Shown: positions 1 through 64,000 of the stretch, piece by piece
Layout of the letters: every line of letters starts with the position of its first letter
How positions within the stretch are numbered: the stretch's first letter is position 1
NCBI RefSeq assembly: GCF_016107555.1
Contig: NZ_JABASU010000006.1
Coordinates: forward strand, 62,001-126,000
From: Psychrobacter celer
Lineage (GTDB): Bacteria > Pseudomonadota > Gammaproteobacteria > Pseudomonadales > Moraxellaceae
Reading direction: 5' to 3'
DNA length: 64,000 nucleotides
Notes under the pieces: model-generated
What the model was told of the DNA's origin: nothing
What the model saw: the letters and a program-made list of their open reading frames with translations, nothing else
Database searches by the model: none
Position numbers and translations under genes: made by a program

Positions 1-547
1 AAAAGCGCTGTGCATCGATGCGCTGGTCGCTAGTGGTGGTGCAGTCACGGCCATTATTTTGCAAAAAGAACTGATAGTCTGAGCGCTGAAACTCGTCTTT
101 TAATTTGGCATAAGACAGCTTCATCTCTCCTTGAAAAACGCCAGCGTTATCGGGTACATAAAAGCTCATGTCATTATCGACGTGGATGTTTTTGGGTGTC
201 AGGGTGCTCAGTAAGCTGATCATCTCTGTCCCGCCCTGCGTCAACACATAGCTGTTTTTTTCGCCGACGATGACCATGGTAGCATTGGGCGTTTTGGGTA
301 ACGCTTGAGCTGGGCGACCAAAAGCGACGATCTGATCTTCGGATAATATCTCTTTGCTGGTTTGGCTGCTGACATGACGATCATTTTCTAGTAGTGCGCT
401 GGTAGCGCAGCCTGAGCTGGCAAGTAGCGCTGCAAGCGATAGCCCTATACAGCTGGCTTTTAGATACCTGTTTAGGTATACGTTTAGGTACACGGCCGCG
501 CTCATGCTTTGCAGCTTATGAGAGAGTGGGGTTTTTGATGGGGTCAT
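1..547 (-). CDS. Putative lipoprotein of unknown function (3' end cut by window edge)
   Basis: An open frame runs on the minus strand from an ATG at 547 to the left edge without a stop (182 codons visible). The N-terminus is Lys/Arg-containing, followed by a hydrophobic stretch and a Cys in the context LLASSGCA (around residue 50), which resembles a lipobox, so export and lipidation are likely. The rest is soluble-looking and ends with a CTTTTSDQR stretch at the edge. I do not recognise the family. The start could be internal, because the signal region is preceded by about 30 extra residues. Its orientation points away from the transporter remnant to its right. Confidence 0.6.
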   Translation of the reverse strand, partial: MTPSKTPLSHKLQSMSAAVYLNVYLNRYLKASCIGLSLAALLASSGCATSALLENDRHVSSQTSKEILSEDQIVAFGRPAQALPKTPNATMVIVGEKNSYVLTQGGTEMISLLSTLTPKNIHVDNDMSFYVPDNAGVFQGEMKLSYAKLKDEFQRSDYQFFLQNNGRDCTTTSDQRIDAQRF

Positions 548-612
548 GGTCGCACTTCCTTGTTTGCGATATTGTTGTGGGGAGATGACGGTGGTTTTCT
601 GTAGATATCCTA

Positions 613-776
613 CCCTGTTTATCCAATACTTTGCTACTGCAAATAGAGGTTTTGCGGCGGCAAATGACAGTGCTGTTGGCACCGATTGTCCTGCCCTGTT
701 TATCCAATACTTTGCTACTGCAAATAGAGGTTTTGCGGCGGCAAATGACAGTGCTGTTGGCACCGATTGTCCTGCC
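613..776. repeat. 81-bp tandem duplication (two copies)
   Basis: Bases 613-693 and 694-774 are identical unit for unit, with two further matching bases (775-776) before the copies diverge. The period is 81 bp, a multiple of three, so reading frames are kept across the duplication. It lies between the lipoprotein gene and the transporter remnant. Because the copies appear perfect, the duplication looks recent. Confidence 0.9.
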
Positions 777-805
777 TGTTATTGGTCTGACTATTATCAG
801 CCTGA

Positions 806-1162
806 CTGTCAGTCGAGCAATATTTTGGTGCCGCTTTTGGTAAAGTTCATCACAAACTGGCTCTTAAAGCCCCGTACATTATTTTGATGCTGGCAGGATT
901 GGGCGTGCTGAGTGTGCTGGCGATAAAAACCAACGTCGATGCCAGTCAAATGCTACCGGTTAATGTGTACGGCATGATGCGCTACCTAGAGCCGGCGCTG
1001 CTATTTATCTTGGCGATTACGGTTTTGGGCAATCCATTTGAGTCGGCGATGATATATAGCTATGGGCTAATCTGGCTCGGTATTGTGTGTTTACTGCTTC
1101 ATGGTATCTGTCCGCTGCGCGGTACCAAAAACGAGACGTTAGGTACAAAAGCTGCCGCTTAA
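806..1162 (+). pseudogene. C-terminal remnant of an EamA/RarD-type membrane transporter
   Basis: The frame from 806 to the stop at 1162 encodes about 118 residues. They contain two to three hydrophobic helices and the stretch MRYLEPALLFILAI followed by a LIWLGIVCLLL helix, which resembles the last helices of RarD-like EamA transporters (family normally about 290-300 residues with ten helices). There is no long hydrophobic frame upstream: this frame has a stop at 803-805, and the other frames carry the 81-bp duplication and stops (for example at 841-843). I therefore read it as the decayed tail of a transporter gene. An expressed short membrane protein starting at the TTG at 884 or ATG at 887 cannot be excluded. 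The family call rests on similarity by eye. Confidence 0.45.
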
Positions 1163-1223
1163 CGCATGTATGCTGGGGTGATATTTATATTTAGCGGAAT
1201 GTAAAACTGTTATGAATTTAAAC

Positions 1224-1306
1224 GCGCTACTGGTATAAATTTTACTTGCGTGCTGCGTTCACAGAGGCTGCGCAACCTACATTTAAAAACAGCATCCCAG
1301 TAGCGC
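1224..1306. repeat. Dispersed intergenic repeat, copy 1, framed by a 10-bp inverted repeat
   Basis: The core at 1229-1284 begins ACTGGTATAAATTTTACTTG and continues with GCGTGCTGCG and GGCTGCGCAA. It resembles sequences at 49458-49513 (plus strand) and 39834-39885 (minus strand). This copy is bordered by perfect inverted arms GCGCTACTGG (1224-1233) and its complement (1297-1306). It has no coding potential that I can support. Confidence 0.5.
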
Positions 1307-1340
1307 TATGACATTTTTAGAGTGTATCGACTATGTAATA

Positions 1341-1378
1341 AAACAGGACGGTTTACGCGATGGTAAATCGTCCTGTTT
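1341..1378 (-). terminator. Rho-independent terminator of smpB
   Basis: A 16-bp stem (1341-1356 with 1363-1378, one G-U pair) closes a 6-nt loop. Read on the minus strand the hairpin is followed by a T-rich tail, and it lies 35 bp beyond the smpB stop. Confidence 0.7.
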
Positions 1379-1413
1379 ATCAGCTCGATAGGAGCAGAGC
1401 ACTGCCAGAGCAT

Positions 1414-1890
1414 TTAATCCAAATGCTGCTTAAAGCCGCGCTGCTTATCGCGCTCCCAGTCGCGGTCTTTCAGAGTTTTACGTTTATCGTGTTGCTTTTT
1501 ACCGACGGCAAGGGCGATCTGACACTTGACCATCGAGCGCTTCCAGTAGCAAGACAGCGGCACACAAGCATAGCCTTTTTGATTGACCGCGCCATATAAT
1601 TTGTCGATCTCGCGGCGATTGAGCAGCAGTTTACGGGTACGGATGCTATCGGGGCTAATGTGCGTCGAGCTAGATAGCAGAGGCTGGATATGAGCACCAA
1701 ACAAGAAAGCCTCACCATTACGAAAGGTAATATAAGCCTCGGTGATGGACATTTTACCTGCACGAATGGCCTTGACTTCCCAGCCTTGCAAAGACAAGCC
1801 TGCCTCAAAGGTTTCTTCGATAAAATACTCGTGCCGCGCTTTTTTATTGGCGCAGATTTGATTGTCTGGTTTTTTCGCTTTTTTTGACAT
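1414..1890 (-). CDS. smpB: SsrA-binding protein SmpB
   Basis: SmpB binds tmRNA (SsrA) and delivers it to stalled ribosomes in trans-translation. The 158-residue product has the usual family length (about 155-160). It shows the typical N-terminal core ([29 protein letters not shown]), a central beta-barrel segment, and the basic C-terminal tail ([20 protein letters not shown]) that occupies the mRNA channel. The ATG at 1890 is preceded by GGAG five bases upstream. The gene stands alone on the minus strand, with a strong hairpin terminator just beyond its stop. I did not find the tmRNA gene in this window. Confidence 0.97.
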
Positions 1891-2062
1891 AAATTCTCCA
1901 TCAGGATGTCAGTGCGCTGCATCCTTGTCTTACCATTCCTCATCCAAGACCATCGGCGGGCCTACTATGTGAGATGAGTCGAAGCGCTTATTGTAGCAAA
2001 GCAAAGGGGCAAAAGGTAAATCGGCTGTTAGGACAAATGTAGCAGATAAGTATTAAATGTAG

Positions 2063-2978
<916 letters not shown>

Positions 2979-3089
2979 TGCGCTGAGATGCTGCTGCCCA
3001 ACAAAGCCTAGGAATAATATAATGAATACGGATATTCAATTGCTCATACACTTTTTTCAACATACGTACTTTTCGTTTGCGAGCGGACG

Positions 3090-4403
3090 ATGAGTATGCC
3101 TACCAGCGACTTCGACCACCAGCACTTGTGGCATCCCTATGCCAGCTTGCCGCCCACTTATCCAAATATCGTCATTGACCATGCCGAAGGTATCTATATC
3201 GTCACTCAAGATGGCACGCGCCTCATAGATGGCATGTCGTCATGGTGGGCAAGCGTGCATGGCTATAACCATCCGGTGCTCAATGCGGCAATGACTCATC
3301 AGCTCGGCAAAATGGCGCATGTGATGTTTGGGGGCTTGACCCATCAGCCGGCGATAGACTTGGGTGAAAAACTGCTCTCCATCGTACCAGCAGGCCTCGA
3401 TGCTATTTTTTATGCTGATAGCGGCAGTATCGCGGTGGAAGTGGCATTAAAGATGGCGCTACAGTATCAGATTGCTGCTCAGCGTCCGCAAAAGTGCCAG
3501 TTTGCCTCAACGCATTCAGGCTATTATGGTGATACCTGGCATGCGATGAGCGTCTGCGATCCTATCAACGGCATGCATAGCTTATACGGTAAGCAGCTGC
3601 CGGTGCAGCATTTTGTTTCTGCGCCGCCTATGGAATTTGAACATAAATTAACGCAAGACGTGCGCGATGAATTAACCCAGTTTTTTGCTAAACATAGCGC
3701 TCAGCTTGCCGGATTCATTATCGAGCCTGTCATTCAGGGCGCAGGCGGCATGCGCTTTTATAATCCAGAGTATTTGCAATTACTGCGGCGGTTATGTAAT
3801 GCGCATGATGTGCTGTTGATTACCGATGAGATCGCCACAGGCTTTGGCCGTAGTGGTAAGCTTTTTGCGTGTGAGCACGCCGATATCAGCCCCGATATTA
3901 TGACCGTGGGTAAGGCGCTAACGGGCGGCTATATGACTTTTGCCGCAACGCTATGTACCCGCAAAATTGCGGATACCATTCACAATAGCGACTATCCAGC
4001 CCTTATGCATGGTCCGACCTTTATGGGTAATCCGCTGGCTTGCGCGGTCGCTTGTGCGTCGATTGATTTGATTTTGTCTTATGATATCGAGAGGCGTACG
4101 GCAGATATGCAAGCCGTTATGGAGTCGCAGCTTGCGCCAGCAGCGACATTGGATGGTGTCAAAGAGGTACGTTGTTTGGGCGCGGTCGCCGTCATTGAAT
4201 TGGATAAAGCGGTCGATATGCCTGTTTTTCAATCCTTACTGATCAAAAATGGCATTTGGGTCAGACCCTTTGGTAAATTGGTCTATATCATGCCGCCCTT
4301 TGTCATGACGGATGATGAGCTGGTGACGCTATGTCAGTCACTACTGACCGTCGTTACCTTTTATTTAAATCAAACTTGTGTCACCAATAGAGCGGCTATA
4401 TGA
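3090..4403 (+). CDS. bioA: Adenosylmethionine-8-amino-7-oxononanoate aminotransferase (BioA)
   Basis: BioA is a PLP enzyme that converts 8-amino-7-oxononanoate (KAPA) to 7,8-diaminopelargonate with S-adenosylmethionine as amino donor, a late step of biotin synthesis. The 437-residue length fits the family. Visible marks are WHPYAS near the N-terminus, the DGMSSWWASVHGYNHP substrate region, IEPVIQGAGGM, the ITDEIATGFGR cofactor-binding segment, and the Schiff-base lysine in TVGKALTGGYM (about Lys275). The stop overlaps the bioD start by four bases (ATGA), so the two genes are almost certainly cotranscribed and translationally coupled. No bioB, bioF or bioC is present here. Confidence 0.97.
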   Translation: MSMPTSDFDHQHLWHPYASLPPTYPNIVIDHAEGIYIVTQDGTRLIDGMSSWWASVHGYNHPVLNAAMTHQLGKMAHVMFGGLTHQPAIDLGEKLLSIVPAGLDAIFYADSGSIAVEVALKMALQYQIAAQRPQKCQFASTHSGYYGDTWHAMSVCDPINGMHSLYGKQLPVQHFVSAPPMEFEHKLTQDVRDELTQFFAKHSAQLAGFIIEPVIQGAGGMRFYNPEYLQLLRRLCNAHDVLLITDEIATGFGRSGKLFACEHADISPDIMTVGKALTGGYMTFAATLCTRKIADTIHNSDYPALMHGPTFMGNPLACAVACASIDLILSYDIERRTADMQAVMESQLAPAATLDGVKEVRCLGAVAVIELDKAVDMPVFQSLLIKNGIWVRPFGKLVYIMPPFVMTDDELVTLCQSLLTVVTFYLNQTCVTNRAAI

Positions 4404-5125
4404 GTGTGCTATTTATCTCCGGTATCGACACCGACATTGGCAAAACTTACGCCACCGGTATACTGGCTAAGGCCTTAATGCAGCAGGGCATAAATATCAT
4501 CACCCAAAAGCTGGTACAAACGGGCGTTGGGGTTGATTTGGCCAGTGGTGAGATGAATATTGCTGATGATATTGTTACTCATCGCCAGTTGATGGGTGTA
4601 CCGCTACAGCCGTGTGACCTTGCTCACACCACATGCCCTTATCGTTATAAAAAACCAGCGTCGCCGCATCTGGCGGTCAGACTGGCCGATGATGTGTTAG
4701 ACCCTGATGTCATCACTCAGGCGACGCGGCAATTGCAAGTAAACTACGATGTGGTGTTGCTAGAAGGGGCAGGCGGTTTGCTCGTACCCATAACCGAGCA
4801 ATTACTGACGCTAGATTATATTGCCACCCAAGGCTATCCAGTGGTTTTGGTGACCTCGGGTCGCCTTGGCAGTATCAATCATACTTTGCTTAGCCTTGAA
4901 GCCATCAAAGCACGCGGTTTAACGCTGCATAGCGTGATTTATAATCCCATTCATGATAATGCGGCTCAGACAGATTCTGAGATTGCGACGAGTACCATGG
5001 CGTTTTTACAGCACCATCTGCAGCAGTACCATCCGGACACGTACTGGCTGACCCTGCCCTATATAAAGCAAGATAAGCAACGCCACACTCTGCCAGATTT
5101 GTATTTACCAAATGGTTTTGTCTGA
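4400..5125 (+). CDS. bioD: ATP-dependent dethiobiotin synthetase (BioD)
   Basis: BioD closes the ureido ring of dethiobiotin from diaminopelargonate, CO2 and ATP. The 241-residue product has the P-loop GIDTDIGKTYATG at the N-terminus, the QKLVQTG segment, and LLEGAGGLLVPI around residue 120, all characteristic of the family. It overlaps bioA by four bases, so it acts directly on the product of its neighbour. The next feature is the RNase P RNA promoter, about 50 bp downstream. Confidence 0.97.
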   Translation: MSVLFISGIDTDIGKTYATGILAKALMQQGINIITQKLVQTGVGVDLASGEMNIADDIVTHRQLMGVPLQPCDLAHTTCPYRYKKPASPHLAVRLADDVLDPDVITQATRQLQVNYDVVLLEGAGGLLVPITEQLLTLDYIATQGYPVVLVTSGRLGSINHTLLSLEAIKARGLTLHSVIYNPIHDNAAQTDSEIATSTMAFLQHHLQQYHPDTYWLTLPYIKQDKQRHTLPDLYLPNGFV

Positions 5126-5174
5126 GGCGGCTACAAGCGATTATTTGACGAGGCAAAATTAGTCACAAAAGATA

Positions 5175-5204
5175 TTTCCAGATGAGCCTTGGGTTTGCTA
5201 TACT
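5175..5204 (+). promoter_or_regulatory. Promoter of rnpB (extended -10)
   Basis: The -10 hexamer TATACT (5199-5204) carries an upstream TGC, giving an extended -10. A weak -35, TTTCCA, lies 18 bp upstream. The expected transcription start is near 5211, exactly where the RNase P RNA begins. Confidence 0.6.
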
Positions 5205-5211
5205 GGCGCCC

Positions 5212-5564
<353 letters not shown>

Positions 5565-5698
5565 CTTTTTTATGCTTCGTTTTTTAAGCGTTGTGTTTAA
5601 GCATTGTTTTTACGCTTCGTTTGTATAGTTAGCAGTGATGTTTTTGCGCTTAATTTGAATAAAATTCATTTTTTTTTGCAAAAAAAGCCAATTAGGGG

Positions 5699-5727
5699 TT
5701 GACGGTATCAACCTCTATCGGTATTAT
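5699..5727 (+). promoter_or_regulatory. Promoter of the tRNA-Met gene
   Basis: TTGACG (5699-5704) and TATTAT (5722-5727) are separated by exactly 17 bp, close to the sigma-70 consensus. The tRNA begins 15 bp after the -10 box. Confidence 0.8.
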
Positions 5728-5741
5728 ACCGAGCCTTAAAT

Positions 5742-5818
5742 GGCGATGTAGCTCAGCTGGTTAGAGCGCACGACTCATAATCGTGAGGTCGAGAGTTCAA
5801 GTCTCTCCATCGCCACCA
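5742..5818 (+). tRNA. tRNA-Met (elongator), anticodon CAU
   Basis: A complete cloverleaf can be folded: acceptor stem GGCGATG/CATCGCC, D-arm with AGCTCAGCTGGTTAGAGC, anticodon stem CACGA/TCGTG with loop CTCATAA (anticodon CAU), and T-arm with GTTCAAGTC. The 3' CCA is encoded. The regular first acceptor base pair and the overall similarity to elongator tRNA-Met argue against an initiator tRNA. A CAU anticodon that is lysidine-modified for isoleucine cannot be fully excluded by eye. Confidence 0.93.
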
Positions 5819-5843
5819 TATATCATAAAACCTAATCAGTTTT

Positions 5844-5877
5844 AAAAAGCCAATCTTTCATGATTGGTTTTTTTTTG
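5844..5877 (+). terminator. Rho-independent terminator after tRNA-Met
   Basis: Stem CCAATC (5850-5855) pairs with GATTGG (5862-5867) around a 6-nt loop, followed by nine T residues and preceded by an A-run. Confidence 0.8.
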
Positions 5878-6004
5878 CCTAAAATCACTTAAAAACTCTG
5901 TCAGGCTGAGGGCTTTTTATCATGAAGCCACTTATAAAAGAGCCATTGAGCTTACGAATTTCTTGCTATATCATTAGTTTATCAGTTTACTTACAGATTA
6001 ATTC

Positions 6005-6033
6005 TTGTAACTTATGTCCTGCTTACTTATTAT
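6005..6033 (+). promoter_or_regulatory. Promoter of the capsule export cluster
   Basis: TTGTAA (6005-6010) and TATTAT (6028-6033) are separated by 17 bp. The predicted start site is near 6040, about 25 bp before the kpsM start codon. Confidence 0.65.
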
Positions 6034-6065
6034 AGGGACTGTTTTCGGTAAAGTCCTGTAACGTC

Positions 6066-6878
6066 ATGTCTGTACAATTGCCTCCTTATCGTCCCATCAA
6101 GCACCGTAGTGGCCTTAAAGTCATGGGTGCGGCATTTCATGCGTTGCTGATGCGTGAGCTACAGACGCGTTTTGGTAGCTATCGTCTGGGCTATCTGTGG
6201 GCGCCGCTTGAAGTCCTGTTTCAAGTGCTTATCTTTTTGGTTATTTTTGGTGCGATTCGTGAGCGGTTAGTTCCTGGGATGGATTTTTCCCTGTTTTTAG
6301 TCGCTGGTATGGTTCCGTTCCGGATGTTCCAAAAGATAGCGACAAGAGCCTTGGGGGCAGTTGAGGCTAATAAAGGTTTATTGGTATATCGCTCAGTTAA
6401 GCATGTTGATGTCATCATCGCACGCTCTTTCTTAGAGTTAGTGATCTATTTTTTTACTTTTATTCTACTTCTAGTGGGTCTGTCTTTTTTTGGGATAGTT
6501 CCTGATTTTAGTAATTTACATATTGTTATTTTCTGTTGGGTTACGCTCTTCTTATTTAGTTTAGGTACGGCTCTCATTATGATGATTGTTGGCTACTATG
6601 GTGGTGAAATTACCAAAGTAATATCTATTTTTTTTACAGTGTTATATTTTACTTCAGGTGTTATATTTCCATTACACATTGTCCCAGAGCCCTATTTTAG
6701 TTATTTACTATACAATCCATTAGTACATAATTTAGAGTTGATAAAGTATGCATTTGCGCCTAACTATCCGTCCTATCATATTGATATTGGATATTTTTTA
6801 GAGTGGATGTTTGCAGTGAATTTTTTGGGACTCTTGCTTTATAAATATGCAGAACGTGATATGATTCGCTCCCGTTAG
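6066..6878 (+). CDS. kpsM: Capsule polysaccharide ABC transporter permease (KpsM/CtrC/BexB-like)
   Basis: This is the inner-membrane subunit of the ABC-2 exporter that moves lipid-anchored capsule polysaccharide across the cytoplasmic membrane. The 270-residue protein begins with a cytoplasmic segment containing LLMRELQTRFGSYRLGYLWAPLE, typical of this family, and has about six hydrophobic helices (for example VLIFLVIFGAI, LVIYFFTFILLLVGL, VIFCWVTLFLFSLGTALIMM). KpsT follows 33 bp downstream. The coding sequence from about 6440 is clearly richer in A and T than the flanking genes, which may reflect transfer or relaxed constraint. Confidence 0.93.
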   Translation: MSVQLPPYRPIKHRSGLKVMGAAFHALLMRELQTRFGSYRLGYLWAPLEVLFQVLIFLVIFGAIRERLVPGMDFSLFLVAGMVPFRMFQKIATRALGAVEANKGLLVYRSVKHVDVIIARSFLELVIYFFTFILLLVGLSFFGIVPDFSNLHIVIFCWVTLFLFSLGTALIMMIVGYYGGEITKVISIFFTVLYFTSGVIFPLHIVPEPYFSYLLYNPLVHNLELIKYAFAPNYPSYHIDIGYFLEWMFAVNFLGLLLYKYAERDMIRSR

Positions 6879-6911
6879 AGCAAGCGCTAAAGTATACAGA
6901 AAGGCAAGTAA

Positions 6912-7583
6912 ATGATTGAAGTTAAAAACATTTCTAAGTCATTTATGACAAAAAAAGGTCGGCATTATCTTTTTAAAGATCTCAATCTGACTATTGGTGA
7001 TAAGCAAAGCGTTGGCTTGCTCGGGCGTAATGGCGCGGGTAAGTCAACTTTGCTGCGTATCATCTGCGGACTTGATGAGCCAGACCATGGCGAGGTCATT
7101 ACTGATTCTACCATCTCATGGCCAGTCGGCGTGGCAGGAGGCTTCCAAGGCAGTTTGACGGGTCGGCAAAACGTCCGCTTTGTGTGCCGGCTGTATTCTA
7201 GCGGGGCCTATATCGATGAAAAAATTCGTTTTGTCGAAGAGTTTGCAGATATAGGTAGTTATTTTGATATGCCTGTACGAAGTTATTCGTCAGGTATGCG
7301 TTCAAGGCTTGTATTTGGCTTAAGCCTAGCGTTCGATTTTGACTACTACATGCTAGATGAAGTAGGTGCTGTTGGCGATGCAGCTTTTAAGAAGAGGTCT
7401 CGAGAAATATTGAAGGCACGAAAAGAAACGTCAGGTGTACTTATGGTGTCTCATAGCTTGAAAGATATAACGGCAAGTTGTGATGTTGGTATTGTATTAA
7501 TGGATCAGACAGCACATGTCTTTGATGATATAACAGAAGCGATTGAGGTTTATGAAAAGCATATCCACAAAGCAAAAAAGTAA
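6912..7583 (+). CDS. kpsT: Capsule polysaccharide ABC transporter ATPase (KpsT/CtrD/BexA-like)
   Basis: This ATPase powers capsule polysaccharide export with KpsM. In 223 residues it shows Walker A GRNGAGKST (about residues 39-47), the signature SYSSGMRSRL (about 122-131), Walker B ending in YYMLDEVGAVGD with the catalytic Glu, and the switch His in VSHS. The short length without extra domains is typical of KpsT. Its 3' end overlaps the next gene by 32 bp, which implies coupled translation. Confidence 0.95.
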   Translation: MIEVKNISKSFMTKKGRHYLFKDLNLTIGDKQSVGLLGRNGAGKSTLLRIICGLDEPDHGEVITDSTISWPVGVAGGFQGSLTGRQNVRFVCRLYSSGAYIDEKIRFVEEFADIGSYFDMPVRSYSSGMRSRLVFGLSLAFDFDYYMLDEVGAVGDAAFKKRSREILKARKETSGVLMVSHSLKDITASCDVGIVLMDQTAHVFDDITEAIEVYEKHIHKAKK

Positions 7584-8667
7584 GGTAATTAACCTCTCGT
7601 TATTTATCGGCTTAGTCATACTGCCTTGGGTGCTCGTGATATTTTATGTCATGACGCTGGCTCATCCGCGTTATATATCGACCGCTGATGTGGTGGTAAA
7701 GCAAGTCAGCGAGTCAAGTGTGCCGTCTGGCGGTGGCATATCAGCTTTACTGGGTGTCAATAGTACCAGTAAAGAAGATGCAACCTATTTGACAGAGTAC
7801 ATTCTGTCAAATGATATGGTGAAGCGGCTAGATAATAAGTTTAAGTTTCGCGAAGCATACTATGTCGATGGTTCAGACCCCATCTATGAGATTGATCCGG
7901 ATGCCACGCAAGAAGAGCTGCTCGATTACTTCAAAAAGCGGGTACACATCAACCTCGATGAGCAAAGCTATGTGCTGTCGGTGGCGACAGAAGCCTTTGA
8001 TTCACGCTACGCGTTTGAGCTAAACAAAACTATCTTGAACGAGTCTGAGCAATTCGTAAACCGTATCTCACAAGAAGTTGCGCGTGATCAGTTGGTGTTT
8101 GCCGAAACCCAATTAGAAGAGTCACAAGATCGCCTAAACGACGCCAAAGAGCAGCTATTAAACTATCAAAACACCAATGAGATTTATGACCCGCAGGCCA
8201 ACGCCCAGATTATCAATCAGCTGATTGGCAGCCTACAAGGACAGCTGAGCTCTCTACGTACTGAGGAGCGGCAACTGCTTAGCTATCTCAATCCTGATGC
8301 GCCGCAAGTGGTGTCGATCAGAAGCCAAATCAAAGCGATTGAAGCGCAAATTCGTCAAGAGCAAACCAAGCTGACCTCGCCAAATACCACCAAGCTAAAC
8401 CGTCAAGCGGTGCAGTTTGAGACCATAAAAGCGGATGTGGACTTTGCCACAGAGCTGTATAAGCTGTCGCTATCATCACTTGAAAAGGCGCGCCTAGAAG
8501 CCTTTAAAAAGATGAAAAACCTGATTGTGATCTCAACCCCTTATGAGGCCGAAGAAGCGTTGTATCCACGCCGCGCTTATATCATTTGGACATCACTTAT
8601 ATTGTTATTGATATTCTATGGTTTTGTGCGCTTGGTGATGGCCGTTGTCCGCGATCATCGTAGCTAG
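7552..8667 (+). CDS. kpsE: Capsule export inner-membrane/periplasmic linker (KpsE/CtrB/BexC-like)
   Basis: KpsE-type proteins bridge the inner-membrane transporter and the outer-membrane channel. The 371-residue product has one membrane helix near the N-terminus (VINLSLFIGLVILPWVLVIF), a long periplasmic region with heptad-rich coiled coil (roughly residues 175-300), and a second helix at the C-terminus (YIIWTSLILLLIFYGFVRLV), the standard polysaccharide co-polymerase topology. I chose ATG 7552; a TTG at 7543 is also in frame. The start lies inside kpsT, giving a 32-bp overlap. Confidence 0.9.
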   Translation: MKSISTKQKSKVINLSLFIGLVILPWVLVIFYVMTLAHPRYISTADVVVKQVSESSVPSGGGISALLGVNSTSKEDATYLTEYILSNDMVKRLDNKFKFREAYYVDGSDPIYEIDPDATQEELLDYFKKRVHINLDEQSYVLSVATEAFDSRYAFELNKTILNESEQFVNRISQEVARDQLVFAETQLEESQDRLNDAKEQLLNYQNTNEIYDPQANAQIINQLIGSLQGQLSSLRTEERQLLSYLNPDAPQVVSIRSQIKAIEAQIRQEQTKLTSPNTTKLNRQAVQFETIKADVDFATELYKLSLSSLEKARLEAFKKMKNLIVISTPYEAEEALYPRRAYIIWTSLILLLIFYGFVRLVMAVVRDHRS

Positions 8668-8738
8668 TTTTGCGGTCTGCCAGCTTTGACCGACCAGATA
8701 TCACTAATGATCGACAGATCAGTAAAGGAATATAATTC

Positions 8739-10508
8739 ATGAATACGAAACCACGTGCGATCGTGATGATGATAAGTGTGGCGATGGCTGCTATGAGCAT
8801 GTCAGCAAACGCCGTCAGTTATGCCGAGCAAATGGCAGGCTCTAGCTTTGGTACAAGCGCCAATAATGCCAGCCAAGATCAAAATCGCAATAATATCAAT
8901 GTTTCAACCCAAGCGTTTGCTGGCGGTGTACCTGGACAGGCCACCAGCCAAGAAGCGGTGAATGCCGCCAGCTTGCCCAGTCAGTCGGTTATTAACACCA
9001 CCCGCCCTTACCAAGACATCAACACCCAAGACATGATGTTTGGTGAGCAGCTATTTCGCGGGGCTTTTTCGACCACCTCCGGCTCGACCTTTAACGACAG
9101 CTATGTGATAAACCCAGGCGACAATGTCCAAGTACGCATGTGGGGCGCTTATCAATTTGCCTCCACCATGACAGTCGATCCACAAGGCAATATTTTCTTG
9201 CCAAACGTCGGTCCGGTACGTATCGCTGGGGTTCAAAACGGCAACTTACAAAACGTAGTCAAAAGCGCGGTCAATCGTATTTATCGCTCAAACGTCGGCG
9301 TCTATGCTTCTTTAGAGCAAGCACAGCCGGTCAAAGTATTTGTCACCGGTTTTGTCAAGCAGCCTGGTTATTATGGCGGGCTGGCGGCGGACTCGGTGCT
9401 GTCTTATCTCGACAGAGCGGGCGGCGTCGACCCGACACGCGGCAGCTTTATCGACATTCAGATCAAACGCAATGGCCAAATGCTCCAGCAAGTCAATCTT
9501 TATGATTTTTTATTGGCCGGTAAGTTGCAGCCTTTTGCCTTTCGTGATGGTGATGTGATTACAGTGGCCCCGCAGAAAAAAACCTTTGCCGTGAGTGGTG
9601 AGGTGCAAAACGAGTATACATTTGAGTTTGATGTCAACGATCTGACCATCGGTGATGTCTTGCAAGTGGCCAATCCTGCCGCAAACGCCACCAACGTCAG
9701 TATTACCCGCAGTGCAGGCCGCGCCCAGACGGCGGAGTACTACTCACTGGCAGAGGCGCAAAACGTGCCTGTCTATAATGGTGATCAGATGGTGGTGACC
9801 TCAGATCGCTATGCTGGGACGATTGCAGTGCAGGTGAAAGGAGCACATACGGGCAATGGCGCGATGGTGGTGCCTTATGGCGCCCGTCTCAAAGACATCG
9901 TGCCGCAATTGCAGCCAAGCCCGCTGGCTAAGTTGACACATTTGACCATTTATCGTCAGTCAGTCGCTGAGCAGCAAAAACGCATGATCAATGAGTCGCT
10001 TGATCGTCTAGAAGAGCTGACACTTGCCACGCAGTCAACGACTCGTGAAGAGGCCGCACTGCGTCAAGATGATGCCGCTTTGGTCAAGCAGTTTGTGGCA
10101 AAAGCGCGAAATGTACAGCCAGATGGTCAGATCGTTGTGGTGCCAAACTCATGGCAAGACATTATCCTTCAGCAAGGTGATGTCATCGAGATCCCCGCGC
10201 AGACGTCTGTGATTACGGTCAATGGACAGGTACGCGCGCAAGGGGCGTTGACCTTTAACCCAGATTATACCGTCGGCGATTATGTGGCCAATTCAGGCGG
10301 CTTTGGTGATAATGCAGATACCAAAGAGATTTTGGTTATCCATCAAAATGGCGCCAGCGAAGTGGTGAATACCGCTTATCGTATCCAGCAAGGCGATGAG
10401 ATTATGGTGTTGCCAAAGGTTAAGACCAAGCGAGTAGAGATTGCGCGCGGACTGTCGCAGATTTTCTATCAGTTGGCCATCGCTGCAAAAGTGGTGCTGG
10501 ATCTATAA
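8739..10508 (+). CDS. kpsD: Capsule polysaccharide export outer-membrane/periplasmic protein (KpsD/Wza-like)
   Basis: The protein (589 residues) carries a cleavable signal peptide (about residues 1-25, ending SANA). The polysaccharide export domain begins with NPGDNVQVRMWGAYQ and TVDPQGNIFLPNVGPV (about residues 125-160). Beta-grasp SLBB-type repeats follow, recognisable from VFVTGFVKQPGYYGG, FAVSGEVQNEYTFEF and ITVNGQVRAQGALTF. The length is close to the non-lipidated KpsD of E. coli group 2 capsules rather than to the shorter lipoprotein CtrA/Wza, and no lipobox is seen. It forms the periplasmic and outer-membrane part of the exporter with KpsM, T and E. Confidence 0.9.
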   Translation: MNTKPRAIVMMISVAMAAMSMSANAVSYAEQMAGSSFGTSANNASQDQNRNNINVSTQAFAGGVPGQATSQEAVNAASLPSQSVINTTRPYQDINTQDMMFGEQLFRGAFSTTSGSTFNDSYVINPGDNVQVRMWGAYQFASTMTVDPQGNIFLPNVGPVRIAGVQNGNLQNVVKSAVNRIYRSNVGVYASLEQAQPVKVFVTGFVKQPGYYGGLAADSVLSYLDRAGGVDPTRGSFIDIQIKRNGQMLQQVNLYDFLLAGKLQPFAFRDGDVITVAPQKKTFAVSGEVQNEYTFEFDVNDLTIGDVLQVANPAANATNVSITRSAGRAQTAEYYSLAEAQNVPVYNGDQMVVTSDRYAGTIAVQVKGAHTGNGAMVVPYGARLKDIVPQLQPSPLAKLTHLTIYRQSVAEQQKRMINESLDRLEELTLATQSTTREEAALRQDDAALVKQFVAKARNVQPDGQIVVVPNSWQDIILQQGDVIEIPAQTSVITVNGQVRAQGALTFNPDYTVGDYVANSGGFGDNADTKEILVIHQNGASEVVNTAYRIQQGDEIMVLPKVKTKRVEIARGLSQIFYQLAIAAKVVLDL

Positions 10509-10551
10509 CGACTGATAGGCGTTTTATAGAATAAGGTGTTTATACTAAAAT

Positions 10552-10575
10552 ATCAGTGATTGGTAAATCACTGAT
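10552..10575 (+). other. Intergenic hairpin before kpsC
   Basis: A perfect 10-bp inverted repeat, ATCAGTGATT and its complement, is separated by 4 nt and lies 16 bp before the kpsC start. No T-run follows, so it is more likely an mRNA stability or translation element than a terminator. Confidence 0.55.
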
Positions 10576-10590
10576 TGACAAGGGGAAGTA

Positions 10591-13185
10591 ATGGCAAACA
10601 GCGTCACAAAAGAAGGCAAAAGCGCCTCTATATCGGCCTTTGATGATACGCTGTTTTTGCCCTTAACCCAGCGCTTGCAGCCGATGCAACTGGCGGTAAT
10701 TGGTAAAGGTATGCAGCGTAATAATCTTTTGCTGCCACAAGTGCTGCATGCTGATATTCAGCGCTGGTATCCGTGGTCAGCAAGGCAACAAGGTGTCACG
10801 GCTCCTGCTGCATCACTGATGTCTAGGTTGCCCTTACCAAACCGTATCAAGAATCAGATCAAAATCATATCGAAGCCTCAGCCTGAGGCTTTTATCGGTT
10901 GGGGACGCAAAAAAAGCTTTCAGCGCGCCCACAAAGCCGCCAGCAAACAAAGCTGTGCTGCGCTGAGTATCGAAGACGGCTTTTTACGCTCACTAGACTC
11001 TGGCATCAGTAGCCGCCATGCTGTCAGTGTGGTCGTCGATGATGTGGGTATTTATTTTGATTTGACCCAAAGCTCGCGCTTAGAGCAGCTTATCGTTGCT
11101 CGTACCAGCTTTGACACTCATAACAATCGTGACAGTGCTGGGCATCATTCGCTGCATCACAGTCGTGCTCAGCAGCTGATGTCACGCATCTGTGCAGAAA
11201 AGCTGAGTAAATATAATGCGGTGACGACTTGCCCCTCACTCAATGAGTTGGCAAACAGTAAAGCGGCAAAGCGAAAAGTCGCCAGTACCGCAAACACTCC
11301 TCGGCAGCCACATATCTTATTAATCGATCAAGTCGTAGGCGATGCCTCTGTCAAAGGAGCTGGTGCAGATAAACGTCAGTTTAGGCGTATGCTAAAAGCC
11401 GCTTGCCGCAATCATCCGAATGCCCATATTTGGATAAAAGCACACCCTGCCGCCCGCACAGGCTATCTGACTGGTCTCAAGCTACCCAAAAATGTGCAGG
11501 TGTTGACACAAGTGCTCAATCCTATCGCTTTACTGACGCAGGTCGATCATGTGTATACAGTCAGCTCGCATATGGGTTTTGAGGCGCTGATGCTCGGCAA
11601 GCAGGTGCATTGTTTTGGGGTCAACTGGTATAGTGGCTGGGGGCTGACAGATGATAGCGGTGCGCCCAAACGCTTGTATCATACTGTCATGCACCGTCGT
11701 CAAAAATTTGCGAAGGGTTTGCCGCCGTCCAAACCACAGCCTAATTCAGCCTTATTTCCACCAGCTTTTTCTCAAACGACGTCTAAAACCAATATGGCGA
11801 GAAACGTGAGCGCAACTTTAGAGGTGTTGTTTTATAGCGCTTATGTCGATTATAGTCACTATGTCGATCCTGCGAGCAGCAAAGCTTGCGACATAGAGGC
11901 GGCGATTGAGTGGCTGGTGACCAACCGTCACTGGCAGTCGCAGCTGGCAGGTCGTTTGACGGTTTATGAATTTAGCCGCTGGAAGCTGCCATTCGTTAAG
12001 GCTTTTGTGGATCTGCCGCGTACCGATTTGTTTATAAAACCAAAACCTCGCCTAAAAAACCTGCTGCATCCCGATCATTTACGGGTGGATTATCAGCAGC
12101 CGTTACTGGTTTGGGGCTTAGCAAAGCGGCAGCAGGTACAACAAAAACGCCAGCGCAAGCAGATAGGTTTTGGTGCAGATAGCCCAGCTATCTACTGTAT
12201 GGAAGATGGTTTTATCCGCTCCAACGGTCTGGGCGCAACGCTACTGGCGCCTTTATCTGTGGTGATAGACAGACAAGGCATCTATTACGACGCCACCGCG
12301 CCCTCGGATTTGGAGACGCTGCTACGCCACTGTCAGCCGCTAAGTCAGTCGCAGCGTCAGCGCGTCCAAAACCTACAAACCAAACTGCTCACCCAGCGAG
12401 TCAGTAAATACAATGTGGGTGCGAGCATCAGTCGTCAGGCAAGTCGTGATGGCAGCTGGCTCATACAGGCAAAGCAGTCTGGCAAGCGTCGCTTCCTCAT
12501 CGTTGGACAAGTAGAAGATGATCTCTCTGTGCAGCACTGCGGGTCAATGATCAAAAAAAACCGTGATCTGATCGCGCGCGTTAGGCAAGATAATCCTGAT
12601 GCATATCTCATTTATAAACCGCATCCTGATGTGGAGGCAGGGCTGCGCGCTGGCAAGGTAGGCGCTGATGGCTTACAGCTGGTAGATGCGGTCGCTTATG
12701 ATACCGCGATGCCTGACTGCCTAGAAGGGGTCGATGCGGTGCATACCATCAGCTCGTTGACAGGCTTTGAGGCGCTGCTTCGTGGTTTGAGTGTGACGTG
12801 TTATGGTCTGCCGTTTTATGCAGGGTGGGGGCTGACCACAGATATCGACGCGCAGCTGCCGCCAAAATCTCAATATCTGGCCAGACGTAATCGCGCCACT
12901 CCTTTATCGCTTGAGCAGCTATTGTATTGTACTCTGATTCGCTACCCGTTATATCGCCTGCCAAATGGCCATGGGCTGGCGCAAGTGGAGCAGGTCATCG
13001 ACTATTTGTATCCGCCTGATGACGATGCTTTGATGGCCAGTTCAGAGGCTTTCATTACTCCCAGCACCAAGAGCCCTATGCGCGCTTTATTACCAACGCC
13101 TACCCAATTAAAACGCCGCGCCGCGACGCGTTTTATGCAGTATCGCCATCAGTGGCAACAGCGTCTAAGTAATAAACCGCACTAA
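10591..13185 (+). CDS. kpsC: Capsule polysaccharide beta-Kdo transferase KpsC/LipA-like, two-domain
   Basis: KpsC-type enzymes build the poly-Kdo linker that attaches group 2/3 capsules to lysophosphatidylglycerol. The 864-residue protein contains two related halves. The first has FIGWGRKKS (about residue 100), SIEDGFLRS (about 127) and SVVVDDVGIYFD. The second repeats the pattern with LLVWGLAKR (about 504), CMEDGFIRS (about 536) and SVVIDRQGIYYD. Each half also carries an IKAHPAA or YKPHPDVEAG segment and a SSxxGFEALxxG segment (SSHMGFEALMLG, SSLTGFEALLRG). This matches the dual GT99/GT107 layout known for KpsC. It is longer than E. coli KpsC (about 675 residues), with a longer N-terminus and linker. 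Confidence 0.93.
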   Translation: MANSVTKEGKSASISAFDDTLFLPLTQRLQPMQLAVIGKGMQRNNLLLPQVLHADIQRWYPWSARQQGVTAPAASLMSRLPLPNRIKNQIKIISKPQPEAFIGWGRKKSFQRAHKAASKQSCAALSIEDGFLRSLDSGISSRHAVSVVVDDVGIYFDLTQSSRLEQLIVARTSFDTHNNRDSAGHHSLHHSRAQQLMSRICAEKLSKYNAVTTCPSLNELANSKAAKRKVASTANTPRQPHILLIDQVVGDASVKGAGADKRQFRRMLKAACRNHPNAHIWIKAHPAARTGYLTGLKLPKNVQVLTQVLNPIALLTQVDHVYTVSSHMGFEALMLGKQVHCFGVNWYSGWGLTDDSGAPKRLYHTVMHRRQKFAKGLPPSKPQPNSALFPPAFSQTTSKTNMARNVSATLEVLFYSAYVDYSHYVDPASSKACDIEAAIEWLVTNRHWQSQLAGRLTVYEFSRWKLPFVKAFVDLPRTDLFIKPKPRLKNLLHPDHLRVDYQQPLLVWGLAKRQQVQQKRQRKQIGFGADSPAIYCMEDGFIRSNGLGATLLAPLSVVIDRQGIYYDATAPSDLETLLRHCQPLSQSQRQRVQNLQTKLLTQRVSKYNVGASISRQASRDGSWLIQAKQSGKRRFLIVGQVEDDLSVQHCGSMIKKNRDLIARVRQDNPDAYLIYKPHPDVEAGLRAGKVGADGLQLVDAVAYDTAMPDCLEGVDAVHTISSLTGFEALLRGLSVTCYGLPFYAGWGLTTDIDAQLPPKSQYLARRNRATPLSLEQLLYCTLIRYPLYRLPNGHGLAQVEQVIDYLYPPDDDALMASSEAFITPSTKSPMRALLPTPTQLKRRAATRFMQYRHQWQQRLSNKPH

Positions 13186-13215
13186 CCTTATCTCAACAAT
13201 CAACGTAAATACCCT

Positions 13216-13244
13216 GCGACAATCATGCCTTTTTTAGGTATAAT
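13216..13244 (+). promoter_or_regulatory. Possible promoter upstream of kpsS
   Basis: GCGACA (13216-13221) and a consensus TATAAT (13239-13244) are 17 bp apart. A separate start here would allow kpsS to be transcribed apart from the kpsM promoter. Confidence 0.45.
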
Positions 13245-13328
13245 TGCCTGTCGTTTATGCGGTTTTTTTGTATATTGGCCTGTTTTAATGCGACCTTCTT
13301 TTTCTTTTATTAATGGTAATTTGATACT

Positions 13329-14567
13329 ATGACAGCTTCGATGTCTCATTTGCTTACTCATCGACATGTCTTGCTATTACAAGGAAAAATGGGCGGGTTT
13401 TTTCATCGTTTCTCAAGTTTTTTGCAGACGCAAGATATCAAGGTCAGCAAGATTAACTTTAATGCTGGCGATGCGCTGTTTTATCATCATCCCAATACTT
13501 ACGAATACACAGGCACATTGGCGCAGTTTTCGTCGTGGTTGTCTGCTTTTATTCAAGAGCAAGGGGTCGATGCCATCGTCTGCTTTGGCGACTGCCGTCC
13601 GCACCATACTCAAGCGGCGCGGGTCGGTGAGCAGCTAGGCACCTCATTTTTCGTATTTGAAGAAGGCTATTTGCGCCCTGATTACATCACCTTGCAAGAG
13701 CATGGCATCAATGGCTACTCACGCCTCAATACGGCTGATATCAAGGCGCTGAAAAAAGCCAACGACCAACCGCTATATACGCATAATCGCTTTTATCGCT
13801 TGAGCGTCGCGGCTGTCGTTTACTATGCGGCCACTTGGCTGTATAAAAGCCGCTACCCGCATTATTCCCACTATCGTGGCATGACCGCCTGGCAAGAGGG
13901 AATCGCTTGGCTAAAAGCGCCGTGGCGCAAGCTGCGTGGCTACTTACCTGACAAGCGCTTACAACAGCGGCTAACGCGGCAAGATAGCAATAATTATTTT
14001 TTGATTAGCTTACAGGTGCATAATGACTCGCAAATCACTCATCACAGTGACTATCGTGATGTGGTGCAGTTTATTGACGAGGCCATCGCAAGTTTTGCCC
14101 ATCATGCTGATGCTGCGCAGCTGCTGGTATTTAAGCATCATCCGCTAGACCGAGGTCATCGGGATTATCGTGAGTTGATAGCAAGTTTGGCAGCGCGCTA
14201 CCAAGTCGCAAACCGAGTGTTTTATGGCTGTGATATGCATCTGCCCACCTTGATTAAGCACAGTATCGGAATGGTCACCATCAATAGCACCACGGGTCTA
14301 CAATCGGTATATCATAAAAAACCGACCAAAGTTATGGGCCGCGCTATCTATGACACTCCCAAACTGACGGATCAAAAGCCACTCGATAAATTCTGGCAGC
14401 AGCCAAAGGGCCCCGACAACGAGTTTTATCTGCGCTTTCGTGAGTATCTGATAGAGCAAACTCAGCTAAATGGTGCTTTTTATGGCAAGTCGCCATGGAT
14501 ATATAAGTATCTGAGCGCGACAAAAGACACTGACGATTCGGCGTTCTCTGAGAGTAAGATGCCCTAA
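13329..14567 (+). CDS. kpsS: Capsule polysaccharide Kdo transferase KpsS/LipB-like
   Basis: KpsS adds the first beta-Kdo residue to the phosphatidylglycerol acceptor, the step before KpsC. The 412-residue length matches the family (about 390-420). Visible family features are LLLQGKMGGFFHRFSSFL at the N-terminus, CFGDCRPHHTQA, VFEEGYLRPDYITL (an EEGYLRPD motif related to the EDGF motifs of KpsC), VFKHHPLDRGHRDY, and TINSTTGLQSVYH near the C-terminus. It closes the cluster. The 143-bp gap after kpsC holds a candidate promoter. Confidence 0.93.
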   Translation: MTASMSHLLTHRHVLLLQGKMGGFFHRFSSFLQTQDIKVSKINFNAGDALFYHHPNTYEYTGTLAQFSSWLSAFIQEQGVDAIVCFGDCRPHHTQAARVGEQLGTSFFVFEEGYLRPDYITLQEHGINGYSRLNTADIKALKKANDQPLYTHNRFYRLSVAAVVYYAATWLYKSRYPHYSHYRGMTAWQEGIAWLKAPWRKLRGYLPDKRLQQRLTRQDSNNYFLISLQVHNDSQITHHSDYRDVVQFIDEAIASFAHHADAAQLLVFKHHPLDRGHRDYRELIASLAARYQVANRVFYGCDMHLPTLIKHSIGMVTINSTTGLQSVYHKKPTKVMGRAIYDTPKLTDQKPLDKFWQQPKGPDNEFYLRFREYLIEQTQLNGAFYGKSPWIYKYLSATKDTDDSAFSESKMP

Positions 14568-14955
14568 AAAATAACGGGGATAAACGTGAAATATCGCAAA
14601 AGACACAGGCGCGATAAACAAATTAGCCAACAATCTGTTGCCTTCTTTTTTTCTGTAGCGTTATCGGCTTGTAACCTCACTGGTAAATCCTCTGCCAACA
14701 AATAAAATCGCCTTACTTTATAGTGGAAAACTGCTAGAATACGCTTTTATGTTTGCGCATAACGGTTGGTGTCTTCAGTGGTTGATTAAAGACAGTGATA
14801 CCGGATGTCGGTCTGATAATGTCTGGATCTTTATGGCTCATTTATAGGCCGCCAGTTTTTAGATAGCGACTTTTTAGATAGCGACCGTGTGACATGCGCC
14901 TGACAGCATTTGCTCGAATCTTTTATTCTATCACCCTTAATTTAGTAGGCGCTTT
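14568..14955. other. Intergenic region between kpsS and lepA
   Basis: This stretch of 388 bp has no supportable gene. It contains a candidate lepA promoter (14713-14740). I found neither a clear terminator for kpsS nor a repeat of the tRNA-Met 3' end that would mark the far border of an integrated island. Confidence 0.6.
14713..14740 (+). promoter_or_regulatory. Candidate lepA promoter (extended -10)
   Basis: TTACTT and TAGAAT are 16 bp apart, and the -10 is preceded by TGC. It would give a leader of about 210 nt. Confidence 0.4.
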
Positions 14956-16755
14956 GTGACTGCATTAGCAAATATTCGTAACTTTTCAATCATTGCCCAC
15001 ATCGATCATGGCAAGTCGACGCTTGCCGATCGTTTTATCCAGATGTGCGGTGCCTTGCAAGATCGCGAGATGCAAGCGCAGGTACTCGACTCCATGGATA
15101 TCGAGCGTGAGCGCGGTATCACGATTAAGGCACAGTCGGTCACTTTGTTTTATGACCATCCAAATGGCGAGCGCTATCAGCTTAACTTTATTGACACACC
15201 AGGCCACGTCGACTTTTCTTATGAAGTGTCGCGCTCACTTGCTGCCTGTGAAGGGGCACTGTTGGTGGTGGACGCCGCGCAAGGCGTCGAAGCACAGTCG
15301 GTGGCCAACTGCTACACCGCGGTCGATCAAGGTTTGGAGGTTATGGCAGTCTTAAATAAAATTGATTTGCCACAAGTAGAGCCTGAGCGCGTGATTCAAG
15401 AGATTGAAGACATCATCGGGATTGAAGCCATTGATGCGCCGCGTGTCTCTGCCAAATCAGGTCTAGGCGTCGATAAGCTATTAGAAACGTTAGTAGATGT
15501 TATCCCTGCGCCAACAGGCGACCGCGAAGCCCCGCTACAAGCCCTTATCATTGACTCTTGGTTTGACAGCTATTTGGGCGTGGTATCGTTGGTTCGTGTC
15601 CGTGAAGGGACGGTGAAAAAAGGCGATAAGATTTATATCAAATCGACCAAAGAGTCTCATCCTGTCAGCTCTATCGGTGTCTTTACGCCAAAACCTGTCG
15701 ACACCGGCGTTCTAGAAGCAGGGGAAGTGGGTTTTGTCATCGCTGGTATCAAGGACATCGCAGGCGCGCCGGTGGGTGATACCATCACGCATGCCAGCAC
15801 GCCTGACGTTGAGCGTATCCCAGGTTTTCAGCAAATCACTCCGCAGGTCTATGCAGGCATGTTCCCTGTCGATGCCAATGATTTTGAAAAATTCCGTGAA
15901 GCCTTACAAAAACTACAAATCAACGACGCCTCGCTTTTCTTTGAGCCAGACACCTCGGATGCGTTAGGGTTTGGTTTCCGCTGTGGCTTTTTGGGCATGC
16001 TGCATATGGAGATTATCCAAGAGCGTTTAGAGCGTGAGTATGACTTGGATTTGATCACCACTGCGCCGTCGGTGATTTATGAGATTGTCAAAAAAAACGG
16101 TGAGATTATCTATGTCGATAACCCATCGAGATTGCCTGAGCCAAACAACATCGAAGAGTTCCGCGAGCCGATTGCCCGTTGTCAGATTTTAGTACCGCAA
16201 GATTACTTGGGCAACGTCATGACTTTGTGTATCGAGCGCCGCGGTGTACAGGTCGATATGCGCTTTATGGGCAAGCAAGTCCAGCTGATCTTTGATATTC
16301 CGATGGGCGAGGTGGTCATGGACTTCTTTGACCGTCTAAAATCAGTCTCGCGCGGCTTTGCCTCATTGGATTATAACTTTGAGCGTTATCAAGTCGATAA
16401 GCTGGTGAAAGTGGATGTACTCATCAATGGTGATCGAGTTGATGCGCTCGCGATGATTGTCCATCAGGACCAAGCACGCTTCCGTGGCAACCAGCTAGTG
16501 ACCAAAATGAAAGAGCTGATTCCGCGTCAGATGTTTGATGTGGCAGTTCAGGCGGCGATTGGTAGCCAAATCATCGGTCGTAGTACGGTCAAAGCCATGC
16601 GTAAAGATGTCCTAGCCAAATGTTATGGCGGTGACGTATCACGTAAGAAAAAGCTGTTGTCTAAGCAAAAAGCGGGTAAAAAACGTATGAAGCAGGTGGG
16701 TAGCGTCGAGATTCCACAAGAAGCCTTCTTAGCCGTGCTGCAAGTGGATAACTAA
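14956..16755 (+). CDS. lepA: Elongation factor 4 (LepA), ribosomal GTPase
   Basis: LepA is a translational GTPase that acts on the ribosome during initiation or elongation under stress. The 599-residue length is standard. Motifs are G1 AHIDHGKST (about residues 14-22), the switch region [10 protein letters not shown]3 DTPGHVDF, G4 NKIDLP, and the LepA-specific C-terminal domain with the basic end [18 protein letters not shown]. The start is GTG at 14956; no better ATG precedes the first motif. It heads the lepA-lepB-rnc-era-recO-pdxJ block. Confidence 0.98.
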
Positions 16756-16860
16756 GAGTACATGCTGCTTTGGTAAAGGTTTGATAAAAAATACGTCACA
16801 TATGGTTTGATCTTATCGATGCTGCAATAAGATAAGCCGCTCGTTAATAGGCAAGTTATT

Positions 16861-17763
16861 ATGGATTTTGATTTTAATTTAATTTTAGTGCCATTAACCA
16901 TCGGCTTAGGTATCATTTGGCTATTAGATAAGTTGACCCTCAAACAGCGTAAGACTCGCGGACGTGGCAAGGAGAGCTTATTGGTCCGCTGGGCTTATGA
17001 TTTTTTCCCCGTATTGGCCGTGGTGTTAGTGGTACGCTCATTTTTGATTGAGCCTTTTAATATTCCCTCATCATCGATGGTGCCTACGCTGTACACAGGC
17101 GACTTTATCGCGGTCAATAAGTATGCGTATGGTGTGCGTCTGCCTTTGACGTACAATAAAGTATTGGACACAGGCGAGCCTGAGCATGGCGACGTGGCCG
17201 TGTTTCGCTATCCAGAAAACCCAAGTATTTACTATATAAAGCGTGTGATTGGTCTGCCAGGGGATACGGTGAGCTATGATAACGGGACGCTTGCGATCAA
17301 TGACGTACCAGTAAAAACCAAGCCTGTCAGCTTTACGGCCAATACAGATCTGACGTCTCAGCTTTATTTGCCAGGACAGATTGCCCCCGGTCAAATACTC
17401 ACCGAAGAGAGCGCTGCTGCCATGGGCCAGCAAGAAGAGCGTGAAGCGCAGTATTTTGCCGAAACCCAAGGGGATACGACGCATCTTGTGCGCTATTTGA
17501 CCGATATGAATAGTGCGCAATATGCGCCTTTTTTGCAGCAACAAGCGCCAGAAGTGGTCAGCTCTGAGGGCACACAGTGGCGTATTCAGGTACCAGAAGG
17601 TCAGTATTTTGTGATGGGTGATAACCGTGATCGCAGTGCTGACGGTCGGTTTTGGGGTTTTGTGCCCGAACAAAACCTAGCGGGCAAAGCGGTCTACATC
17701 TGGATGCATAAGCCACCAGGTCTAAACCTGCCCACTTTTGCACGTAACGGTACGATTCACTAA
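16861..17763 (+). CDS. lepB: Signal peptidase I (LepB)
   Basis: LepB cleaves signal peptides of exported proteins at the periplasmic face of the inner membrane. The 300-residue protein has two N-terminal hydrophobic segments (residues about 6-23 and 48-62), the catalytic Ser72 in IPSSSMVPTL and the general base Lys127 in YYIKRVIGLPGD. The later box MGDNRDRSADGRFWG is near residue 255. It follows lepA by about 105 bp, the usual gammaproteobacterial order. Confidence 0.98.
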   Translation: MDFDFNLILVPLTIGLGIIWLLDKLTLKQRKTRGRGKESLLVRWAYDFFPVLAVVLVVRSFLIEPFNIPSSSMVPTLYTGDFIAVNKYAYGVRLPLTYNKVLDTGEPEHGDVAVFRYPENPSIYYIKRVIGLPGDTVSYDNGTLAINDVPVKTKPVSFTANTDLTSQLYLPGQIAPGQILTEESAAAMGQQEEREAQYFAETQGDTTHLVRYLTDMNSAQYAPFLQQQAPEVVSSEGTQWRIQVPEGQYFVMGDNRDRSADGRFWGFVPEQNLAGKAVYIWMHKPPGLNLPTFARNGTIH

Positions 17764-17843
17764 CCGTAAAGGCTGACTAGAGCGCTTCTTCACTTAGGGT
17801 TTGGTTTGAGGCAGCGCGTACAAGCATGATATGTCTGCTGATA

Positions 17844-17873
17844 AAAAATAGCAGCGCCGCTATTGGTTTTTTT
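17844..17873 (+). terminator. Probable terminator after lepB
   Basis: A stem AATAGC (17847-17852) pairs with GCTATT (17859-17864), followed by GG and seven T residues. The two-base gap before the T-run makes it less typical. Confidence 0.5.
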
Positions 17874-17986
17874 ATCGATAATAGTTTTGTGCTAATATTG
17901 TTACTATCTAATTAACGATCGCCTCATAGGTAGGCGGCGGTTAAAAATAGTGATTTATCAATATGGACCAGTAGAGGAAAAGGATC

Positions 17987-18379
17987 ATGCAGCAGATATC
18001 TGGCTCGGCAACGCAGCGCGGTGCAAGTGTGACCAGTATCGTTTTAGTCATTATGGTTTTGGGTGTTGCTGCCAAACTCATCGTTGCTATCGTACCCGCT
18101 CACATCGGTGATTACCAGTTAAATAAGACTTTGAGTGCCCAGCTAAAAGAGTCGAATAAGAATAATGAAACCGCCAGACAGTACGTCGAACGTGTCAATC
18201 GGCAGCTATCTATCAACGCTGATTATGACACCAAAGCAGAAGATGTCTTTACCTTTACCAATAAAAAAACGGGTCAACTGGCGATTCATAAGCAGTATGC
18301 GGTCAACAATAACTTTTTTGGCAATGTCGATATCGTCAATCGTTTTGAGGCCGATATCGATATGAATAGCGCAGAGTAG
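17987..18379 (+). CDS. DUF4845 family membrane protein
   Basis: The product (130 residues) has one N-terminal transmembrane helix (SIVLVIMVLGVAAKLIVAIVP) preceded by RGAS, then a small periplasmic domain. A gene of this kind between lepB and rnc is typical of Pseudomonas and Moraxellaceae and is annotated as DUF4845; its function is not known. The N-terminus resembles a prepilin-like or anchor helix, but lacks a clear G|FTLIE site. A ribosome binding site (AGGAAAAGG) precedes the ATG. Confidence 0.85.
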   Translation: MQQISGSATQRGASVTSIVLVIMVLGVAAKLIVAIVPAHIGDYQLNKTLSAQLKESNKNNETARQYVERVNRQLSINADYDTKAEDVFTFTNKKTGQLAIHKQYAVNNNFFGNVDIVNRFEADIDMNSAE

Positions 18380-18472
18380 CGCAGCTGAGCCGCCGATGAT
18401 TTTTATAGCGCATTTATCATTCCAACCATTCACCACCTCAGTAAAAACAGAAGGGATAACCATAAGCCACGC

Positions 18473-19270
18473 ATGAAACCAACTTCGCAGCATTCCCAAG
18501 CGGTTACTACTCCCAAAAAAAATAGCACGTCTGTCGACAACCACGTTGTAAGTACAGAGTTTGCCCAACGATTAGCGATTTTGACGCGCAAATTAGGCTA
18601 TGTGTTCAACGATTTAAGCTTGCCAAAGCTTGCGCTGACGCACCGCTCTTTTGACAGCAAAAAAAACTACGAGCGTTTAGAGTTTTTGGGTGACGCCCTG
18701 CTAGGGATGATCGTCGGAGAAGCTTTGTACCATCGTTATCCGACGCAAAATGAAGGGCGATTGACGCGTATGCGAGCCACCTTGGTACGGCAGGAATCGC
18801 TGGTAATCATCGCGCAAAATCTTGAGCTCTCCAACCATTTGATTTTAGGTGTGGGCGAGCGTAAAGGTGGCGGACGCAATCGCGCTTCTATCTTGGCCGA
18901 TGCTGTAGAGTCTTTGATTGGGGCGATTTACCTAGATAGCCAAGACATGGACATCACGCGCCAGTGCGTACTGTCGTGGTATGGGGATTTGATCGACAAT
19001 GTCAATGATCAAAAAGCCTTAAAAGATGCCAAAAGCCGTTTGCAAGAGTGGCTACAGTCCAAGCAATTTGATTTACCGCATTATGAATTATTAGAAACTC
19101 GAGGGAATGCGCCGCATCAGATATTTGTGGTGCGCTGTCATGTCAATATCAATGAATGCCCTGACATTACTGAGTCTGGTGAGAGTCGCCGTATCGCTGA
19201 GCAAAAAGCGGCCGAGCTGATGATTAATCAGTTGCACAAGCTGCCAAACTCTGCCAAAAAACGCTTATAG
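18473..19270 (+). CDS. rnc: Ribonuclease III
   Basis: RNase III cuts double-stranded RNA in rRNA precursors and structured mRNAs. The catalytic signature NYERLEFLGDALLG is at about residues 65-78, with a second acidic cluster in ADAVESLIGAIYLD. A double-stranded RNA-binding domain follows (DAKSRLQEWLQSKQ to RRIAEQKAAELMI). The product has 265 residues, about 35 more than E. coli Rnc, mostly as a polar N-terminal extension. The neighbour era gives the classic rnc-era-recO-pdxJ order. Confidence 0.97.
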   Translation: MKPTSQHSQAVTTPKKNSTSVDNHVVSTEFAQRLAILTRKLGYVFNDLSLPKLALTHRSFDSKKNYERLEFLGDALLGMIVGEALYHRYPTQNEGRLTRMRATLVRQESLVIIAQNLELSNHLILGVGERKGGGRNRASILADAVESLIGAIYLDSQDMDITRQCVLSWYGDLIDNVNDQKALKDAKSRLQEWLQSKQFDLPHYELLETRGNAPHQIFVVRCHVNINECPDITESGESRRIAEQKAAELMINQLHKLPNSAKKRL

Positions 19271-19490
19271 CAAGTGATAAACCCACAGCCTGACATATAA
19301 TATGGTTATTGCAAGGCAGTTTGTCCACGTTGATTTTACTCGTCTTGACCGCATATATTATAAATGTTTACCTATTTATTAGCCCATAACGCGATGGATG
19401 TTTTAATATTGGTGATAATGCACCATTTAACGCCTAGTGATTTTTTATCAAACACCGTTTGGCTGGTGATAAACCCTACAGGATTACCTT

Positions 19491-20603
19491 ATGAGCAATC
19501 ATTCTGATTTGCCATCACACAATGCAGATAATACTGACAATATGACTGAAAACACCCCCATGCCCGCAGACCAAAATCAGGTAGCAATGAGCACAGACGA
19601 GATCAATCAGTCAGAAGATGTCTCATTAGAAAACGATGCCGCCATTGAGGCGTTTTTTGCCCCGAGTAGCCAGACGCGTATCGCGGAAGATTTCAAGTCG
19701 GGCTATGTGGCGATTGTTGGTCGTCCAAACGTGGGTAAATCGACGCTGATGAACCACTTGCTTGGGCAAAAACTGTCTATTACCTCGCGCAAGCCGCAAA
19801 CCACCAGACATCGTATTCACGGTATTTTGTCAAACCATGAGATGCAAGCGGTGTTTGTCGATACGCCAGGTATCCATCGTAACGAAGTACGGGCAATCAA
19901 TGAGCGTATGAACAAAGCCGCGGTTTCGGCTTTGGTCGATGTTGATTTGGTGCTGTTTGTGGTCGACTCGGATCAATGGCGCGATGACGATCTGCTTACC
20001 TTGCAAAAACTTGGTGAGACAGATCTGACCGTGGTATTGGTAATCAATAAAGCTGATACCTTAAAGGATAAAGGTACGCTCTTGCCCCTGATCGAAACGT
20101 TCCACGAAAGCTTTGACTTTGCTGATATCGTTCCTGTGTCTGCGCTAAAAAACCAAAACCTCGATCGCTTACAAGAGGTGATCGCCTCACACTTACCAGT
20201 GGCGTCGCCTATTTATGACACCGAGCAAATCACCGACCGTTCAGAGCGCTTTTTGGCCAGTGAAATCATTCGCGAAAAAATCATGCGCAGTGCAGGCGAT
20301 GAAGTGCCCTATGATTTGACCGTGCAAATTGATGAGTTCAAAGACGAGCCTGCGCATACAGATGCCAAAACTGGCCGTCCACGCAAAGCCTGTACCTTTA
20401 TTGATGCGACCATCTATGTGGAGCGTAGCGGACAAAAAGCCATCGTCATCGGAGATAAAGGCCAGCGTATCAAGCAAGTCGGCATGGATGCTCGCAAGGA
20501 TATGGAGCAACTGTTTGACAAAAAAATCATGCTGACCTTATGGGTAAAAGTCAAACGTGGCTGGTCTGATGACGAACGAGCCTTGACCAGTTTGGGCTAT
20601 TGA
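19491..20603 (+). CDS. era: GTPase Era with long acidic N-terminal extension
   Basis: Era binds 16S rRNA and supports 30S maturation. The GTPase motifs are present: G1 GRPNVGKST (77-85), G3 DTPGIH, and G4 NKAD, followed by the C-terminal KH domain with the GxxG-type loop GDKGQRIKQVG. The protein has 370 residues against about 300 usually. The surplus is a 65-70 residue N-terminal segment rich in Asn, Asp, Glu and Ser. AGGA lies about 9 bp upstream of ATG 19491, but internal ATGs (codons 18, 24 and 33) could also be used. Confidence 0.97.
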   Translation: MSNHSDLPSHNADNTDNMTENTPMPADQNQVAMSTDEINQSEDVSLENDAAIEAFFAPSSQTRIAEDFKSGYVAIVGRPNVGKSTLMNHLLGQKLSITSRKPQTTRHRIHGILSNHEMQAVFVDTPGIHRNEVRAINERMNKAAVSALVDVDLVLFVVDSDQWRDDDLLTLQKLGETDLTVVLVINKADTLKDKGTLLPLIETFHESFDFADIVPVSALKNQNLDRLQEVIASHLPVASPIYDTEQITDRSERFLASEIIREKIMRSAGDEVPYDLTVQIDEFKDEPAHTDAKTGRPRKACTFIDATIYVERSGQKAIVIGDKGQRIKQVGMDARKDMEQLFDKKIMLTLWVKVKRGWSDDERALTSLGY

Positions 20604-20673
20604 TGCGCAGCGATACCGATAGGTATAGCCGTTTTTAAGCCACCTGATAAAAATGGGTGCTGAGGTAATAGAC

Positions 20674-21477
20674 ATGCGTAACGAAGCGTTGACAGGTTAC
20701 TTATTGCATCAGCGTCCTTATCAAGAAAAGCGCGCATTATATTGTCTTTTTTCTCAGAAGCATGGGGTCATACATGGGGTTGGCAAAAAAGGCGCCCCGC
20801 TATTTATGCCTTTGCAGCTATTTGCCAGTGGCAAGCGTGATTTAAAGACGTTTAGTCAAATCAACATTGCTGTACACAGTAACAGTAATAGACATGAAAA
20901 AGTCTCTTTAGATGCTCATCCCGATGATACAGCGGTAGATGACGCTCACACGCTTGCTGCAATGCCTTATGAGACAATCACGGGTCAGCAGCAGTATTCG
21001 GCACTGTATCTCAACGAGATATTGTGGCGTCTTTTGCCAACCGAAGACCCAATGCCGGTACTGTGGCAGCACTACCAAAACAGCCTATACCAACTCAAAC
21101 AGCCTTTGACCCAGCAGCAGCTGCGTCTATGCTTGCGTCAATTTGAAAAGCACCTATTTGATGAGCTTGGTTTTACCCTGACTCTCAGTCATGACAGTAT
21201 GCAAGACGCGATTGTGCCTGAGGGACTATATCGGTTTTTGCCAGATGCTGGGTTTTTGGCCATATCGCGTGACACCATAGAGTCTGAGCATTTAACAAGT
21301 ACCAGTGGCTACGCGGTGTTTTTGGGTGCAGATATCATAACAATGGCGCAGTCAGGCATCACTACCACGACGCTAAACGACTGGTCAAAACTACATCGTC
21401 ATCTGATTGATCATTTATTAGAGTATCAGCCCCTGCAAAGTCGATTGTTGTGGCAGCAGCAGCGGCGCTATCAATGA
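20674..21477 (+). CDS. recO: DNA repair protein RecO
   Basis: RecO anneals single strands and helps RecR load RecA at gaps. The 267-residue product starts with MRNEALTGYLLHQRPYQEKRAL, the OB-fold N-terminus of the family, and continues with a helical C-terminal domain containing LRLCLRQFEKHLFDELGF. I chose ATG 20674 because GAGGT lies seven bases upstream; an in-frame ATG at 20653 would place that site inside the gene. No Cys4 zinc motif is visible, as in other gammaproteobacterial RecO proteins. It sits between era and pdxJ. Confidence 0.95.
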   Translation: MRNEALTGYLLHQRPYQEKRALYCLFSQKHGVIHGVGKKGAPLFMPLQLFASGKRDLKTFSQINIAVHSNSNRHEKVSLDAHPDDTAVDDAHTLAAMPYETITGQQQYSALYLNEILWRLLPTEDPMPVLWQHYQNSLYQLKQPLTQQQLRLCLRQFEKHLFDELGFTLTLSHDSMQDAIVPEGLYRFLPDAGFLAISRDTIESEHLTSTSGYAVFLGADIITMAQSGITTTTLNDWSKLHRHLIDHLLEYQPLQSRLLWQQQRRYQ

Positions 21478-21570
21478 TTACGTCTAGCAGTAGTCACATT
21501 TATCAATCAATCGTTACGTCTATCAATAGTCATGCCTGTCTATTAGGTCTCGTTATTAAAAGGATGTCTT

Positions 21571-22350
21571 ATGACCACTTCTTCATTGTCCGCCGCTCAT
21601 GGTATTTTGCAAAAACCTTTATTAGGCGTCAATATTGACCATGTAGCGACATTGCGTCAAGCACGCGGTGTCAATTATCCAAGCCCTTTGGCAGCCGCTT
21701 TACTGTGTGAAAAGGCGGGCGCTGACGGTATCACGATACACCTACGCGAAGATCGTCGCCATATTCAAGATGCTGATGTCTATGAGATAGCAGAGCAGCT
21801 GACGACGAGAATGAATTTAGAAATCGCTGCAACAGAGGAGATGCTAAAAATTGCCAGTGAGGTCAAGCCATACTGGGCATGTCTGGTACCTGAAAAGCGT
21901 GCTGAGCTAACCACAGAAGGCGGTCTGGATGTCGCAGGACAACTGGCTTGGTTGACCGATTATATCGGCAAGCTACAAGCGGCGGGCATTAAAGTGTCAC
22001 TGTTTATTGACCCTGACGACAAACAAGTCGCAGCAGCCATCGAGTGCGGCGCGGATGCCATCGAGCTACATACCGGTGCTTATGCCGAAGCAGGTTTGGC
22101 CGGTGATGTAGATGCCCAGCAAAATGAGCTTGCGCGCATCAAAGCGGCGGTTGCGACTGCGCAACGTCTCAATAACCAGCTACTGGTCAATGCAGGTCAT
22201 GGCCTCACACTTGACAATGTCCATGCCATTGCACAGATAGAAGGGATTTATGAGTTAAACATCGGCCATGCGCTCATCGCAGATGCCGTATTTGCCGGAC
22301 TAGAGCAGGCCGTCGTGATGATGAAGAAGGCCATGCATCAAGGCGGCTAA
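21571..22350 (+). CDS. pdxJ: Pyridoxine 5'-phosphate synthase (PdxJ)
   Basis: PdxJ condenses 1-deoxy-D-xylulose 5-phosphate with 3-amino-2-oxopropyl phosphate, the last step of de novo vitamin B6 synthesis. The 259-residue TIM-barrel protein shows [65 protein letters not shown] and [11 protein letters not shown], all standard for the family. AAGGA precedes the ATG. It is the last gene of the lepA-to-pdxJ block. Confidence 0.98.
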
Positions 22351-22380
22351 TGCATATATAGCCAATCCGATATAAAAACG

Positions 22381-22418
22381 ATACAGCGAGCGGCGTCGTC
22401 ACAGCACGCAAGAAAAAC
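22381..22418 (-). repeat. Possible partial copy of the dispersed intergenic repeat
   Basis: On the minus strand this stretch reads TTCTTGCGTGCTGTG, followed by CTCGCTGTAT, similar to the core and downstream part of the copy at 49458. The adjoining GATATAAAAACGATACA (22369-22385) is nearly repeated at 62263-62279. Confidence 0.3.
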
Positions 22419-22492
22419 AATGCTTTATTGAGCCGTTTTTAGCGCACTTAGATAACTATCGAGATAACTATCGAGTGAATTGAAGGCACGCT

Positions 22493-23035
22493 TTAGCTAT
22501 TACACTGCGTAGGATGATGCTCATTGTGCTTTTGCTTGACGATACCTCGTTGATTAAATGAGATAAGATACATGGCTTTATTATAAGTAGCCGTTGGACA
22601 GTATTTTATATGACCAAAGTGCCCACGCGGTTTGCCACTATCTCCCCAAAACTTAGTGTAGTGGCGTCTGCCGCCTACGCGTAACATCACCTTACTGTAT
22701 TTTAGCTTCAGTGACTGCTGCACCAACAGCTGATCGACCTGCGCATCGAAGTGCTTGTTGTTATTTTTATCGATAAATAACAAAAGGGTTTTGTCACTGT
22801 TTCTATGACAGCGGCCACCTGCGTTTGATAGGCACAGCAACACGTTTTGCCTTCTGATAAAACTTTCAGCCTTGGCTAATGCAAGTGTATCCTCTAGTTG
22901 ATTTTTAACGCGTTCAGCTTCCATCTGCGCCAGCTGCGTCTGTATGGCTGGTGCCGCCATCATCGCTATAATAGCCAGTATCGCAACTGTGATAATCAGC
23001 TGAATTAAGGTAAAACCCTGACAACCTTTATACAC
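22493..23035 (-). CDS. Type IV prepilin-like protein (FimT/GspH-type) with Gln at position 5
   Basis: The product contains a prepilin N-terminus, CQG then FTLIQLIITVAILAIIAMM, continuing as a long hydrophobic helix, then a soluble domain with several cysteines. It resembles GspH/FimT minor pseudopilins. The mature position 5, almost always Glu in pilins, is Gln here. I chose the in-frame GTG at 23035, which gives a six-residue leader after Met (YKGCQG). The frame is open up to an ATG at 23257, giving an unlikely 80-residue basic leader, and neither start has a clear ribosome binding site. No other pilus genes are near, and the gene may be decaying. Confidence 0.6.
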   Translation of the reverse strand: MYKGCQGFTLIQLIITVAILAIIAMMAAPAIQTQLAQMEAERVKNQLEDTLALAKAESFIRRQNVLLCLSNAGGRCHRNSDKTLLLFIDKNNNKHFDAQVDQLLVQQSLKLKYSKVMLRVGGRRHYTKFWGDSGKPRGHFGHIKYCPTATYNKAMYLISFNQRGIVKQKHNEHHPTQCNS

Positions 23036-23257
23036 GTGCGGACAATTCGCGATTTTGGGTTTATCTAATGAAGTGATTGGATATGGTGAGCGTGGCGACC
23101 AAGCTATACAGTCTTTACCTCTCTTGTCTTTACCTCTCTTATAAAGCAAGTAACGTCTTACTTTGTCAAATAACAGTGCGCCTAAGACCAACGTTACTTT
23201 ACCAGCGCGACCAACGCGGCAAATTCTAAGTAGCTCTATCCTAAGTAGCCAGTTCAT

Positions 23258-23843
23258 GAGGCGTGTAACCTATACTAAGTGAAGGAATCTAATAACGGGG
23301 TCCCACTTATTTCCTTGTTACTTCATTATATATTTGTATTTTCAAATATATTGCTGGTTTTTTATCAAAGTGCCATTATTTTGCTTTACATAAAACTGTA
23401 TAAATACACTATAATATACAGTAAATAAATGTCGACTTATTTAGTTTAAACAGAATATATGTCTACTGTCAAAAAATGTTTCAATTGGTGAATGCTGGGT
23501 TTTAGCAATAGAGAAAAATTACTAACTGTATTAAAATACGCTCAGACAGTAGGTATTGTTAAGTGAACTATCTATTGCGAACTGACATACAAAAGATAAA
23601 AAGCGTAAGGTGTGTTAGTTCTAGGTAACTTATGCTGGTTATTGTGTTTTAGTTACGACATTATCGTGTAATAATGTGTAGCTCGTTAACGAAAAAAGTT
23701 GTAAACTGAATTGATAATCGCTAAGCTACTCCTTAATTGGTTTTGCTTTGTAACTTAAAATTCGTAAGAGATGTTTATTTTAGAGCGTCTTGAGAAGCGG
23801 TTTTGCTTAACGCATCACTAAAATTATCCTTTGGAGGAAGTCC
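23258..23843. other. AT-rich intergenic region upstream of the ompA-like gene
   Basis: The 586 bp hold no convincing gene. They are strongly AT-rich. A TTTACA and TATAAT pair (23385-23415) has a 19-bp spacer and is only a weak promoter candidate. A long untranslated leader for the porin is possible. Confidence 0.5.
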
Positions 23844-25145
23844 ATGAAATTGAATAAAATTGCTCTAGCTCTGGTTGCTGTAGCAGCTGCGCCTTTAGCA
23901 GCAAATGCTGGCGTAACAATCAGCCCGCTATTACTTGGTTATCACATGACTGAAGAGTTCAGCGATACTAGTGATAAGCAACGTGATATCCTAAAAACTG
24001 GTAAAGACCTATATATCGATGGCAAAGGTCAACCAATTGATGGCCGTGGTGGTAACGTACCAAACGGCGGCGTAGCGCAAGAAAGCGGTCTTTATACTGG
24101 TGCTGCTCTTGGTATCGAATTGACACCTTCTACGCAGTTCCAAGTTGAGTATGGTGTTACTAATACCAATGGCGAAGCTTCAGAAAGATCAGCAGATGCT
24201 GGCGTAAACCGTTTTGACGTAGAACAAACCATGCTTTCTGGTAACTTCTTGATCGGTACTGAAGAGTTCACGGGTTACACCGACAACGCATTCAAACCAT
24301 ATGTATTGGTTGGTGCCGGTCAATCTAAAATTGAAGTAGAAAACCAAGAGACTTATGATACTGCTCAAGGCTCATCTGTAGGTAAGGTTAATGCTGGTAC
24401 TGAAGTATCGAACTCTAAAGACACTATCGGTAACCTAGGTCTAGGTGCTATGTATCGTATCAACGATGCACTAAGCCTACGTGGTGAAGCTCGTGCGATT
24501 CACAACTTTGACAACGACTGGTGGGAAGGCATGGCATTGGCCGGTCTAGAAGTTGTACTTGGTGGCCATTTAGCACCTACAGTAGCAGTACCACCTATGC
24601 AAGAGCCAGTAGTTGACAACACGCCAGTCGTGGTTGTTGATGACCTTGATTCTGATGGTGATGGTGTACCTGATAGCATCGACGCTTGCCCAGACACTCC
24701 AATGAACGTTGTCGTTGATGAGCGCGGTTGCCCAGTTCCAGTAGATATTACTGATGAGCTAAAAATGGAGCTACGTGTATTCTTTGACAACGACAAGTCA
24801 ACGATCAAAAACCAGTACAAGCCAGAAATCGCTAAAGTTGCTGAGAAGATGCGTGAGTATCCTAACTCTACCGCTCGCGTAGAAGGTCATGCTTCTAAGA
24901 CTGGTCCTTCAGCACGTTATAACCAACGTCTATCTGAAGCTCGTGCCGTTGCGGTTAAATCTATGCTAACTAACGAATTTGGTATCGCGCCAAACCGTCT
25001 AACCACTGTTGGCTATGGTTACAACAACCCAATCGCGCCAAACGACACTGAAGAAGGTCGTGCTATGAACCGTCGTGTTTATGCCATCATCACTGGTGAC
25101 AAAACAATGACTGTTGAGCAAACTAAAGACATGGTTGTTCAGTAA
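23844..25145 (+). CDS. OmpA/OprF-family outer-membrane porin
   Basis: The 433-residue protein has a signal peptide (residues 1-22, ending AANA), an N-terminal beta-barrel region (to about residue 240) with many aromatic-ended strands, and a short Pro-rich linker. A TSP3-like calcium motif, DSDGDGVPDSIDACPDTP (about 270-287), follows. The C-terminal OmpA peptidoglycan-binding domain has FDNDKSTI, VEGHASKTGPSARYNQRLSEAR and NRRVYAII. It should tie the outer membrane to the cell wall. A strong GGAGGA site lies six bases before the ATG. Codon choice is more uniform than in neighbouring genes, as in highly expressed genes. A terminator follows. Confidence 0.95.
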   Translation: MKLNKIALALVAVAAAPLAANAGVTISPLLLGYHMTEEFSDTSDKQRDILKTGKDLYIDGKGQPIDGRGGNVPNGGVAQESGLYTGAALGIELTPSTQFQVEYGVTNTNGEASERSADAGVNRFDVEQTMLSGNFLIGTEEFTGYTDNAFKPYVLVGAGQSKIEVENQETYDTAQGSSVGKVNAGTEVSNSKDTIGNLGLGAMYRINDALSLRGEARAIHNFDNDWWEGMALAGLEVVLGGHLAPTVAVPPMQEPVVDNTPVVVVDDLDSDGDGVPDSIDACPDTPMNVVVDERGCPVPVDITDELKMELRVFFDNDKSTIKNQYKPEIAKVAEKMREYPNSTARVEGHASKTGPSARYNQRLSEARAVAVKSMLTNEFGIAPNRLTTVGYGYNNPIAPNDTEEGRAMNRRVYAIITGDKTMTVEQTKDMVVQ

Positions 25146-25198
25146 ATAACAACTGATAGACTCAAGTCTTGAGTGAAAAGCACTCATATATAGTTACA

Positions 25199-25229
25199 AA
25201 AAAAGCCGCCCATAGGGTGGCTTTTTTTT
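25199..25229 (+). terminator. Rho-independent terminator of the ompA-like gene
   Basis: Stem AGCCGCCC (25204-25211) pairs with GGGTGGCT (25215-25222, one G-U pair), followed by a run of T residues. Confidence 0.8.
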
Positions 25230-25279
25230 ATTTATGTATTGAGAAAAGCAAGTAATTACATAAATTTATCGGGCAATAA

Positions 25280-25288
25280 TGTTATACT
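25280..25288 (+). promoter_or_regulatory. Candidate extended -10 promoter of typA
   Basis: TGTTATACT forms an extended -10; no good -35 is seen at 16-18 bp. It would give a leader of about 220 nt. Confidence 0.45.
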
Positions 25289-25512
25289 AGCAGCCCAAAC
25301 ATTCTGTAAATTGACAGAGTGTACATTAGCATAGCTATCTGTATGATGAATTTATCAGTGTAGATATTTGATTCTCTTGAAATAATTAGAAAGTCGGTAC
25401 TTATTGGACGACTTTTTAAATCGGTATTAAATACCTGTCTGATTGATGATAAAAGTTTATCCAGCGGCGCTTATTGCTACTGCATTTTTTTAAGACGAAA
25501 CGAGCATTTTAT

Positions 25513-27360
25513 ATGGCGAACGATATCAAACACCTGCGTAACATTGCAATTATTGCCCACGTTGACCACGGTAAAACCACTTTGGTTGATAAGTTATTAC
25601 ATCAGTCTGGTACTTTTGGCGACCGTGCAAACATTGCTGAGCGTGCGATGGATTCAGGTGATATTGAGCAAGAACGTGGTATTACTATTTTGGCTAAAAA
25701 CACAGCCATCCGCTGGACAGATCAGACTGATGGTACCGAATACCGTATCAACATTGTAGACACCCCAGGTCACGCCGATTTTGGCGGTGAAGTCGAGCGT
25801 GTTATGTCAATGGTTGACTGCGTCTTGTTGGTAGTGGACGCGGTTGATGGCCCAATGCCACAAACTCGTTTTGTGACGCAAAAAGCATTTGAACAAGGTC
25901 TAAAGCCCATCGTGGTTATCAATAAAATCGACCGTCCAGGCGCGCGTCCTGACTGGGTCATGGATCAAATCTTTGATCTATTTGATAATTTGGGCGCAAC
26001 CGATGAGCAGCTTGATTTCCCAGTAGTATATGCTTCAGCGCTAAACGGTATTGCAGGTTTAGATGCTGATGATTTGGCAGAAGACATGACGCCGCTATTT
26101 AAAACCATCGTTGATGTGGTACAGCCACCTCAAGTAGATGCAGATGCGCCATTCCGTATGCAAATCTCAAGCCTTGATTACAACAGCTTTGTTGGTGTTA
26201 TCGGGGTTGGTCGTATCCAGCGCGGTAAAGTAAAGACCAACACACAGGTCACGATTATTGATAAAAACGGTAAAACACGTAACGGCCGTATTTTAAAAAT
26301 CATGGGTTACCACGGTCTTGAGCGTATCGATGTAGAAGATGCGCAAGCAGGTGATATTGTTTGTATCACGGGTATCGATGCACTAAATATCTCAGACACC
26401 ATCTGTGATCCAAACCATGTAGAAGCCCTGCCAGCGTTGACAGTTGATGAGCCAACGGTATCTATGAACTTCCAAGTAAACAACTCACCGTTTGCTGGTC
26501 GTGATGGTAAGTTTGTGACGTCACGTAATATTCGTGAGCGTCTAGAGCGCGAACTGATTCATAACGTCGCCCTGCGCGTAGAAGATACAGAATCTCCTGA
26601 TAAATTTAAAGTATCAGGTCGCGGTGAGCTACACCTTTCAGTATTGATCGAAAACATGCGCCGTGAAGGTTTTGAGCTTGGGGTATCAGGTCCTGAAGTT
26701 ATCGTAAAAGAAGTCGATGGTAAGCTACAAGAACCGTATGAAAACGTCGTCTTCGATATCGAAGAAGAGCATCAAGGCCCTATCATGGAGCAAGTTGGTC
26801 TACGTAAAGGCGAGATGACCAATATGGAGCTTGATGGTAAAGGTCGTATGCGTATTGAGGCAACGATGCCTGCGCGCGGTTTGATTGGTTTCCGTTCTGA
26901 GTTTTTAACGCTAACCTCAGGCACGGGCATCATGACATCGAGCTTTTCTCACTATGGTCCGCAAAAGATTGGTGATGTCGGTGGCCGCGCTAATGGTGTG
27001 TTGGTATCTATGGCCAATGGCGTATGTCTAGGTTTTGCACTATTTAACCTACAAAAACGTGGTAAGCTATTTGCTGAGCCACAGCTAGAAGTCTACGAAG
27101 GCATGATCGTCGGTCTAAACTCACGTAGTGATGATATGACCGTTAACCCAACGACGGCAAAACAGTTAACCAACGTTCGTGCTAGTGGTACTGATGAAGC
27201 GTTGACATTGACGCCAGCTGTGAAGTTCACTCTTGAGCAAGCGCTTGAATTTATTCAAGATGATGAGTTGGTCGAGGTGACACCAAAAGCCATCCGTATC
27301 CGTAAGCGTTACTTGACGGAAAATGAGCGTAAGCGTCACAGCCGTAGCAAAAAAGCATAA
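25513..27360 (+). CDS. typA: Ribosome-associated GTPase TypA/BipA
   Basis: TypA/BipA is a translational GTPase linked to ribosome assembly, cold growth and stress adaptation. The 615-residue length is typical. It has G1 AHVDHGKTT (about residues 14-22), [13 protein letters not shown]3 [16 protein letters not shown]4 [10 protein letters not shown], and the C-terminal BipA-specific part ([44 protein letters not shown]). I start at ATG 25513 ([10 protein letters not shown]); a longer frame from 25474 lacks family support. A perfect palindromic terminator follows. Confidence 0.98.
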
Positions 27361-27437
27361 GATAAACCAGAGTTTAAACACTCAGTGCTAAAATATAGTA
27401 CGAAAGTTTGTTTAAGCTAAAAGTTCAGTAATAAAAA

Positions 27438-27466
27438 CGGCTAACCCTAGGGTTAGCCGTTTTTTT
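27438..27466 (+). terminator. Rho-independent terminator of typA
   Basis: A perfect 11-bp palindromic stem CGGCTAACCCT/AGGGTTAGCCG (27438-27459) is followed by seven T residues. Confidence 0.85.
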
Positions 27467-27542
27467 GCATATGCGTTAGGACAAAGATAATAAGATTTAG
27501 AGCAAAGAATAAGGTAAGGAGTGTAGAGTAAAGCAGCAAAGA

Positions 27543-27983
27543 CTAAGGGGTTACGACCACATAATCATTGGTATTGATTAAGATCTCTGATGGCTGGTCT
27601 ACAACGATACGTACGACGTTATCATTGACGGCTTGCGATTTATAATAGTTGTCTTCGGCGACGGTACAGCCTAAGCAGCGACCCATGGCACTCCACGGCT
27701 CAACGAACAGCTTTTGCTGCGCTTGATCTGGGTTACCCCCGATGATAGAAAATGGCAAACTGACGATATAAGCGGCGGTGCCAGCAACTGCATTGACCAG
27801 TTGCAAAGGCTTGCCTACAACGGTATCCACGACCATGGTCTCATAAGAGGGGCCAAAGTCGCTTTCATCAATCTCTATCGCTGCCAACGCAGGTTGCATG
27901 CTAGCCGCCATCAAACCTAAGCTTGCGACTGCTGTAAAAAGTTTTTGCTTAACGGCGCGTTGGTTGTTGGCTCTAACAGTCAT
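27543..27983 (-). CDS. Small exported protein of unknown function
   Basis: The 146-residue product begins with a clear signal peptide (KQKLFTAVASLGLMAASMQPALA, cleaved after about residue 34). The mature part contains a hydrophobic stretch (LVNAVAGTAAYIVSLPFSIIGG) and a conserved-looking CLGC motif in MGRCLGCTVAEDNYY. I do not recognise a named family; similar short exported proteins occur in Moraxellaceae. It stands alone on the minus strand, tail to tail with typA. Confidence 0.75.
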   Translation of the reverse strand: MTVRANNQRAVKQKLFTAVASLGLMAASMQPALAAIEIDESDFGPSYETMVVDTVVGKPLQLVNAVAGTAAYIVSLPFSIIGGNPDQAQQKLFVEPWSAMGRCLGCTVAEDNYYKSQAVNDNVVRIVVDQPSEILINTNDYVVVTP

Positions 27984-28295
27984 AATGATATCCTAAAACT
28001 CATGATTAATATGGTTTGCTGGTGCTTTTAAAGCAACTAGGAAACCGCGTCTCTATAAAGTTATTGCAATAATAGACAGCTTGAATATTACAGATAGATG
28101 AATGATTTGCACAACTTATGTAAGTGCTAGCACTATTAAAGCAAGATGTGCGTCAATAAGCAACAAAAATGCGTACAATCGCGCGGCGGAAATATAAACG
28201 GCGATTGTATTATCGATAAATAGTAGAGCGTTATGAGTGGTTGTTTAAAGCCAATGAGATAACAGTCAGCTGAGCTGCTAACAGGTGAGCACCAC
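27984..28295. other. Intergenic region upstream of the exported-protein gene
   Basis: These 312 bp carry no gene I can support. No clear terminator for mutM is visible at its right side. Confidence 0.4.
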
Positions 28296-29231
28296 TTAAG
28301 GATTTAGAGGCTGACAGTTGGCACAATAGACACTTGCGCGGCCATTAAGTTTGATGTTTTTGAGGGGTGTATCGCAGTGTGGACAAGCTTCTCCTTGTCT
28401 GCCATAAACATTGAGTGTTTGCTGAAAATAACCCGTGGTGCCGCTTGCCACCGTAAAGTCGCGTAGAGTCGAGCCACCAAGCTCTATGGCTTTTAATAAA
28501 ATATCTTTGATATGAGCGACCAAAACCAATAGCTGCTCATAGGAGAGCTGATGGGCTGGGGTGGCGGGATGAATACCTGATAAATATAGGCTTTCTGTCG
28601 CATAGATATTGCCCACACCAACGACGACCTGCTGCTCCATAATCACTGATTTAATTGCGCGGGCAATCGGCTGTTTCTTTGATTTGGTGGTACTGGCAGC
28701 CGCTGTACCATTGCTGTCGTTAGGTGCAGTTGTCCGCTGAATCAAATGGTACAGATAGTCAGCGGTGAACGCCTCTGACAAAGGCTCAGGGCCTAAGTGA
28801 TCAAGCAGCTTGGTGCGATAGTCTCGATACCAGAGCACCGAGCCAAAGCGTCTAGGGTCATAGTAGTGCAGCTGGGTTTTGTTGTTGTCAGTATCGCGAA
28901 ATGTGATCAGCAAATGATCGTGTTTGCGTTTTTCGGTCGTATGCTCGTGTTGTTGCAGGCTGCCTGACATACCCAAATGCACCAATAGCTTTTTTGGCTC
29001 CTTTATATGAGCGTGCTGAGAGCCATCATCAGAAGTAGAGGGTAAGAAGTTTAGGATCAAGTATTTGGCGCGGCGCTCCACACTGACTAAGGTATGATGA
29101 ATCAAACTTCCCAAATCATCTGGCACAGCCCAGCGCAGTTTTGGCTGAAACACTTGTATGTCAACGACTTGCTGACCATGTAAGGGGCTTAGGCTGGTCT
29201 TGGTGGTTTCTACTTCAGGCAATTCTGGCAT
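28296..29231 (-). CDS. mutM: Formamidopyrimidine-DNA glycosylase (MutM/Fpg)
   Basis: MutM removes 8-oxoguanine and formamidopyrimidines and nicks the abasic site. The N-terminal catalytic Pro2-Glu3 is present (MPELPEVETTKTSL). Further marks are HLGMSGSL, YDPRRFGSVLW, the helix-two-turn-helix with QQVVVGVGNIYATESLY, and the C-terminal zinc finger with two Cys pairs (CPHC and CANC). At 311 residues it is about 40 longer than E. coli MutM, because of a Thr/Ser/Lys-rich insert (NDSNGTAAASTTKSKKQ) and a loop near residue 70. It lies just downstream of relA on the same strand. Confidence 0.97.
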   Translation of the reverse strand: MPELPEVETTKTSLSPLHGQQVVDIQVFQPKLRWAVPDDLGSLIHHTLVSVERRAKYLILNFLPSTSDDGSQHAHIKEPKKLLVHLGMSGSLQQHEHTTEKRKHDHLLITFRDTDNNKTQLHYYDPRRFGSVLWYRDYRTKLLDHLGPEPLSEAFTADYLYHLIQRTTAPNDSNGTAAASTTKSKKQPIARAIKSVIMEQQVVVGVGNIYATESLYLSGIHPATPAHQLSYEQLLVLVAHIKDILLKAIELGGSTLRDFTVASGTTGYFQQTLNVYGRQGEACPHCDTPLKNIKLNGRASVYCANCQPLNP

Positions 29232-29307
29232 GATGTTTTATGATAACTCTATGATTAAGGTAAGTTTGTAGGCTCAGGTCAAGGGACAGGCTATAAAAAT
29301 ACGCGCC

Positions 29308-31860
29308 TTATGCGACGGCACGTCTGGCATGCAAGATACCGTGCTGCTGCTCGAGCTTGGCCAATAGTTTAGACAAGTGCGCCAGTCCTGATACTTCGAT
29401 ATGGAACTTCAAAAAAGCGATATTGTCGTCATTACTTAACGTCTCAACTTGGCGAATATTGACGTTTTCTTTGTCAATAATCTGTGTTAAATCGCGTAAT
29501 AACCCTCGTCTGTCATAGGCCTCTATATGTATATCGACTGGTTGATAGCGGCCAGGTTGGACGCGCCAGCTGGCCTCTACCTCGCGCTCAGGATCACGCT
29601 CGATGAGACGCAGATATTCTGGACAGCCACGATTGTGGACACTGACACCGCGTGACAAGGTGATATAGCCGGCGATGGGTTCGCCATGGATAGGGTGACA
29701 GCAACCCGCCAAGCTAATCTCGATATTATCCAGTCCATCGATTCGTATCTTATAGGCATCGAGCTTGCTTGTGTCTTTGGTATCGATGCTGGGTACAAAA
29801 TCCTCTGGCGGTCGCTCCGGCTCTAGCTGTAGCTGACGCGAGATATGACTGGTGAGCTGGTTTAAGCCGATGTCACCGGTGACCAACCCGACGATGATAT
29901 CATCGGTATTATTGACATTAAAATGCTGGGTATAGTCATTGAGATCAATGCTGTTGGGATGTACGGACAAGCGCTCAAGCTCTTTGCTGAGCATTTGCCG
30001 CCCAATCTCGATGTTTTTGTCACGGTCTTGCTTGTTAAACCATTGGCGTAGTTTTGAGCGTGCACGGTTGGTATGGATATAACCAAGCGAGGCCACCAGC
30101 CAATCACGATTAGGCTCACGTGAGGCTTTGGTGATAATCTCTACTTGCTCGCCCGTTTTGAGCTGGTAGGTCAGCGGCACATAGCGCTGATTGACTCGCG
30201 CTGCCTGTGCGCGGTTGCCCACCTGCGTATGGACATAATAGGCAAAATCAAGGACGGTCGCGCCTTTTGGCAGCTCGGTGATATCGCCATCACGACTAAA
30301 GATATAAATGCGCTCCAGCTCATCGAAATCGACTAACTGTTCTTCTTCATCAAGCTCCAGCTCTTCTATTTCTTCGCCTGCTAAAACTGCCGAGCGCGGC
30401 TGGTTGCGGGTTTCGTTATTAATGGACAAAAGCTGCCGCAGCGAGCTGATTCTTTGATTGAGGTAATTGTCTTTTTTGTTTTTTAGGCCTTCTTTATAAT
30501 TGACATGCGCGCACATGCCAAGCTCGGCCTCAAAGTGCATCTCATGCGTTCGAATTTGTACTTCCAGCGACTTGTTTTCGGCAATGACGGCAGTATGCAG
30601 CGAGCGATAGCCGTTGGACTTCGGGTTGGTGATATAGTCGTCAAACTGCTCAGGAATATAACGCCATAATCCATGCACGAGCCCAAGTACGTGATAGCAA
30701 TCTGAGGGGCTGGTGACCAAAACCCTTAGCGCCCGAATATCATAAAGCTGATCAAACGATAAGCCTTTGAGCTTCATTTTTCGATAAATCGAGTAGATGT
30801 GTTTGACGCGTCCCGACACTTCTCCTTCGATACCGGCGTCTGCCAGCGCCTCATTGAGCTTGTCTTGCACGCGCTGGATATAAGACTCGCGCTCACTGCG
30901 TTTTTCTGACAGCAGCTTAGCGATCTCTTTGTAGCGCTCAGGTGCCAGATAGCGAAAAGCCAAGTCTTCTAGCTCCCACTTTAATTGGGCGATACCCAAT
31001 CGGTGCGCTAGTGGGGCATAGATGGTCATGACTTCTCGCGCCACGCGATTTTGCCGCTCCTTACTAGAAAACGTCAGCTCACGCATGGCAAAGGTACGCT
31101 CGGCAAGCTTTATCAGTACAACACGGACATCGTTGGTGACCGAGATAAGCATACTGTAGATGTTAGAGAGCTGGTCGCGCTGGTTGTTGACAAAGTGGTC
31201 TTCTAAACGCTTGTTGCTCTCGATGATCTCCGACAGCTTACCCATCGCTAGGGTATCTTTGACCAAGGTGGCGATGTCTGCTCCGAAGTTTTTTTCGATA
31301 TCTGTCAGGCTAATGATAGACTTGCGCGCGCTACGATAGAGCATCGCTGCCACCAAGGCATCTTCGTCTTGATACAGGTACGTCAAAATATCGGTCATGC
31401 CAATACCTGTGACATAAGCGCCTGAGCGCTCGGACTCACTGGTATTCATATGGCTGCGAATAAACTCACAAGCCGCGCTGAGATTGGGCACCGCATCTTG
31501 GCCGATACGTTTGGCGACATTGTCCAGCCACGTTGGGACGTCGATGTTGACTTGATCTAGATTAATCGCCTCCAGCTCTTTTTTGGTTAAAGTGTTGTTT
31601 TTGTCCAAAAGCGGATTGTTTGCATACTCATTGGCAAGTTTTGGGTCATGTGTATGCAGCGCATGATCGGCGGAGCGATCAAAGGTGGTGTGCAGCTTAT
31701 GAGTGGCCAGTTGGTATTTGATATCGAGAGGAATTTGGGCATAGCTATTGGCAGATTGGTGAGAGCGCTGGCTCGCAACCAGTTGCGCCGCTAGTGTGGC
31801 ACTGTCAGCTTGAGTGGTTTGTCCATCCACCAACGGCAATCCTTCACGAATTTTGACCAT
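29308..31860 (-). CDS. relA: (p)ppGpp synthetase RelA (hydrolase site degenerate)
   Basis: RelA makes (p)ppGpp when uncharged tRNA reaches the ribosome. Domain order in 850 residues: pseudo-hydrolase, synthetase (HIYSIYRKMKLKGLSFDQLYD, FDDYITNPKSNGYRSLHTAV), TGS (FSRDGDITELPKGATVLDFAY), helical and zinc-finger region, and C-terminal ACT (YDRRGLLRDLTQIIDKENVN). The His-Asp pair of the hydrolase is replaced (AAMLYRSARKS, where SpoT/Rel have an HD), and the synthetase carries the acidic EQFDDY motif, both typical of RelA rather than SpoT. It follows rlmD, as in related genomes. Confidence 0.95.
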   Translation of the reverse strand: MVKIREGLPLVDGQTTQADSATLAAQLVASQRSHQSANSYAQIPLDIKYQLATHKLHTTFDRSADHALHTHDPKLANEYANNPLLDKNNTLTKKELEAINLDQVNIDVPTWLDNVAKRIGQDAVPNLSAACEFIRSHMNTSESERSGAYVTGIGMTDILTYLYQDEDALVAAMLYRSARKSIISLTDIEKNFGADIATLVKDTLAMGKLSEIIESNKRLEDHFVNNQRDQLSNIYSMLISVTNDVRVVLIKLAERTFAMRELTFSSKERQNRVAREVMTIYAPLAHRLGIAQLKWELEDLAFRYLAPERYKEIAKLLSEKRSERESYIQRVQDKLNEALADAGIEGEVSGRVKHIYSIYRKMKLKGLSFDQLYDIRALRVLVTSPSDCYHVLGLVHGLWRYIPEQFDDYITNPKSNGYRSLHTAVIAENKSLEVQIRTHEMHFEAELGMCAHVNYKEGLKNKKDNYLNQRISSLRQLLSINNETRNQPRSAVLAGEEIEELELDEEEQLVDFDELERIYIFSRDGDITELPKGATVLDFAYYVHTQVGNRAQAARVNQRYVPLTYQLKTGEQVEIITKASREPNRDWLVASLGYIHTNRARSKLRQWFNKQDRDKNIEIGRQMLSKELERLSVHPNSIDLNDYTQHFNVNNTDDIIVGLVTGDIGLNQLTSHISRQLQLEPERPPEDFVPSIDTKDTSKLDAYKIRIDGLDNIEISLAGCCHPIHGEPIAGYITLSRGVSVHNRGCPEYLRLIERDPEREVEASWRVQPGRYQPVDIHIEAYDRRGLLRDLTQIIDKENVNIRQVETLSNDDNIAFLKFHIEVSGLAHLSKLLAKLEQQHGILHARRAVA

Positions 31861-32214
31861 AGCCGACTCCTCTTAGCTATCTTGAATTGATTATAACTTC
31901 ATCTACTCTGCACGCACTTTGGATGAGATCACAAAGTGTCAGCTATAAACCAATACAACTGCTAAAAAATCCTTTTTTAGCAGCTATAAAATGCAAATAA
32001 AATATATAAAGCTATGAGTGCACGTCTTCGCCATGTGCTGATAGAGTAGACATAGGAAGATTGTTTATTATTATCTCATTTTGAGGCGACAAATCAAGCG
32101 AGGCTATGTAATGTCTGTTGTTGATAGGTTGAACTAGCGGGTTTGCCTCGCGACATTATCTATAGTTTTAATAAAGACAGCGTGTTCTTTTTTGATAAGG
32201 ACACGCCGGTAATA
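31861..32214. other. Intergenic region between rlmD and relA
   Basis: There is no gene in these 354 bp. A weak minus-strand terminator lies near the rlmD end (32180-32206), so relA probably has its own promoter here, but I could not locate a convincing one. Confidence 0.45.
32180..32206 (-). terminator. Possible terminator of rlmD
   Basis: A 10-bp stem with one mismatch and a 7-nt loop lies just after the rlmD stop. The following T-stretch is interrupted. Confidence 0.35.
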
Positions 32215-33756
32215 TCAAACCGCAACCTTCTCAAAACGGGCAATGGACTCTACATGACCGGTATGACAAAACATATCCATCACCCCAGCATGTGTCAGGC
32301 GATAGCCTTGCTCTAATAAAGCCTTGGTGTCGCGCGCGAGCGTCGCTGGGTTACAAGAGACATAAACGATGCGCTCAGCGTTGAACTTGGGCAGATACTG
32401 CATAATCTCCCACGCGCCAGAGCGTGGTGGGTCGATCAAGAGCGCATCAAATCCTTGGTTGGCCCACGGCTGATCTGAGCAATCATGCGTCAAATCCTGA
32501 CTATAAAATTCTGTGTTGTTAAGGCCATTACGGCGGGCGTTTTCTGCGGCGCGCGCGGTCATTGCGTCACTGCCTTCTACGCCGACCACCGAGCCTGTCT
32601 CTCCGACAAGCCGCGCTAAGGGCAGACTAAAATTGCCCAGTCCACTAAACAAATCCAGTACCCGTTCGCCTGCTTTTAAATCCAACAAGTCGCAAGCAAG
32701 CTTGGTCATTTGACGGTTGACGGATAAGTTCACTTGTGTAAAGTCAGTTGGAATAAATTCATACGTCAGGTCAAACTCGGGTAGCTGATAATACAAACGT
32801 CCAAACTGCTGACTCATATCATCATCAGCGCTCAAGGCGATACGCTGAATGCTATCAGCACCTTTGGGCTGTAGATACAACTGCCAGCTGCGTGCTGCAA
32901 AAAACGCCTTTAGTTTTTCTACATCAGCCTCTGACAAAGGCGCTAAATTGCGTACGATCAAAGCAACGGGCTGATTGCCGTCTGGTAGTCCATCTATTTG
33001 TTCACCCATCGCCAGCTCAAGCTGGGCAATCTTGTCACGGCTCTCTAAAGTACTAATCAGCGCTTTTAGGTTTTCAATATCAAAACCGATACGCGGGTCT
33101 AGAATATGACACTCATTTAGCTCCGCCAAAAAGTTACTAGAGCGCTCTCGAAATCCGACCAACGCTGTTTCTTTTTTGGCGACATAGCGTACGCCCAAGC
33201 GCGCTTTGGTGCGATAGCCGAGGCGATCACCGACCACAGGCGCCAGCCAAGTATCAGGCTCGGCATTGGCCTGATGGATGAGCATCTCTGCCAGTACAGA
33301 CTGTTTAAAATTGATTTGGCCATCTGGCTGCCAATGCTGCAAGCTACAGCCGCCGCAGACGCCGAAATGCGGGCAGGGCGGAACCGCGCGCTCAGGATTT
33401 GGATTGGCCGTAATACTCACAGCGTCGCCTTCTTCAAAGCTGGCACGACTGTTGGTCAACTTCACTAAAGCGCTCTCACCTGGTAAGGCAAAGCTGACAA
33501 AGACTTTTTTGCCGTGCTTGTCTTCGATATGGCCGTCATCTACGCCAAAGCCATTACCATATATCGCCACGCCGCGACCATCATGTGATAGACCATCAAT
33601 CGAAAAAGGTAGCGGCTCGGCTTCTTTTAACCGTCGACGTGTCTTTGAAGAGGGTTTGGATTTTTTTTTGTTGGGCGGAATGGTGATTGTTTGGCGAGCG
33701 CTCTCAGGCGTCGTCGCCTCGGGTGCCGTAGAAGTCTTTGAATCGGTGGGCTGCAT
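32215..33756 (-). CDS. rlmD: 23S rRNA (uracil-1939-C5)-methyltransferase RlmD
   Basis: RlmD methylates U1939 of 23S rRNA with S-adenosylmethionine. The protein (513 residues) has a basic N-terminal tail ([19 protein letters not shown]), a TRAM domain, and the [4Fe-4S] cluster cysteines in [15 protein letters not shown]. The Rossmann methyltransferase motif is [16 protein letters not shown], and the catalytic Cys is in [12 protein letters not shown] near the C-terminus. The N-terminal tail makes it about 80 residues longer than E. coli RlmD. Its place between cysM and relA matches other gammaproteobacteria. Confidence 0.96.
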
Positions 33757-33869
33757 AAACCTGCCTTAATAATAAATGATAAATAACGAAAAATAAGATA
33801 AGGGTGAGTGCTACTGTGTATAGCTTTGCTCATAGCACTGCGGTAATATCGGATGGTCAATCACAGGGT

Positions 33870-34694
33870 TTAAGCGTCGGGTGCCGACGACCAATCAGCG
33901 ATAAACTCATGATGACGTGGGCGACCATCTGCTTGGGTATATTGTCTTAAATAAGTCAGGCTCTGCTGCTGCCATATATCAAAATCCTGCAAAGACAGCT
34001 GTCCAGTTAGTCGTAGCCAGCGCAAATAAATCAGCCACGTATTCATGACATCAGATTCGCAGTATATCGACAGTGTCTGCCAATCTGCCTCATTAACCAG
34101 ATCGCCCACCATGCTACCATCGACACTGGTCTTGCCAGGCAGACCGTAGAGGCTTGCGACCACATCCATGGCTTCGCGGCGACTGGCACCATACTGGCTA
34201 AATCTATCCATCAAGTCTAGATGGCGAGTATGAAAGCGATTGACATAATTATCAAAACGCATGTTTTTGATACGCTCGCCTTCTTCAAATAGCCACGGCG
34301 CTGCCAAGTCATACTGCATGGCGCGATAAATAAGCACCGGAATATCAAAGCCAGAGCCGTTCCAGCTGATCAGTTGCGGCAGTTTTTCAAGATCATTAAA
34401 TGCCCGAAAAAACTTAGCAAGAATATCTTTTTCGCTAAATTTGTCCGCCGTCAAAGAAAACAAAGAAAACTGACCGTCTTTGATATACAGCGCTGATATA
34501 CAGACGATACGTTGCAGCGGCAGACGCATAAAATCATGTCCTGCTTCTTGTGTGCGTATCGCTGTCAGTGCGCTGAGGGCATCGGCATCGTTAAGCTCAG
34601 CCAACTGTGGATAGATACGGCGCGCCGCATCAGTATCGGCAACGGTCTCGATATCGAAGACCAGTATCGGGTCGGATGGTAAGGCTTGTGACAT
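33870..34694 (-). CDS. Predicted 3'-5' exonuclease, PolB-like (DEDD superfamily)
   Basis: The 274-residue protein carries DEDD exonuclease motifs: ILVFDIETVAD at residues 11-20 (Exo I, D-x-E), ISWNGSGFDIPVLIYRAMQ (Exo II, FD), and SIYCESDVMNTWLIYLRW (Exo III, D). This matches the family annotated as 'predicted 3'-5' exonuclease related to the exonuclease domain of PolB'. No polymerase domain is attached. Its natural substrate is not known. It lies between cysM and rlmD on the same strand and is probably cotranscribed with them. Confidence 0.9.
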   Translation of the reverse strand: MSQALPSDPILVFDIETVADTDAARRIYPQLAELNDADALSALTAIRTQEAGHDFMRLPLQRIVCISALYIKDGQFSLFSLTADKFSEKDILAKFFRAFNDLEKLPQLISWNGSGFDIPVLIYRAMQYDLAAPWLFEEGERIKNMRFDNYVNRFHTRHLDLMDRFSQYGASRREAMDVVASLYGLPGKTSVDGSMVGDLVNEADWQTLSIYCESDVMNTWLIYLRWLRLTGQLSLQDFDIWQQQSLTYLRQYTQADGRPRHHEFIADWSSAPDA

Positions 34695-34718
34695 AGGTAA
34701 ACCTAATTAATTGTTTGC

Positions 34719-35708
34719 TTATTGTGCGGCGTTTTCTGTACCGTTAACGACATTGTCGTCATTAACCTTGTCGTCATCTACATTGTATAAACCAGTCGAT
34801 AAATAACGATCACCGCGGTCGCAGACGATAAAGGCGATGACGGCGTCTGGATTGGCTTTGGCGACTTGTAGCGCCGCCCATGCTGCTGCCCCAGATGACA
34901 CCCCAGCGAAAATGCCTTCGGTTTTGGCCAGTTTGCGCATATAGACTTCGGCGATATGTTGATCGACATCCATCACCTCATCGACCAAATCAGCATCAAA
35001 GATACCCGGCATATACTCAGCAGGCCAGCGGCGGATGCCTGCAATAGAGGCATCTTCATCAGGCTGTAGACCAATCACCTTGATATCTGGGTTTTGCTCT
35101 TTTAGATAGCGAGACACCCCAGTGATCGTGCCTGTGGTCCCCATAGAGCTGATAAAGTGAGTGATTTTACCGTCTGTTTGTGTCCAAAGCTCAGGGCCTG
35201 TGGTGAGATAATGCGCTTGGCTATTGTCAGGGTTGTTGAACTGGTCCAGCACAATCCCTTTGCCATCGGCTTGCATCTGCAGAGCCAAGTCGCGCGCCGC
35301 TTCCATGCCTTCATCGACCTCGATGAGGGTGGCACCATAAGCCGTCATGGCGTCTTTGCGCTCTTGGGTTGAGTTGGTCGGCATGAGTAGCGTCATCGGA
35401 TAGCCGCGCATGGCGGCAACCATGGCGAGCGCAATACCAGTATTGCCGCTGGTGGCCTCAATCAGCATATCACCTGGCTTGATATCACCGCGCAGCTCTG
35501 CTTGATAAATCATGTTAAATGCTGGGCGATCTTTTACCGAGCCTGCTGGGTTATTGCCTTCTAGCTTGGCCAAGACCGCTGTGCCACCAGCAATCTGCTC
35601 TTGCTCAGGCAAGCGCTGCAATTTCACCAAGGGTGTCTGCCCGACGCAATCGGCAAGGGCGGTAACTTGAGAGATGAAGGTGGCGTTTGACGTGGCCGTA
35701 GCTGACAT
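34719..35708 (-). CDS. cysM: Cysteine synthase B (CysM)
   Basis: CysM makes cysteine (or S-sulfocysteine) from O-acetylserine with sulfide or thiosulfate, using PLP. The cofactor lysine lies in NPAGSVKDRPAFNMI; phosphate-binding TSGNTGIALA and SSMGTTGTITGVSRYL follow. At 329 residues it is longer than E. coli CysM (303), with extra residues at both ends and an Asp/Asn-rich tail. The order cysM-exonuclease-rlmD-relA suggests a transcription unit. CysM rather than CysK is inferred from the RRWPAEYMPGIFD segment and the context. Confidence 0.93.
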   Translation of the reverse strand: MSATATSNATFISQVTALADCVGQTPLVKLQRLPEQEQIAGGTAVLAKLEGNNPAGSVKDRPAFNMIYQAELRGDIKPGDMLIEATSGNTGIALAMVAAMRGYPMTLLMPTNSTQERKDAMTAYGATLIEVDEGMEAARDLALQMQADGKGIVLDQFNNPDNSQAHYLTTGPELWTQTDGKITHFISSMGTTGTITGVSRYLKEQNPDIKVIGLQPDEDASIAGIRRWPAEYMPGIFDADLVDEVMDVDQHIAEVYMRKLAKTEGIFAGVSSGAAAWAALQVAKANPDAVIAFIVCDRGDRYLSTGLYNVDDDKVNDDNVVNGTENAAQ

Positions 35709-36261
35709 AAGATACCCTTATTGTTAATATGAATGTTCAAACCTGATTTATGCACTTGCAAAGCGTGACCGTGTTGACCTTGATTGTCTAAAATCAACGA
35801 CAGTTTTTTATCGTTGTCGCCGTGCATGCAAACGCTCGTCTACCGATACATACGATGAGACTGTCGCCAAACGGACATGACAGCGCGCAAAAATAGCGGC
35901 AAGTAAAAAGCTGCGCCATTATATCATTTTGTTTTTGCCTACGCTGAATGCATGCAGAGATTTTGGTAAATGAATGATGCTTATAAATGGTAGTTGAGAC
36001 AAATACTGTTAAAATACTTGTATGATTCAGAAGCGTTATGATGCAGCCACCGCACTTATCGCCACGATTGATACCCAACGACTGATAGCTATAGCCAAGT
36101 GATAACGATAGCGCTATAGTACAGGACGCGATGGCGCAAAGTCGCTGTGATAAACCTAGCGTATGTCCTCCATTCAATTGATAGTCATCTTATCTTGTTT
36201 TTATCATTGTTTTAAAATGAGGACACGCCCTAGCAAAACATTGAGATGAGAGCGAGCTTGC
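35709..36261. other. Intergenic region between cysM and the hybrid kinase gene
   Basis: The 553 bp separate divergent genes and should hold promoters for both. The only structure I can support is the palindromic mini-element at 36156-36233, which ends 28 bp before the kinase start. Confidence 0.6.
36156..36233. mobile_element. Palindromic mini-element, copy A (78 bp)
   Basis: The ends are inverted: CTAGCGTATGTCCTC at the left and GAGGACACGCCCTAG at the right, bordered by CTAG on both sides. The inside contains GATAGTCATCT, also found near the left end of the copy at 55633. It carries no coding sequence. It resembles a MITE or the relic of an insertion sequence. Confidence 0.6.
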
Positions 36262-39200
36262 ATGGCACACAAAAAACGTTTTGATAACAGTAGCGCCTAT
36301 GGTCAGCTGATCATATTGGTGTTTTTGCCGATATGCATATTGGCCGCTGTCGGCGGTATTTTGGTGTTTCATGAGACCATGCGTGCCAGCGACTCTGAGC
36401 AAGAAGTGTTGGCCGAGGCGGTGCTGATTCGTTATACCCCAGAGATTGCAGATCTGATTCCTGAGCTGTTAGAGCAAGAGCGCCAGCAGGCGGGCAGTGC
36501 CTCCAAGGCTGCCGTCTCGACGCTAGAGGGCATTCGTGACAGGCTAGGCCGCATGCAGTCCGAGCAGCACGTGCAGCGCATCGCGATTGTCAATGAAGAC
36601 AATGAGGTGCTGGCCACGGTCGGTTATGGGCTCAATGAGCCTTGGCCATTGATTGATGCTTCAGCGCAATTTATCTCGCAAAAACCCACGCCGATTGGCA
36701 CCGCTTATGGCAGTGTGATTGGTGAATTTGAAGGGCAGCGGCTGTGGTTGCTCGTCGATATGGACAACGAGCCGCTGTATATCGCGCGTTATCGCATCGC
36801 CATGGCGCTAGTGATTACGGGGTTGTTTACCATCCTGATTTTGCTGTTGAGTTTAAATATTTACTCAAAACGCTGGATCGCACCGATTTATGAGCTGCGC
36901 TTGCAGTTGCAGCGCACTCACGTAGACAATTTATATCAGCCGATTCCGGTGGAGTCGGATGGCGAGCTAAATTTATTGCAGCAAGATTTGGTCAATACCT
37001 TGCGCCGCTTGCACAGAAGCTTTCAAGACCTCAAAGACCATGCCGAGCAGACTGAGGATGACTTGCGTTTGGCGTTTGATGAGATGGAAATGCAAAACAT
37101 CTCGATCAGAAACGCGCGTGATGCCGCCATCTCAACCAGCCAAGCCAAATCGGCGTTTTTGGCCAATATCAGTCACGAGCTACGCACCCCGCTCAACAGC
37201 ATTGATGGCTTTATCAACCTACTAGCGCGTCACGGCGAGCTAAATCCTGAGCAAGACTTGTACGTACAGACCATTCGTAAATCCTCAGCGCATCTGCTGG
37301 CGCTGGTCAACGATGTCTTAGATTTTTCTAAAATCGAGGCGGGCAAGCTGGTGCTTGATCGTCATGAGTTCGATCTTTATGACACCATTTATGATGTGGT
37401 CGATATGCTCTCGCCAGTCGCCGCCGAAAAAGGCCTGCGCATGGCAGTGCTGTTTTATAACGATGTGCCGATGCGTATCAATGGCGATGCCTTACGCCTC
37501 AAGCAAGTACTGACCAATATCGTTGGCAATGCGATTAAGTTTACCGACAGTGGTGATGTGGTGGTGCGGGTCAGCCTTGATGATCACCGTGATAATTATC
37601 TGATGATAAGTGTGCAAGACAGCGGTAAGGGCATCTCGCTTGCTGATCAAAAAATGCTGTTTCAAAGCTTTAGTCAAGGCGATCCTTCTATCACGCGTCA
37701 GTATGGCGGGACTGGGCTGGGTTTGGTCATCTCCAAGCAGCTGACGCGATTGATGGGCGGTGATATTGGGTTTTATGACAATGCGCAAGAAAACATTGCC
37801 AATCAAGGCGCGACGTTTTGGTTTCGCATGCCAGCGCACGTCGATGTGCTCGAGGCGGCGACAGGGCAGACCATTGAGCTGCCTGTGCTCGCGCCGCTTG
37901 CTAGCGAGACTGATGAGTTTAATGTGCTGGTGTGGATCAACCATCCAGCCTCGATACAAGTGCTCAAAGCCAGTCTGCAATATCTACCAATTCAGCTGAC
38001 CCAAGCCAACTCATTGCCAGGTGTGCTTGAGTCGTTAAAAGAGCGTGGTAACTACTGGGACTGGGTCATCGTCGATGACGATACCCAAGACGATATGATG
38101 GCACTATTAAGACAAATTCGTCTGCACTATCAGGGCAAGCTTGCTGTCTTTGGCTATCAAGTGGCCGCCGATCAGGCTCTGCTCAACCGTTATCATGCCA
38201 ATATCTTATATGAGCCTTTGGATAAAAGGCAGCTGTATGCCATGCTCGATACACAAAATCGCCGCCAGCCAACGAGTCTGCAAGAGCCGCGCTGGAAAGG
38301 GGTGACGGTGTTGGCAGTGGATGATCATCTGCCCAATCTCTTGGTACTCGATGCGCTGCTTAGCGAGTTGGGTATTCATGTCGTCACCGCCAGTAGCGGC
38401 TTTGATGCGATAGAGATTATCAGTAAGCAGCAAACCAAAAACCTGAAAACTGCCAAAAACCAAAAGCAAAGCCTGTCAAACAAAACCCAGCTCTCTAAAG
38501 CCGAAGCGCGAGATGACATGAGCAAAAAGTCAAATTCTGTGCTGTATGCAGAGGAGACGGTTAATGAAGATAAAGGCAGCAACCAAGACAATTATAAAGA
38601 CACCCACAAAGACAGCATCGACTTGATATTTATGGATATCCAAATGCCGCGTATGTCTGGGCATGAAGCGGCCAAGCAAATCCGCAGTATCGAAAGCGAT
38701 GACAGTCACATTCCTATCATTGCCTTGACAGCGCATGGGCTAGCTGATGAGCGTGACAAGCTGATAGCCAGTGGTATCAACGACTATGTCGGCAAACCCA
38801 TTAGTCAGCCGCAGTTGCTGCAAGTGCTGCAAAAATGGCTGGGCCGCACCTCGACCACGCCGCAACTAACCGCGCTGTCTGAGGCCAATCTACATGGACT
38901 GGGCTTGCAAGACACAGATGCGGCCTCTAGTCACACCGACGCATCAACAGACACCGACACGCAAACCTTCTCTGAATGGCCGCTGGGCGCGACGACCAGC
39001 ACGTATCCTGTCAGTAAAAGCGCGCGCACCACAGATGCCAGCGAGTCGCCAAAAATAACGCGACCATTATCACTCAAAAAAATCCGTGATGACTATTTGC
39101 GTGACAGTCAGCCGCGCGAAGACTATAGACGAGAGACACCGCGAGAGACTCAGCCGCGCTACGACAGCTTACGCTTACAAAAGCAAGGACAGGCGCCGTT

Positions 39201-39711
39201 GCTGAGTCCGCCATCAGGGTCGATGGATCATGCCAGCGAACCAAATACTGATCTAGCCGCGCGGCCGCAGGAGCAAAAGGATACAGCGATGGACAGCCCA
39301 CATTCAGAGATTTTGGACTGGCAAGATGCGCTGACTCGCTCAGCCAATAAGCCCGATCTGGCAGCCAAGCTGATCATCATGATGCTCGACACCATCAATG
39401 ATGAAAAGCAAGCGTTGACTCAAGCATGGGAGGCGCGCGACCGTAGCATGCTGGCGCAGATTGCCCATCGTATATTGGGCGGTAGCCGCTATACTGGCGT
39501 GCCGCAGCTGCGTCAGGCTAGCCAAGATTTAGAAGATAAGTGTTTATTAAATATCCAGCATACCACGCCTGCGCAGTTTGCCATGCTCCAGCCTTATTAC
39601 GAAGCGCTACTGACCGCATTAAATAATTTGCAAACGCTGGATTTGTCCGCTTATCCGCAGCTCAATTACCATCGTCTAAGCGAAAACGACATGACGTGGA
39701 AAATGATTTAG
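36262..39711 (+). CDS. Hybrid sensor histidine kinase of the GacS/BarA type
   Basis: In 1149 residues the domains are: transmembrane helix (about 17-37), periplasmic sensor, second helix (MALVITGLFTILILLLSLNIY), HAMP-like linker, HisKA with His305 in NISHELRTPL, HATPase with GGTGLGLVISKQL, a degenerate receiver-like segment (about 550-670), a true receiver with Asp792 in IFMDIQMPRMSG, and a C-terminal Hpt domain with His1069 in IAHRILGGSRYTGVP. This is the GacS/BarA layout, whose partner GacA/UvrY is not in the window. The receiver is split by a polar insert of about 60-70 residues before the phosphoacceptor strand, and a long disordered linker precedes the Hpt domain. Confidence 0.93.
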   Translation: MAHKKRFDNSSAYGQLIILVFLPICILAAVGGILVFHETMRASDSEQEVLAEAVLIRYTPEIADLIPELLEQERQQAGSASKAAVSTLEGIRDRLGRMQSEQHVQRIAIVNEDNEVLATVGYGLNEPWPLIDASAQFISQKPTPIGTAYGSVIGEFEGQRLWLLVDMDNEPLYIARYRIAMALVITGLFTILILLLSLNIYSKRWIAPIYELRLQLQRTHVDNLYQPIPVESDGELNLLQQDLVNTLRRLHRSFQDLKDHAEQTEDDLRLAFDEMEMQNISIRNARDAAISTSQAKSAFLANISHELRTPLNSIDGFINLLARHGELNPEQDLYVQTIRKSSAHLLALVNDVLDFSKIEAGKLVLDRHEFDLYDTIYDVVDMLSPVAAEKGLRMAVLFYNDVPMRINGDALRLKQVLTNIVGNAIKFTDSGDVVVRVSLDDHRDNYLMISVQDSGKGISLADQKMLFQSFSQGDPSITRQYGGTGLGLVISKQLTRLMGGDIGFYDNAQENIANQGATFWFRMPAHVDVLEAATGQTIELPVLAPLASETDEFNVLVWINHPASIQVLKASLQYLPIQLTQANSLPGVLESLKERGNYWDWVIVDDDTQDDMMALLRQIRLHYQGKLAVFGYQVAADQALLNRYHANILYEPLDKRQLYAMLDTQNRRQPTSLQEPRWKGVTVLAVDDHLPNLLVLDALLSELGIHVVTASSGFDAIEIISKQQTKNLKTAKNQKQSLSNKTQLSKAEARDDMSKKSNSVLYAEETVNEDKGSNQDNYKDTHKDSIDLIFMDIQMPRMSGHEAAKQIRSIESDDSHIPIIALTAHGLADERDKLIASGINDYVGKPISQPQLLQVLQKWLGRTSTTPQLTALSEANLHGLGLQDTDAASSHTDASTDTDTQTFSEWPLGATTSTYPVSKSARTTDASESPKITRPLSLKKIRDDYLRDSQPREDYRRETPRETQPRYDSLRLQKQGQAPLLSPPSGSMDHASEPNTDLAARPQEQKDTAMDSPHSEILDWQDALTRSANKPDLAAKLIIMMLDTINDEKQALTQAWEARDRSMLAQIAHRILGGSRYTGVPQLRQASQDLEDKCLLNIQHTTPAQFAMLQPYYEALLTALNNLQTLDLSAYPQLNYHRLSENDMTWKMI

Positions 39712-40045
39712 GAGTAGTGGTTTAGGAGCAGTGATGGAGTAATAGTGAGGGGGAAACAATAAAAAGCGCAACTTCATGTTGCCATGCTCATATAATCGAT
39801 CCACCATAAAATAAATACCGTGCGACTGAGAGTGATTTTGCGCAGCATCTGCCTGCATCGCACAGCAAGCAAAGTTGATACCAGTCGCGCGCAAAAAATC
39901 ACGTACTTCTTTTATGTAGGATTGACAATGCAGTCTCGCTATAAAGTATCGTGGCAGTCAGTTATTGCTAAGGTAGGATATGGATAAGCCTGCTAACATT
40001 ATCGCTATCAGTCTATCTTTTACCCATTCATAAATAAGGATCGTT
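39712..40045. other. Intergenic region between the kinase and the crotonase gene
   Basis: No gene is visible in these 334 bp. A minus-strand copy of the dispersed repeat lies at 39834-39885. Confidence 0.5.
39834..39885 (-). repeat. Dispersed intergenic repeat, copy 3
   Basis: On the minus strand it reads ACTGGTATCAACTTTGCTTG, then CTGTGC and CAGATGCTGCGCAAAATC, colinear with copies at 1229 and 49458. Confidence 0.45.
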
Positions 40046-40858
40046 ATGAACGCCATTGCAACTTACCAATACGAAACGCTACAAGTGAGTGTCACTGATA
40101 ATATACTCACTGTGACGTTAAATCGTCCGCACAAAAAAAACGCCATGAGCTTTCAAGTCATCGATGAGCTGATCGCCGTAGCAGGTCGCATTAGTAAAGA
40201 CAAAACGATACGCGCGGTCATCTTAAACGGTGCAGAAGGGACGTTTTGTGCCGGTATCGACTTGGGCGATTTAAACCATCCCAAAAACCAAGCTTTTGCC
40301 ATTTGGGAGCTGATTAAGCCGTGGCAAAGCTCGTTTCAACGTGTCTGCTTAATATGGCGTGATTTGCCAGTACCTGTTATCGCGGTATTAGAAGGCTACT
40401 GTATCGGCGCTGGGTTACAGCTGGCATTGGCCTGTGATGTGCGTATTAGCCACCCAGATTGTCAGCTGTCTATTATGGAGGCCAAATGGGGTTTGGTACC
40501 CGACATGGGATTGACTCAATCCGCATTTGGGGTGGTACGAGAAGACGTTCTCAAAGAGCTGGCTATGACGGCGCGCATCATTAATGCTACTGACGGCAAA
40601 GAATTAGGATTAATCAGTCATTGTAGTGAGACGCCACTTGAGCAAGCACAGCAGCTAGCGGCTGAGTTTGCCGAGCGCTCTCCTGACGCGGTGCTCGCCA
40701 GCAAACGAGTAATTAATGCCATGCATCATCAGCCTGCAACCACGCTCTATAAAGAAAAGATCTGGCAGATTAAGATGATGCTGGGCCGCAATCGCAAGCT
40801 GGCCCTTAGAAAAGCCAAGCAAGCAAGCACCACCTTTGCCAAGCGACAGTTTCGCTAG
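40046..40858 (+). CDS. Enoyl-CoA hydratase/isomerase family protein (crotonase fold)
   Basis: The 270-residue protein has the crotonase core: VTLNRPHKKNAMSFQVIDEL at the N-terminus, the oxyanion-hole segment GTFCAGIDLGDL (about residues 72-83), and the second loop EGYCIGAGLQLALACDVRI (about 118-136). The region where classical hydratases have their second catalytic Glu reads MEAKWGLVPDMGLTQ, as in dienoyl-CoA isomerase-like members, so the exact reaction (hydratase, isomerase or other acyl-CoA chemistry) is open. AAGGA precedes the ATG. It stands alone between the kinase and the efflux pump. Confidence 0.88.
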   Translation: MNAIATYQYETLQVSVTDNILTVTLNRPHKKNAMSFQVIDELIAVAGRISKDKTIRAVILNGAEGTFCAGIDLGDLNHPKNQAFAIWELIKPWQSSFQRVCLIWRDLPVPVIAVLEGYCIGAGLQLALACDVRISHPDCQLSIMEAKWGLVPDMGLTQSAFGVVREDVLKELAMTARIINATDGKELGLISHCSETPLEQAQQLAAEFAERSPDAVLASKRVINAMHHQPATTLYKEKIWQIKMMLGRNRKLALRKAKQASTTFAKRQFR

Positions 40859-41111
40859 TCTTTTATAATGAGTCATAAATCATAAGGTTTTACATCAAAG
40901 GTAGAAAAATTTAGACAGAGTCTTATGCTTTACATTGATTGTTTTTAGTTGTTAAGTCGCGTGTTATGGCTATTGAAATACGAGTGGACAGCACGATATA
41001 ACACTATCCGCTTGCACAGATTTGGATAAAATGCACTATTGTCGTTAAAAATATCTATTTCATGCATCTTATAAGAGCTTAAGTAATCATCACTATATAA
41101 ACGGTCTAACT

Positions 41112-42371
41112 ATGTCTGCCCCAAAATCCTCTCTTTCAAAGAAACCTATCACCGCTGAACGAGTACGTTCTGCTGATCTGCCTGTTGCATGGATTATGAT
41201 GCTGGGGTTGATGGTTGCAGTAGGACCATTATCTATTGACATGTATCTGCCTGCGTTACCGTCAATGGCAGACGATTTCGGTGTGTCAACCGCCTTTATG
41301 GCCAACTCAGTCCCAGCGTATTTTGTGGGTTTGGTATTTGGTCAGTTGTTTTACGGCCCCTTTAGCGATCGTGTTGGTCGAGTCAAGCCGCTGTATATGG
41401 GCATGACGCTTTATGTGATTGCTTCTGTTATCTGTGCCACCACGGATAATGAGTACGTATTATTTGTAGGACGAACGATGCAAGCATTGGGTGCTTGTGT
41501 GGGGGCAGTGGTGACCCGTGCTGCCATTCGAGATCGTCTAACAGCCAAGCAAACCGCAAAAGCTTTTTCGATTATGGTTTTGGTGATGGGTCTGGCTCCT
41601 ATATTAGCGCCGTCGCTTGGGGCGCTATTTCTACAGTTTTTTAATTGGCACTCTATTTTTTGGTTTTTGGCCGCCTTTGGTGCTCTCAATCTATTACTGA
41701 CGAAGTTTTTCTTTTTTGAGACATTGACCGAAGAAAACCGTAACGTACGCCCTGCCAGAGAAGTGCTGAGCCAATATTGGGACTTATTAAAAGATCCCAG
41801 CTTTAACTACCCTGCGATCGGTGGCGGGCTGTTGATGGGTGCGATGTTTGTCTATATCAGCTCAGCTTCTGAATTAATCATGGACACTTATGGCGTCTCG
41901 GCCACGCATTTTGGCTGGTTGTTTGGGATGAATGCGGCAGGGTTTGTGGGTTTGACTCAGCTGAATCAATGGTTGACCAATCGCTTTCGTATCTTGAGCA
42001 TATTACGTTTCGGGGCGATGATGCAGGTGCTCTCTGCAGGCACGTTGTTTGTTGTCGGTATATTTTTGGGGACCGATGCTTGGTTGCCACTGGTGCTGGC
42101 GTGTATTTTCTTTTGTATTGCAGGCTTAGGATTGACCCAGCCAAACGCCTCGGCGATTGCGCTGGCTTTTCAAAAGCAGCGTGCGGGTATGGCAAGCGCG
42201 CTGCAAGGCTCGCTGATGTTTTCAGTGGGTATTTTTGGTGGTTTATTATTAAACTTATTCCCTCTTAATCCAGTGTTAAAAATGGGTATTGCACTTTTTG
42301 TCCTGATGAGTTTGGGTGCGTTTTTAATCTGGCAGATAGATCGTAATTTAGACCTCGATGACGCAGAGTAG
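41112..42371 (+). CDS. Bcr/CflA-family multidrug efflux MFS transporter
   Basis: The protein (419 residues) is a 12-helix major facilitator. The N-terminal region LSIDMYLPALPSMADDF is the hallmark of the Bcr/CflA subfamily (drug:H+ antiporters exporting bicyclomycin, chloramphenicol and similar compounds). Motif A follows as GQLFYGPFSDRVGRVKPLY, and QALGACVGAVVTRAAIRD is near helix 4. The substrate cannot be predicted. A short Lys/Ser-rich cytoplasmic N-terminus (about 30 residues) precedes helix 1. A strong palindromic terminator follows. Confidence 0.93.
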   Translation: MSAPKSSLSKKPITAERVRSADLPVAWIMMLGLMVAVGPLSIDMYLPALPSMADDFGVSTAFMANSVPAYFVGLVFGQLFYGPFSDRVGRVKPLYMGMTLYVIASVICATTDNEYVLFVGRTMQALGACVGAVVTRAAIRDRLTAKQTAKAFSIMVLVMGLAPILAPSLGALFLQFFNWHSIFWFLAAFGALNLLLTKFFFFETLTEENRNVRPAREVLSQYWDLLKDPSFNYPAIGGGLLMGAMFVYISSASELIMDTYGVSATHFGWLFGMNAAGFVGLTQLNQWLTNRFRILSILRFGAMMQVLSAGTLFVVGIFLGTDAWLPLVLACIFFCIAGLGLTQPNASAIALAFQKQRAGMASALQGSLMFSVGIFGGLLLNLFPLNPVLKMGIALFVLMSLGAFLIWQIDRNLDLDDAE

Positions 42372-42388
42372 CGGCTGCAAGTTTTTGA

Positions 42389-42414
42389 GACACCCAATAT
42401 TGGGTGTTTTTTTT
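42389..42414 (+). terminator. Rho-independent terminator of the efflux gene
   Basis: Perfect palindrome CACCCAATATTGGGTG (42391-42406) is followed by eight T residues. Confidence 0.85.
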
Positions 42415-42733
42415 GCCTTAATAAAAAGGTTCTTGACACGAGTCTTGTGTGCTTTTGACTTAAAGATGGCCAACACCATCTCTGGTAACTCTCGGACGGA
42501 GTTTGGATCAGAGTTTATTATCTCGCCGCCGCACATCGTCGAGAGCGCGCCTAACGTGTCGTATCTACCCAAAGATCGGCAAAGCTATATCACGCCCTTT
42601 ACCTGGCGTGGTCACAAGGCCGTCATTGGTATCTGCATCACTTAATGACAATTAACTGATCAACGACAATCAACTGATAGTGTCTCGTTTATCGCGTTGC
42701 CTCAACGAAAAGCGACAAAAAAGCGACAACAGT

Positions 42734-42762
42734 AAAAAGCGATACAATGGTATCGCTTTTTT
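42734..42762. terminator. Bidirectional hairpin terminator
   Basis: A-run, stem AGCGATAC/GTATCGCT with a 4-nt loop, then a six-T run: a symmetric terminator able to work in both directions. It has no obvious gene of its own. Confidence 0.6.
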
Positions 42763-42850
42763 GTTGATACGACGATTCGAGGCGTGAGGCTCACAAGTTG
42801 TTAAATCGCGGTTTGTCCTCATAAAGCGCTGGAGGTTGTGAGGCGTTATA

Positions 42851-42859
42851 TGATAGAAT
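42851..42859 (+). promoter_or_regulatory. Candidate extended -10 promoter of rpsB
   Basis: TGATAGAAT fits an extended -10; no good -35 was found. It would start a leader of about 250 nt. Confidence 0.35.
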
Positions 42860-43113
42860 ACGGCGCAGCTATTTCTATAATTTGCTTTATAGGAGGGGTT
42901 TGAGTTTTTTGCTAAAACCCAACATGGCTTCTTTTTTACACCAACCAATGACACACACATCATGGCAAAAAATTGCTGGGTGTTTGGCGACTTGATTAAT
43001 TTGCAAGTTAGGTCAGTGCCATGATTATAGGCATGACCCACAGGCAGATGCGTGTTGCTAGATAGGCAGTTTTTGTGATGTGGAGGCATAACCCAATCAA
43101 CAGGATATTTCAC

Positions 43114-43893
43114 ATGGCTACAAACAACCCAACCAAAATCGAAATGCGCGACTTACTACAAGCCGGCGCTCACTTTGGTCACCAAACACGTTTTTGGAAC
43201 CCAAAAATGGGTCCTTATATCTTTGGTGCACGTAACAAAATTCATATCATCAACCTAGAGCACACCGTAAAAGCGTTCAACGAAGCGTTGACTTACGTAA
43301 ACGGCCTAGCTGCCAAGAAAAACAAAGTATTGTTTGTTGGTACCAAACGTGCCGCTAGCGGTATTATCCGTGAGCAAGCCCAGCGCGCTGGCATGCCATA
43401 CGTCGACCATCGCTGGTTGGGTGGTATGTTGACTAACTGGAAAACGCTACGTCAGTCAATCAGCCGTCTAAAAGAGCTTGAGAAGCAATCAGAAGACGGT
43501 ACTTTTGCTAAGTTGACCAAACGTGAAGCGCTTGAGCGTACTCGCGATATGGAAAAACTTGAGCGTTCACTAGGCGGTATCAAAGACATGGGTGGCTTAC
43601 CTGACGCTATCTTTGTGGTAGACGTAGATCACGAAGCGATCGCTATCAAAGAAGCCAAAAACCTTGGTATCCCAGTAATCGGTATCGTTGATACCAACTC
43701 TAGCCCAGACAACGTTGACTACATCATCCCAGCTAACGATGATGCTATCCGTGCTGTGACTCTATACGTCACGTCTATGGCTGATGCGATCATCGCTGGT
43801 AAAGAATACGCACAGACTCAAGCGGGCGGCAAAGCTGAGCAAGCACCTGCCGAAGAAGCCAATGCAGAAGAAGCAGCAACGCCAGCTGAATAA
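43114..43893 (+). CDS. rpsB: 30S ribosomal protein S2
   Basis: The 259-residue protein is a normal-length S2. The N-terminus reads [24 protein letters not shown], with [29 protein letters not shown] and [21 protein letters not shown] typical of the family, and it ends in an Ala/Glu-rich tail. I use ATG 43114 because S2 proteins begin here; the frame extends upstream to 43075. It is followed by tsf, the conserved order, but across an unusually long 430-bp gap. Confidence 0.98.
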
Positions 43894-44323
43894 TTCGCTG
43901 CATTAAAAGTGTTACTTTGTAAGGATGTCTTGATAGCACCGCTAACAGCGTCCATATAAAGTCATTAATGATAAGCTCGTAGTAGGCATGATGCAGTTTT
44001 TTACTCGTCATGCCTTGTTGTTAAATAATAGCGCTGAAACCATGGCTATTACATAACGTGATGAAATGATGGCGGTCAAACGCCCTCAATCAATAACTGC
44101 TATTACATAAAGTATATTAAATACATGCTGATGACATGATCGTCATCTATCATAAACTGGCCAAACGAGTATTATCGTTTACTCCAGTGGGTAGAGTCGC
44201 TGGATGTCATGATTTATTTCTATTAATAAGCAGATAATACGAGCGTTTTTCTTAAGTTATCAGCAGCCTTAAGAAAAATAGACATTAAGCCCTCCTATAC
44301 ATAACTATACTAAGGTGACTCTT
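43894..44323. other. Intergenic region between rpsB and tsf
   Basis: The 430 bp contain no gene. They hold a hairpin GGCATGA/TCATGCC (43985-44014) that may attenuate rpsB transcription, and an 11-bp inverted repeat close to the tsf start. Confidence 0.5.
44246..44278 (+). promoter_or_regulatory. Leader hairpin upstream of tsf
   Basis: A perfect 11-bp inverted repeat (TTTTTCTTAAG and its complement) around 11 nt, ending 45 bp before the tsf start codon. It could be an mRNA leader structure or a protein-binding site. Confidence 0.45.
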
Positions 44324-45205
44324 ATGACAGAAGTACAAGTATCTGCCAAAATGGTAAAAGAATTGCGAGACCGTACTGGTCTTGGCATGATGGAATGTAA
44401 AAAAGCCCTACAAGAAGCCAATGGTGATGTTGAAGTTGCCATCGATAACTTGCGTAAATCTGGTCAAGCAAAAGCGGCCAAAAAAGCAGGTAACATCGCA
44501 GCTGACGGCGCTATTATCATTGCTCAAGGTGACAATAAAGCGTTTTTGTTAGAAGTAAACTGCCAAACTGACTTTGTGGCAAAAGACGCCAACTTTACTG
44601 CTTTTGCAGAAAAAGTAGCCAACATCGCGCTAGAAAATAACGTCACAGACGTTGCTGCTATCTCTGAGCTACCATATGGCGATGGCCAAACCGTTGAAGA
44701 AGCACGCGTGGCTTTGGTACAAAAAATCGGCGAAAACATTCAGGTGCGCCGTGTAGAAACCCTAGAAGGTGCCAACCTAGCATCATATCGTCACGGTCTA
44801 CGTATCGGTGTTGTGGTATCGTATGAAGGCGGCAGCGAAGAGACTGGCAAAAACCTAGCGATGCATATCGCGGCGTTCAACCCTGTAGCGGTCGACGACG
44901 AAAGCGTTGATGCTGATGTATTGGCTCGCGAAAAAGACATCATCGAAGCCAAAGCCAAAGAGTCTGGCAAGCCTGACAACATCATTGAAAAAATGATCGA
45001 AGGTGGCCTACGTAAATACCTAGACGAAGTCACTCTACTACGTCAGCCATACGTCATGGACAACGACAAAAAAGTTGGCGATGTCCTAAAAGCGGAAGGC
45101 GTAAAAGTACTAAGCTTCAAACGTCTAGAAGTGGGTGAAGGTATCGAGAAAAAGCAAGAAGACTTCGCAGCTGAAGTTGCAGCGGCTCAAGCGGCTAGCA
45201 AGTAA
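44324..45205 (+). CDS. tsf: Translation elongation factor Ts
   Basis: EF-Ts recycles EF-Tu by exchanging GDP. The 293-residue product has the family N-terminus ([19 protein letters not shown], the TDFV-containing segment [15 protein letters not shown]) and the coiled-coil and C-terminal modules. AAGGTG lies six bases before ATG 44324. Codon use is strongly biased, as in highly expressed genes. Its natural terminator has been split by the IS element downstream. Confidence 0.98.
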
Positions 45206-45257
45206 CATCTCTGTGCACTTGCACTGATGAGGACGGTTAAGCCCTTGGTTTTGCCGT

Positions 45258-45278
45258 CAGACACAAAAAAGCCCGTTA
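45258..45278 (+). terminator. Left arm of the tsf terminator, split by an IS element
   Basis: CAGACACAAAAAAGCCCGTTA is the left arm of a hairpin whose right arm, TAACGGGCTTTTTTGTGTCTG, now lies at 46712-46732, beyond the IS. Without the IS the two arms would form a 20-21-bp stem, with the T-run inside it, around a loop of a few bases. Confidence 0.8.
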
Positions 45279-45317
45279 CTCGATATGAACTGACCCCCAA
45301 ATATTGGACGGTTTAGT

Positions 45318-46148
45318 TTAAATCAAGGACTGAGTTCTGTATTGCACAGGACTCAGTCCTTTTAATTTGAGTTGAATACGCTCATTATTGTAATAATGCA
45401 TATACTCATGAATCTGTTGTTCTAACTGCTCAATCGAGTTTGGTTTCTCAATATAGATCGTCTCGCACTTAAGCGTTCCGAAAAACCCCTCCATTAATGC
45501 GTTATCCAAGCAGTTGCCTTTTCTGCTCATGCTTTGCTTAATACCGTGTTGTTTAAGCATCTTACTAAGCGGTCTCATCTGATAATGCCAGCCTTGATCT
45601 GAATGCAGCATTAACCCGTTTTTCTGTTGCGTATCTATCTTATCTAACGCCTTATCTAGCATCTTGCTCACTAAATCATAAGTCGGCCGCTTGGAGAGCG
45701 TATAGCTAATGATCTCATTGTTATAACAATCGAGTATCGGTGATAAATACAGCTTATGATCACCCACCTTAAACTCAGTAATATCGGTCAGCCAGCGTGT
45801 GTTCGGTCGATCTGCATGAAACTGGCGCTTTAAGTAGTTCTTTGCAATCTTGCCTTGTACACCTTTATAAGAGCGGTACCTTTGTCGTCGAATCCGTGCG
45901 CTTAAGTTTAGATGACGCATAAGCTTAGCGATGAGCTTGTGGTTATGATGACTGCCTAACTGCTTTAGCGCTGCCGTTATCCTGCGATAGCCGTACCTGC
46001 CTTTATGCTGGTGATATAGCGTGGCAATACGCTGTTTTAAGTCAGCATGCTTGTCTTTATCACCAAGCTTTGCTCTATGATAGTAAAAGACGCTTTTAGG
46101 CATACCAGCAGCTTTAAGTAGGGCTGTTAAACTGTACTTATTCCTCAA
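45318..46148 (-). CDS. IS3-family transposase OrfB (DDE integrase core)
   Basis: The 276-residue product carries the HTH_21-like N-terminal part (YHQHKGRYGYRRITAAL) and the integrase core with catalytic residues Asp122 (WLTDITEF), Asp184 (LHSDQGWHY) and Glu220 (LMEGFFGTLK). The second Asp and the Glu are 35 residues apart, the classic DD(35)E spacing. The listed start is a TTG at 46148 overlapping the orfA stop. The frame extends further upstream (KARLIEELRN), so the true product is probably an OrfAB fusion made by -1 frameshifting in the A-rich stretch near the orfA end. Confidence 0.93.
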   Translation of the reverse strand: MRNKYSLTALLKAAGMPKSVFYYHRAKLGDKDKHADLKQRIATLYHQHKGRYGYRRITAALKQLGSHHNHKLIAKLMRHLNLSARIRRQRYRSYKGVQGKIAKNYLKRQFHADRPNTRWLTDITEFKVGDHKLYLSPILDCYNNEIISYTLSKRPTYDLVSKMLDKALDKIDTQQKNGLMLHSDQGWHYQMRPLSKMLKQHGIKQSMSRKGNCLDNALMEGFFGTLKCETIYIEKPNSIEQLEQQIHEYMHYYNNERIQLKLKGLSPVQYRTQSLI

Positions 46149-46666
46149 CTCTTCGATGAGCCTTGCTTTCTCAAAGCTTGTTTCCTCTTCTGTTTGAGCA
46201 AAGCATCCAGCTTTTTTAGGTAGGCGTTCTCCGCACGTAGGTATTCATTCTCACGCTTAAGCTCTGCTAAGCTCTTTTCTTCATCTGGCTTGTCTGTGAT
46301 AAAGGGTTTACTCATGGCGGTTTTACCTTTAGGTTTGGGTGTTAGTCCAGACATACCTTGTAGCCGATACGCTTTGTGCCAGTGACTAATAAGCGCCGGT
46401 GAGCTGATGTTATACCTTAAAGCAACTTCCAATTGACTCAAGCCTTGGCTAAGCATCGTTGTAAGCACTTTGTGTTTAAACTCGCGACTATAGTAGGCTT
46501 TGCTGGTCTTTGGTTTGATAGCATCGATACCACCGCTTTGATATTGCTTAACCCATTTAAGAACAAACTTTGGATTTACAGTAAACTTCTTGCTTGTGGC
46601 TCGACTACTATGTCCTTGTTCATAGTATGCGATGACTTGCAGCTTAAAGTCTAGATTATAACGCAT
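46145..46666 (-). CDS. IS3-family transposase OrfA (helix-turn-helix)
   Basis: The 173-residue protein has two helix-turn-helix units (about residues 15-45, SSRATSKKFTVNPKFVLKWVKQY, and 70-100, SQLEVALRYNISSPALISHWHK). A C-terminal leucine-rich coiled coil follows (SLAELKRENEYLRAENAYLKKLDALL). This is the DNA-binding OrfA of IS150-type elements. The A-AAG sequence in the codon pair AGA-AAG before its end is a possible slippage site for making the OrfAB transposase. Confidence 0.9.
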   Translation of the reverse strand: MRYNLDFKLQVIAYYEQGHSSRATSKKFTVNPKFVLKWVKQYQSGGIDAIKPKTSKAYYSREFKHKVLTTMLSQGLSQLEVALRYNISSPALISHWHKAYRLQGMSGLTPKPKGKTAMSKPFITDKPDEEKSLAELKRENEYLRAENAYLKKLDALLKQKRKQALRKQGSSKS

Positions 46667-46711
46667 AAAAATACCCCATAAGTTGTGTCCAACTTATGGG
46701 GTTCGGTTCAA

Positions 46712-46732
46712 TAACGGGCTTTTTTGTGTCTG
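46712..46732 (+). terminator. Right arm of the split tsf terminator
   Basis: TAACGGGCTTTTTTGTGTCTG is the reverse complement of 45258-45278. It now sits 1.4 kb away, beyond the IS, and just after the stop of the convergent lytic transglycosylase gene, for which it was probably also the shared terminator. Confidence 0.75.
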
Positions 46733-46756
46733 AGCTTGACCAACTTTATGGACTTA

Positions 46757-47584
46757 CTAGCGTAAGGCCTCGTAGGCAGATTTGATATAACTTGGGCTGT
46801 TGCTATTACTGCTCGTGCCATAACTGACGTTTTGTAGCCCATTGTTTGTACTGTTCATATTGACTTGGTTGTTGGCATTGATACTGGCACCAGACAGACC
46901 AGCGTCATTTTTGTATAAGCTATGATAGCGGCTCATCACTCTTTTGACATAGTTGCGCGTCTCTTTAAAAGGCGGGATGCCGCCGTATTTATCGACATTG
47001 CCCTCGCCTGCGTTATAGCCTGCCACAGCGTGCTCGACGTTGTTATTAAAACGGCGCATCAGCCAGGCGATGTATTTGGCTGAGCCTTCGATGTTGTCGG
47101 CAGGGTTCCAAGGATTGCCCACATTAAATCGCCGTGCGGTAGCAGGCATCAGCTGCATCAGCCCTTGAGCGCCGACTGGTGAGCGAGCATTTGGATTAAA
47201 AGCCGACTCAGTATGCATCATGGCTTTCATCAGGGCAGGATCGACGCCATGACGTGCCGCGGACGCGCGAATATAGCTATCATAGGCGTTGCGACTGGCA
47301 CTACTACTCGCCGGACTGCTGCCATAGCCGTTGCTGCTGCCGTCATACATCTTAGAATCTTTATAGTAAGTGACTTTGACTTTTTTGGTGAACTTATCAA
47401 AGTTGCCACTGGGGCTAACGTTGGTCAAGAGCACCTGACCGCCTTGGTCTTTGTAGATATACATATTGCCTGCATGAGCACTCACACTCAAGCTTGAGAT
47501 AGCAAGGATACTGGTAACACCAGTGATGGCATTTAATAAAAACGGAGACAAACAGCGAGTCTTGATGGTAGTCGTATTTATCAT
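46757..47584 (-). CDS. Lytic transglycosylase, SLT domain
   Basis: The exported enzyme cleaves peptidoglycan between MurNAc and GlcNAc. From ATG 47584 the protein has 275 residues: a signal peptide (about residues 1-38, ending SAHA), a DUF4124-like segment (MYIYKDQGGQVLLTNVSP), a Ser/Gly-rich linker, and the SLT catalytic domain. This domain has the catalytic Glu in MMHTESAFNPNARSPVGAQG, then LMQLMPATARRFNV and AVAGYNAGEGNVDKYGGIPP. A longer frame (to 47716) has no signal at its start, so I prefer the internal ATG. It is convergent with tsf. Confidence 0.93.
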   Translation of the reverse strand: MINTTTIKTRCLSPFLLNAITGVTSILAISSLSVSAHAGNMYIYKDQGGQVLLTNVSPSGNFDKFTKKVKVTYYKDSKMYDGSSNGYGSSPASSSASRNAYDSYIRASAARHGVDPALMKAMMHTESAFNPNARSPVGAQGLMQLMPATARRFNVGNPWNPADNIEGSAKYIAWLMRRFNNNVEHAVAGYNAGEGNVDKYGGIPPFKETRNYVKRVMSRYHSLYKNDAGLSGASINANNQVNMNSTNNGLQNVSYGTSSNSNSPSYIKSAYEALR

Positions 47585-48026
47585 AGAGATATCACTTTTT
47601 ATCGAGTAGTCGCAAATGACTGTCGCTGATGAGTCGGCCAGCTTATAAAGGCAAGTGCTTATTTTATCTGCCGTGTTTTGTCGCCAGCTACCTAGCAACG
47701 ACCCTGACGTCTTCATGTTTCGTTAAGATCATTTGCAATAGATACAAAAAATAATAGTTGTTTACTATAACATATAATAACTTTTTGACGCATGGGATTG
47801 TCAAAATAATAAGAAAAAGTGAGCATTATTTTGTAAATAATACGAAATAAATCAATAAGCTATCATTTGCAGTGTACGCATTTCAGTGTCAGCTCAGCTG
47901 CCGCAAGGGCTCATGGTGGTAGTAAGTGGCTATGATAAGAGTGTAGGAACGGTGTAATAAGAGCAAGAGGATAAGAGCGGCTAATGCTTTGAGCTTGTCT
48001 TTAATTGATGAGAGGTCAGGGGGTAG
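47585..48026. other. Intergenic region upstream of the transglycosylase gene
   Basis: No gene is visible in 442 bp. The part at 47740-47870 is very AT-rich and should contain the transglycosylase promoter. No clear terminator for lrgB was found. Confidence 0.4.
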
Positions 48027-48716
48027 CTATAACGCAACGGCACTAACAAATATCGGTACCCAAATCGCGGTCACCAGCCCATTGACTGCCAGTCCAAAGG
48101 CTGCATAGCGTCCGGCGGTATGACTGATCTGCCACGCTTCGACTGTACCAAAAGCGTGAGCGGCCAAGCCAAGTGCTAAGCCTTTGGCACGGTCATCATC
48201 GACACGGCCAAATAAAAAGCGCGCCAAAGTACCCCCAACGAGACCTGAGACAATGATGATAAGGTTGGCCATCGCCAGCGGCGCTTTGATCAAATCCGCC
48301 ACACTAAGACCGATAGGAGTGGTCACTGAGCGGGTGGCAAATGCCAGTATCGTCTCGTGACTGAGTGACAGCAGATAGGCGAGCGACATTGGCAGCAAAG
48401 CACCGACCACGCTTGCAATCATGACGATAAGGGTGAGTTTTTTGACAGGTAAGCCTTTAAAGTTCATGGCGGCGAGTGGCACTGCCAATAAAACCGTGAC
48501 GTATCCTAAGAGATGGTCAAACACAGGCTTTGCGACGCTATAGTAGTGATTGTAGTCCCACTGCAGCACAAACAAAAACAGCAAAACCAGCGCTAAGGCC
48601 GTGATGACCATCGGTAGCCAAGATAGCTTACGCGCTAAGATACGGGCAATGACATGGGCGACCAAGGTCAATAATATCGCCGCAAGGGTTGCTGTCAATA
48701 CGCTATCAAAAGTCAT
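48027..48716 (-). CDS. lrgB: LrgB/CidB-family membrane protein
   Basis: LrgB-type proteins act with LrgA in control of murein hydrolase activity or in export of small metabolites. The 229-residue product is highly hydrophobic with about seven helices, and has family segments such as ATRSVTTPIGLSVADLI, VGGTLARFLFG and GLAAHAFGTVEAWQ. I chose ATG 48716 (MTFDSVLTA), preceded by AAGGC; an upstream ATG at 48794 falls inside lrgA. It lies 34 bp after lrgA in the same direction, the usual pair. Confidence 0.92.
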   Translation of the reverse strand: MTFDSVLTATLAAILLTLVAHVIARILARKLSWLPMVITALALVLLFLFVLQWDYNHYYSVAKPVFDHLLGYVTVLLAVPLAAMNFKGLPVKKLTLIVMIASVVGALLPMSLAYLLSLSHETILAFATRSVTTPIGLSVADLIKAPLAMANLIIIVSGLVGGTLARFLFGRVDDDRAKGLALGLAAHAFGTVEAWQISHTAGRYAAFGLAVNGLVTAIWVPIFVSAVAL

Positions 48717-48750
48717 AAGTCTGCCTTGTTCATTCAGCTGAGCGCCGCTT

Positions 48751-49236
48751 TTATTGCTTGCTAGTGCTGCCGGTGTTGCCAGCTTGCGAGTCACTATCAG
48801 ACTCAGTATCAGTATCAGTATCAGTATCAGTATCAGTGTCAGTGTCAGTGTCTTGATTGAGCCAGCGGTTGGCCAGCAATGCTAATCCCCAAAGCGGTAT
48901 TAAGGTGCTGATCAGCATTGTCAGCATCACGCCCCACAGCTCGTCTCCTAAGGCAAATAACAATAAACCTGCACCAGCAGAAACGGGCAAAAAAGCAAAG
49001 CCGCTATCAACCAATAACGTATTGCTGGCTTGAGTGAGCCAGATAGGTAGGCCTTTTAGCAAGCGCCACGCCATCAACACCACAAACATCGCCACCAAAC
49101 CGACGATATTGGCCGCTTTTTCGATACCCGCCCATTGACAGACCAGCACCGCTGTTTCACGGACAAAAATAACCATCGCTAATGTTAATATCAGCGCCAG
49201 CCATAGCGGTAGGTTGGAGGAGTGAGTGGACTTCAT
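48751..49236 (-). CDS. lrgA: LrgA/CidA-family holin-like protein with Asp-Thr repeat tail
   Basis: The 161-residue protein has about four transmembrane helices (LALILTLAMVIFV, NIVGLVAMFVVLMAW, GFAFLPVSAGAGLLLFALG, VMLTMLISTLIPLWGLALLA), the LrgA/CidA layout. After the last helix comes a cytoplasmic or periplasmic tail of alternating Asp and Thr, then SDSDSQAGNTGSTSKQ. Family members normally end soon after the last helix (about 120-130 residues). The tail is encoded by a hexanucleotide repeat and may differ in length between strains. lrgB follows 34 bp downstream. Confidence 0.9.
   Translation of the reverse strand: MKSTHSSNLPLWLALILTLAMVIFVRETAVLVCQWAGIEKAANIVGLVAMFVVLMAWRLLKGLPIWLTQASNTLLVDSGFAFLPVSAGAGLLLFALGDELWGVMLTMLISTLIPLWGLALLANRWLNQDTDTDTDTDTDTDTDTESDSDSQAGNTGSTSKQ
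48795..48852. repeat. Hexanucleotide repeat inside lrgA
   Basis: On the plus strand the tract consists of TATCAG units (five perfect in a row, 48807-48836), then two TGTCAG units and a partial one, with two degenerate units before. Six-base units keep the frame and encode Asp-Thr pairs. Confidence 0.9.
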
Positions 49237-49457
49237 AAGCAGTTTTGGCCAAATCGGAGATGGGTAGGCGCAGCGATAACGGTTGGCGCATGGCTATGGC
49301 AGCTGCACCCTTATAAGTACATTGTGTCGTTATGGTATTTTGTATATGGCATATCGTATAGGCGATTATATAGAGAATCACGTAACTAATAAAGCCTATC
49401 GTCGTGACTAAATAAAAGAGAGGTAAGATAAAGAGATACACTGCATACATTCGCTAG

Positions 49458-49513
49458 ACTGGTACAAACTTTTTTGCGTGCTGTGCTTGCGCCGCCAGAT
49501 GCTACGAAAAATT
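49458..49513 (+). repeat. Dispersed intergenic repeat, copy 2
   Basis: It reads ACTGGTACAAACTTTTTTGC, then GTGCTGTGC and CAGATGCTACGAAAAATT, colinear with copies at 1229-1284 and 39834-39885 (minus). Confidence 0.5.
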
Positions 49514-49641
49514 TATTTCAGTCTCGCTGTATCCTTTTTTTATTGACCTGACTATAGGTATAACCGCCCTAGTATCATCGTGCTATTTTGTCTTATGGTA
49601 TTAGGGAAGGTGGCTTTGAGAGAGACGGCTTTAAGCGAGGC

Positions 49642-49676
49642 AATAAAAAACAGACGATATCAGCGATACCATCTGT
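49642..49676 (-). terminator. Rho-independent terminator of hflX
   Basis: A 12-bp stem with two G-U pairs and a 3-nt loop (49650-49676) is followed on the minus strand by TTTTTTATT. It lies 78 bp after the hflX stop. Confidence 0.75.
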
Positions 49677-49753
49677 GTGTAGGGCTTTGTCTGTAGGTAT
49701 ATCAAAGCGGTTTGCAAATAAAAGCTGAGCCGCCCGCCGCTTGCTCTTATAAG

Positions 49754-51196
49754 TTATGAGTCGGGTAGGCTGCTTTTTTGAGGCGAGGACGATGCTGTGT
49801 TTGTCTCAAACTCATCAAAGGCTTTTTCTTCGGCCGCAGTCAAGGTAGGCTCTACGTTCTCATCTGGCTTTTCAAACTCCTCAAGCGTCGGCATCAGTAG
49901 CGTCGCTTGCGCCAGTGGTAGGACATCTACAGGATCGAGATTGGCTTGTCCAAGCAGCTGTTTGAGCCGATCGCTTGGCAAGCGAATGGTTAGGCACTCG
50001 TGGCCTGTGTCATCGTAGCTTTCTTCTAAGATGACGCCTAGCTCGTACAAGGTGTTTTTAAATTGACCCGCACCATAAGGCAATGTCAAATCAAAGGTGG
50101 TCAGTGCGCCAGTGAGCAGCTGCTGTACAGCAAGCGACAGCGCTTCTATTCCAAGGTTTTCTTTTGATGAGACGTAGACGCGGTTTGGCTGGCCTTCGCT
50201 GGCATAACCAATATGAGCAGGCTCGCCTGTGATATCAATTTTGTTATACACATTGAGCACGGGTACGTCGTTATCAATTTCAGCCAACACATTTTTTACC
50301 GCTTCGATTTGCTCGTGCATGTCTTCGCTAGAGGAGTCGATGACGTGTAGTAGCAAGTCCGCCTCTAGCGTCTCTTCTAGTGTCGCGTGAAACGACTCGA
50401 CCAGCTCGTGCGGCAAATGACGCACAAAACCGACAGTATCGACCAGTACCACACGTCCCACGCCTTGCCAGTCAAGGCGACGTAGCGTCGGGTCGAGGGT
50501 AGCAAACAGCTGATCGGCGGCATAGATGTTTTCGTCGACCAAGCGGTTAAACAGTGTCGATTTACCAGCGTTGGTATAGCCGACTAGCGAGATGGTCGGT
50601 ACGTCAGATTTTTGTCGACGGGCGCGTCCTTGTGCGCGGGTTTGCCGGACTTTTTCAAGCTTAGATTTGAGCTGGTTGACTCGCGTTTGTAGTAAGCGGC
50701 GATCGGTCTCAAGCTGGGTCTCACCCGGCCCGCGCAGACCGATACCGCCTTTTTGCCGCTCCAAATGCGTCCAACCACGCACCAGCCGTGTCGATAAGTG
50801 GTTGAGCTGCGCCAGCTCCACTTGTAGCTTGCCCTCATAAGTGCGGGCGCGCTGAGCAAAAATATCCAAAATCAGTCCGGTGCGATCCAGCACGCGGCAT
50901 TTGACCACCGACTCGATATTACGCTCTTGTGAGGGCGATAAGCTGTGATTAAAAAGAACAATATCGGCGTCGTGCTCACGCACTAGCTCTGCAATCTCTT
51001 CTGCTTTGCCGCTACCCACAAAAAACTTGGCATCAGGCTTTAAACGTGAGCCTGTCACCAATGCCAAACGATCGGCGCCTGCTGAGTCTGCCAATAGCTC
51101 AAACTCGCTAAGATCGTCAGGGTCTTGGATTTGACGAATATCTAAATGTACAATGATGGCACGCTCGCCACCTTCATGTCTTTCAAAATAATCCAA
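49754..51196 (-). CDS. hflX: Ribosome-splitting GTPase HflX
   Basis: HflX binds the 50S subunit and splits stalled or hibernating 70S ribosomes. The 480-residue protein has the N-terminal HflX domain (VGSGKAEEIAELV, HSLSPSQERNIE), a coiled-coil linker (RRLLQTRVNQLKSKLEKV), and the G domain with Walker A GYTNAGKSTLFNRL, DTVGFVRHLP and NKID. A C-terminal domain with an acidic tail follows. The tail makes it about 50 residues longer than E. coli HflX. It is not next to hfq, the common arrangement elsewhere. Confidence 0.96.
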   Translation of the reverse strand: MDYFERHEGGERAIIVHLDIRQIQDPDDLSEFELLADSAGADRLALVTGSRLKPDAKFFVGSGKAEEIAELVREHDADIVLFNHSLSPSQERNIESVVKCRVLDRTGLILDIFAQRARTYEGKLQVELAQLNHLSTRLVRGWTHLERQKGGIGLRGPGETQLETDRRLLQTRVNQLKSKLEKVRQTRAQGRARRQKSDVPTISLVGYTNAGKSTLFNRLVDENIYAADQLFATLDPTLRRLDWQGVGRVVLVDTVGFVRHLPHELVESFHATLEETLEADLLLHVIDSSSEDMHEQIEAVKNVLAEIDNDVPVLNVYNKIDITGEPAHIGYASEGQPNRVYVSSKENLGIEALSLAVQQLLTGALTTFDLTLPYGAGQFKNTLYELGVILEESYDDTGHECLTIRLPSDRLKQLLGQANLDPVDVLPLAQATLLMPTLEEFEKPDENVEPTLTAAEEKAFDEFETNTASSSPQKSSLPDS

Positions 51197-51540
51197 AGAA
51201 TATCACCTATTTAATAAAGTAAATAAATCGCTGCCATTTGTCTGTCAACTTCGAGGCGGCGTTCATATGACCTTTTATATGTGGTCTTATCTGTTGATAT
51301 TAAAGCGTAACGGCACAATTAGCGATAGATTTATGTTACACAGGTTTGTGTTTCCTAGCGCGGAGGACGGCTGGTAAGTTAGCGCGTTTATAAGTGGCTT
51401 CATTGCGCGTTTGTATAAAACTTTGTATAAAACTAGGCACTGACTCAGTGAACAGGCTATCACTGAGGCGCATAACTTTGCTATACTTAGCTCGTTTTTT
51501 TGTTGATATAAACAGCAGTTATTTAATCATGAGGACGAAG
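51197..51540. other. Intergenic region between hflX and the acyltransferase gene
   Basis: The 344 bp between divergent genes hold no clear gene. An open frame continues upstream of the acyltransferase start to 51394, but without a ribosome binding site. Confidence 0.45.
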
Positions 51541-52341
51541 ATGAGCCAAGCTAAGTCAAAATTTTCACTCAGACAACAGCTAGGACGCGGCAAGCAAATC
51601 GCTGGTATGACCACAACGATGGTCGGTGGACTGCGAGCCGCTCAGCGTCTTGGTGCCTTTAAGCAGCCGCCACGCGAAAAACTACCCCGTTATATTCAGG
51701 CGTTTTGTCGTAAGATGGCAGGCTCTTTTGGTGTTAAAGTCATCGAGGTCGAGCCAGTACAGCAGCATCATGGTCTGTGGGTGTCCAATCATGTGTCATG
51801 GATGGATATCCCTGTCGTGGGAACGGTAAGCCCCGCGTTTTTCTTATCCAAGGCGGAGATTGGTGAGTGGCCTGTGTTTGGTAAATTAGCGCATGCTGCC
51901 GGCACGCTCTTTATTGAGCGCGGCTCCGGTGATGCAGGCTCAGTGGCCACGCAGATTGCTGAGTTTTTGACCAAAGGGTTTTCGGTTATCTTCTTCCCTG
52001 AAGCGACTACGACTGATGGCAAAAAGGTCAAGCGTATCCATGGTACCCTGCTACAAGCTGCGATAGACGCAGATGTCCCTATACGACCGATCCTTATCGC
52101 TTATGTTGACAAAGACGGAGCGCTCAGTGAGGCATTGCCGTATTATGGCAAGATTACCATGAAAGAGAGCTTAAAAAAGGTGCTAGATAGTAAGGATGTG
52201 ACGGCCTATGTGCTACCATTAGAGCCGATAGACCCTAAAGGCTATAGCAAAAGCGAACTGACCGACTTGCTGCAAAGAAAAATGCAAGAAGGATTGGCCG
52301 ATCTGCATGCGCGGGTACTGAGTGTGCCGCCTAGTCAATAA
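51541..52341 (+). CDS. 1-acyl-sn-glycerol-3-phosphate acyltransferase (PlsC-like)
   Basis: PlsC-type enzymes acylate lysophosphatidic acid to phosphatidic acid at the inner membrane. The 266-residue protein has the acyltransferase motifs NHVSWMDIP (HX4D, about residues 83-91), LFIERGSGDAG (motif II) and FFPEATTTDGKKV (motif III). I start at ATG 51541, which has GAGGA five bases upstream; a longer frame from 51394 or an ATG at 51526 is less likely. The acceptor could be another lysophospholipid or an ornithine lipid. A terminator follows. Confidence 0.9.
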   Translation: MSQAKSKFSLRQQLGRGKQIAGMTTTMVGGLRAAQRLGAFKQPPREKLPRYIQAFCRKMAGSFGVKVIEVEPVQQHHGLWVSNHVSWMDIPVVGTVSPAFFLSKAEIGEWPVFGKLAHAAGTLFIERGSGDAGSVATQIAEFLTKGFSVIFFPEATTTDGKKVKRIHGTLLQAAIDADVPIRPILIAYVDKDGALSEALPYYGKITMKESLKKVLDSKDVTAYVLPLEPIDPKGYSKSELTDLLQRKMQEGLADLHARVLSVPPSQ

Positions 52342-52381
52342 TCAGCTGAGCTGTACAGTCAAATGAAAAGTCGCTGAATAA

Positions 52382-52427
52382 AAAAGGCGCCAATCGTAGC
52401 AATATTTACCGCGATTGGCGTCTTTTT
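52382..52427. terminator. Rho-independent terminator shared by the acyltransferase and tas-like genes
   Basis: A 9-bp stem CGCCAATCG/CGATTGGCG with a 15-nt loop lies between A-rich and T-rich flanks, so it can work in both directions between two convergent genes. Confidence 0.75.
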
Positions 52428-52462
52428 TCGTGTTTTGTCAGTGACACATTGGGCGCCGCTTA

Positions 52463-53503
52463 TTAAGGTGACGGATTGGGCTGGCGCGTGTGCACTGCTT
52501 CAATGGCCTCCAATACATCGTCAGTGAGTGTCAGATCAATGCTATCGATATTGGATTTTAACTGCGTAAGTGTGGTCGCGCCAATGATGTTGCTGGTGAC
52601 AAACGGGCGTGAATTGACAAAGGCCAGCGCCATCTGCGCCATATCTAGTCCGGCATCGCTGGCAATCTTAGCGTATTGCTCAGTGGCTGCTAGCGCTTGC
52701 TCATTAATATATCTTTGGAATCTATCATACATGGTCAGGCGCGCGCCAGCTGGGCGTTTGCCGTCCAAGTACTTACCTGATAGTACGCCAAACCCAAGCG
52801 GCGAGTAAGCAAGCAAGCCGACGTTTTCACGATGGGCAATCTCCGCCATGCCGACCTCATAGAGACGGTTGAGGAGGCTATACGGGTTTTGCACCGTTAG
52901 CGGCGCGATTAGACCGTTTTTGTCCGCTTCCCACAGATAGCGCATCAGTCCCCACGCGGTATCATTCGACAGTCCATAAGCACGAATACGGCCTTTTTTA
53001 ATCTCATTATTCAGCGCTTGGACGGTCTCCAAAAATGGCGTTAAGTCATCAAGCGATTGCGCTGACATCTCGCTGTCATAGCCGCGCTGCCCAAAGAAGT
53101 TGGCTTGTCGCTCAGGCCAATGCAGCTGATAAATATCGATATAATCGGTTTGTAGACGCTCAAGGTTACTATCGATAGCGCTGCTGATTTGCTCAGCATT
53201 AAAGCGCGTTTTACCGTCACGCAAAAAGCTCAGGGGTGACATTTTACTGGCCAAAATGACCTTGTCACGCTGCTGGGTCTTGGCAAACCAAGTACCGATA
53301 TAACGCTCGGTATCGCCTTGCTTGTCTTTATCTGGTGGTGATGGATACATCTCTGCTGTATCCCAAAAGTTGACGCCTTCGCTCAGTGCCATATCCATCT
53401 GGGCGTGCGCCTCAGCCTCGGTGTTTTGCTGCGCCCATGTCATAGTGCCCAAACAGATTTTAGAAACCTGTTCATCGAGTTGCGGCAACGTTGTATATTG
53501 CAT
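52463..53503 (-). CDS. tas: Aldo/keto reductase, Tas-like
   Basis: The 346-residue length equals that of E. coli Tas. The AKR active-site residues are visible: Asp and Tyr in NFWDTAEMY, Lys in VILASKMS, His in YQLHWPER. The C-terminal NADPH-binding region has VTSNIIGATTLTQLKSNI. AAGGAG lies just before ATG 53503, so a longer frame from 53542 is not used. The substrate is not known; the E. coli protein was found by its ability to rescue tyrosine auxotrophy. Confidence 0.92.
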   Translation of the reverse strand: MQYTTLPQLDEQVSKICLGTMTWAQQNTEAEAHAQMDMALSEGVNFWDTAEMYPSPPDKDKQGDTERYIGTWFAKTQQRDKVILASKMSPLSFLRDGKTRFNAEQISSAIDSNLERLQTDYIDIYQLHWPERQANFFGQRGYDSEMSAQSLDDLTPFLETVQALNNEIKKGRIRAYGLSNDTAWGLMRYLWEADKNGLIAPLTVQNPYSLLNRLYEVGMAEIAHRENVGLLAYSPLGFGVLSGKYLDGKRPAGARLTMYDRFQRYINEQALAATEQYAKIASDAGLDMAQMALAFVNSRPFVTSNIIGATTLTQLKSNIDSIDLTLTDDVLEAIEAVHTRQPNPSP

Positions 53504-53566
53504 GTCAGTCTCCTTGTGGACTTTGATTTTAGGGTTGAGCATTGAGTATTGAGCGTGGTCAGGGCA

Positions 53567-54064
53567 TTACATGATTTGAATGCCAGTCACCCCAGGCGGG
53601 GTTACTTTAAAGACTTTGACCTTAAACAATACCGATTGGCCGGCCAGCGGATGGTTAAAATCGACCTCAATCTCATCCTCATTAATCGCGCTAATAATAC
53701 CGGGTAAGGTGTTTTTGCCTTTATCCTCAAACTCAACCATCATGCCGACTTCTGGATGATCGGCGATAAGAGCAAACTGCGGACGGCTAAAGTGCTGAAC
53801 GTTGTCAGGGTTCCACTCACCAAATGCCTGCTCTGGCTCAAGGTGAGCTGTGCGCGTGTCGCCTGCGCGTAGATTCATAAGTACTTGCTCAAACCCTGGC
53901 AACAAGCTTTCATCGCCGACCGTCAGCGTCACTGGTGCCTCACGGCCAAAGGTGGAGTCAATCACCGTGCCGTTTTCTAATGAAACTTCAAAGTGTAGGC
54001 TAACAAGGCTACCAAAGGTGATGCGCGTGTCTTCGTTGGGGTTGATAAATTGTGATTCAGTCAT
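53567..54064 (-). CDS. FKBP-type peptidyl-prolyl isomerase (FkpB/SlpA-like)
   Basis: The 165-residue protein has the FKBP fold split by an insert-in-flap domain: FGSLVSLHFEVSLENGTVIDSTFG and LTVGDESLLPGFEQVLMNLRAGD belong to the FKBP part, and QHFSRPQFALIADHPEVGMMVEFEDK to the insert domain. This is the SlyD/FkpB layout, without the His-rich metal tail of SlyD, so FkpB is more likely. I use ATG 54064. In many relatives fkpB lies next to lspA-ispH; here it is about 1.7 kb from lspA, separated by two genes. Confidence 0.9.
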   Translation of the reverse strand: MTESQFINPNEDTRITFGSLVSLHFEVSLENGTVIDSTFGREAPVTLTVGDESLLPGFEQVLMNLRAGDTRTAHLEPEQAFGEWNPDNVQHFSRPQFALIADHPEVGMMVEFEDKGKNTLPGIISAINEDEIEVDFNHPLAGQSVLFKVKVFKVTPPGVTGIQIM

Positions 54065-54188
54065 AATCAAAAGCCAGTTGTCGTAAATATAATAGAGAAA
54101 TGATAAGTCATTTTGCTGGGTGTGTAAGCGCAAATAGTGTAACGCAAATGGTGTAATATATCTGCCATATCTTAAATAGGGCAGAATT

Positions 54189-54860
54189 ATGGCAAGTCAA
54201 GCACCCAGCAAGCAACAGGGACACGTGCATAAATGGCAAGACGACAAAGGCTTTGGTTTTATTGAAACATCAAGCGGGGCGTCGCTGTTTTTTCACATTA
54301 GTGAGTTTAGAGCGCAGCGCCGTCCTGAGGTTGGTGAAGCGGTGGTCTTTGATGTCGGACAAGATAGCCAAGGTCGCCTGCAAGCCAGACAAGTCCAAGA
54401 GCTGAGCTTTGTCCAACAAAAAATGGCAGAAAAAAACCGCCAAATCCGTCAGCGTAATCGCAAACGTAATGCCCAAGCAGAATTTGCAGCAGGGCAAAAG
54501 AAACGTTTGTTTCTTGGTATTGGTTTTTATGGGGTTTTAATTTTATTGGCGGCAACTCAAAAGCTCAGCTGGCTGGTGGTGGCATGGTACGCTGTGCTAG
54601 GCATCGTCACTTATATTACTTATGCCAAAGACAAAGCTGCTGCTCAAAATGGCGATTGGCGCACGCCTGAGTCGACGCTGCATATACTAAGCGCACTTGG
54701 CGGCTGGGTCGGCGCATTGGTAGCACAGACGTATTTGCGCCACAAATCACAAAAGCCTGAGTTTCGTATCGTTTATTATTTAACGGTTATTATCAACTTA
54801 GCAGGATTACTCTTTGTCATCATGGGCGGCGGGCTAGCGCTTTTAAGCGAATTAGGATAA
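54189..54860 (+). CDS. Cold-shock domain protein fused to a DUF1294 membrane domain
   Basis: The 223-residue protein joins a nucleic-acid-binding cold-shock domain (residues about 8-75, RNP-like motifs KGFGFIET and LFFHISEF) to a basic linker (MAEKNRQIRQRNRKRNAQ). A DUF1294 region follows, with about four helices and the motif YAKDKAAAQNGDWRTPESTLHILSALGGWVGAL. Such fusions are found in Acinetobacter and Pseudomonas relatives; the function is not known. It likely places an RNA-binding domain at the inner membrane. It is divergent from the FKBP gene. Confidence 0.9.
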   Translation: MASQAPSKQQGHVHKWQDDKGFGFIETSSGASLFFHISEFRAQRRPEVGEAVVFDVGQDSQGRLQARQVQELSFVQQKMAEKNRQIRQRNRKRNAQAEFAAGQKKRLFLGIGFYGVLILLAATQKLSWLVVAWYAVLGIVTYITYAKDKAAAQNGDWRTPESTLHILSALGGWVGALVAQTYLRHKSQKPEFRIVYYLTVIINLAGLLFVIMGGGLALLSELG

Positions 54861-54869
54861 AGCGTTAAA

Positions 54870-55511
54870 CTAAATCTGCGCCAGTATTTGCTTATACACA
54901 GCGGCATCTGAGGCAGAAAAACAGCAAAAAATCACGTCGTGAATGGAAAAGCCATCCATCTGTTCTAAGCCATTTTGCACATATGCTATGACTGTATCGA
55001 TTGCAATCTTAGCTGCCTTATCAATGGGGTAGCCGTAGACGCCGGTACTAATAGAAGGGAAGGCAATACTGCTGAGACCGTGTTGCGCTGCCAAATCTAA
55101 AGACTTTTGATAACAGCTGGCCAGTAGTGCTTGCTCATTACTACGACCGCCATGCCAGATAGGGCCTACCGTATGAATCACGTACTGACAAGGCAAATCA
55201 AATGCTGGGCTGATTTTGGCATCACCAGTTTGGCAGCCATTTAATGTACGGCAATACTCAAGCAGCTTAGGCCCTGCTGCTCGATGAATCGCACCATCGA
55301 CACCGCCGCCACCGAGCAAGCTTTTGTTAGCCGCATTGACAATGGCATCGACATGCAACGTGGTAATATCCGTCTGTAACACTGATAGGGTCACGCTGTG
55401 AGTACCACTGCTGTTACCATTATAGTCATTAGACACTGACAGCTGCTTTTGAGCAATAGGCGTTATTTTGCTATTCGTCATTTGATTGTTCGTCACTTGA
55501 TTGTTAGGCAT
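54870..55511 (-). CDS. Macrodomain protein (O-acetyl-ADP-ribose deacetylase family)
   Basis: Macrodomains bind ADP-ribose and its derivatives; YmdB-like members deacetylate O-acetyl-ADP-ribose. The 213-residue product has a polar N-terminal extension of about 50 residues and then the macrodomain, with [41 protein letters not shown] and [15 protein letters not shown], including the Asn and the Gly-rich loop that hold the ligand. I chose ATG 55511, with AAGGAT upstream. Its end lies 9 bp from the convergent cold-shock gene end. Confidence 0.92.
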
Positions 55512-55582
55512 GGCTATATCCTTTTTATAGTGAACGTATGGTACTTTAGCGATAAATATCAATAGTTACAATCTACAAAAAC

Positions 55583-55615
55583 ACAAAAAAATAGGCCACC
55601 ATTTGGTAGCCTATT
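55583..55615 (-). terminator. Rho-independent terminator of ileS-lspA
   Basis: Stem AATAGGC/GCCTATT (55590-55596, 55609-55615) with further inner pairs is followed on the minus strand by seven T residues. It lies beyond lspA and the mini-element. Confidence 0.6.
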
Positions 55616-55632
55616 GATAACCCTGTTGTTTT

Positions 55633-55779
55633 TAGGATGTGTCCTCACTATAGTCGATAGTCATCTAGATGCGTTAAAAATAGCTGACTAATATTTCGAT
55701 ACTATCTGCGCTATTTTCGTTGTTTGATTGCAATGTTTTGCGGCCATTTATCTCATTTTTAAAATGAGAGCATGCCCTA
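55633..55779. mobile_element. Palindromic mini-element, copy B (147 bp)
   Basis: Left end TAGGATGTGTCCTCACTATA, right end ATGAGAGCATGCCCTA. The left part contains CGATAGTCATCT, shared with copy A at 36156, and the right part contains CATTTTTAAAATGAG, shared with copy C at 60308. It has no coding capacity and lies 9 bp after the lspA stop. Confidence 0.55.
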
Positions 55780-55787
55780 ATGTTATA

Positions 55788-56426
55788 TTATTTAGGGCTG
55801 CGCTTACCTTCCAAAAACAGCATGTCGATGACAATGAACACGACGCCGATACAGATAGCAATATCGGCAATATTAAAAATCGGATAATGCCACACATCAG
55901 CATAATGTACATGAATAAAGTCAATCACATGACCATGTAGCAAGCGATCAATCAGGTTGCCAATGGCACCGCCAAGCACCAGCGCAAGGCCTGTCGATAG
56001 CAGCTTGGCTTGCCGTGGTGCTTTGATTAGATAGCCGATCAAAAACAGCGACATCACCAGCGCCAGTCCCGCAAAAAACCACTTTTGCCAGCCGCCTGCA
56101 TCGGCCAAAAAGCTAAACGCGGCGCCATAGTTGTAAGCCAGTGTCCAGTTGAGAAACGGCTCTAACACTGGCACAGGCTCAAGAAAATTGAGCGTGGTCT
56201 CAGCCAGCCATTTGCTCCACTGGTCGATGATGATCACCACCAGCGATAACGCATACCACATAAAGGCGCGACTGCCATTGGCGACCATCTTAGGGGTCTT
56301 AGTTAGGCGACCTCTAGGTGTCGATGAGCTGCCAGTGGTTGCATGTGCAGGCTTGGGGGAGCCGTCGGCCTCAACTTGCGGCGACTTGTGAGGTGAGTCT
56401 GACGGGTTAGGCGCAGAATTAGGCAT
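55788..56426 (-). CDS. lspA: Lipoprotein signal peptidase (LspA)
   Basis: LspA cleaves prolipoprotein signal peptides at the lipidated Cys. The 212-residue protein has four transmembrane helices and the two catalytic Asp motifs, [16 protein letters not shown] and [12 protein letters not shown] polar N-terminal extension of about 45 residues (Pro/Ser/Lys-rich) precedes the first helix, making it longer than the usual 160-170 residues; an internal start near [11 protein letters not shown] is possible. It overlaps ileS by 8 bp, the conserved ileS-lspA arrangement. Confidence 0.97.
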
Positions 56427-59280
56427 AGTGGCGCACCTCGCCTGTACCGCTCACGTTGGTCACGCAGCGCGCGCATAGCTCAGGATGGGCGCTATCGACG
56501 CCGATGTCATCACGGATATGCCAGCAGCGTACGCACTTGGTACCTGTGGCTGCACTCACTTTGACCTGCAAGTCGCTTGACTCATCGGCATGGCTCTCTG
56601 CTGATACTGAGCCAGTATCTACGCTCTGAGCAGGGGCTTCACTCATCGGCTGCAGGGTCGCGCTACTGGTAATCAAGACAAAACGTAGCTCTTCGCCAAG
56701 CTTGGCCAAGCTCTCTTGCATCGCGCCGCTGGCATACAGATCGACGCCCGCTGATAAGTTGGCATTGATGATTTTTTCGCCGCGCGCTGTTTCGATATGT
56801 TTGTTGACGATGTCTTTGGCCTGCATGATGCGTTGCCAGTCGTCGCTTGTGATGGCGCTCAGCTCAAATGCTGGGAAGGTGTACCACGCTTGGGTAAACA
56901 CATAACCTGCGTCTTGTCCGTTTTTGCCTTCTAGTACTTCCCACGCTTCTTGGGCCGTAAAGGACAAGATAGGCGTGATCCAGCGAATCAGCGCATGAGC
57001 GATATGATAAATCGCCGTCTGAGCAGAGCGGCGCGGCTGTCCATCAGTCTGAGTGGTGTACTGGCGATCTTTGATGATATCTAAATAAAAGCTGCCCAAG
57101 TCTTGCGAGCAAAACGCGGTGACGTGCTGGGTGACTTGGTGAAAGTCCATCGCATCATAAGCGCTGATGATTTGTGCTTGCACGGTTTGCGCGCGCTCAA
57201 TGATGAATTTATCAAGGCTGACCAGCTCATCCATCGCCACGCTGTTGGTCGCTGGATCAAAGTCATCAGTATTGGCAAGCAAAAAGCGCAAGGTGTTACG
57301 GATACGGCGATACATGTCAATCGCGCCCTTAAACACGGTCTTACCCGCGCTCATCTCATAACGATAATCACTTGAGGCAATCCATAAGCGCAGCATGTCC
57401 GCGCCCGTTTTGTTGATCTCGTCTTGCGGGGTGATGATGTTGCCAAGCGACTTACTCATCTTGCGGCCGTTTTCATCTACCACAAAACCATGGGTCAATA
57501 CTTGCTTAAATGGTGGACGCTCGTACATCGCCTCTGAGGTCAGTAGGGAAGTCTGGAACCAGCCGCGATGCTGATCTGAGCCCTCTAAGTACATATCCGC
57601 TGGGTTGGTCAGCTCATCGCGCTGCTCAAGTACAGCAAAATGCGTGGTCCCTGAGTCAAACCATACGTCTAGCGTGTCGGTCGCTTTGTCATAGTCAGCA
57701 GCCTCATCACCCAAAAAGTCCTCACAGCTGGCATCAAACCACGCTTCCACGCCGCCATCAGCGATTTTTTGTGCCGCCACTTCCATCAGCTCCAGCGTGT
57801 TTGGATGCAGCTCACCGGTTTCTTTATGCGTAAAGAAAGTGATTGGCACGCCCCAAGTACGCTGGCGTGAGATACACCAGTCAGGACGGTCAGTCATCAT
57901 CGCCTCGATGCGGTTTTGTCCCCAAGCGGGCGTCCATTTGACCGTTGGAATATCAGCAAGCGCTCGCTCGCGTAAGCCTTTGGCTTCCATATTGATAAAC
58001 CACTGCGGGGTGGCGCGGAAGATAATCGGCGACTTGTGACGCCAGCAATGCGGGTAACTGTGCTCGATTTTAGTATGGCTGACGAGGTGGCCGTTTTCGT
58101 GCAAGGTGGCGATGATTTTTGGGTTGGCTTTATAGATATGCTCTCCGGCAAATATCGCAGCGCTGTCTAAATACACACCCGTACCGCCCACAGGGTTTTC
58201 AACCGGCAAGTTATATTTTAGGCCAACGATATAATCGTCAAGACCATGACCGGGCGCGGTATGGACGAGGCCTGTACCGCTATCGGTGGTGACGTGATCG
58301 CCTAGGATAAGCGGCACTTGACGCTCGCTAATCAGTGGATGCTGGGCGTGCAGACCTTCAAGCTTGCGTCCTGATACGGTCGCCAAGATACCTTTGTGGT
58401 CAAGCTTTAGCTCGGTCAGCGCAGTTTCGATCAAGTCTGTCGCCAATAAAAAATGGCCTTTGTCTGTTGCCACCACGCTATAGTCGTGCTCAGGATGCAC
58501 GGCAATGGCTTGGTTGGCAGGCAGCGTCCATGGCGTCGTCGTCCAAATGATGGCAGCAATACTGCCGTCGATGCCATTTAGCGCCTCTACCTTGTCGGTA
58601 TCCACTATATCAAAGCTGACATAAATGGCGTCAGAGACTTTGTCTTGGTATTCCACTTCGGCTTCGGCGAGGGCAGAGCTACAGTCCAAGCACCAGTTTA
58701 CAGGCTTCATACCGCGAGTTACGTGACCATTATCATAGATTTTTGCAAGTGCACGGACGATATTGGCTTCCTGCGCAAAGTTCATGGTGAGATAGGGGTT
58801 GTCCCAATCACCAAAAACGCCCAGACGTTTAAAGTCGGCTTTTTGTAGCTCGATCTGGGTGCGGGCATACTCGCGGCACAGACCACGAAACTCAGTAGCC
58901 GAGACTTTTTGACCGACTTTGCCGACCTTGGTTTCGACTTTTTGTTCGATAGGTAGGCCATGACAATCCCAACCAGGAACATAAGGCGCATCAAACCCCG
59001 ACAGCGTTTTTGACTTAACGATGATATCTTTTAAAACCTTATTGACCGCATGACCTAAGTGAATCTGACCGTTGGCATAAGGAGGGCCATCATGCAAAAT
59101 ATACTTTGGCGCACCTGTGCGCGCCTTACGAATTTTGCCATAGACATCATCGGCTTCCCACGCCGCTAGCCAGTCAGGCTCGCGTTTGGCGAGGTTTGCA
59201 CGCATGGCAAACGGGGTGTCGGCGAGGTTTAATGTATCTTTATAATCGTGGCTTGGGGTGTCGGTGCTTTTGTCAGTCAT
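56419..59280 (-). CDS. ileS: Isoleucyl-tRNA synthetase
   Basis: IleS charges tRNA-Ile. The 953-residue length is normal for bacteria. It has the class I motifs HLGH (in [14 protein letters not shown], about residues 67-80) and KMSKS (in [12 protein letters not shown]), the CP1 editing domain with [17 protein letters not shown], and the C-terminal zinc site with CVRCWHIR and CARCVTN. The first ATG at 59280 agrees with the family start. Confidence 0.98.
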
Positions 59281-59689
59281 AAAAGGTATCTTATAAAATG
59301 ATGGTTAGAAGTGGGAGAAAGAGCCGAGTACATGCTGATCTAAAATAGCGTGCGGATGTTACGTGAACGCTACGCTTACTGTGTCACTATTAATACTGGT
59401 ATTTGGCTGCGGCGCTAGTTAGTAATATAGCGGCTTCCAACTACAATCACTTTATGTCGTCACAAGCAGATAAAAGCGTCTGCCTACATCATAAATACTA
59501 ATGAGATGATTGCAATACCATATACCGATATCAAAATAATAAGAAAAGTGGCGATAATAATGACAGCTATTATATGACAAAACCAGTGGGGTAAAAAGAG
59601 CTGGCCGGTATCGTCCTGTTTTTAGCCAAAACCAATAGTTTATACCATCAAACCAAGACTAAAAAAGAACAAGGCTAAAAAAATAAGAA
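59281..59689. other. Intergenic region between the TlpA-like gene and ileS
   Basis: The 409 bp hold no gene. They should contain the ileS promoter. I saw no tRNA-type leader element. Confidence 0.4.
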
Positions 59690-60241
59690 CTAAAAAACCG
59701 ATGACAGCCATAAGCGTAGTTTTAGTGACCACAATGGCTGGATGCCCGTTAGACCTTGCGCCATTTCACCCTCTTTTAAGATGACATAAGAGGGCGTTAC
59801 TTGTCCTTGCCAGTCAGCGAAGATTGCGCCGTCTTCGTCGTTGATAGTGGTGAAGCGGTATTTGTGTTCGCTCAGGTAGCTATGTAGCGTTTGATCAGAG
59901 CCTGACTGGATCGCAATAGTCACCACCGGGTAGTCATTGGCCGCCGCGAGCGTGTCTATGGTCGGCGAGGTCACACGGCAAACAGGGCACCACGTTCCCC
60001 AAAAGTACACCAGCGCGGGCTTATCGTTACTGAGCGCCGCCAAGTCAATGCTTTGTCCTTGGTAATCGGTGAGCTGCAATTGCGGGTTGGCAGGCATGAC
60101 TGGCTGACGCCACCAATTAACCGCGGTATAAATGACGGCAAACATCAAGCCATATATCAGTATCGTCTTGATAAGCGACAGCGCTTTTTGCTGTGGCGTC
60201 TTTTTAGGTTTTGCTGCTGTGGTATCAGTATCAGTTGTCAT
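59690..60241 (-). CDS. TlpA/ScsD-like membrane-anchored thioredoxin
   Basis: The 183-residue protein has a basic cytoplasmic start (KPKKTPQQKAL), one membrane helix (TILIYGLMFAVIYTAVNWW), and a periplasmic thioredoxin fold with the redox motif WCPVC in YFWGTWCPVCRVTSPT and the cis-Pro in GQVTPSYVIL. It resembles ScsD/TlpA-type reductants of the envelope. No ccm or scs genes are nearby, so its partner is unknown. Confidence 0.9.
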   Translation of the reverse strand: MTTDTDTTAAKPKKTPQQKALSLIKTILIYGLMFAVIYTAVNWWRQPVMPANPQLQLTDYQGQSIDLAALSNDKPALVYFWGTWCPVCRVTSPTIDTLAAANDYPVVTIAIQSGSDQTLHSYLSEHKYRFTTINDEDGAIFADWQGQVTPSYVILKEGEMAQGLTGIQPLWSLKLRLWLSSVF

Positions 60242-60307
60242 AAGGGCTGCTTTTTATGCTTGTCATGGTATCAAAAAGTGTCTGGTCGCTGTTTATTATC
60301 GCGTGTG

Positions 60308-60359
60308 CTAGGCTGTGTCCTCATTTTTATCACCATTTTTAAAATGAGGACATGCCTAG
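60308..60359. mobile_element. Palindromic mini-element, copy C (52 bp)
   Basis: CTAGGCTGTGTCCTCATTTT at the left end mirrors AAAATGAGGACATGCCTAG at the right end, around a few central bases. The whole is almost a perfect hairpin bordered by CTAG on both sides. It shares its ends with copies at 36156 and 55633. Confidence 0.65.
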
Positions 60360-60360
60360 A

Positions 60361-60392
60361 TAAAAATAAACGGCTGAATACTCAGCCGTATG
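60361..60392 (-). terminator. Terminator of the GNAT-nitrilase gene
   Basis: Stem ACGGCTGA/TCAGCCGT with a 4-nt loop (about 60370-60389) is followed on the minus strand by a T-rich tail (TTATTTTTAT). Confidence 0.65.
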
Positions 60393-60491
60393 ATTCCTAA
60401 ATGCTTTAAAACACCAATTCTTTAAAACACTGTCAAAATATCGTCCATCGCTATTGCTGTACCGATTTTATGTCGGAGTGACGATAAGCGC

Positions 60492-62129
60492 TTAAGGTTT
60501 TTGTGCGCGGTCTTGTAGTGGGTCGCCGGTCAGCACGCTGCCTGTGTTTTCTCGGCGCTCGCTTGTGCTGAGCTTACTGGCTGGTACTTTCGACTTTCTC
60601 TTCCATTTTAGGCTAAACAAGTCATCGCGGCGGTCAAGCAAGTTATGTACCGAGCCTTCGTGACGAACGTGAGTCAGCTTGTCTAAGTTCACATCTGAGA
60701 AGAATACCATCTCCGTATTGGCAGTGGTTTCTGCCATAATGGCGTCATGAGGAAAGGCAAAATCTGATGGCGAAAAGATAGACGACTGGGCGTACTGAAT
60801 ATCTAAGCTCTCAACCTGTGGCAAGTTGCCAACAGAGCCGCAAATCATCACGTAGCATTCGTTTTCGATAGCGCGCGCTTGCGCACAGTGGCGTACGCGC
60901 AAGTAGCCATTTTGAGTGTCTGTCCAAAATGGAACAAACAAAATATCCATATCATCGAGTGCCATGAGACGCGCAAGCTCTGGGAACTCAACGTCATAAC
61001 AGACTAAAATACCAACGCGGCCGGCATCCGTATCAAATACTTTTACCTCATCGCCGCCCTCAATCACCCAAGCGCTACGCTCGTGGGGGGTGATATGAAT
61101 TTTGCGCTGCTCTTCTACCGTCCCGTCACGGCGACACAAGTAACTGATGTTATAGAGGGTATCGTTTTCATCGAGTAGCGGCATAGAGCCAGTGATGACG
61201 TTGACGTTATAGCTGACGGCTAAATGCGAGATTTCATTCTTAAACCATTCGGTATAATCTGCCAAAAAGCGAATGGCAACGTTTTGATCCGTCGACTCAC
61301 AAAGCCCCATAAGTGGTGCATTAAAAAACTCAGGCAGGCAAGCAAAGTCAGAGTTGTAGTCGGCCATGATATCGACAAAAAACTCCACTTGCTGTAGTAG
61401 CTCTTCAGGCGAGTCAACTTCACGCATTTGCCACTGAATACCGCCGATACGCACCTCTGACTTGCGGGTGCTGGGCTTGTATTCTTGTGGTTCATAATAG
61501 ATATTGGCCCACTCAAGTAGTGTAGCAAAGCCCTTGGACTGGGCATCATCTGGTAGGTACGCGGTCAAAATACGCTTGACGATAAAGCCATTGGACAGCT
61601 GAAATGATAGCGCAGAGTCGTGAATCTCACGAGACTCGACAGCATCGATATACTCGCCAGGGGTCAGGTCTTGGTGGTTGTGATAATTGGGAATACGGCC
61701 ACCGGCCAAAATCGCGCGAAAGTTAAGCTGACGGCATAGCTCTTTGCGCGCATCATACAGCCGGCGTCCGAGGCGATACCCGCGATAGTCAGGGTCGATC
61801 AGTGCGTCCAAACCATAAATCGCATCGCCTTTTGGATTGTCTTTGATGATCTCTTTTTGTCCGATCAAATCGTCATAGGTATGCGGGTTAGAAAACTTGG
61901 CATAGTCAACGCGCATCGACAGCACGATGCCGATCAGCTGATCATGGTCAAACAGCGCAATCTGCCCTTCAGGAAAGGCGTCTATGAGCGTATGAATAGT
62001 GTTTTTTGACCATGCGCCGCCTAGGTTGGCGTAGACGCGATCCATCAAGGCTTTTAACTGGGGGTAGTCTTTTTTCTTAATCTCGGCAATCGTCAAATGA
62101 AAGTCGTCTGTTTTTTCAATCTTGCTCAT
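60492..62129 (-). CDS. Fused GNAT acetyltransferase / carbon-nitrogen hydrolase
   Basis: The 545-residue protein joins an N-terminal GNAT domain (residues about 10-200; acetyl-CoA loop region in DPDYRGYRLGRRLYDARKEL) to a nitrilase-superfamily domain (about 225-510). The Glu-Lys-Cys triad of the latter is visible in CLPEFFNAP, EEQRKIHITPHE and GILVCYDVEFPELARL. This fusion is a known family of unassigned function. Both catalytic halves look intact, so acetyl transfer and amide hydrolysis or formation may be linked. It ends in a short Arg/Glu-rich tail. Confidence 0.93.
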   Translation of the reverse strand: MSKIEKTDDFHLTIAEIKKKDYPQLKALMDRVYANLGGAWSKNTIHTLIDAFPEGQIALFDHDQLIGIVLSMRVDYAKFSNPHTYDDLIGQKEIIKDNPKGDAIYGLDALIDPDYRGYRLGRRLYDARKELCRQLNFRAILAGGRIPNYHNHQDLTPGEYIDAVESREIHDSALSFQLSNGFIVKRILTAYLPDDAQSKGFATLLEWANIYYEPQEYKPSTRKSEVRIGGIQWQMREVDSPEELLQQVEFFVDIMADYNSDFACLPEFFNAPLMGLCESTDQNVAIRFLADYTEWFKNEISHLAVSYNVNVITGSMPLLDENDTLYNISYLCRRDGTVEEQRKIHITPHERSAWVIEGGDEVKVFDTDAGRVGILVCYDVEFPELARLMALDDMDILFVPFWTDTQNGYLRVRHCAQARAIENECYVMICGSVGNLPQVESLDIQYAQSSIFSPSDFAFPHDAIMAETTANTEMVFFSDVNLDKLTHVRHEGSVHNLLDRRDDLFSLKWKRKSKVPASKLSTSERRENTGSVLTGDPLQDRAQKP

Positions 62130-62596
62130 AAGGTTCCTATCTGCTGTTTTTATAAAAACTTTTCGTGTAACAAAAGCAATAAAAATATTTCCATATAGAG
62201 AATATTGTCGTTACAATCGTTTATTGCCATGTTTACAATGGGTTAGAATGATATAGTCCATCTGATATAAAAATGATACAACGCTTCATTGAGCGACTAA
62301 TAGCCATATATCTGATTTATTTGGATGCGATTATACTCTTTCATCTGCCCTGCTGAATTTGCCAGTAGCGTTGTAGATATCGCGGTGCGTTTTCATCGTC
62401 ATAAATGCTATATTGCTGGTTATGATAGCAAGTCACATGGGCAATGACAGTCTAACGTGGTAACTATTTGCTACGTTTTTGTGAGCCGGCTTTGATGTCA
62501 GTGATGTGCACTCAACTATTGTTATTACTCAAGCAGCGTTTTGTTTAGCTTATTCGCTTCGGCTATCGGCACAAGTGCCCCTTTAGGATTTTTATT
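62130..62596. other. Intergenic region between the GNAT-nitrilase and BLUF genes
   Basis: The 467 bp separate divergent genes. There is no gene. A motif GATATAAAAATGATACA (62263-62279) nearly repeats 22369-22385. Promoters for both genes should lie here, but I could not fix them. Confidence 0.45.
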
Positions 62597-63226
62597 ATGC
62601 CCCTCACTCATACCACTGCATTTAGTCAACTAGATAACATAGCAGATGATGCGTTGGTACAGTTGGTGTATGTCAGTAGTCTGACGCTGCGCTCGCGCTT
62701 AAGCGCTTCGATATTTGATGAAGTAGAAGGCCATGCGCAAGATTTTAATGAGCAGCATGGTATCACCGGCACGCTCTGTTATGGCAACGGCCATTTTTTG
62801 CAATGTATTGAAGGCGAGAAGGCCGAAGTGGCGGCGTTGACGCAGCGTATTTTTGCCGATCATCGCCACAAACATGTCGAGGTGCTGCTGTTAGGGCAGG
62901 TAAGTGGCCGCCGCTTTGCTGACTGGCGCATGCGTTTGCTTTTTTTGGAGCGCTGGCTTTGGTCGCCTGCCACCAAGCAGCAGGCGGCGCAGTTGTCACC
63001 GTATCTGCCATTTGCGCCGCATGGCTGGTCGCCTGAGCGTACCGAACAGTTTTTGCAAATTATCAAAACCTTTGACACCCCGCCACATATCAAAGCCGCT
63101 GGTATTACTTATAATGCGCTGGGCAATATGGTGCGTCATATCGCCGCCCCGCATCAAGCGTTTTTAGTGGTGCAAGGGTTTTTAAGTGTGCTATTAATCG
63201 TTGGTTTGATGCTGTTATATTTATAA
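62597..63226 (+). CDS. BLUF-domain blue-light sensor with C-terminal membrane helix
   Basis: BLUF domains bind FAD and sense blue light. In 209 residues the BLUF core spans about 20-115. The key residues fit the family: Tyr25 (LVYVSSL), Asn51 and Gln69 (FLQCIEGE), with spacing Asn-Gln of 18 residues as in AppA, and the motif HGITGTLCYGNGHFLQ. After an alpha-helical region (about 125-175), the protein ends in a hydrophobic helix FLVVQGFLSVLLIVGLMLLYL, suggesting membrane anchoring. No catalytic output domain is present. AGGAT precedes the ATG. Confidence 0.9.
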   Translation: MPLTHTTAFSQLDNIADDALVQLVYVSSLTLRSRLSASIFDEVEGHAQDFNEQHGITGTLCYGNGHFLQCIEGEKAEVAALTQRIFADHRHKHVEVLLLGQVSGRRFADWRMRLLFLERWLWSPATKQQAAQLSPYLPFAPHGWSPERTEQFLQIIKTFDTPPHIKAAGITYNALGNMVRHIAAPHQAFLVVQGFLSVLLIVGLMLLYL

Positions 63227-63255
63227 GCGGTGCTATTGTGCGAAAAGATAATAGA

Positions 63256-63293
63256 AAAATGACGCTAAACTCTGAGGTTTAGCGTCATTTTTT
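63256..63293. terminator. Bidirectional terminator between BLUF and oxidase genes
   Basis: An 11-bp perfect stem GACGCTAAAC plus flanks (63260-63287) with A-run before and T-run after. It serves the two convergent genes. Confidence 0.8.
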
Positions 63294-63328
63294 ATGGTTA
63301 TAGATGGGTTGTTTTGATAAAAAACTTC

Positions 63329-64000
63329 TTACACATCAAAGACCTTACCACGATTCATAATATTGTTGGGATCAAACACCTTCTTAATCTCACGTAAATA
63401 CGCAATCTCAGTCTCACTGCGGCTATAGTGTAGATACGGTTTTTTCGTCATACCCACCCCATGCTCTGCAGACACCGAGCCGCCATATTTTTGTACCGTT
63501 TCAAACACGTATTTATTGACAATTTGACACTCACTAAAGAAATCATCTTTGCTCATGTTTTCAGGCTTTAGAATATTGAGATGCAAATTGCCATCGCCGA
63601 TATGACCAAACCAGCACACCTCAAAGTCTGGATAGTTGCTGGCGACGATATGATCAATCTCAGCGATAAACTCCGGTACATAGCTGATGAGTACCGACAC
63701 ATCGTTCTTATAAGGGGTAAAGACTGAGATAGTCTCAGAGATATATTCGCGCAGCTTCCACAGCTCTGCCGCTTGCGCAAGACTTTGGCTCATTACACCA
63801 TCGACGACCCAGCCTTCACTCATACAATGCTCAAAGATGGCCATGGCTTTATCCATGATAGGTTCATAGGGCGCTTCAAACTCAAGTAAGGTATAAAACT
63901 TGGTACGAGACTCAAAAGGCTCTTGTACTTGACCATGGGCCATGAGTTTATCGATAGCGACGTCATCAAAGAATTCAAAGGCGGTCAGATCAATCTGCGC
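63329..64000 (-). CDS. FAD-linked oxidase (D-2-hydroxyacid dehydrogenase type), C-terminal part
   Basis: The open frame reaches the right window edge (5' part missing; 223 codons visible). It is the C-terminal domain of the GlcD/D2HGDH/D-lactate dehydrogenase family: FGHIGDGNLHLNIL supplies metal- and substrate-binding His residues, SAEHGVGMTKKPYLHYSRSE is the conserved active-site stretch, and VFDPNNIMNRGKVF is the typical end. Which D-2-hydroxyacid it oxidises cannot be told from this part. The ATG at 63943 is internal. Confidence 0.93.
   Translation of the reverse strand, partial: AQIDLTAFEFFDDVAIDKLMAHGQVQEPFESRTKFYTLLEFEAPYEPIMDKAMAIFEHCMSEGWVVDGVMSQSLAQAAELWKLREYISETISVFTPYKNDVSVLISYVPEFIAEIDHIVASNYPDFEVCWFGHIGDGNLHLNILKPENMSKDDFFSECQIVNKYVFETVQKYGGSVSAEHGVGMTKKPYLHYSRSETEIAYLREIKKVFDPNNIMNRGKVFDV

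Follow-up and report, generated by a model that had tools for sequence, protein, structure and literature searches.

Why does an insertion sequence (IS) lie between the two arms of the hairpin that follows tsf? The locus belongs to a window of 64,000 nucleotides of Psychrobacter celer (contig NZ_JABASU010000006.1, positions 62,001 to 126,000), which is the whole stretch of DNA analysed here. The original prediction was that an IS3-family element had entered the loop of a terminator shared by tsf and the convergent transglycosylase gene, and that it had either chosen terminator structure as its target or been tolerated at such a site.

The element and the terminator that it splits

The features of the locus are listed in Table 1. 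The ends of the inserted element read TGAACTGACCCC at 45286 and GGGGTTCGGTTCA at 46710, and its open reading frames match IS3-family profiles, which bears out the proposed family. Judged from the sequence, it has the features looked for in that family: a DDE-type OrfB, a helix-turn-helix OrfA joined to it by a predicted -1 frameshift, TG...CA ends, and a duplication within the range of 3–4 bp. OrfB residues D122, D184 and E220 are invariant in the sequences of 16 relatives, with 35 residues separating D184 and E220. The duplication of ATA at both borders was confirmed. A single copy of the IS was detected in its own draft genome (73 contigs).

Table 1. Coordinates of the features at the tsf locus (positions within the window)
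Feature	Position	Strand	Remarks
tsf, elongation factor Ts	44324..45205	+	TIGR00116; ORF opens at 44315, ATG at 44324
Left arm of split tsf terminator (A-tract and G+C arm)	45257..45278	+	22 nt, 100% complementary to right arm
Target duplication ATA, left copy	45283..45285
IS3-family, IS150-like IS	45286..46710	- (transposase strand)	1425 bp; TG...CA ends, 3-bp duplication, profile matches
Terminal inverted repeat, element 3' end	45286..45298	+	TGAACTGACCCCC
OrfB, DDE integrase core (rve)	45318..46148	-	276 aa; PF00665, NF033516 above cut-off
Inward-facing terminator-like hairpin, IS 3' end	45325..45361	+	16 bp, -25.1 kcal/mol, then TTAATTTG
OrfA	46145..46666	-	173 aa; two helix-turn-helix regions, HTH_28 and HTH_Tnp_1
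A6G slippery heptamer	46211..46217	-	-1 shift gives joined OrfA-OrfB frame of 449 aa (predicted frameshift)
Inward-facing terminator-like hairpin, IS 5' end	46673..46702	-	13 bp, -21.2 kcal/mol, then ATTTTTAT
Terminal inverted repeat, element 5' end	46698..46710	-	TGAACCGAACCCC
Target duplication ATA, right copy	46711..46713		overlaps first two bases of right terminator arm
Right arm of split terminator (G+C arm and T-tract)	46712..46733	+	22 nt
Convergent lytic transglycosylase gene	46757..47716	-	SLT domain

The arms on either side of the element are perfect inverted repeats, as had been proposed, and are one pair longer than the 45258-45278 and 46712-46732 given originally. When the flanks are joined to restore the empty site, they fold into a 22-bp stem with the loop CTCGA (-34.9 kcal/mol, z = -10.0), a stability equalled by none of 200 shuffled sequences. 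This fold agrees with the proposal of a two-way terminator common to tsf and the convergent gene. The duplicated ATA comprises the last base of the loop and the top two bases of the stem, and the element therefore cut at the shoulder of the loop. The proposed insertion into the loop thus holds in part: the insertion is at or near the loop, but here it is at the shoulder, and in the long hairpins of close relatives it is often within the stem.

The reconstruction depended on relatives without the IS having the hairpin intact. The tsf gene was found in 59 of the 60 Psychrobacter genomes searched, and the region after it was read in 29 relatives. An intact hairpin is present 3' of tsf in 21 of these (20 within about 155 nt of the stop codon, and one recognised by pattern), and was not found in the other eight within the stretch read. 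Its layout is an A-tract, an arm, a loop, the complementary arm and a T-tract, the arms being for example GCCCGTTA/TAACGGGC or GCCCATTA/TAATGGGC.

A different hairpin, without tracts and of the type GGTGAGTGCTAA...TTTGGTACTCAC, follows tsf in several Psychrobacter genomes (loci L374, L377–L379, L383 and L384). It is perhaps a genus-specific repeat.

A separate element, 70% identical to that of the window, sits in the tsf terminator of another genome, in the opposite orientation. These are two separate hits on one conserved terminator.

Insertion sites of related elements

At least a short match to the IS is present in 86 of 105 Psychrobacter genomes (its own included), where no more than three candidates were scored in each; a second search of 22 genomes scored more of them. 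Forty copies having two ends were taken from 19 genomes. They are 70–91% identical to that of the window, and two (L070 and L071) are interrupted. By eye, nearly all 40 are flanked by an A-tract and a G+C arm on one side, and by a G+C arm and a T-tract on the other. A fixed rule was applied, consisting of an enclosing stem of at least 7 pairs, of which at least 3 are G-C, an A-tract to the left and a T-tract to the right. Such a structure was found at 29 of 40 sites (these copies and that of the window, less L032 for its short flank), compared with 222 of 19417 intergenic positions (1.1%) in 400 kb from five genomes.

A second comparison used control positions from the same loci. Here the ends were set automatically and three of the 40 copies were dropped for their ends or a short flank, giving 37 usable copies, with the window excluded. 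Terminator-like hairpins enclose 35 of them, against 132 of 2220 control positions (5.9%), and the strict combination of A-tract, stem and T-tract encloses 32, against 10 of 2220 (0.45%), the thresholds of the classifier having been fixed after the first junctions were seen and differing slightly between analyses. The copies are related and some are identical, so that these counts are not independent, and all of the evidence consists of finished insertions. The two misses, L040 and L051, are palindromes that fail on the tracts or on the number of G-C pairs. Hairpins at the sites of other copies were what the original prediction proposed to look for, and their presence in 35 of the 37 speaks for target choice rather than tolerance.

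Six copies in one genome are 100% identical to each other, and are therefore recent insertions; they occupy six different terminators, all of the strict type. It is this same genome that carries the 70%-identical element in its tsf terminator. Assemblies that are complete or nearly so, G005, G089 and G012 among them, show the same pattern of insertion. Eight related copies in G113 were all left out of the counts: by eye about four have complementary arms, and L134 and L138 have a 3-bp match and no clear terminator. The flanks of L135 and L137, also in G113, are unmatched and non-complementary, as if exchanged by recombination between copies.

Six other IS3 elements of the window's own genome were tried as a negative control. 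Candidate ends were obtained for two, of which L397 alone had the size of an element, and on inspection no hairpin encloses it. Because a single element-sized case was obtained, IS150 of E. coli was used as a contrast. The nine loci inspected represent seven distinct sites, of which none is strict, one is loosely terminator-like (inside gltL), and at least two are in genes.

The genes neighbouring the 37 Psychrobacter sites, as called by script, are convergent at 25 and co-directional at 12, and at no site are they divergent. In control DNA, 42 of 243 spacers are convergent, as are 29 of the 65 spacers that have a two-way terminator. Two-way terminators account for 32 of the 35 terminator-like sites, compared with 65 of 149 terminator-bearing spacers in 400 kb (p = 1e-7), where the rule used for spacers is slightly different from that used for sites and its one-tract class may contain false positives. 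The orientation of the element to the upstream gene shows no clear bias at the 12 co-directional sites (8 against 4).

The exact insertion point was analysed in 21 close copies with a duplication, both tracts and an OrfB identity of at least about 80%. In 14 of these the duplication is exactly 6 bp from the nearer tract; a null model of uniform placement between the tracts gave a mean of 2.9, and none of 5000 simulations was as high, the spacing having been noticed in the same data that tested it. The spacing also holds for long stems whose loop is far off. No other lineage alone shows a significant peak at 6 bp. Twenty one-sided ends from draft assemblies lay outside this test and were counted by eye, assuming a 3-bp duplication. 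Eleven of them (G014, G030, G032, G035, G041) gave 6, 6, 6, 6, 7, 7 and 11 and four far values of 15–19, for which the other side was mostly unread. Among the nine from G037, the distance was 11 in six cases and 12, 13 and 6 in the others.

Strict insertion into the loop was considered as a general rule and rejected, since in close relatives with long hairpins the stem is often hit, at 6 bp from a tract. The loop thus describes the insertion point fairly well without being the rule: because the arms are short, a point 6 bp inside the tract is at or near the loop.

Outside Psychrobacter, the Moraxellaceae provided 39 loci. The rule classified 6 of 21 usable copies as terminator-like, and by eye, elements of several genera with 50–60% OrfB identity are in terminators (for example L102–L105, L107, L108, L113, L125, L126 and L131). 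Thirteen of the 15 misses form one sister group, with flanks that resemble each other.

This sister lineage (L114–L123 and L128–L130, in G200, G165, G204, G263 and G290; about 54% OrfB identity) has one kind of repeated structure as its site. C4 antisense RNA, which is known from phage immunity, matches four of five sister-lineage loci tested and all three empty sites (Rfam model RF01695). The insertion is close to the 5' end of the matched region and, by eye, separates the arms CCCTCCCG and CGGGAG. G200 contains six copies of the structure interrupted by an IS, and seven pattern matches without one.

Sampling 369 genomes across the class yielded eight copies outside the window's genome; six of the seven usable ones are terminator-like. 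Named genomes supplied 80 loci, 34 of which were dropped because their ends could not be set. Among the 46 usable, 29 are terminator-like against 136 of 2733 controls, and 23 are strict against 17 of 2733; five of the 80 loci (L196–L199 and L210), four of them among the 46, are on contigs that, judged by their length, had already been used in the other sets. The terminator-like copies include those of Cupriavidus, Burkholderia, Halomonas, Kluyvera, Kosakonia, Bacillus, Paenibacillus, Clostridia and Bacteroidales, and the terminator habit recurs in other Proteobacteria, in Bacillota and in Bacteroidota. Viral contigs added 80 loci, with 39 of 51 usable copies terminator-like and 18 strict. The misses outside Psychrobacter include REP-like palindromes in Pseudomonas and the PU of Klebsiella; L127 and L186 have no G+C hairpin, and L239 and L271 have no convincing one.

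At L110–L112 (G135 and G143) related copies are beside or between copies of the motif GATAGTGCCCACT, possibly the ends of another mobile element; L110 has a long perfect inverted repeat. On viral contigs, one lineage (L284–L298) is found repeatedly in GAGGGGC / GCCCCTC palindromes, often adjacent to the motif TATGTACnGCCCCTC, perhaps a host repeat family.

An OrfB tree was made from 104 entries, 67 of them labelled; it is unrooted and contains IS150-like elements, without other IS3 groups as outgroup. Elements inserted in terminators occur throughout the tree, and those found in palindromes alone, ISKpn1 included, are nested within it in several places; on supported branches the terminator label changes at least eight times. 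Kosakonia and Shimwellia elements, which are sisters of ISKpn1, are in terminators. IS150 lies inside the sampled set, and the split of its half from that of the window's element is weak (72/82) in this tree without an outgroup.

Carried hairpins and target choice

The element carries a terminator-like hairpin at each end, facing inwards. The 5' hairpin (46702-46673) ends just before the start of OrfA and faces transcription from the transglycosylase gene, while the 3' hairpin lies within the last codons of OrfB and faces transcription from tsf. The sequence is in keeping with the earlier suggestion that tsf may now rely on the IS for its termination, as tsf transcription would meet a 16-bp hairpin with a T-rich tail at 45325-45361. 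Each of the two hairpins is present in 37 of 37 usable Psychrobacter copies. In the 68 tested elements that sit in terminators (35 from Psychrobacter, 6 from other Moraxellaceae and 27 from named genomes; identical copies are included, and not all are independent), both hairpins were found every time, with T-rich tails, compared with 5 of 101 random internal segments having one hairpin.

Elements outside terminators have them less regularly. The 5' hairpin is present in 2 of 2 from Psychrobacter, 1 of 15 from other Moraxellaceae and 8 of 16 from named genomes, and the 3' hairpin in 2 of 2, 2 of 15 and 9 of 16, respectively. In the tree set, both hairpins are found in 44 of 44 terminator-inserted elements against 8 of 21 others. 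Phylogenetically independent pairs gave about 3 to 0 in one direction (p ~0.25), which is too few pairs.

For the 3' hairpin, covariation was analysed across 34 elements. Standard pairs make up 94.4% of the base-pair cells, and 53 cells are doubly changed; shuffled sets gave 19.7 such cells and slid controls no more than 12. Because the cells covary, the pairing itself appears to be under selection, although the same bases encode OrfB. By eye, the C-terminal residues of IS150-like transposases vary with the hairpin, as GLS..TQS, GLS..TQA or GMS..THA (45325-45361 in the window, and relatives among L102–L274).

The insertion sites, their controls, the spacing, the carried hairpins and their covariation are read directly from the sequence. 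On the basis of these observations we consider it highly probable that many members of this branch, the IS of the window included, choose the palindrome of a Rho-independent terminator as their target, and replace the broken terminator by the hairpins that they carry. The window's IS would be a member of a widespread branch of IS150-like IS3 elements, many of which choose such terminators. By analogy with the report on IS1397 and ISKpn1, the transposase would be the agent that recognises the site, and would read the palindrome in DNA, rather than in RNA or through a paused polymerase, as A-tract, G+C arm, inner part, G+C arm and T-tract. Preferred targets would be the two-way terminators between convergent genes. 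In close relatives, insertion would generate a 3–4 bp duplication, most often 6 bp inside one tract, at or near the loop. The host terminator would be split by this event, and the element would supply two terminator-like hairpins, one inward at each end, so that each neighbouring gene regains a stop. We infer that these hairpins terminate transcription in the cell: tsf transcription would stop at about 45361-45370 and that of the transglycosylase gene just before OrfA, and read-through into the transposase gene, or antisense to it, would be blocked. As all 68 tested elements carry inward hairpins, insertion probably leaves two one-way terminators in place of the single two-way one of the host. 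By sitting in a terminator and bringing its own hairpins, the element would do little harm on landing between genes.

Wide insertion, with survival only in harmless intergenic places, would fit the lack of copies between divergent genes (0 of 37 sites, against 25 convergent and 12 co-directional). Survival of this kind does not lead one to expect an exact spacing from the tract, nor does it account for identical, hence recent, copies in six different terminators, or for a structure at 29 of 40 copies that only 1.1% of intergenic positions possess. Moreover E. coli IS150, on the same supported branch as ISKpn1, has 0 of 7 sites strict, 1 of 7 loose and at least two in genes. Target choice is thus strongly supported, and tolerance alone is very unlikely. 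That the window's insertion is a chance event at a single site, or an artefact of assembly, might be suspected from the single copy in its own draft genome, but this idea has a negligible probability in view of the intact open reading frames, the matching terminal repeats and duplication, and the recurrence of the pattern in G005, G089 and G012. For the window site it was rejected on the empty sites in 21 of 29 relatives and on the other copies.

What the transposase reads is a separate matter. It could be a sequence half-site, an A-tract followed by a G+C stretch, with the hairpin incidental, and the duplication that lies 6 bp inside one tract in 14 of 21 closer relatives, whatever the length of the stem, would suit this. 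However, only 60 of 638 such half-sites in 400 kb (genic DNA included) are in a hairpin with a T-tract, as against 31 of 31 tested sites, which were preselected for both tracts (among 32 copies with a duplication that were not so preselected, 29 are strict), and we therefore hold a half-site reading to be improbable. We judge it similarly unlikely that the act of termination, through a paused polymerase, an RNA hairpin or an R-loop, directs the element in place of the DNA palindrome. The targets do look like functional terminators and are downstream of at least one gene; against this, two-way palindromes are preferred (32 of 35 compared with 65 of 149), the 12 co-directional sites have no clear orientation bias to the upstream gene, and sister lineages use PU, REP-like and C4-RNA palindromes that have no tracts, which fits a reader of palindromes.

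Recognition of the palindrome in DNA, the reading that we prefer, can be extended to the history of the group, in a form that is tentative and that we lean slightly against. Terminator targeting might be ancestral in the whole IS150-like branch, with the REP/PU specialists (ISKpn1 and the Pseudomonas elements) and the C4-RNA specialists of Moraxellaceae as later narrowings. The elements might then be described as terminator-replacement transposons, which break up one two-way terminator and put two one-way terminators in its place, and having to keep a terminator in the last codons may have shaped the C terminus of the transposase.

If target choice is as proposed, a large branch of DNA transposons, found in at least three phyla, would have a general safe harbour in intrinsic terminators, which are abundant in bacteria. 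The spread of such elements without damage to genes would then be easier to understand, and there would be a simple cut-site rule for a transposase, a palindrome plus a tract, with a 6-bp offset in one lineage. It raises the concrete question of how a DDE transposase reads a palindrome, for which the terminator, REP/PU and C4-RNA targets would form a natural contrast inside one protein family. Genome annotation would also be affected, since IS ends may supply some genes with their 3' ends.

Comparison with known systems

Two IS3-family elements of the IS150 group, ISKpn1 and IS1397, insert in the loop of PU. REP sequences of K. pneumoniae and E. coli have been described as their insertion sites, and target specificity as apparently due to their transposases (PMC1525189). 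The window's IS resembles them, as there described, in its family and in its insertion inside an intergenic palindrome. ISKpn1 falls on the same OrfB tree, and L222, whose OrfB is identical, carries both inward hairpins. The difference lies in the targets, which for ISKpn1 and IS1397 are particular repeated sequence families, whereas those of the window's IS are sequence-diverse terminators of a common layout: by eye, the target arms differ between sites, unlike those of a repeat family, and share the arrangement of A-tract, stem and T-tract. The OrfB of E. coli IS150 groups on the tree with ISKpn1 and its terminator-inserted sisters, but its sites differ, none of the seven being strict.

ISPpu9, ISPpu10 and ISPa11 are members of the IS110 family. 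REP palindromes are the targets of these three and of ISRm19 and ISRm22, and the targets reported are REP and not terminators, unlike those of the window's IS (PMC1525189). The same text describes ISPsy8, an IS3-family element of Pseudomonas syringae, all five copies of which, with 3-bp repeats, interrupt a REP where a probable hairpin has its axis of symmetry (PMC1525189). As described there, ISPsy8 differs from the window's IS in having one repeat family, a fixed point and no terminators.

REP targeting by IS3 elements is therefore already in print. Among the open-library papers listed, judged by title and start of abstract, none was found to describe intrinsic terminators as a target that IS elements use in general; within that scope, such targeting looks new.

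The use of Rho-independent terminators as a place of limited harm has been described for group IIC (bacterial class C) introns (PMC8919778). These are retroelements that insert immediately after the terminator. The IS of the window has neither a reverse transcriptase nor a position after the terminator: as a DDE transposon, it interrupts the hairpin itself and brings along further hairpins.
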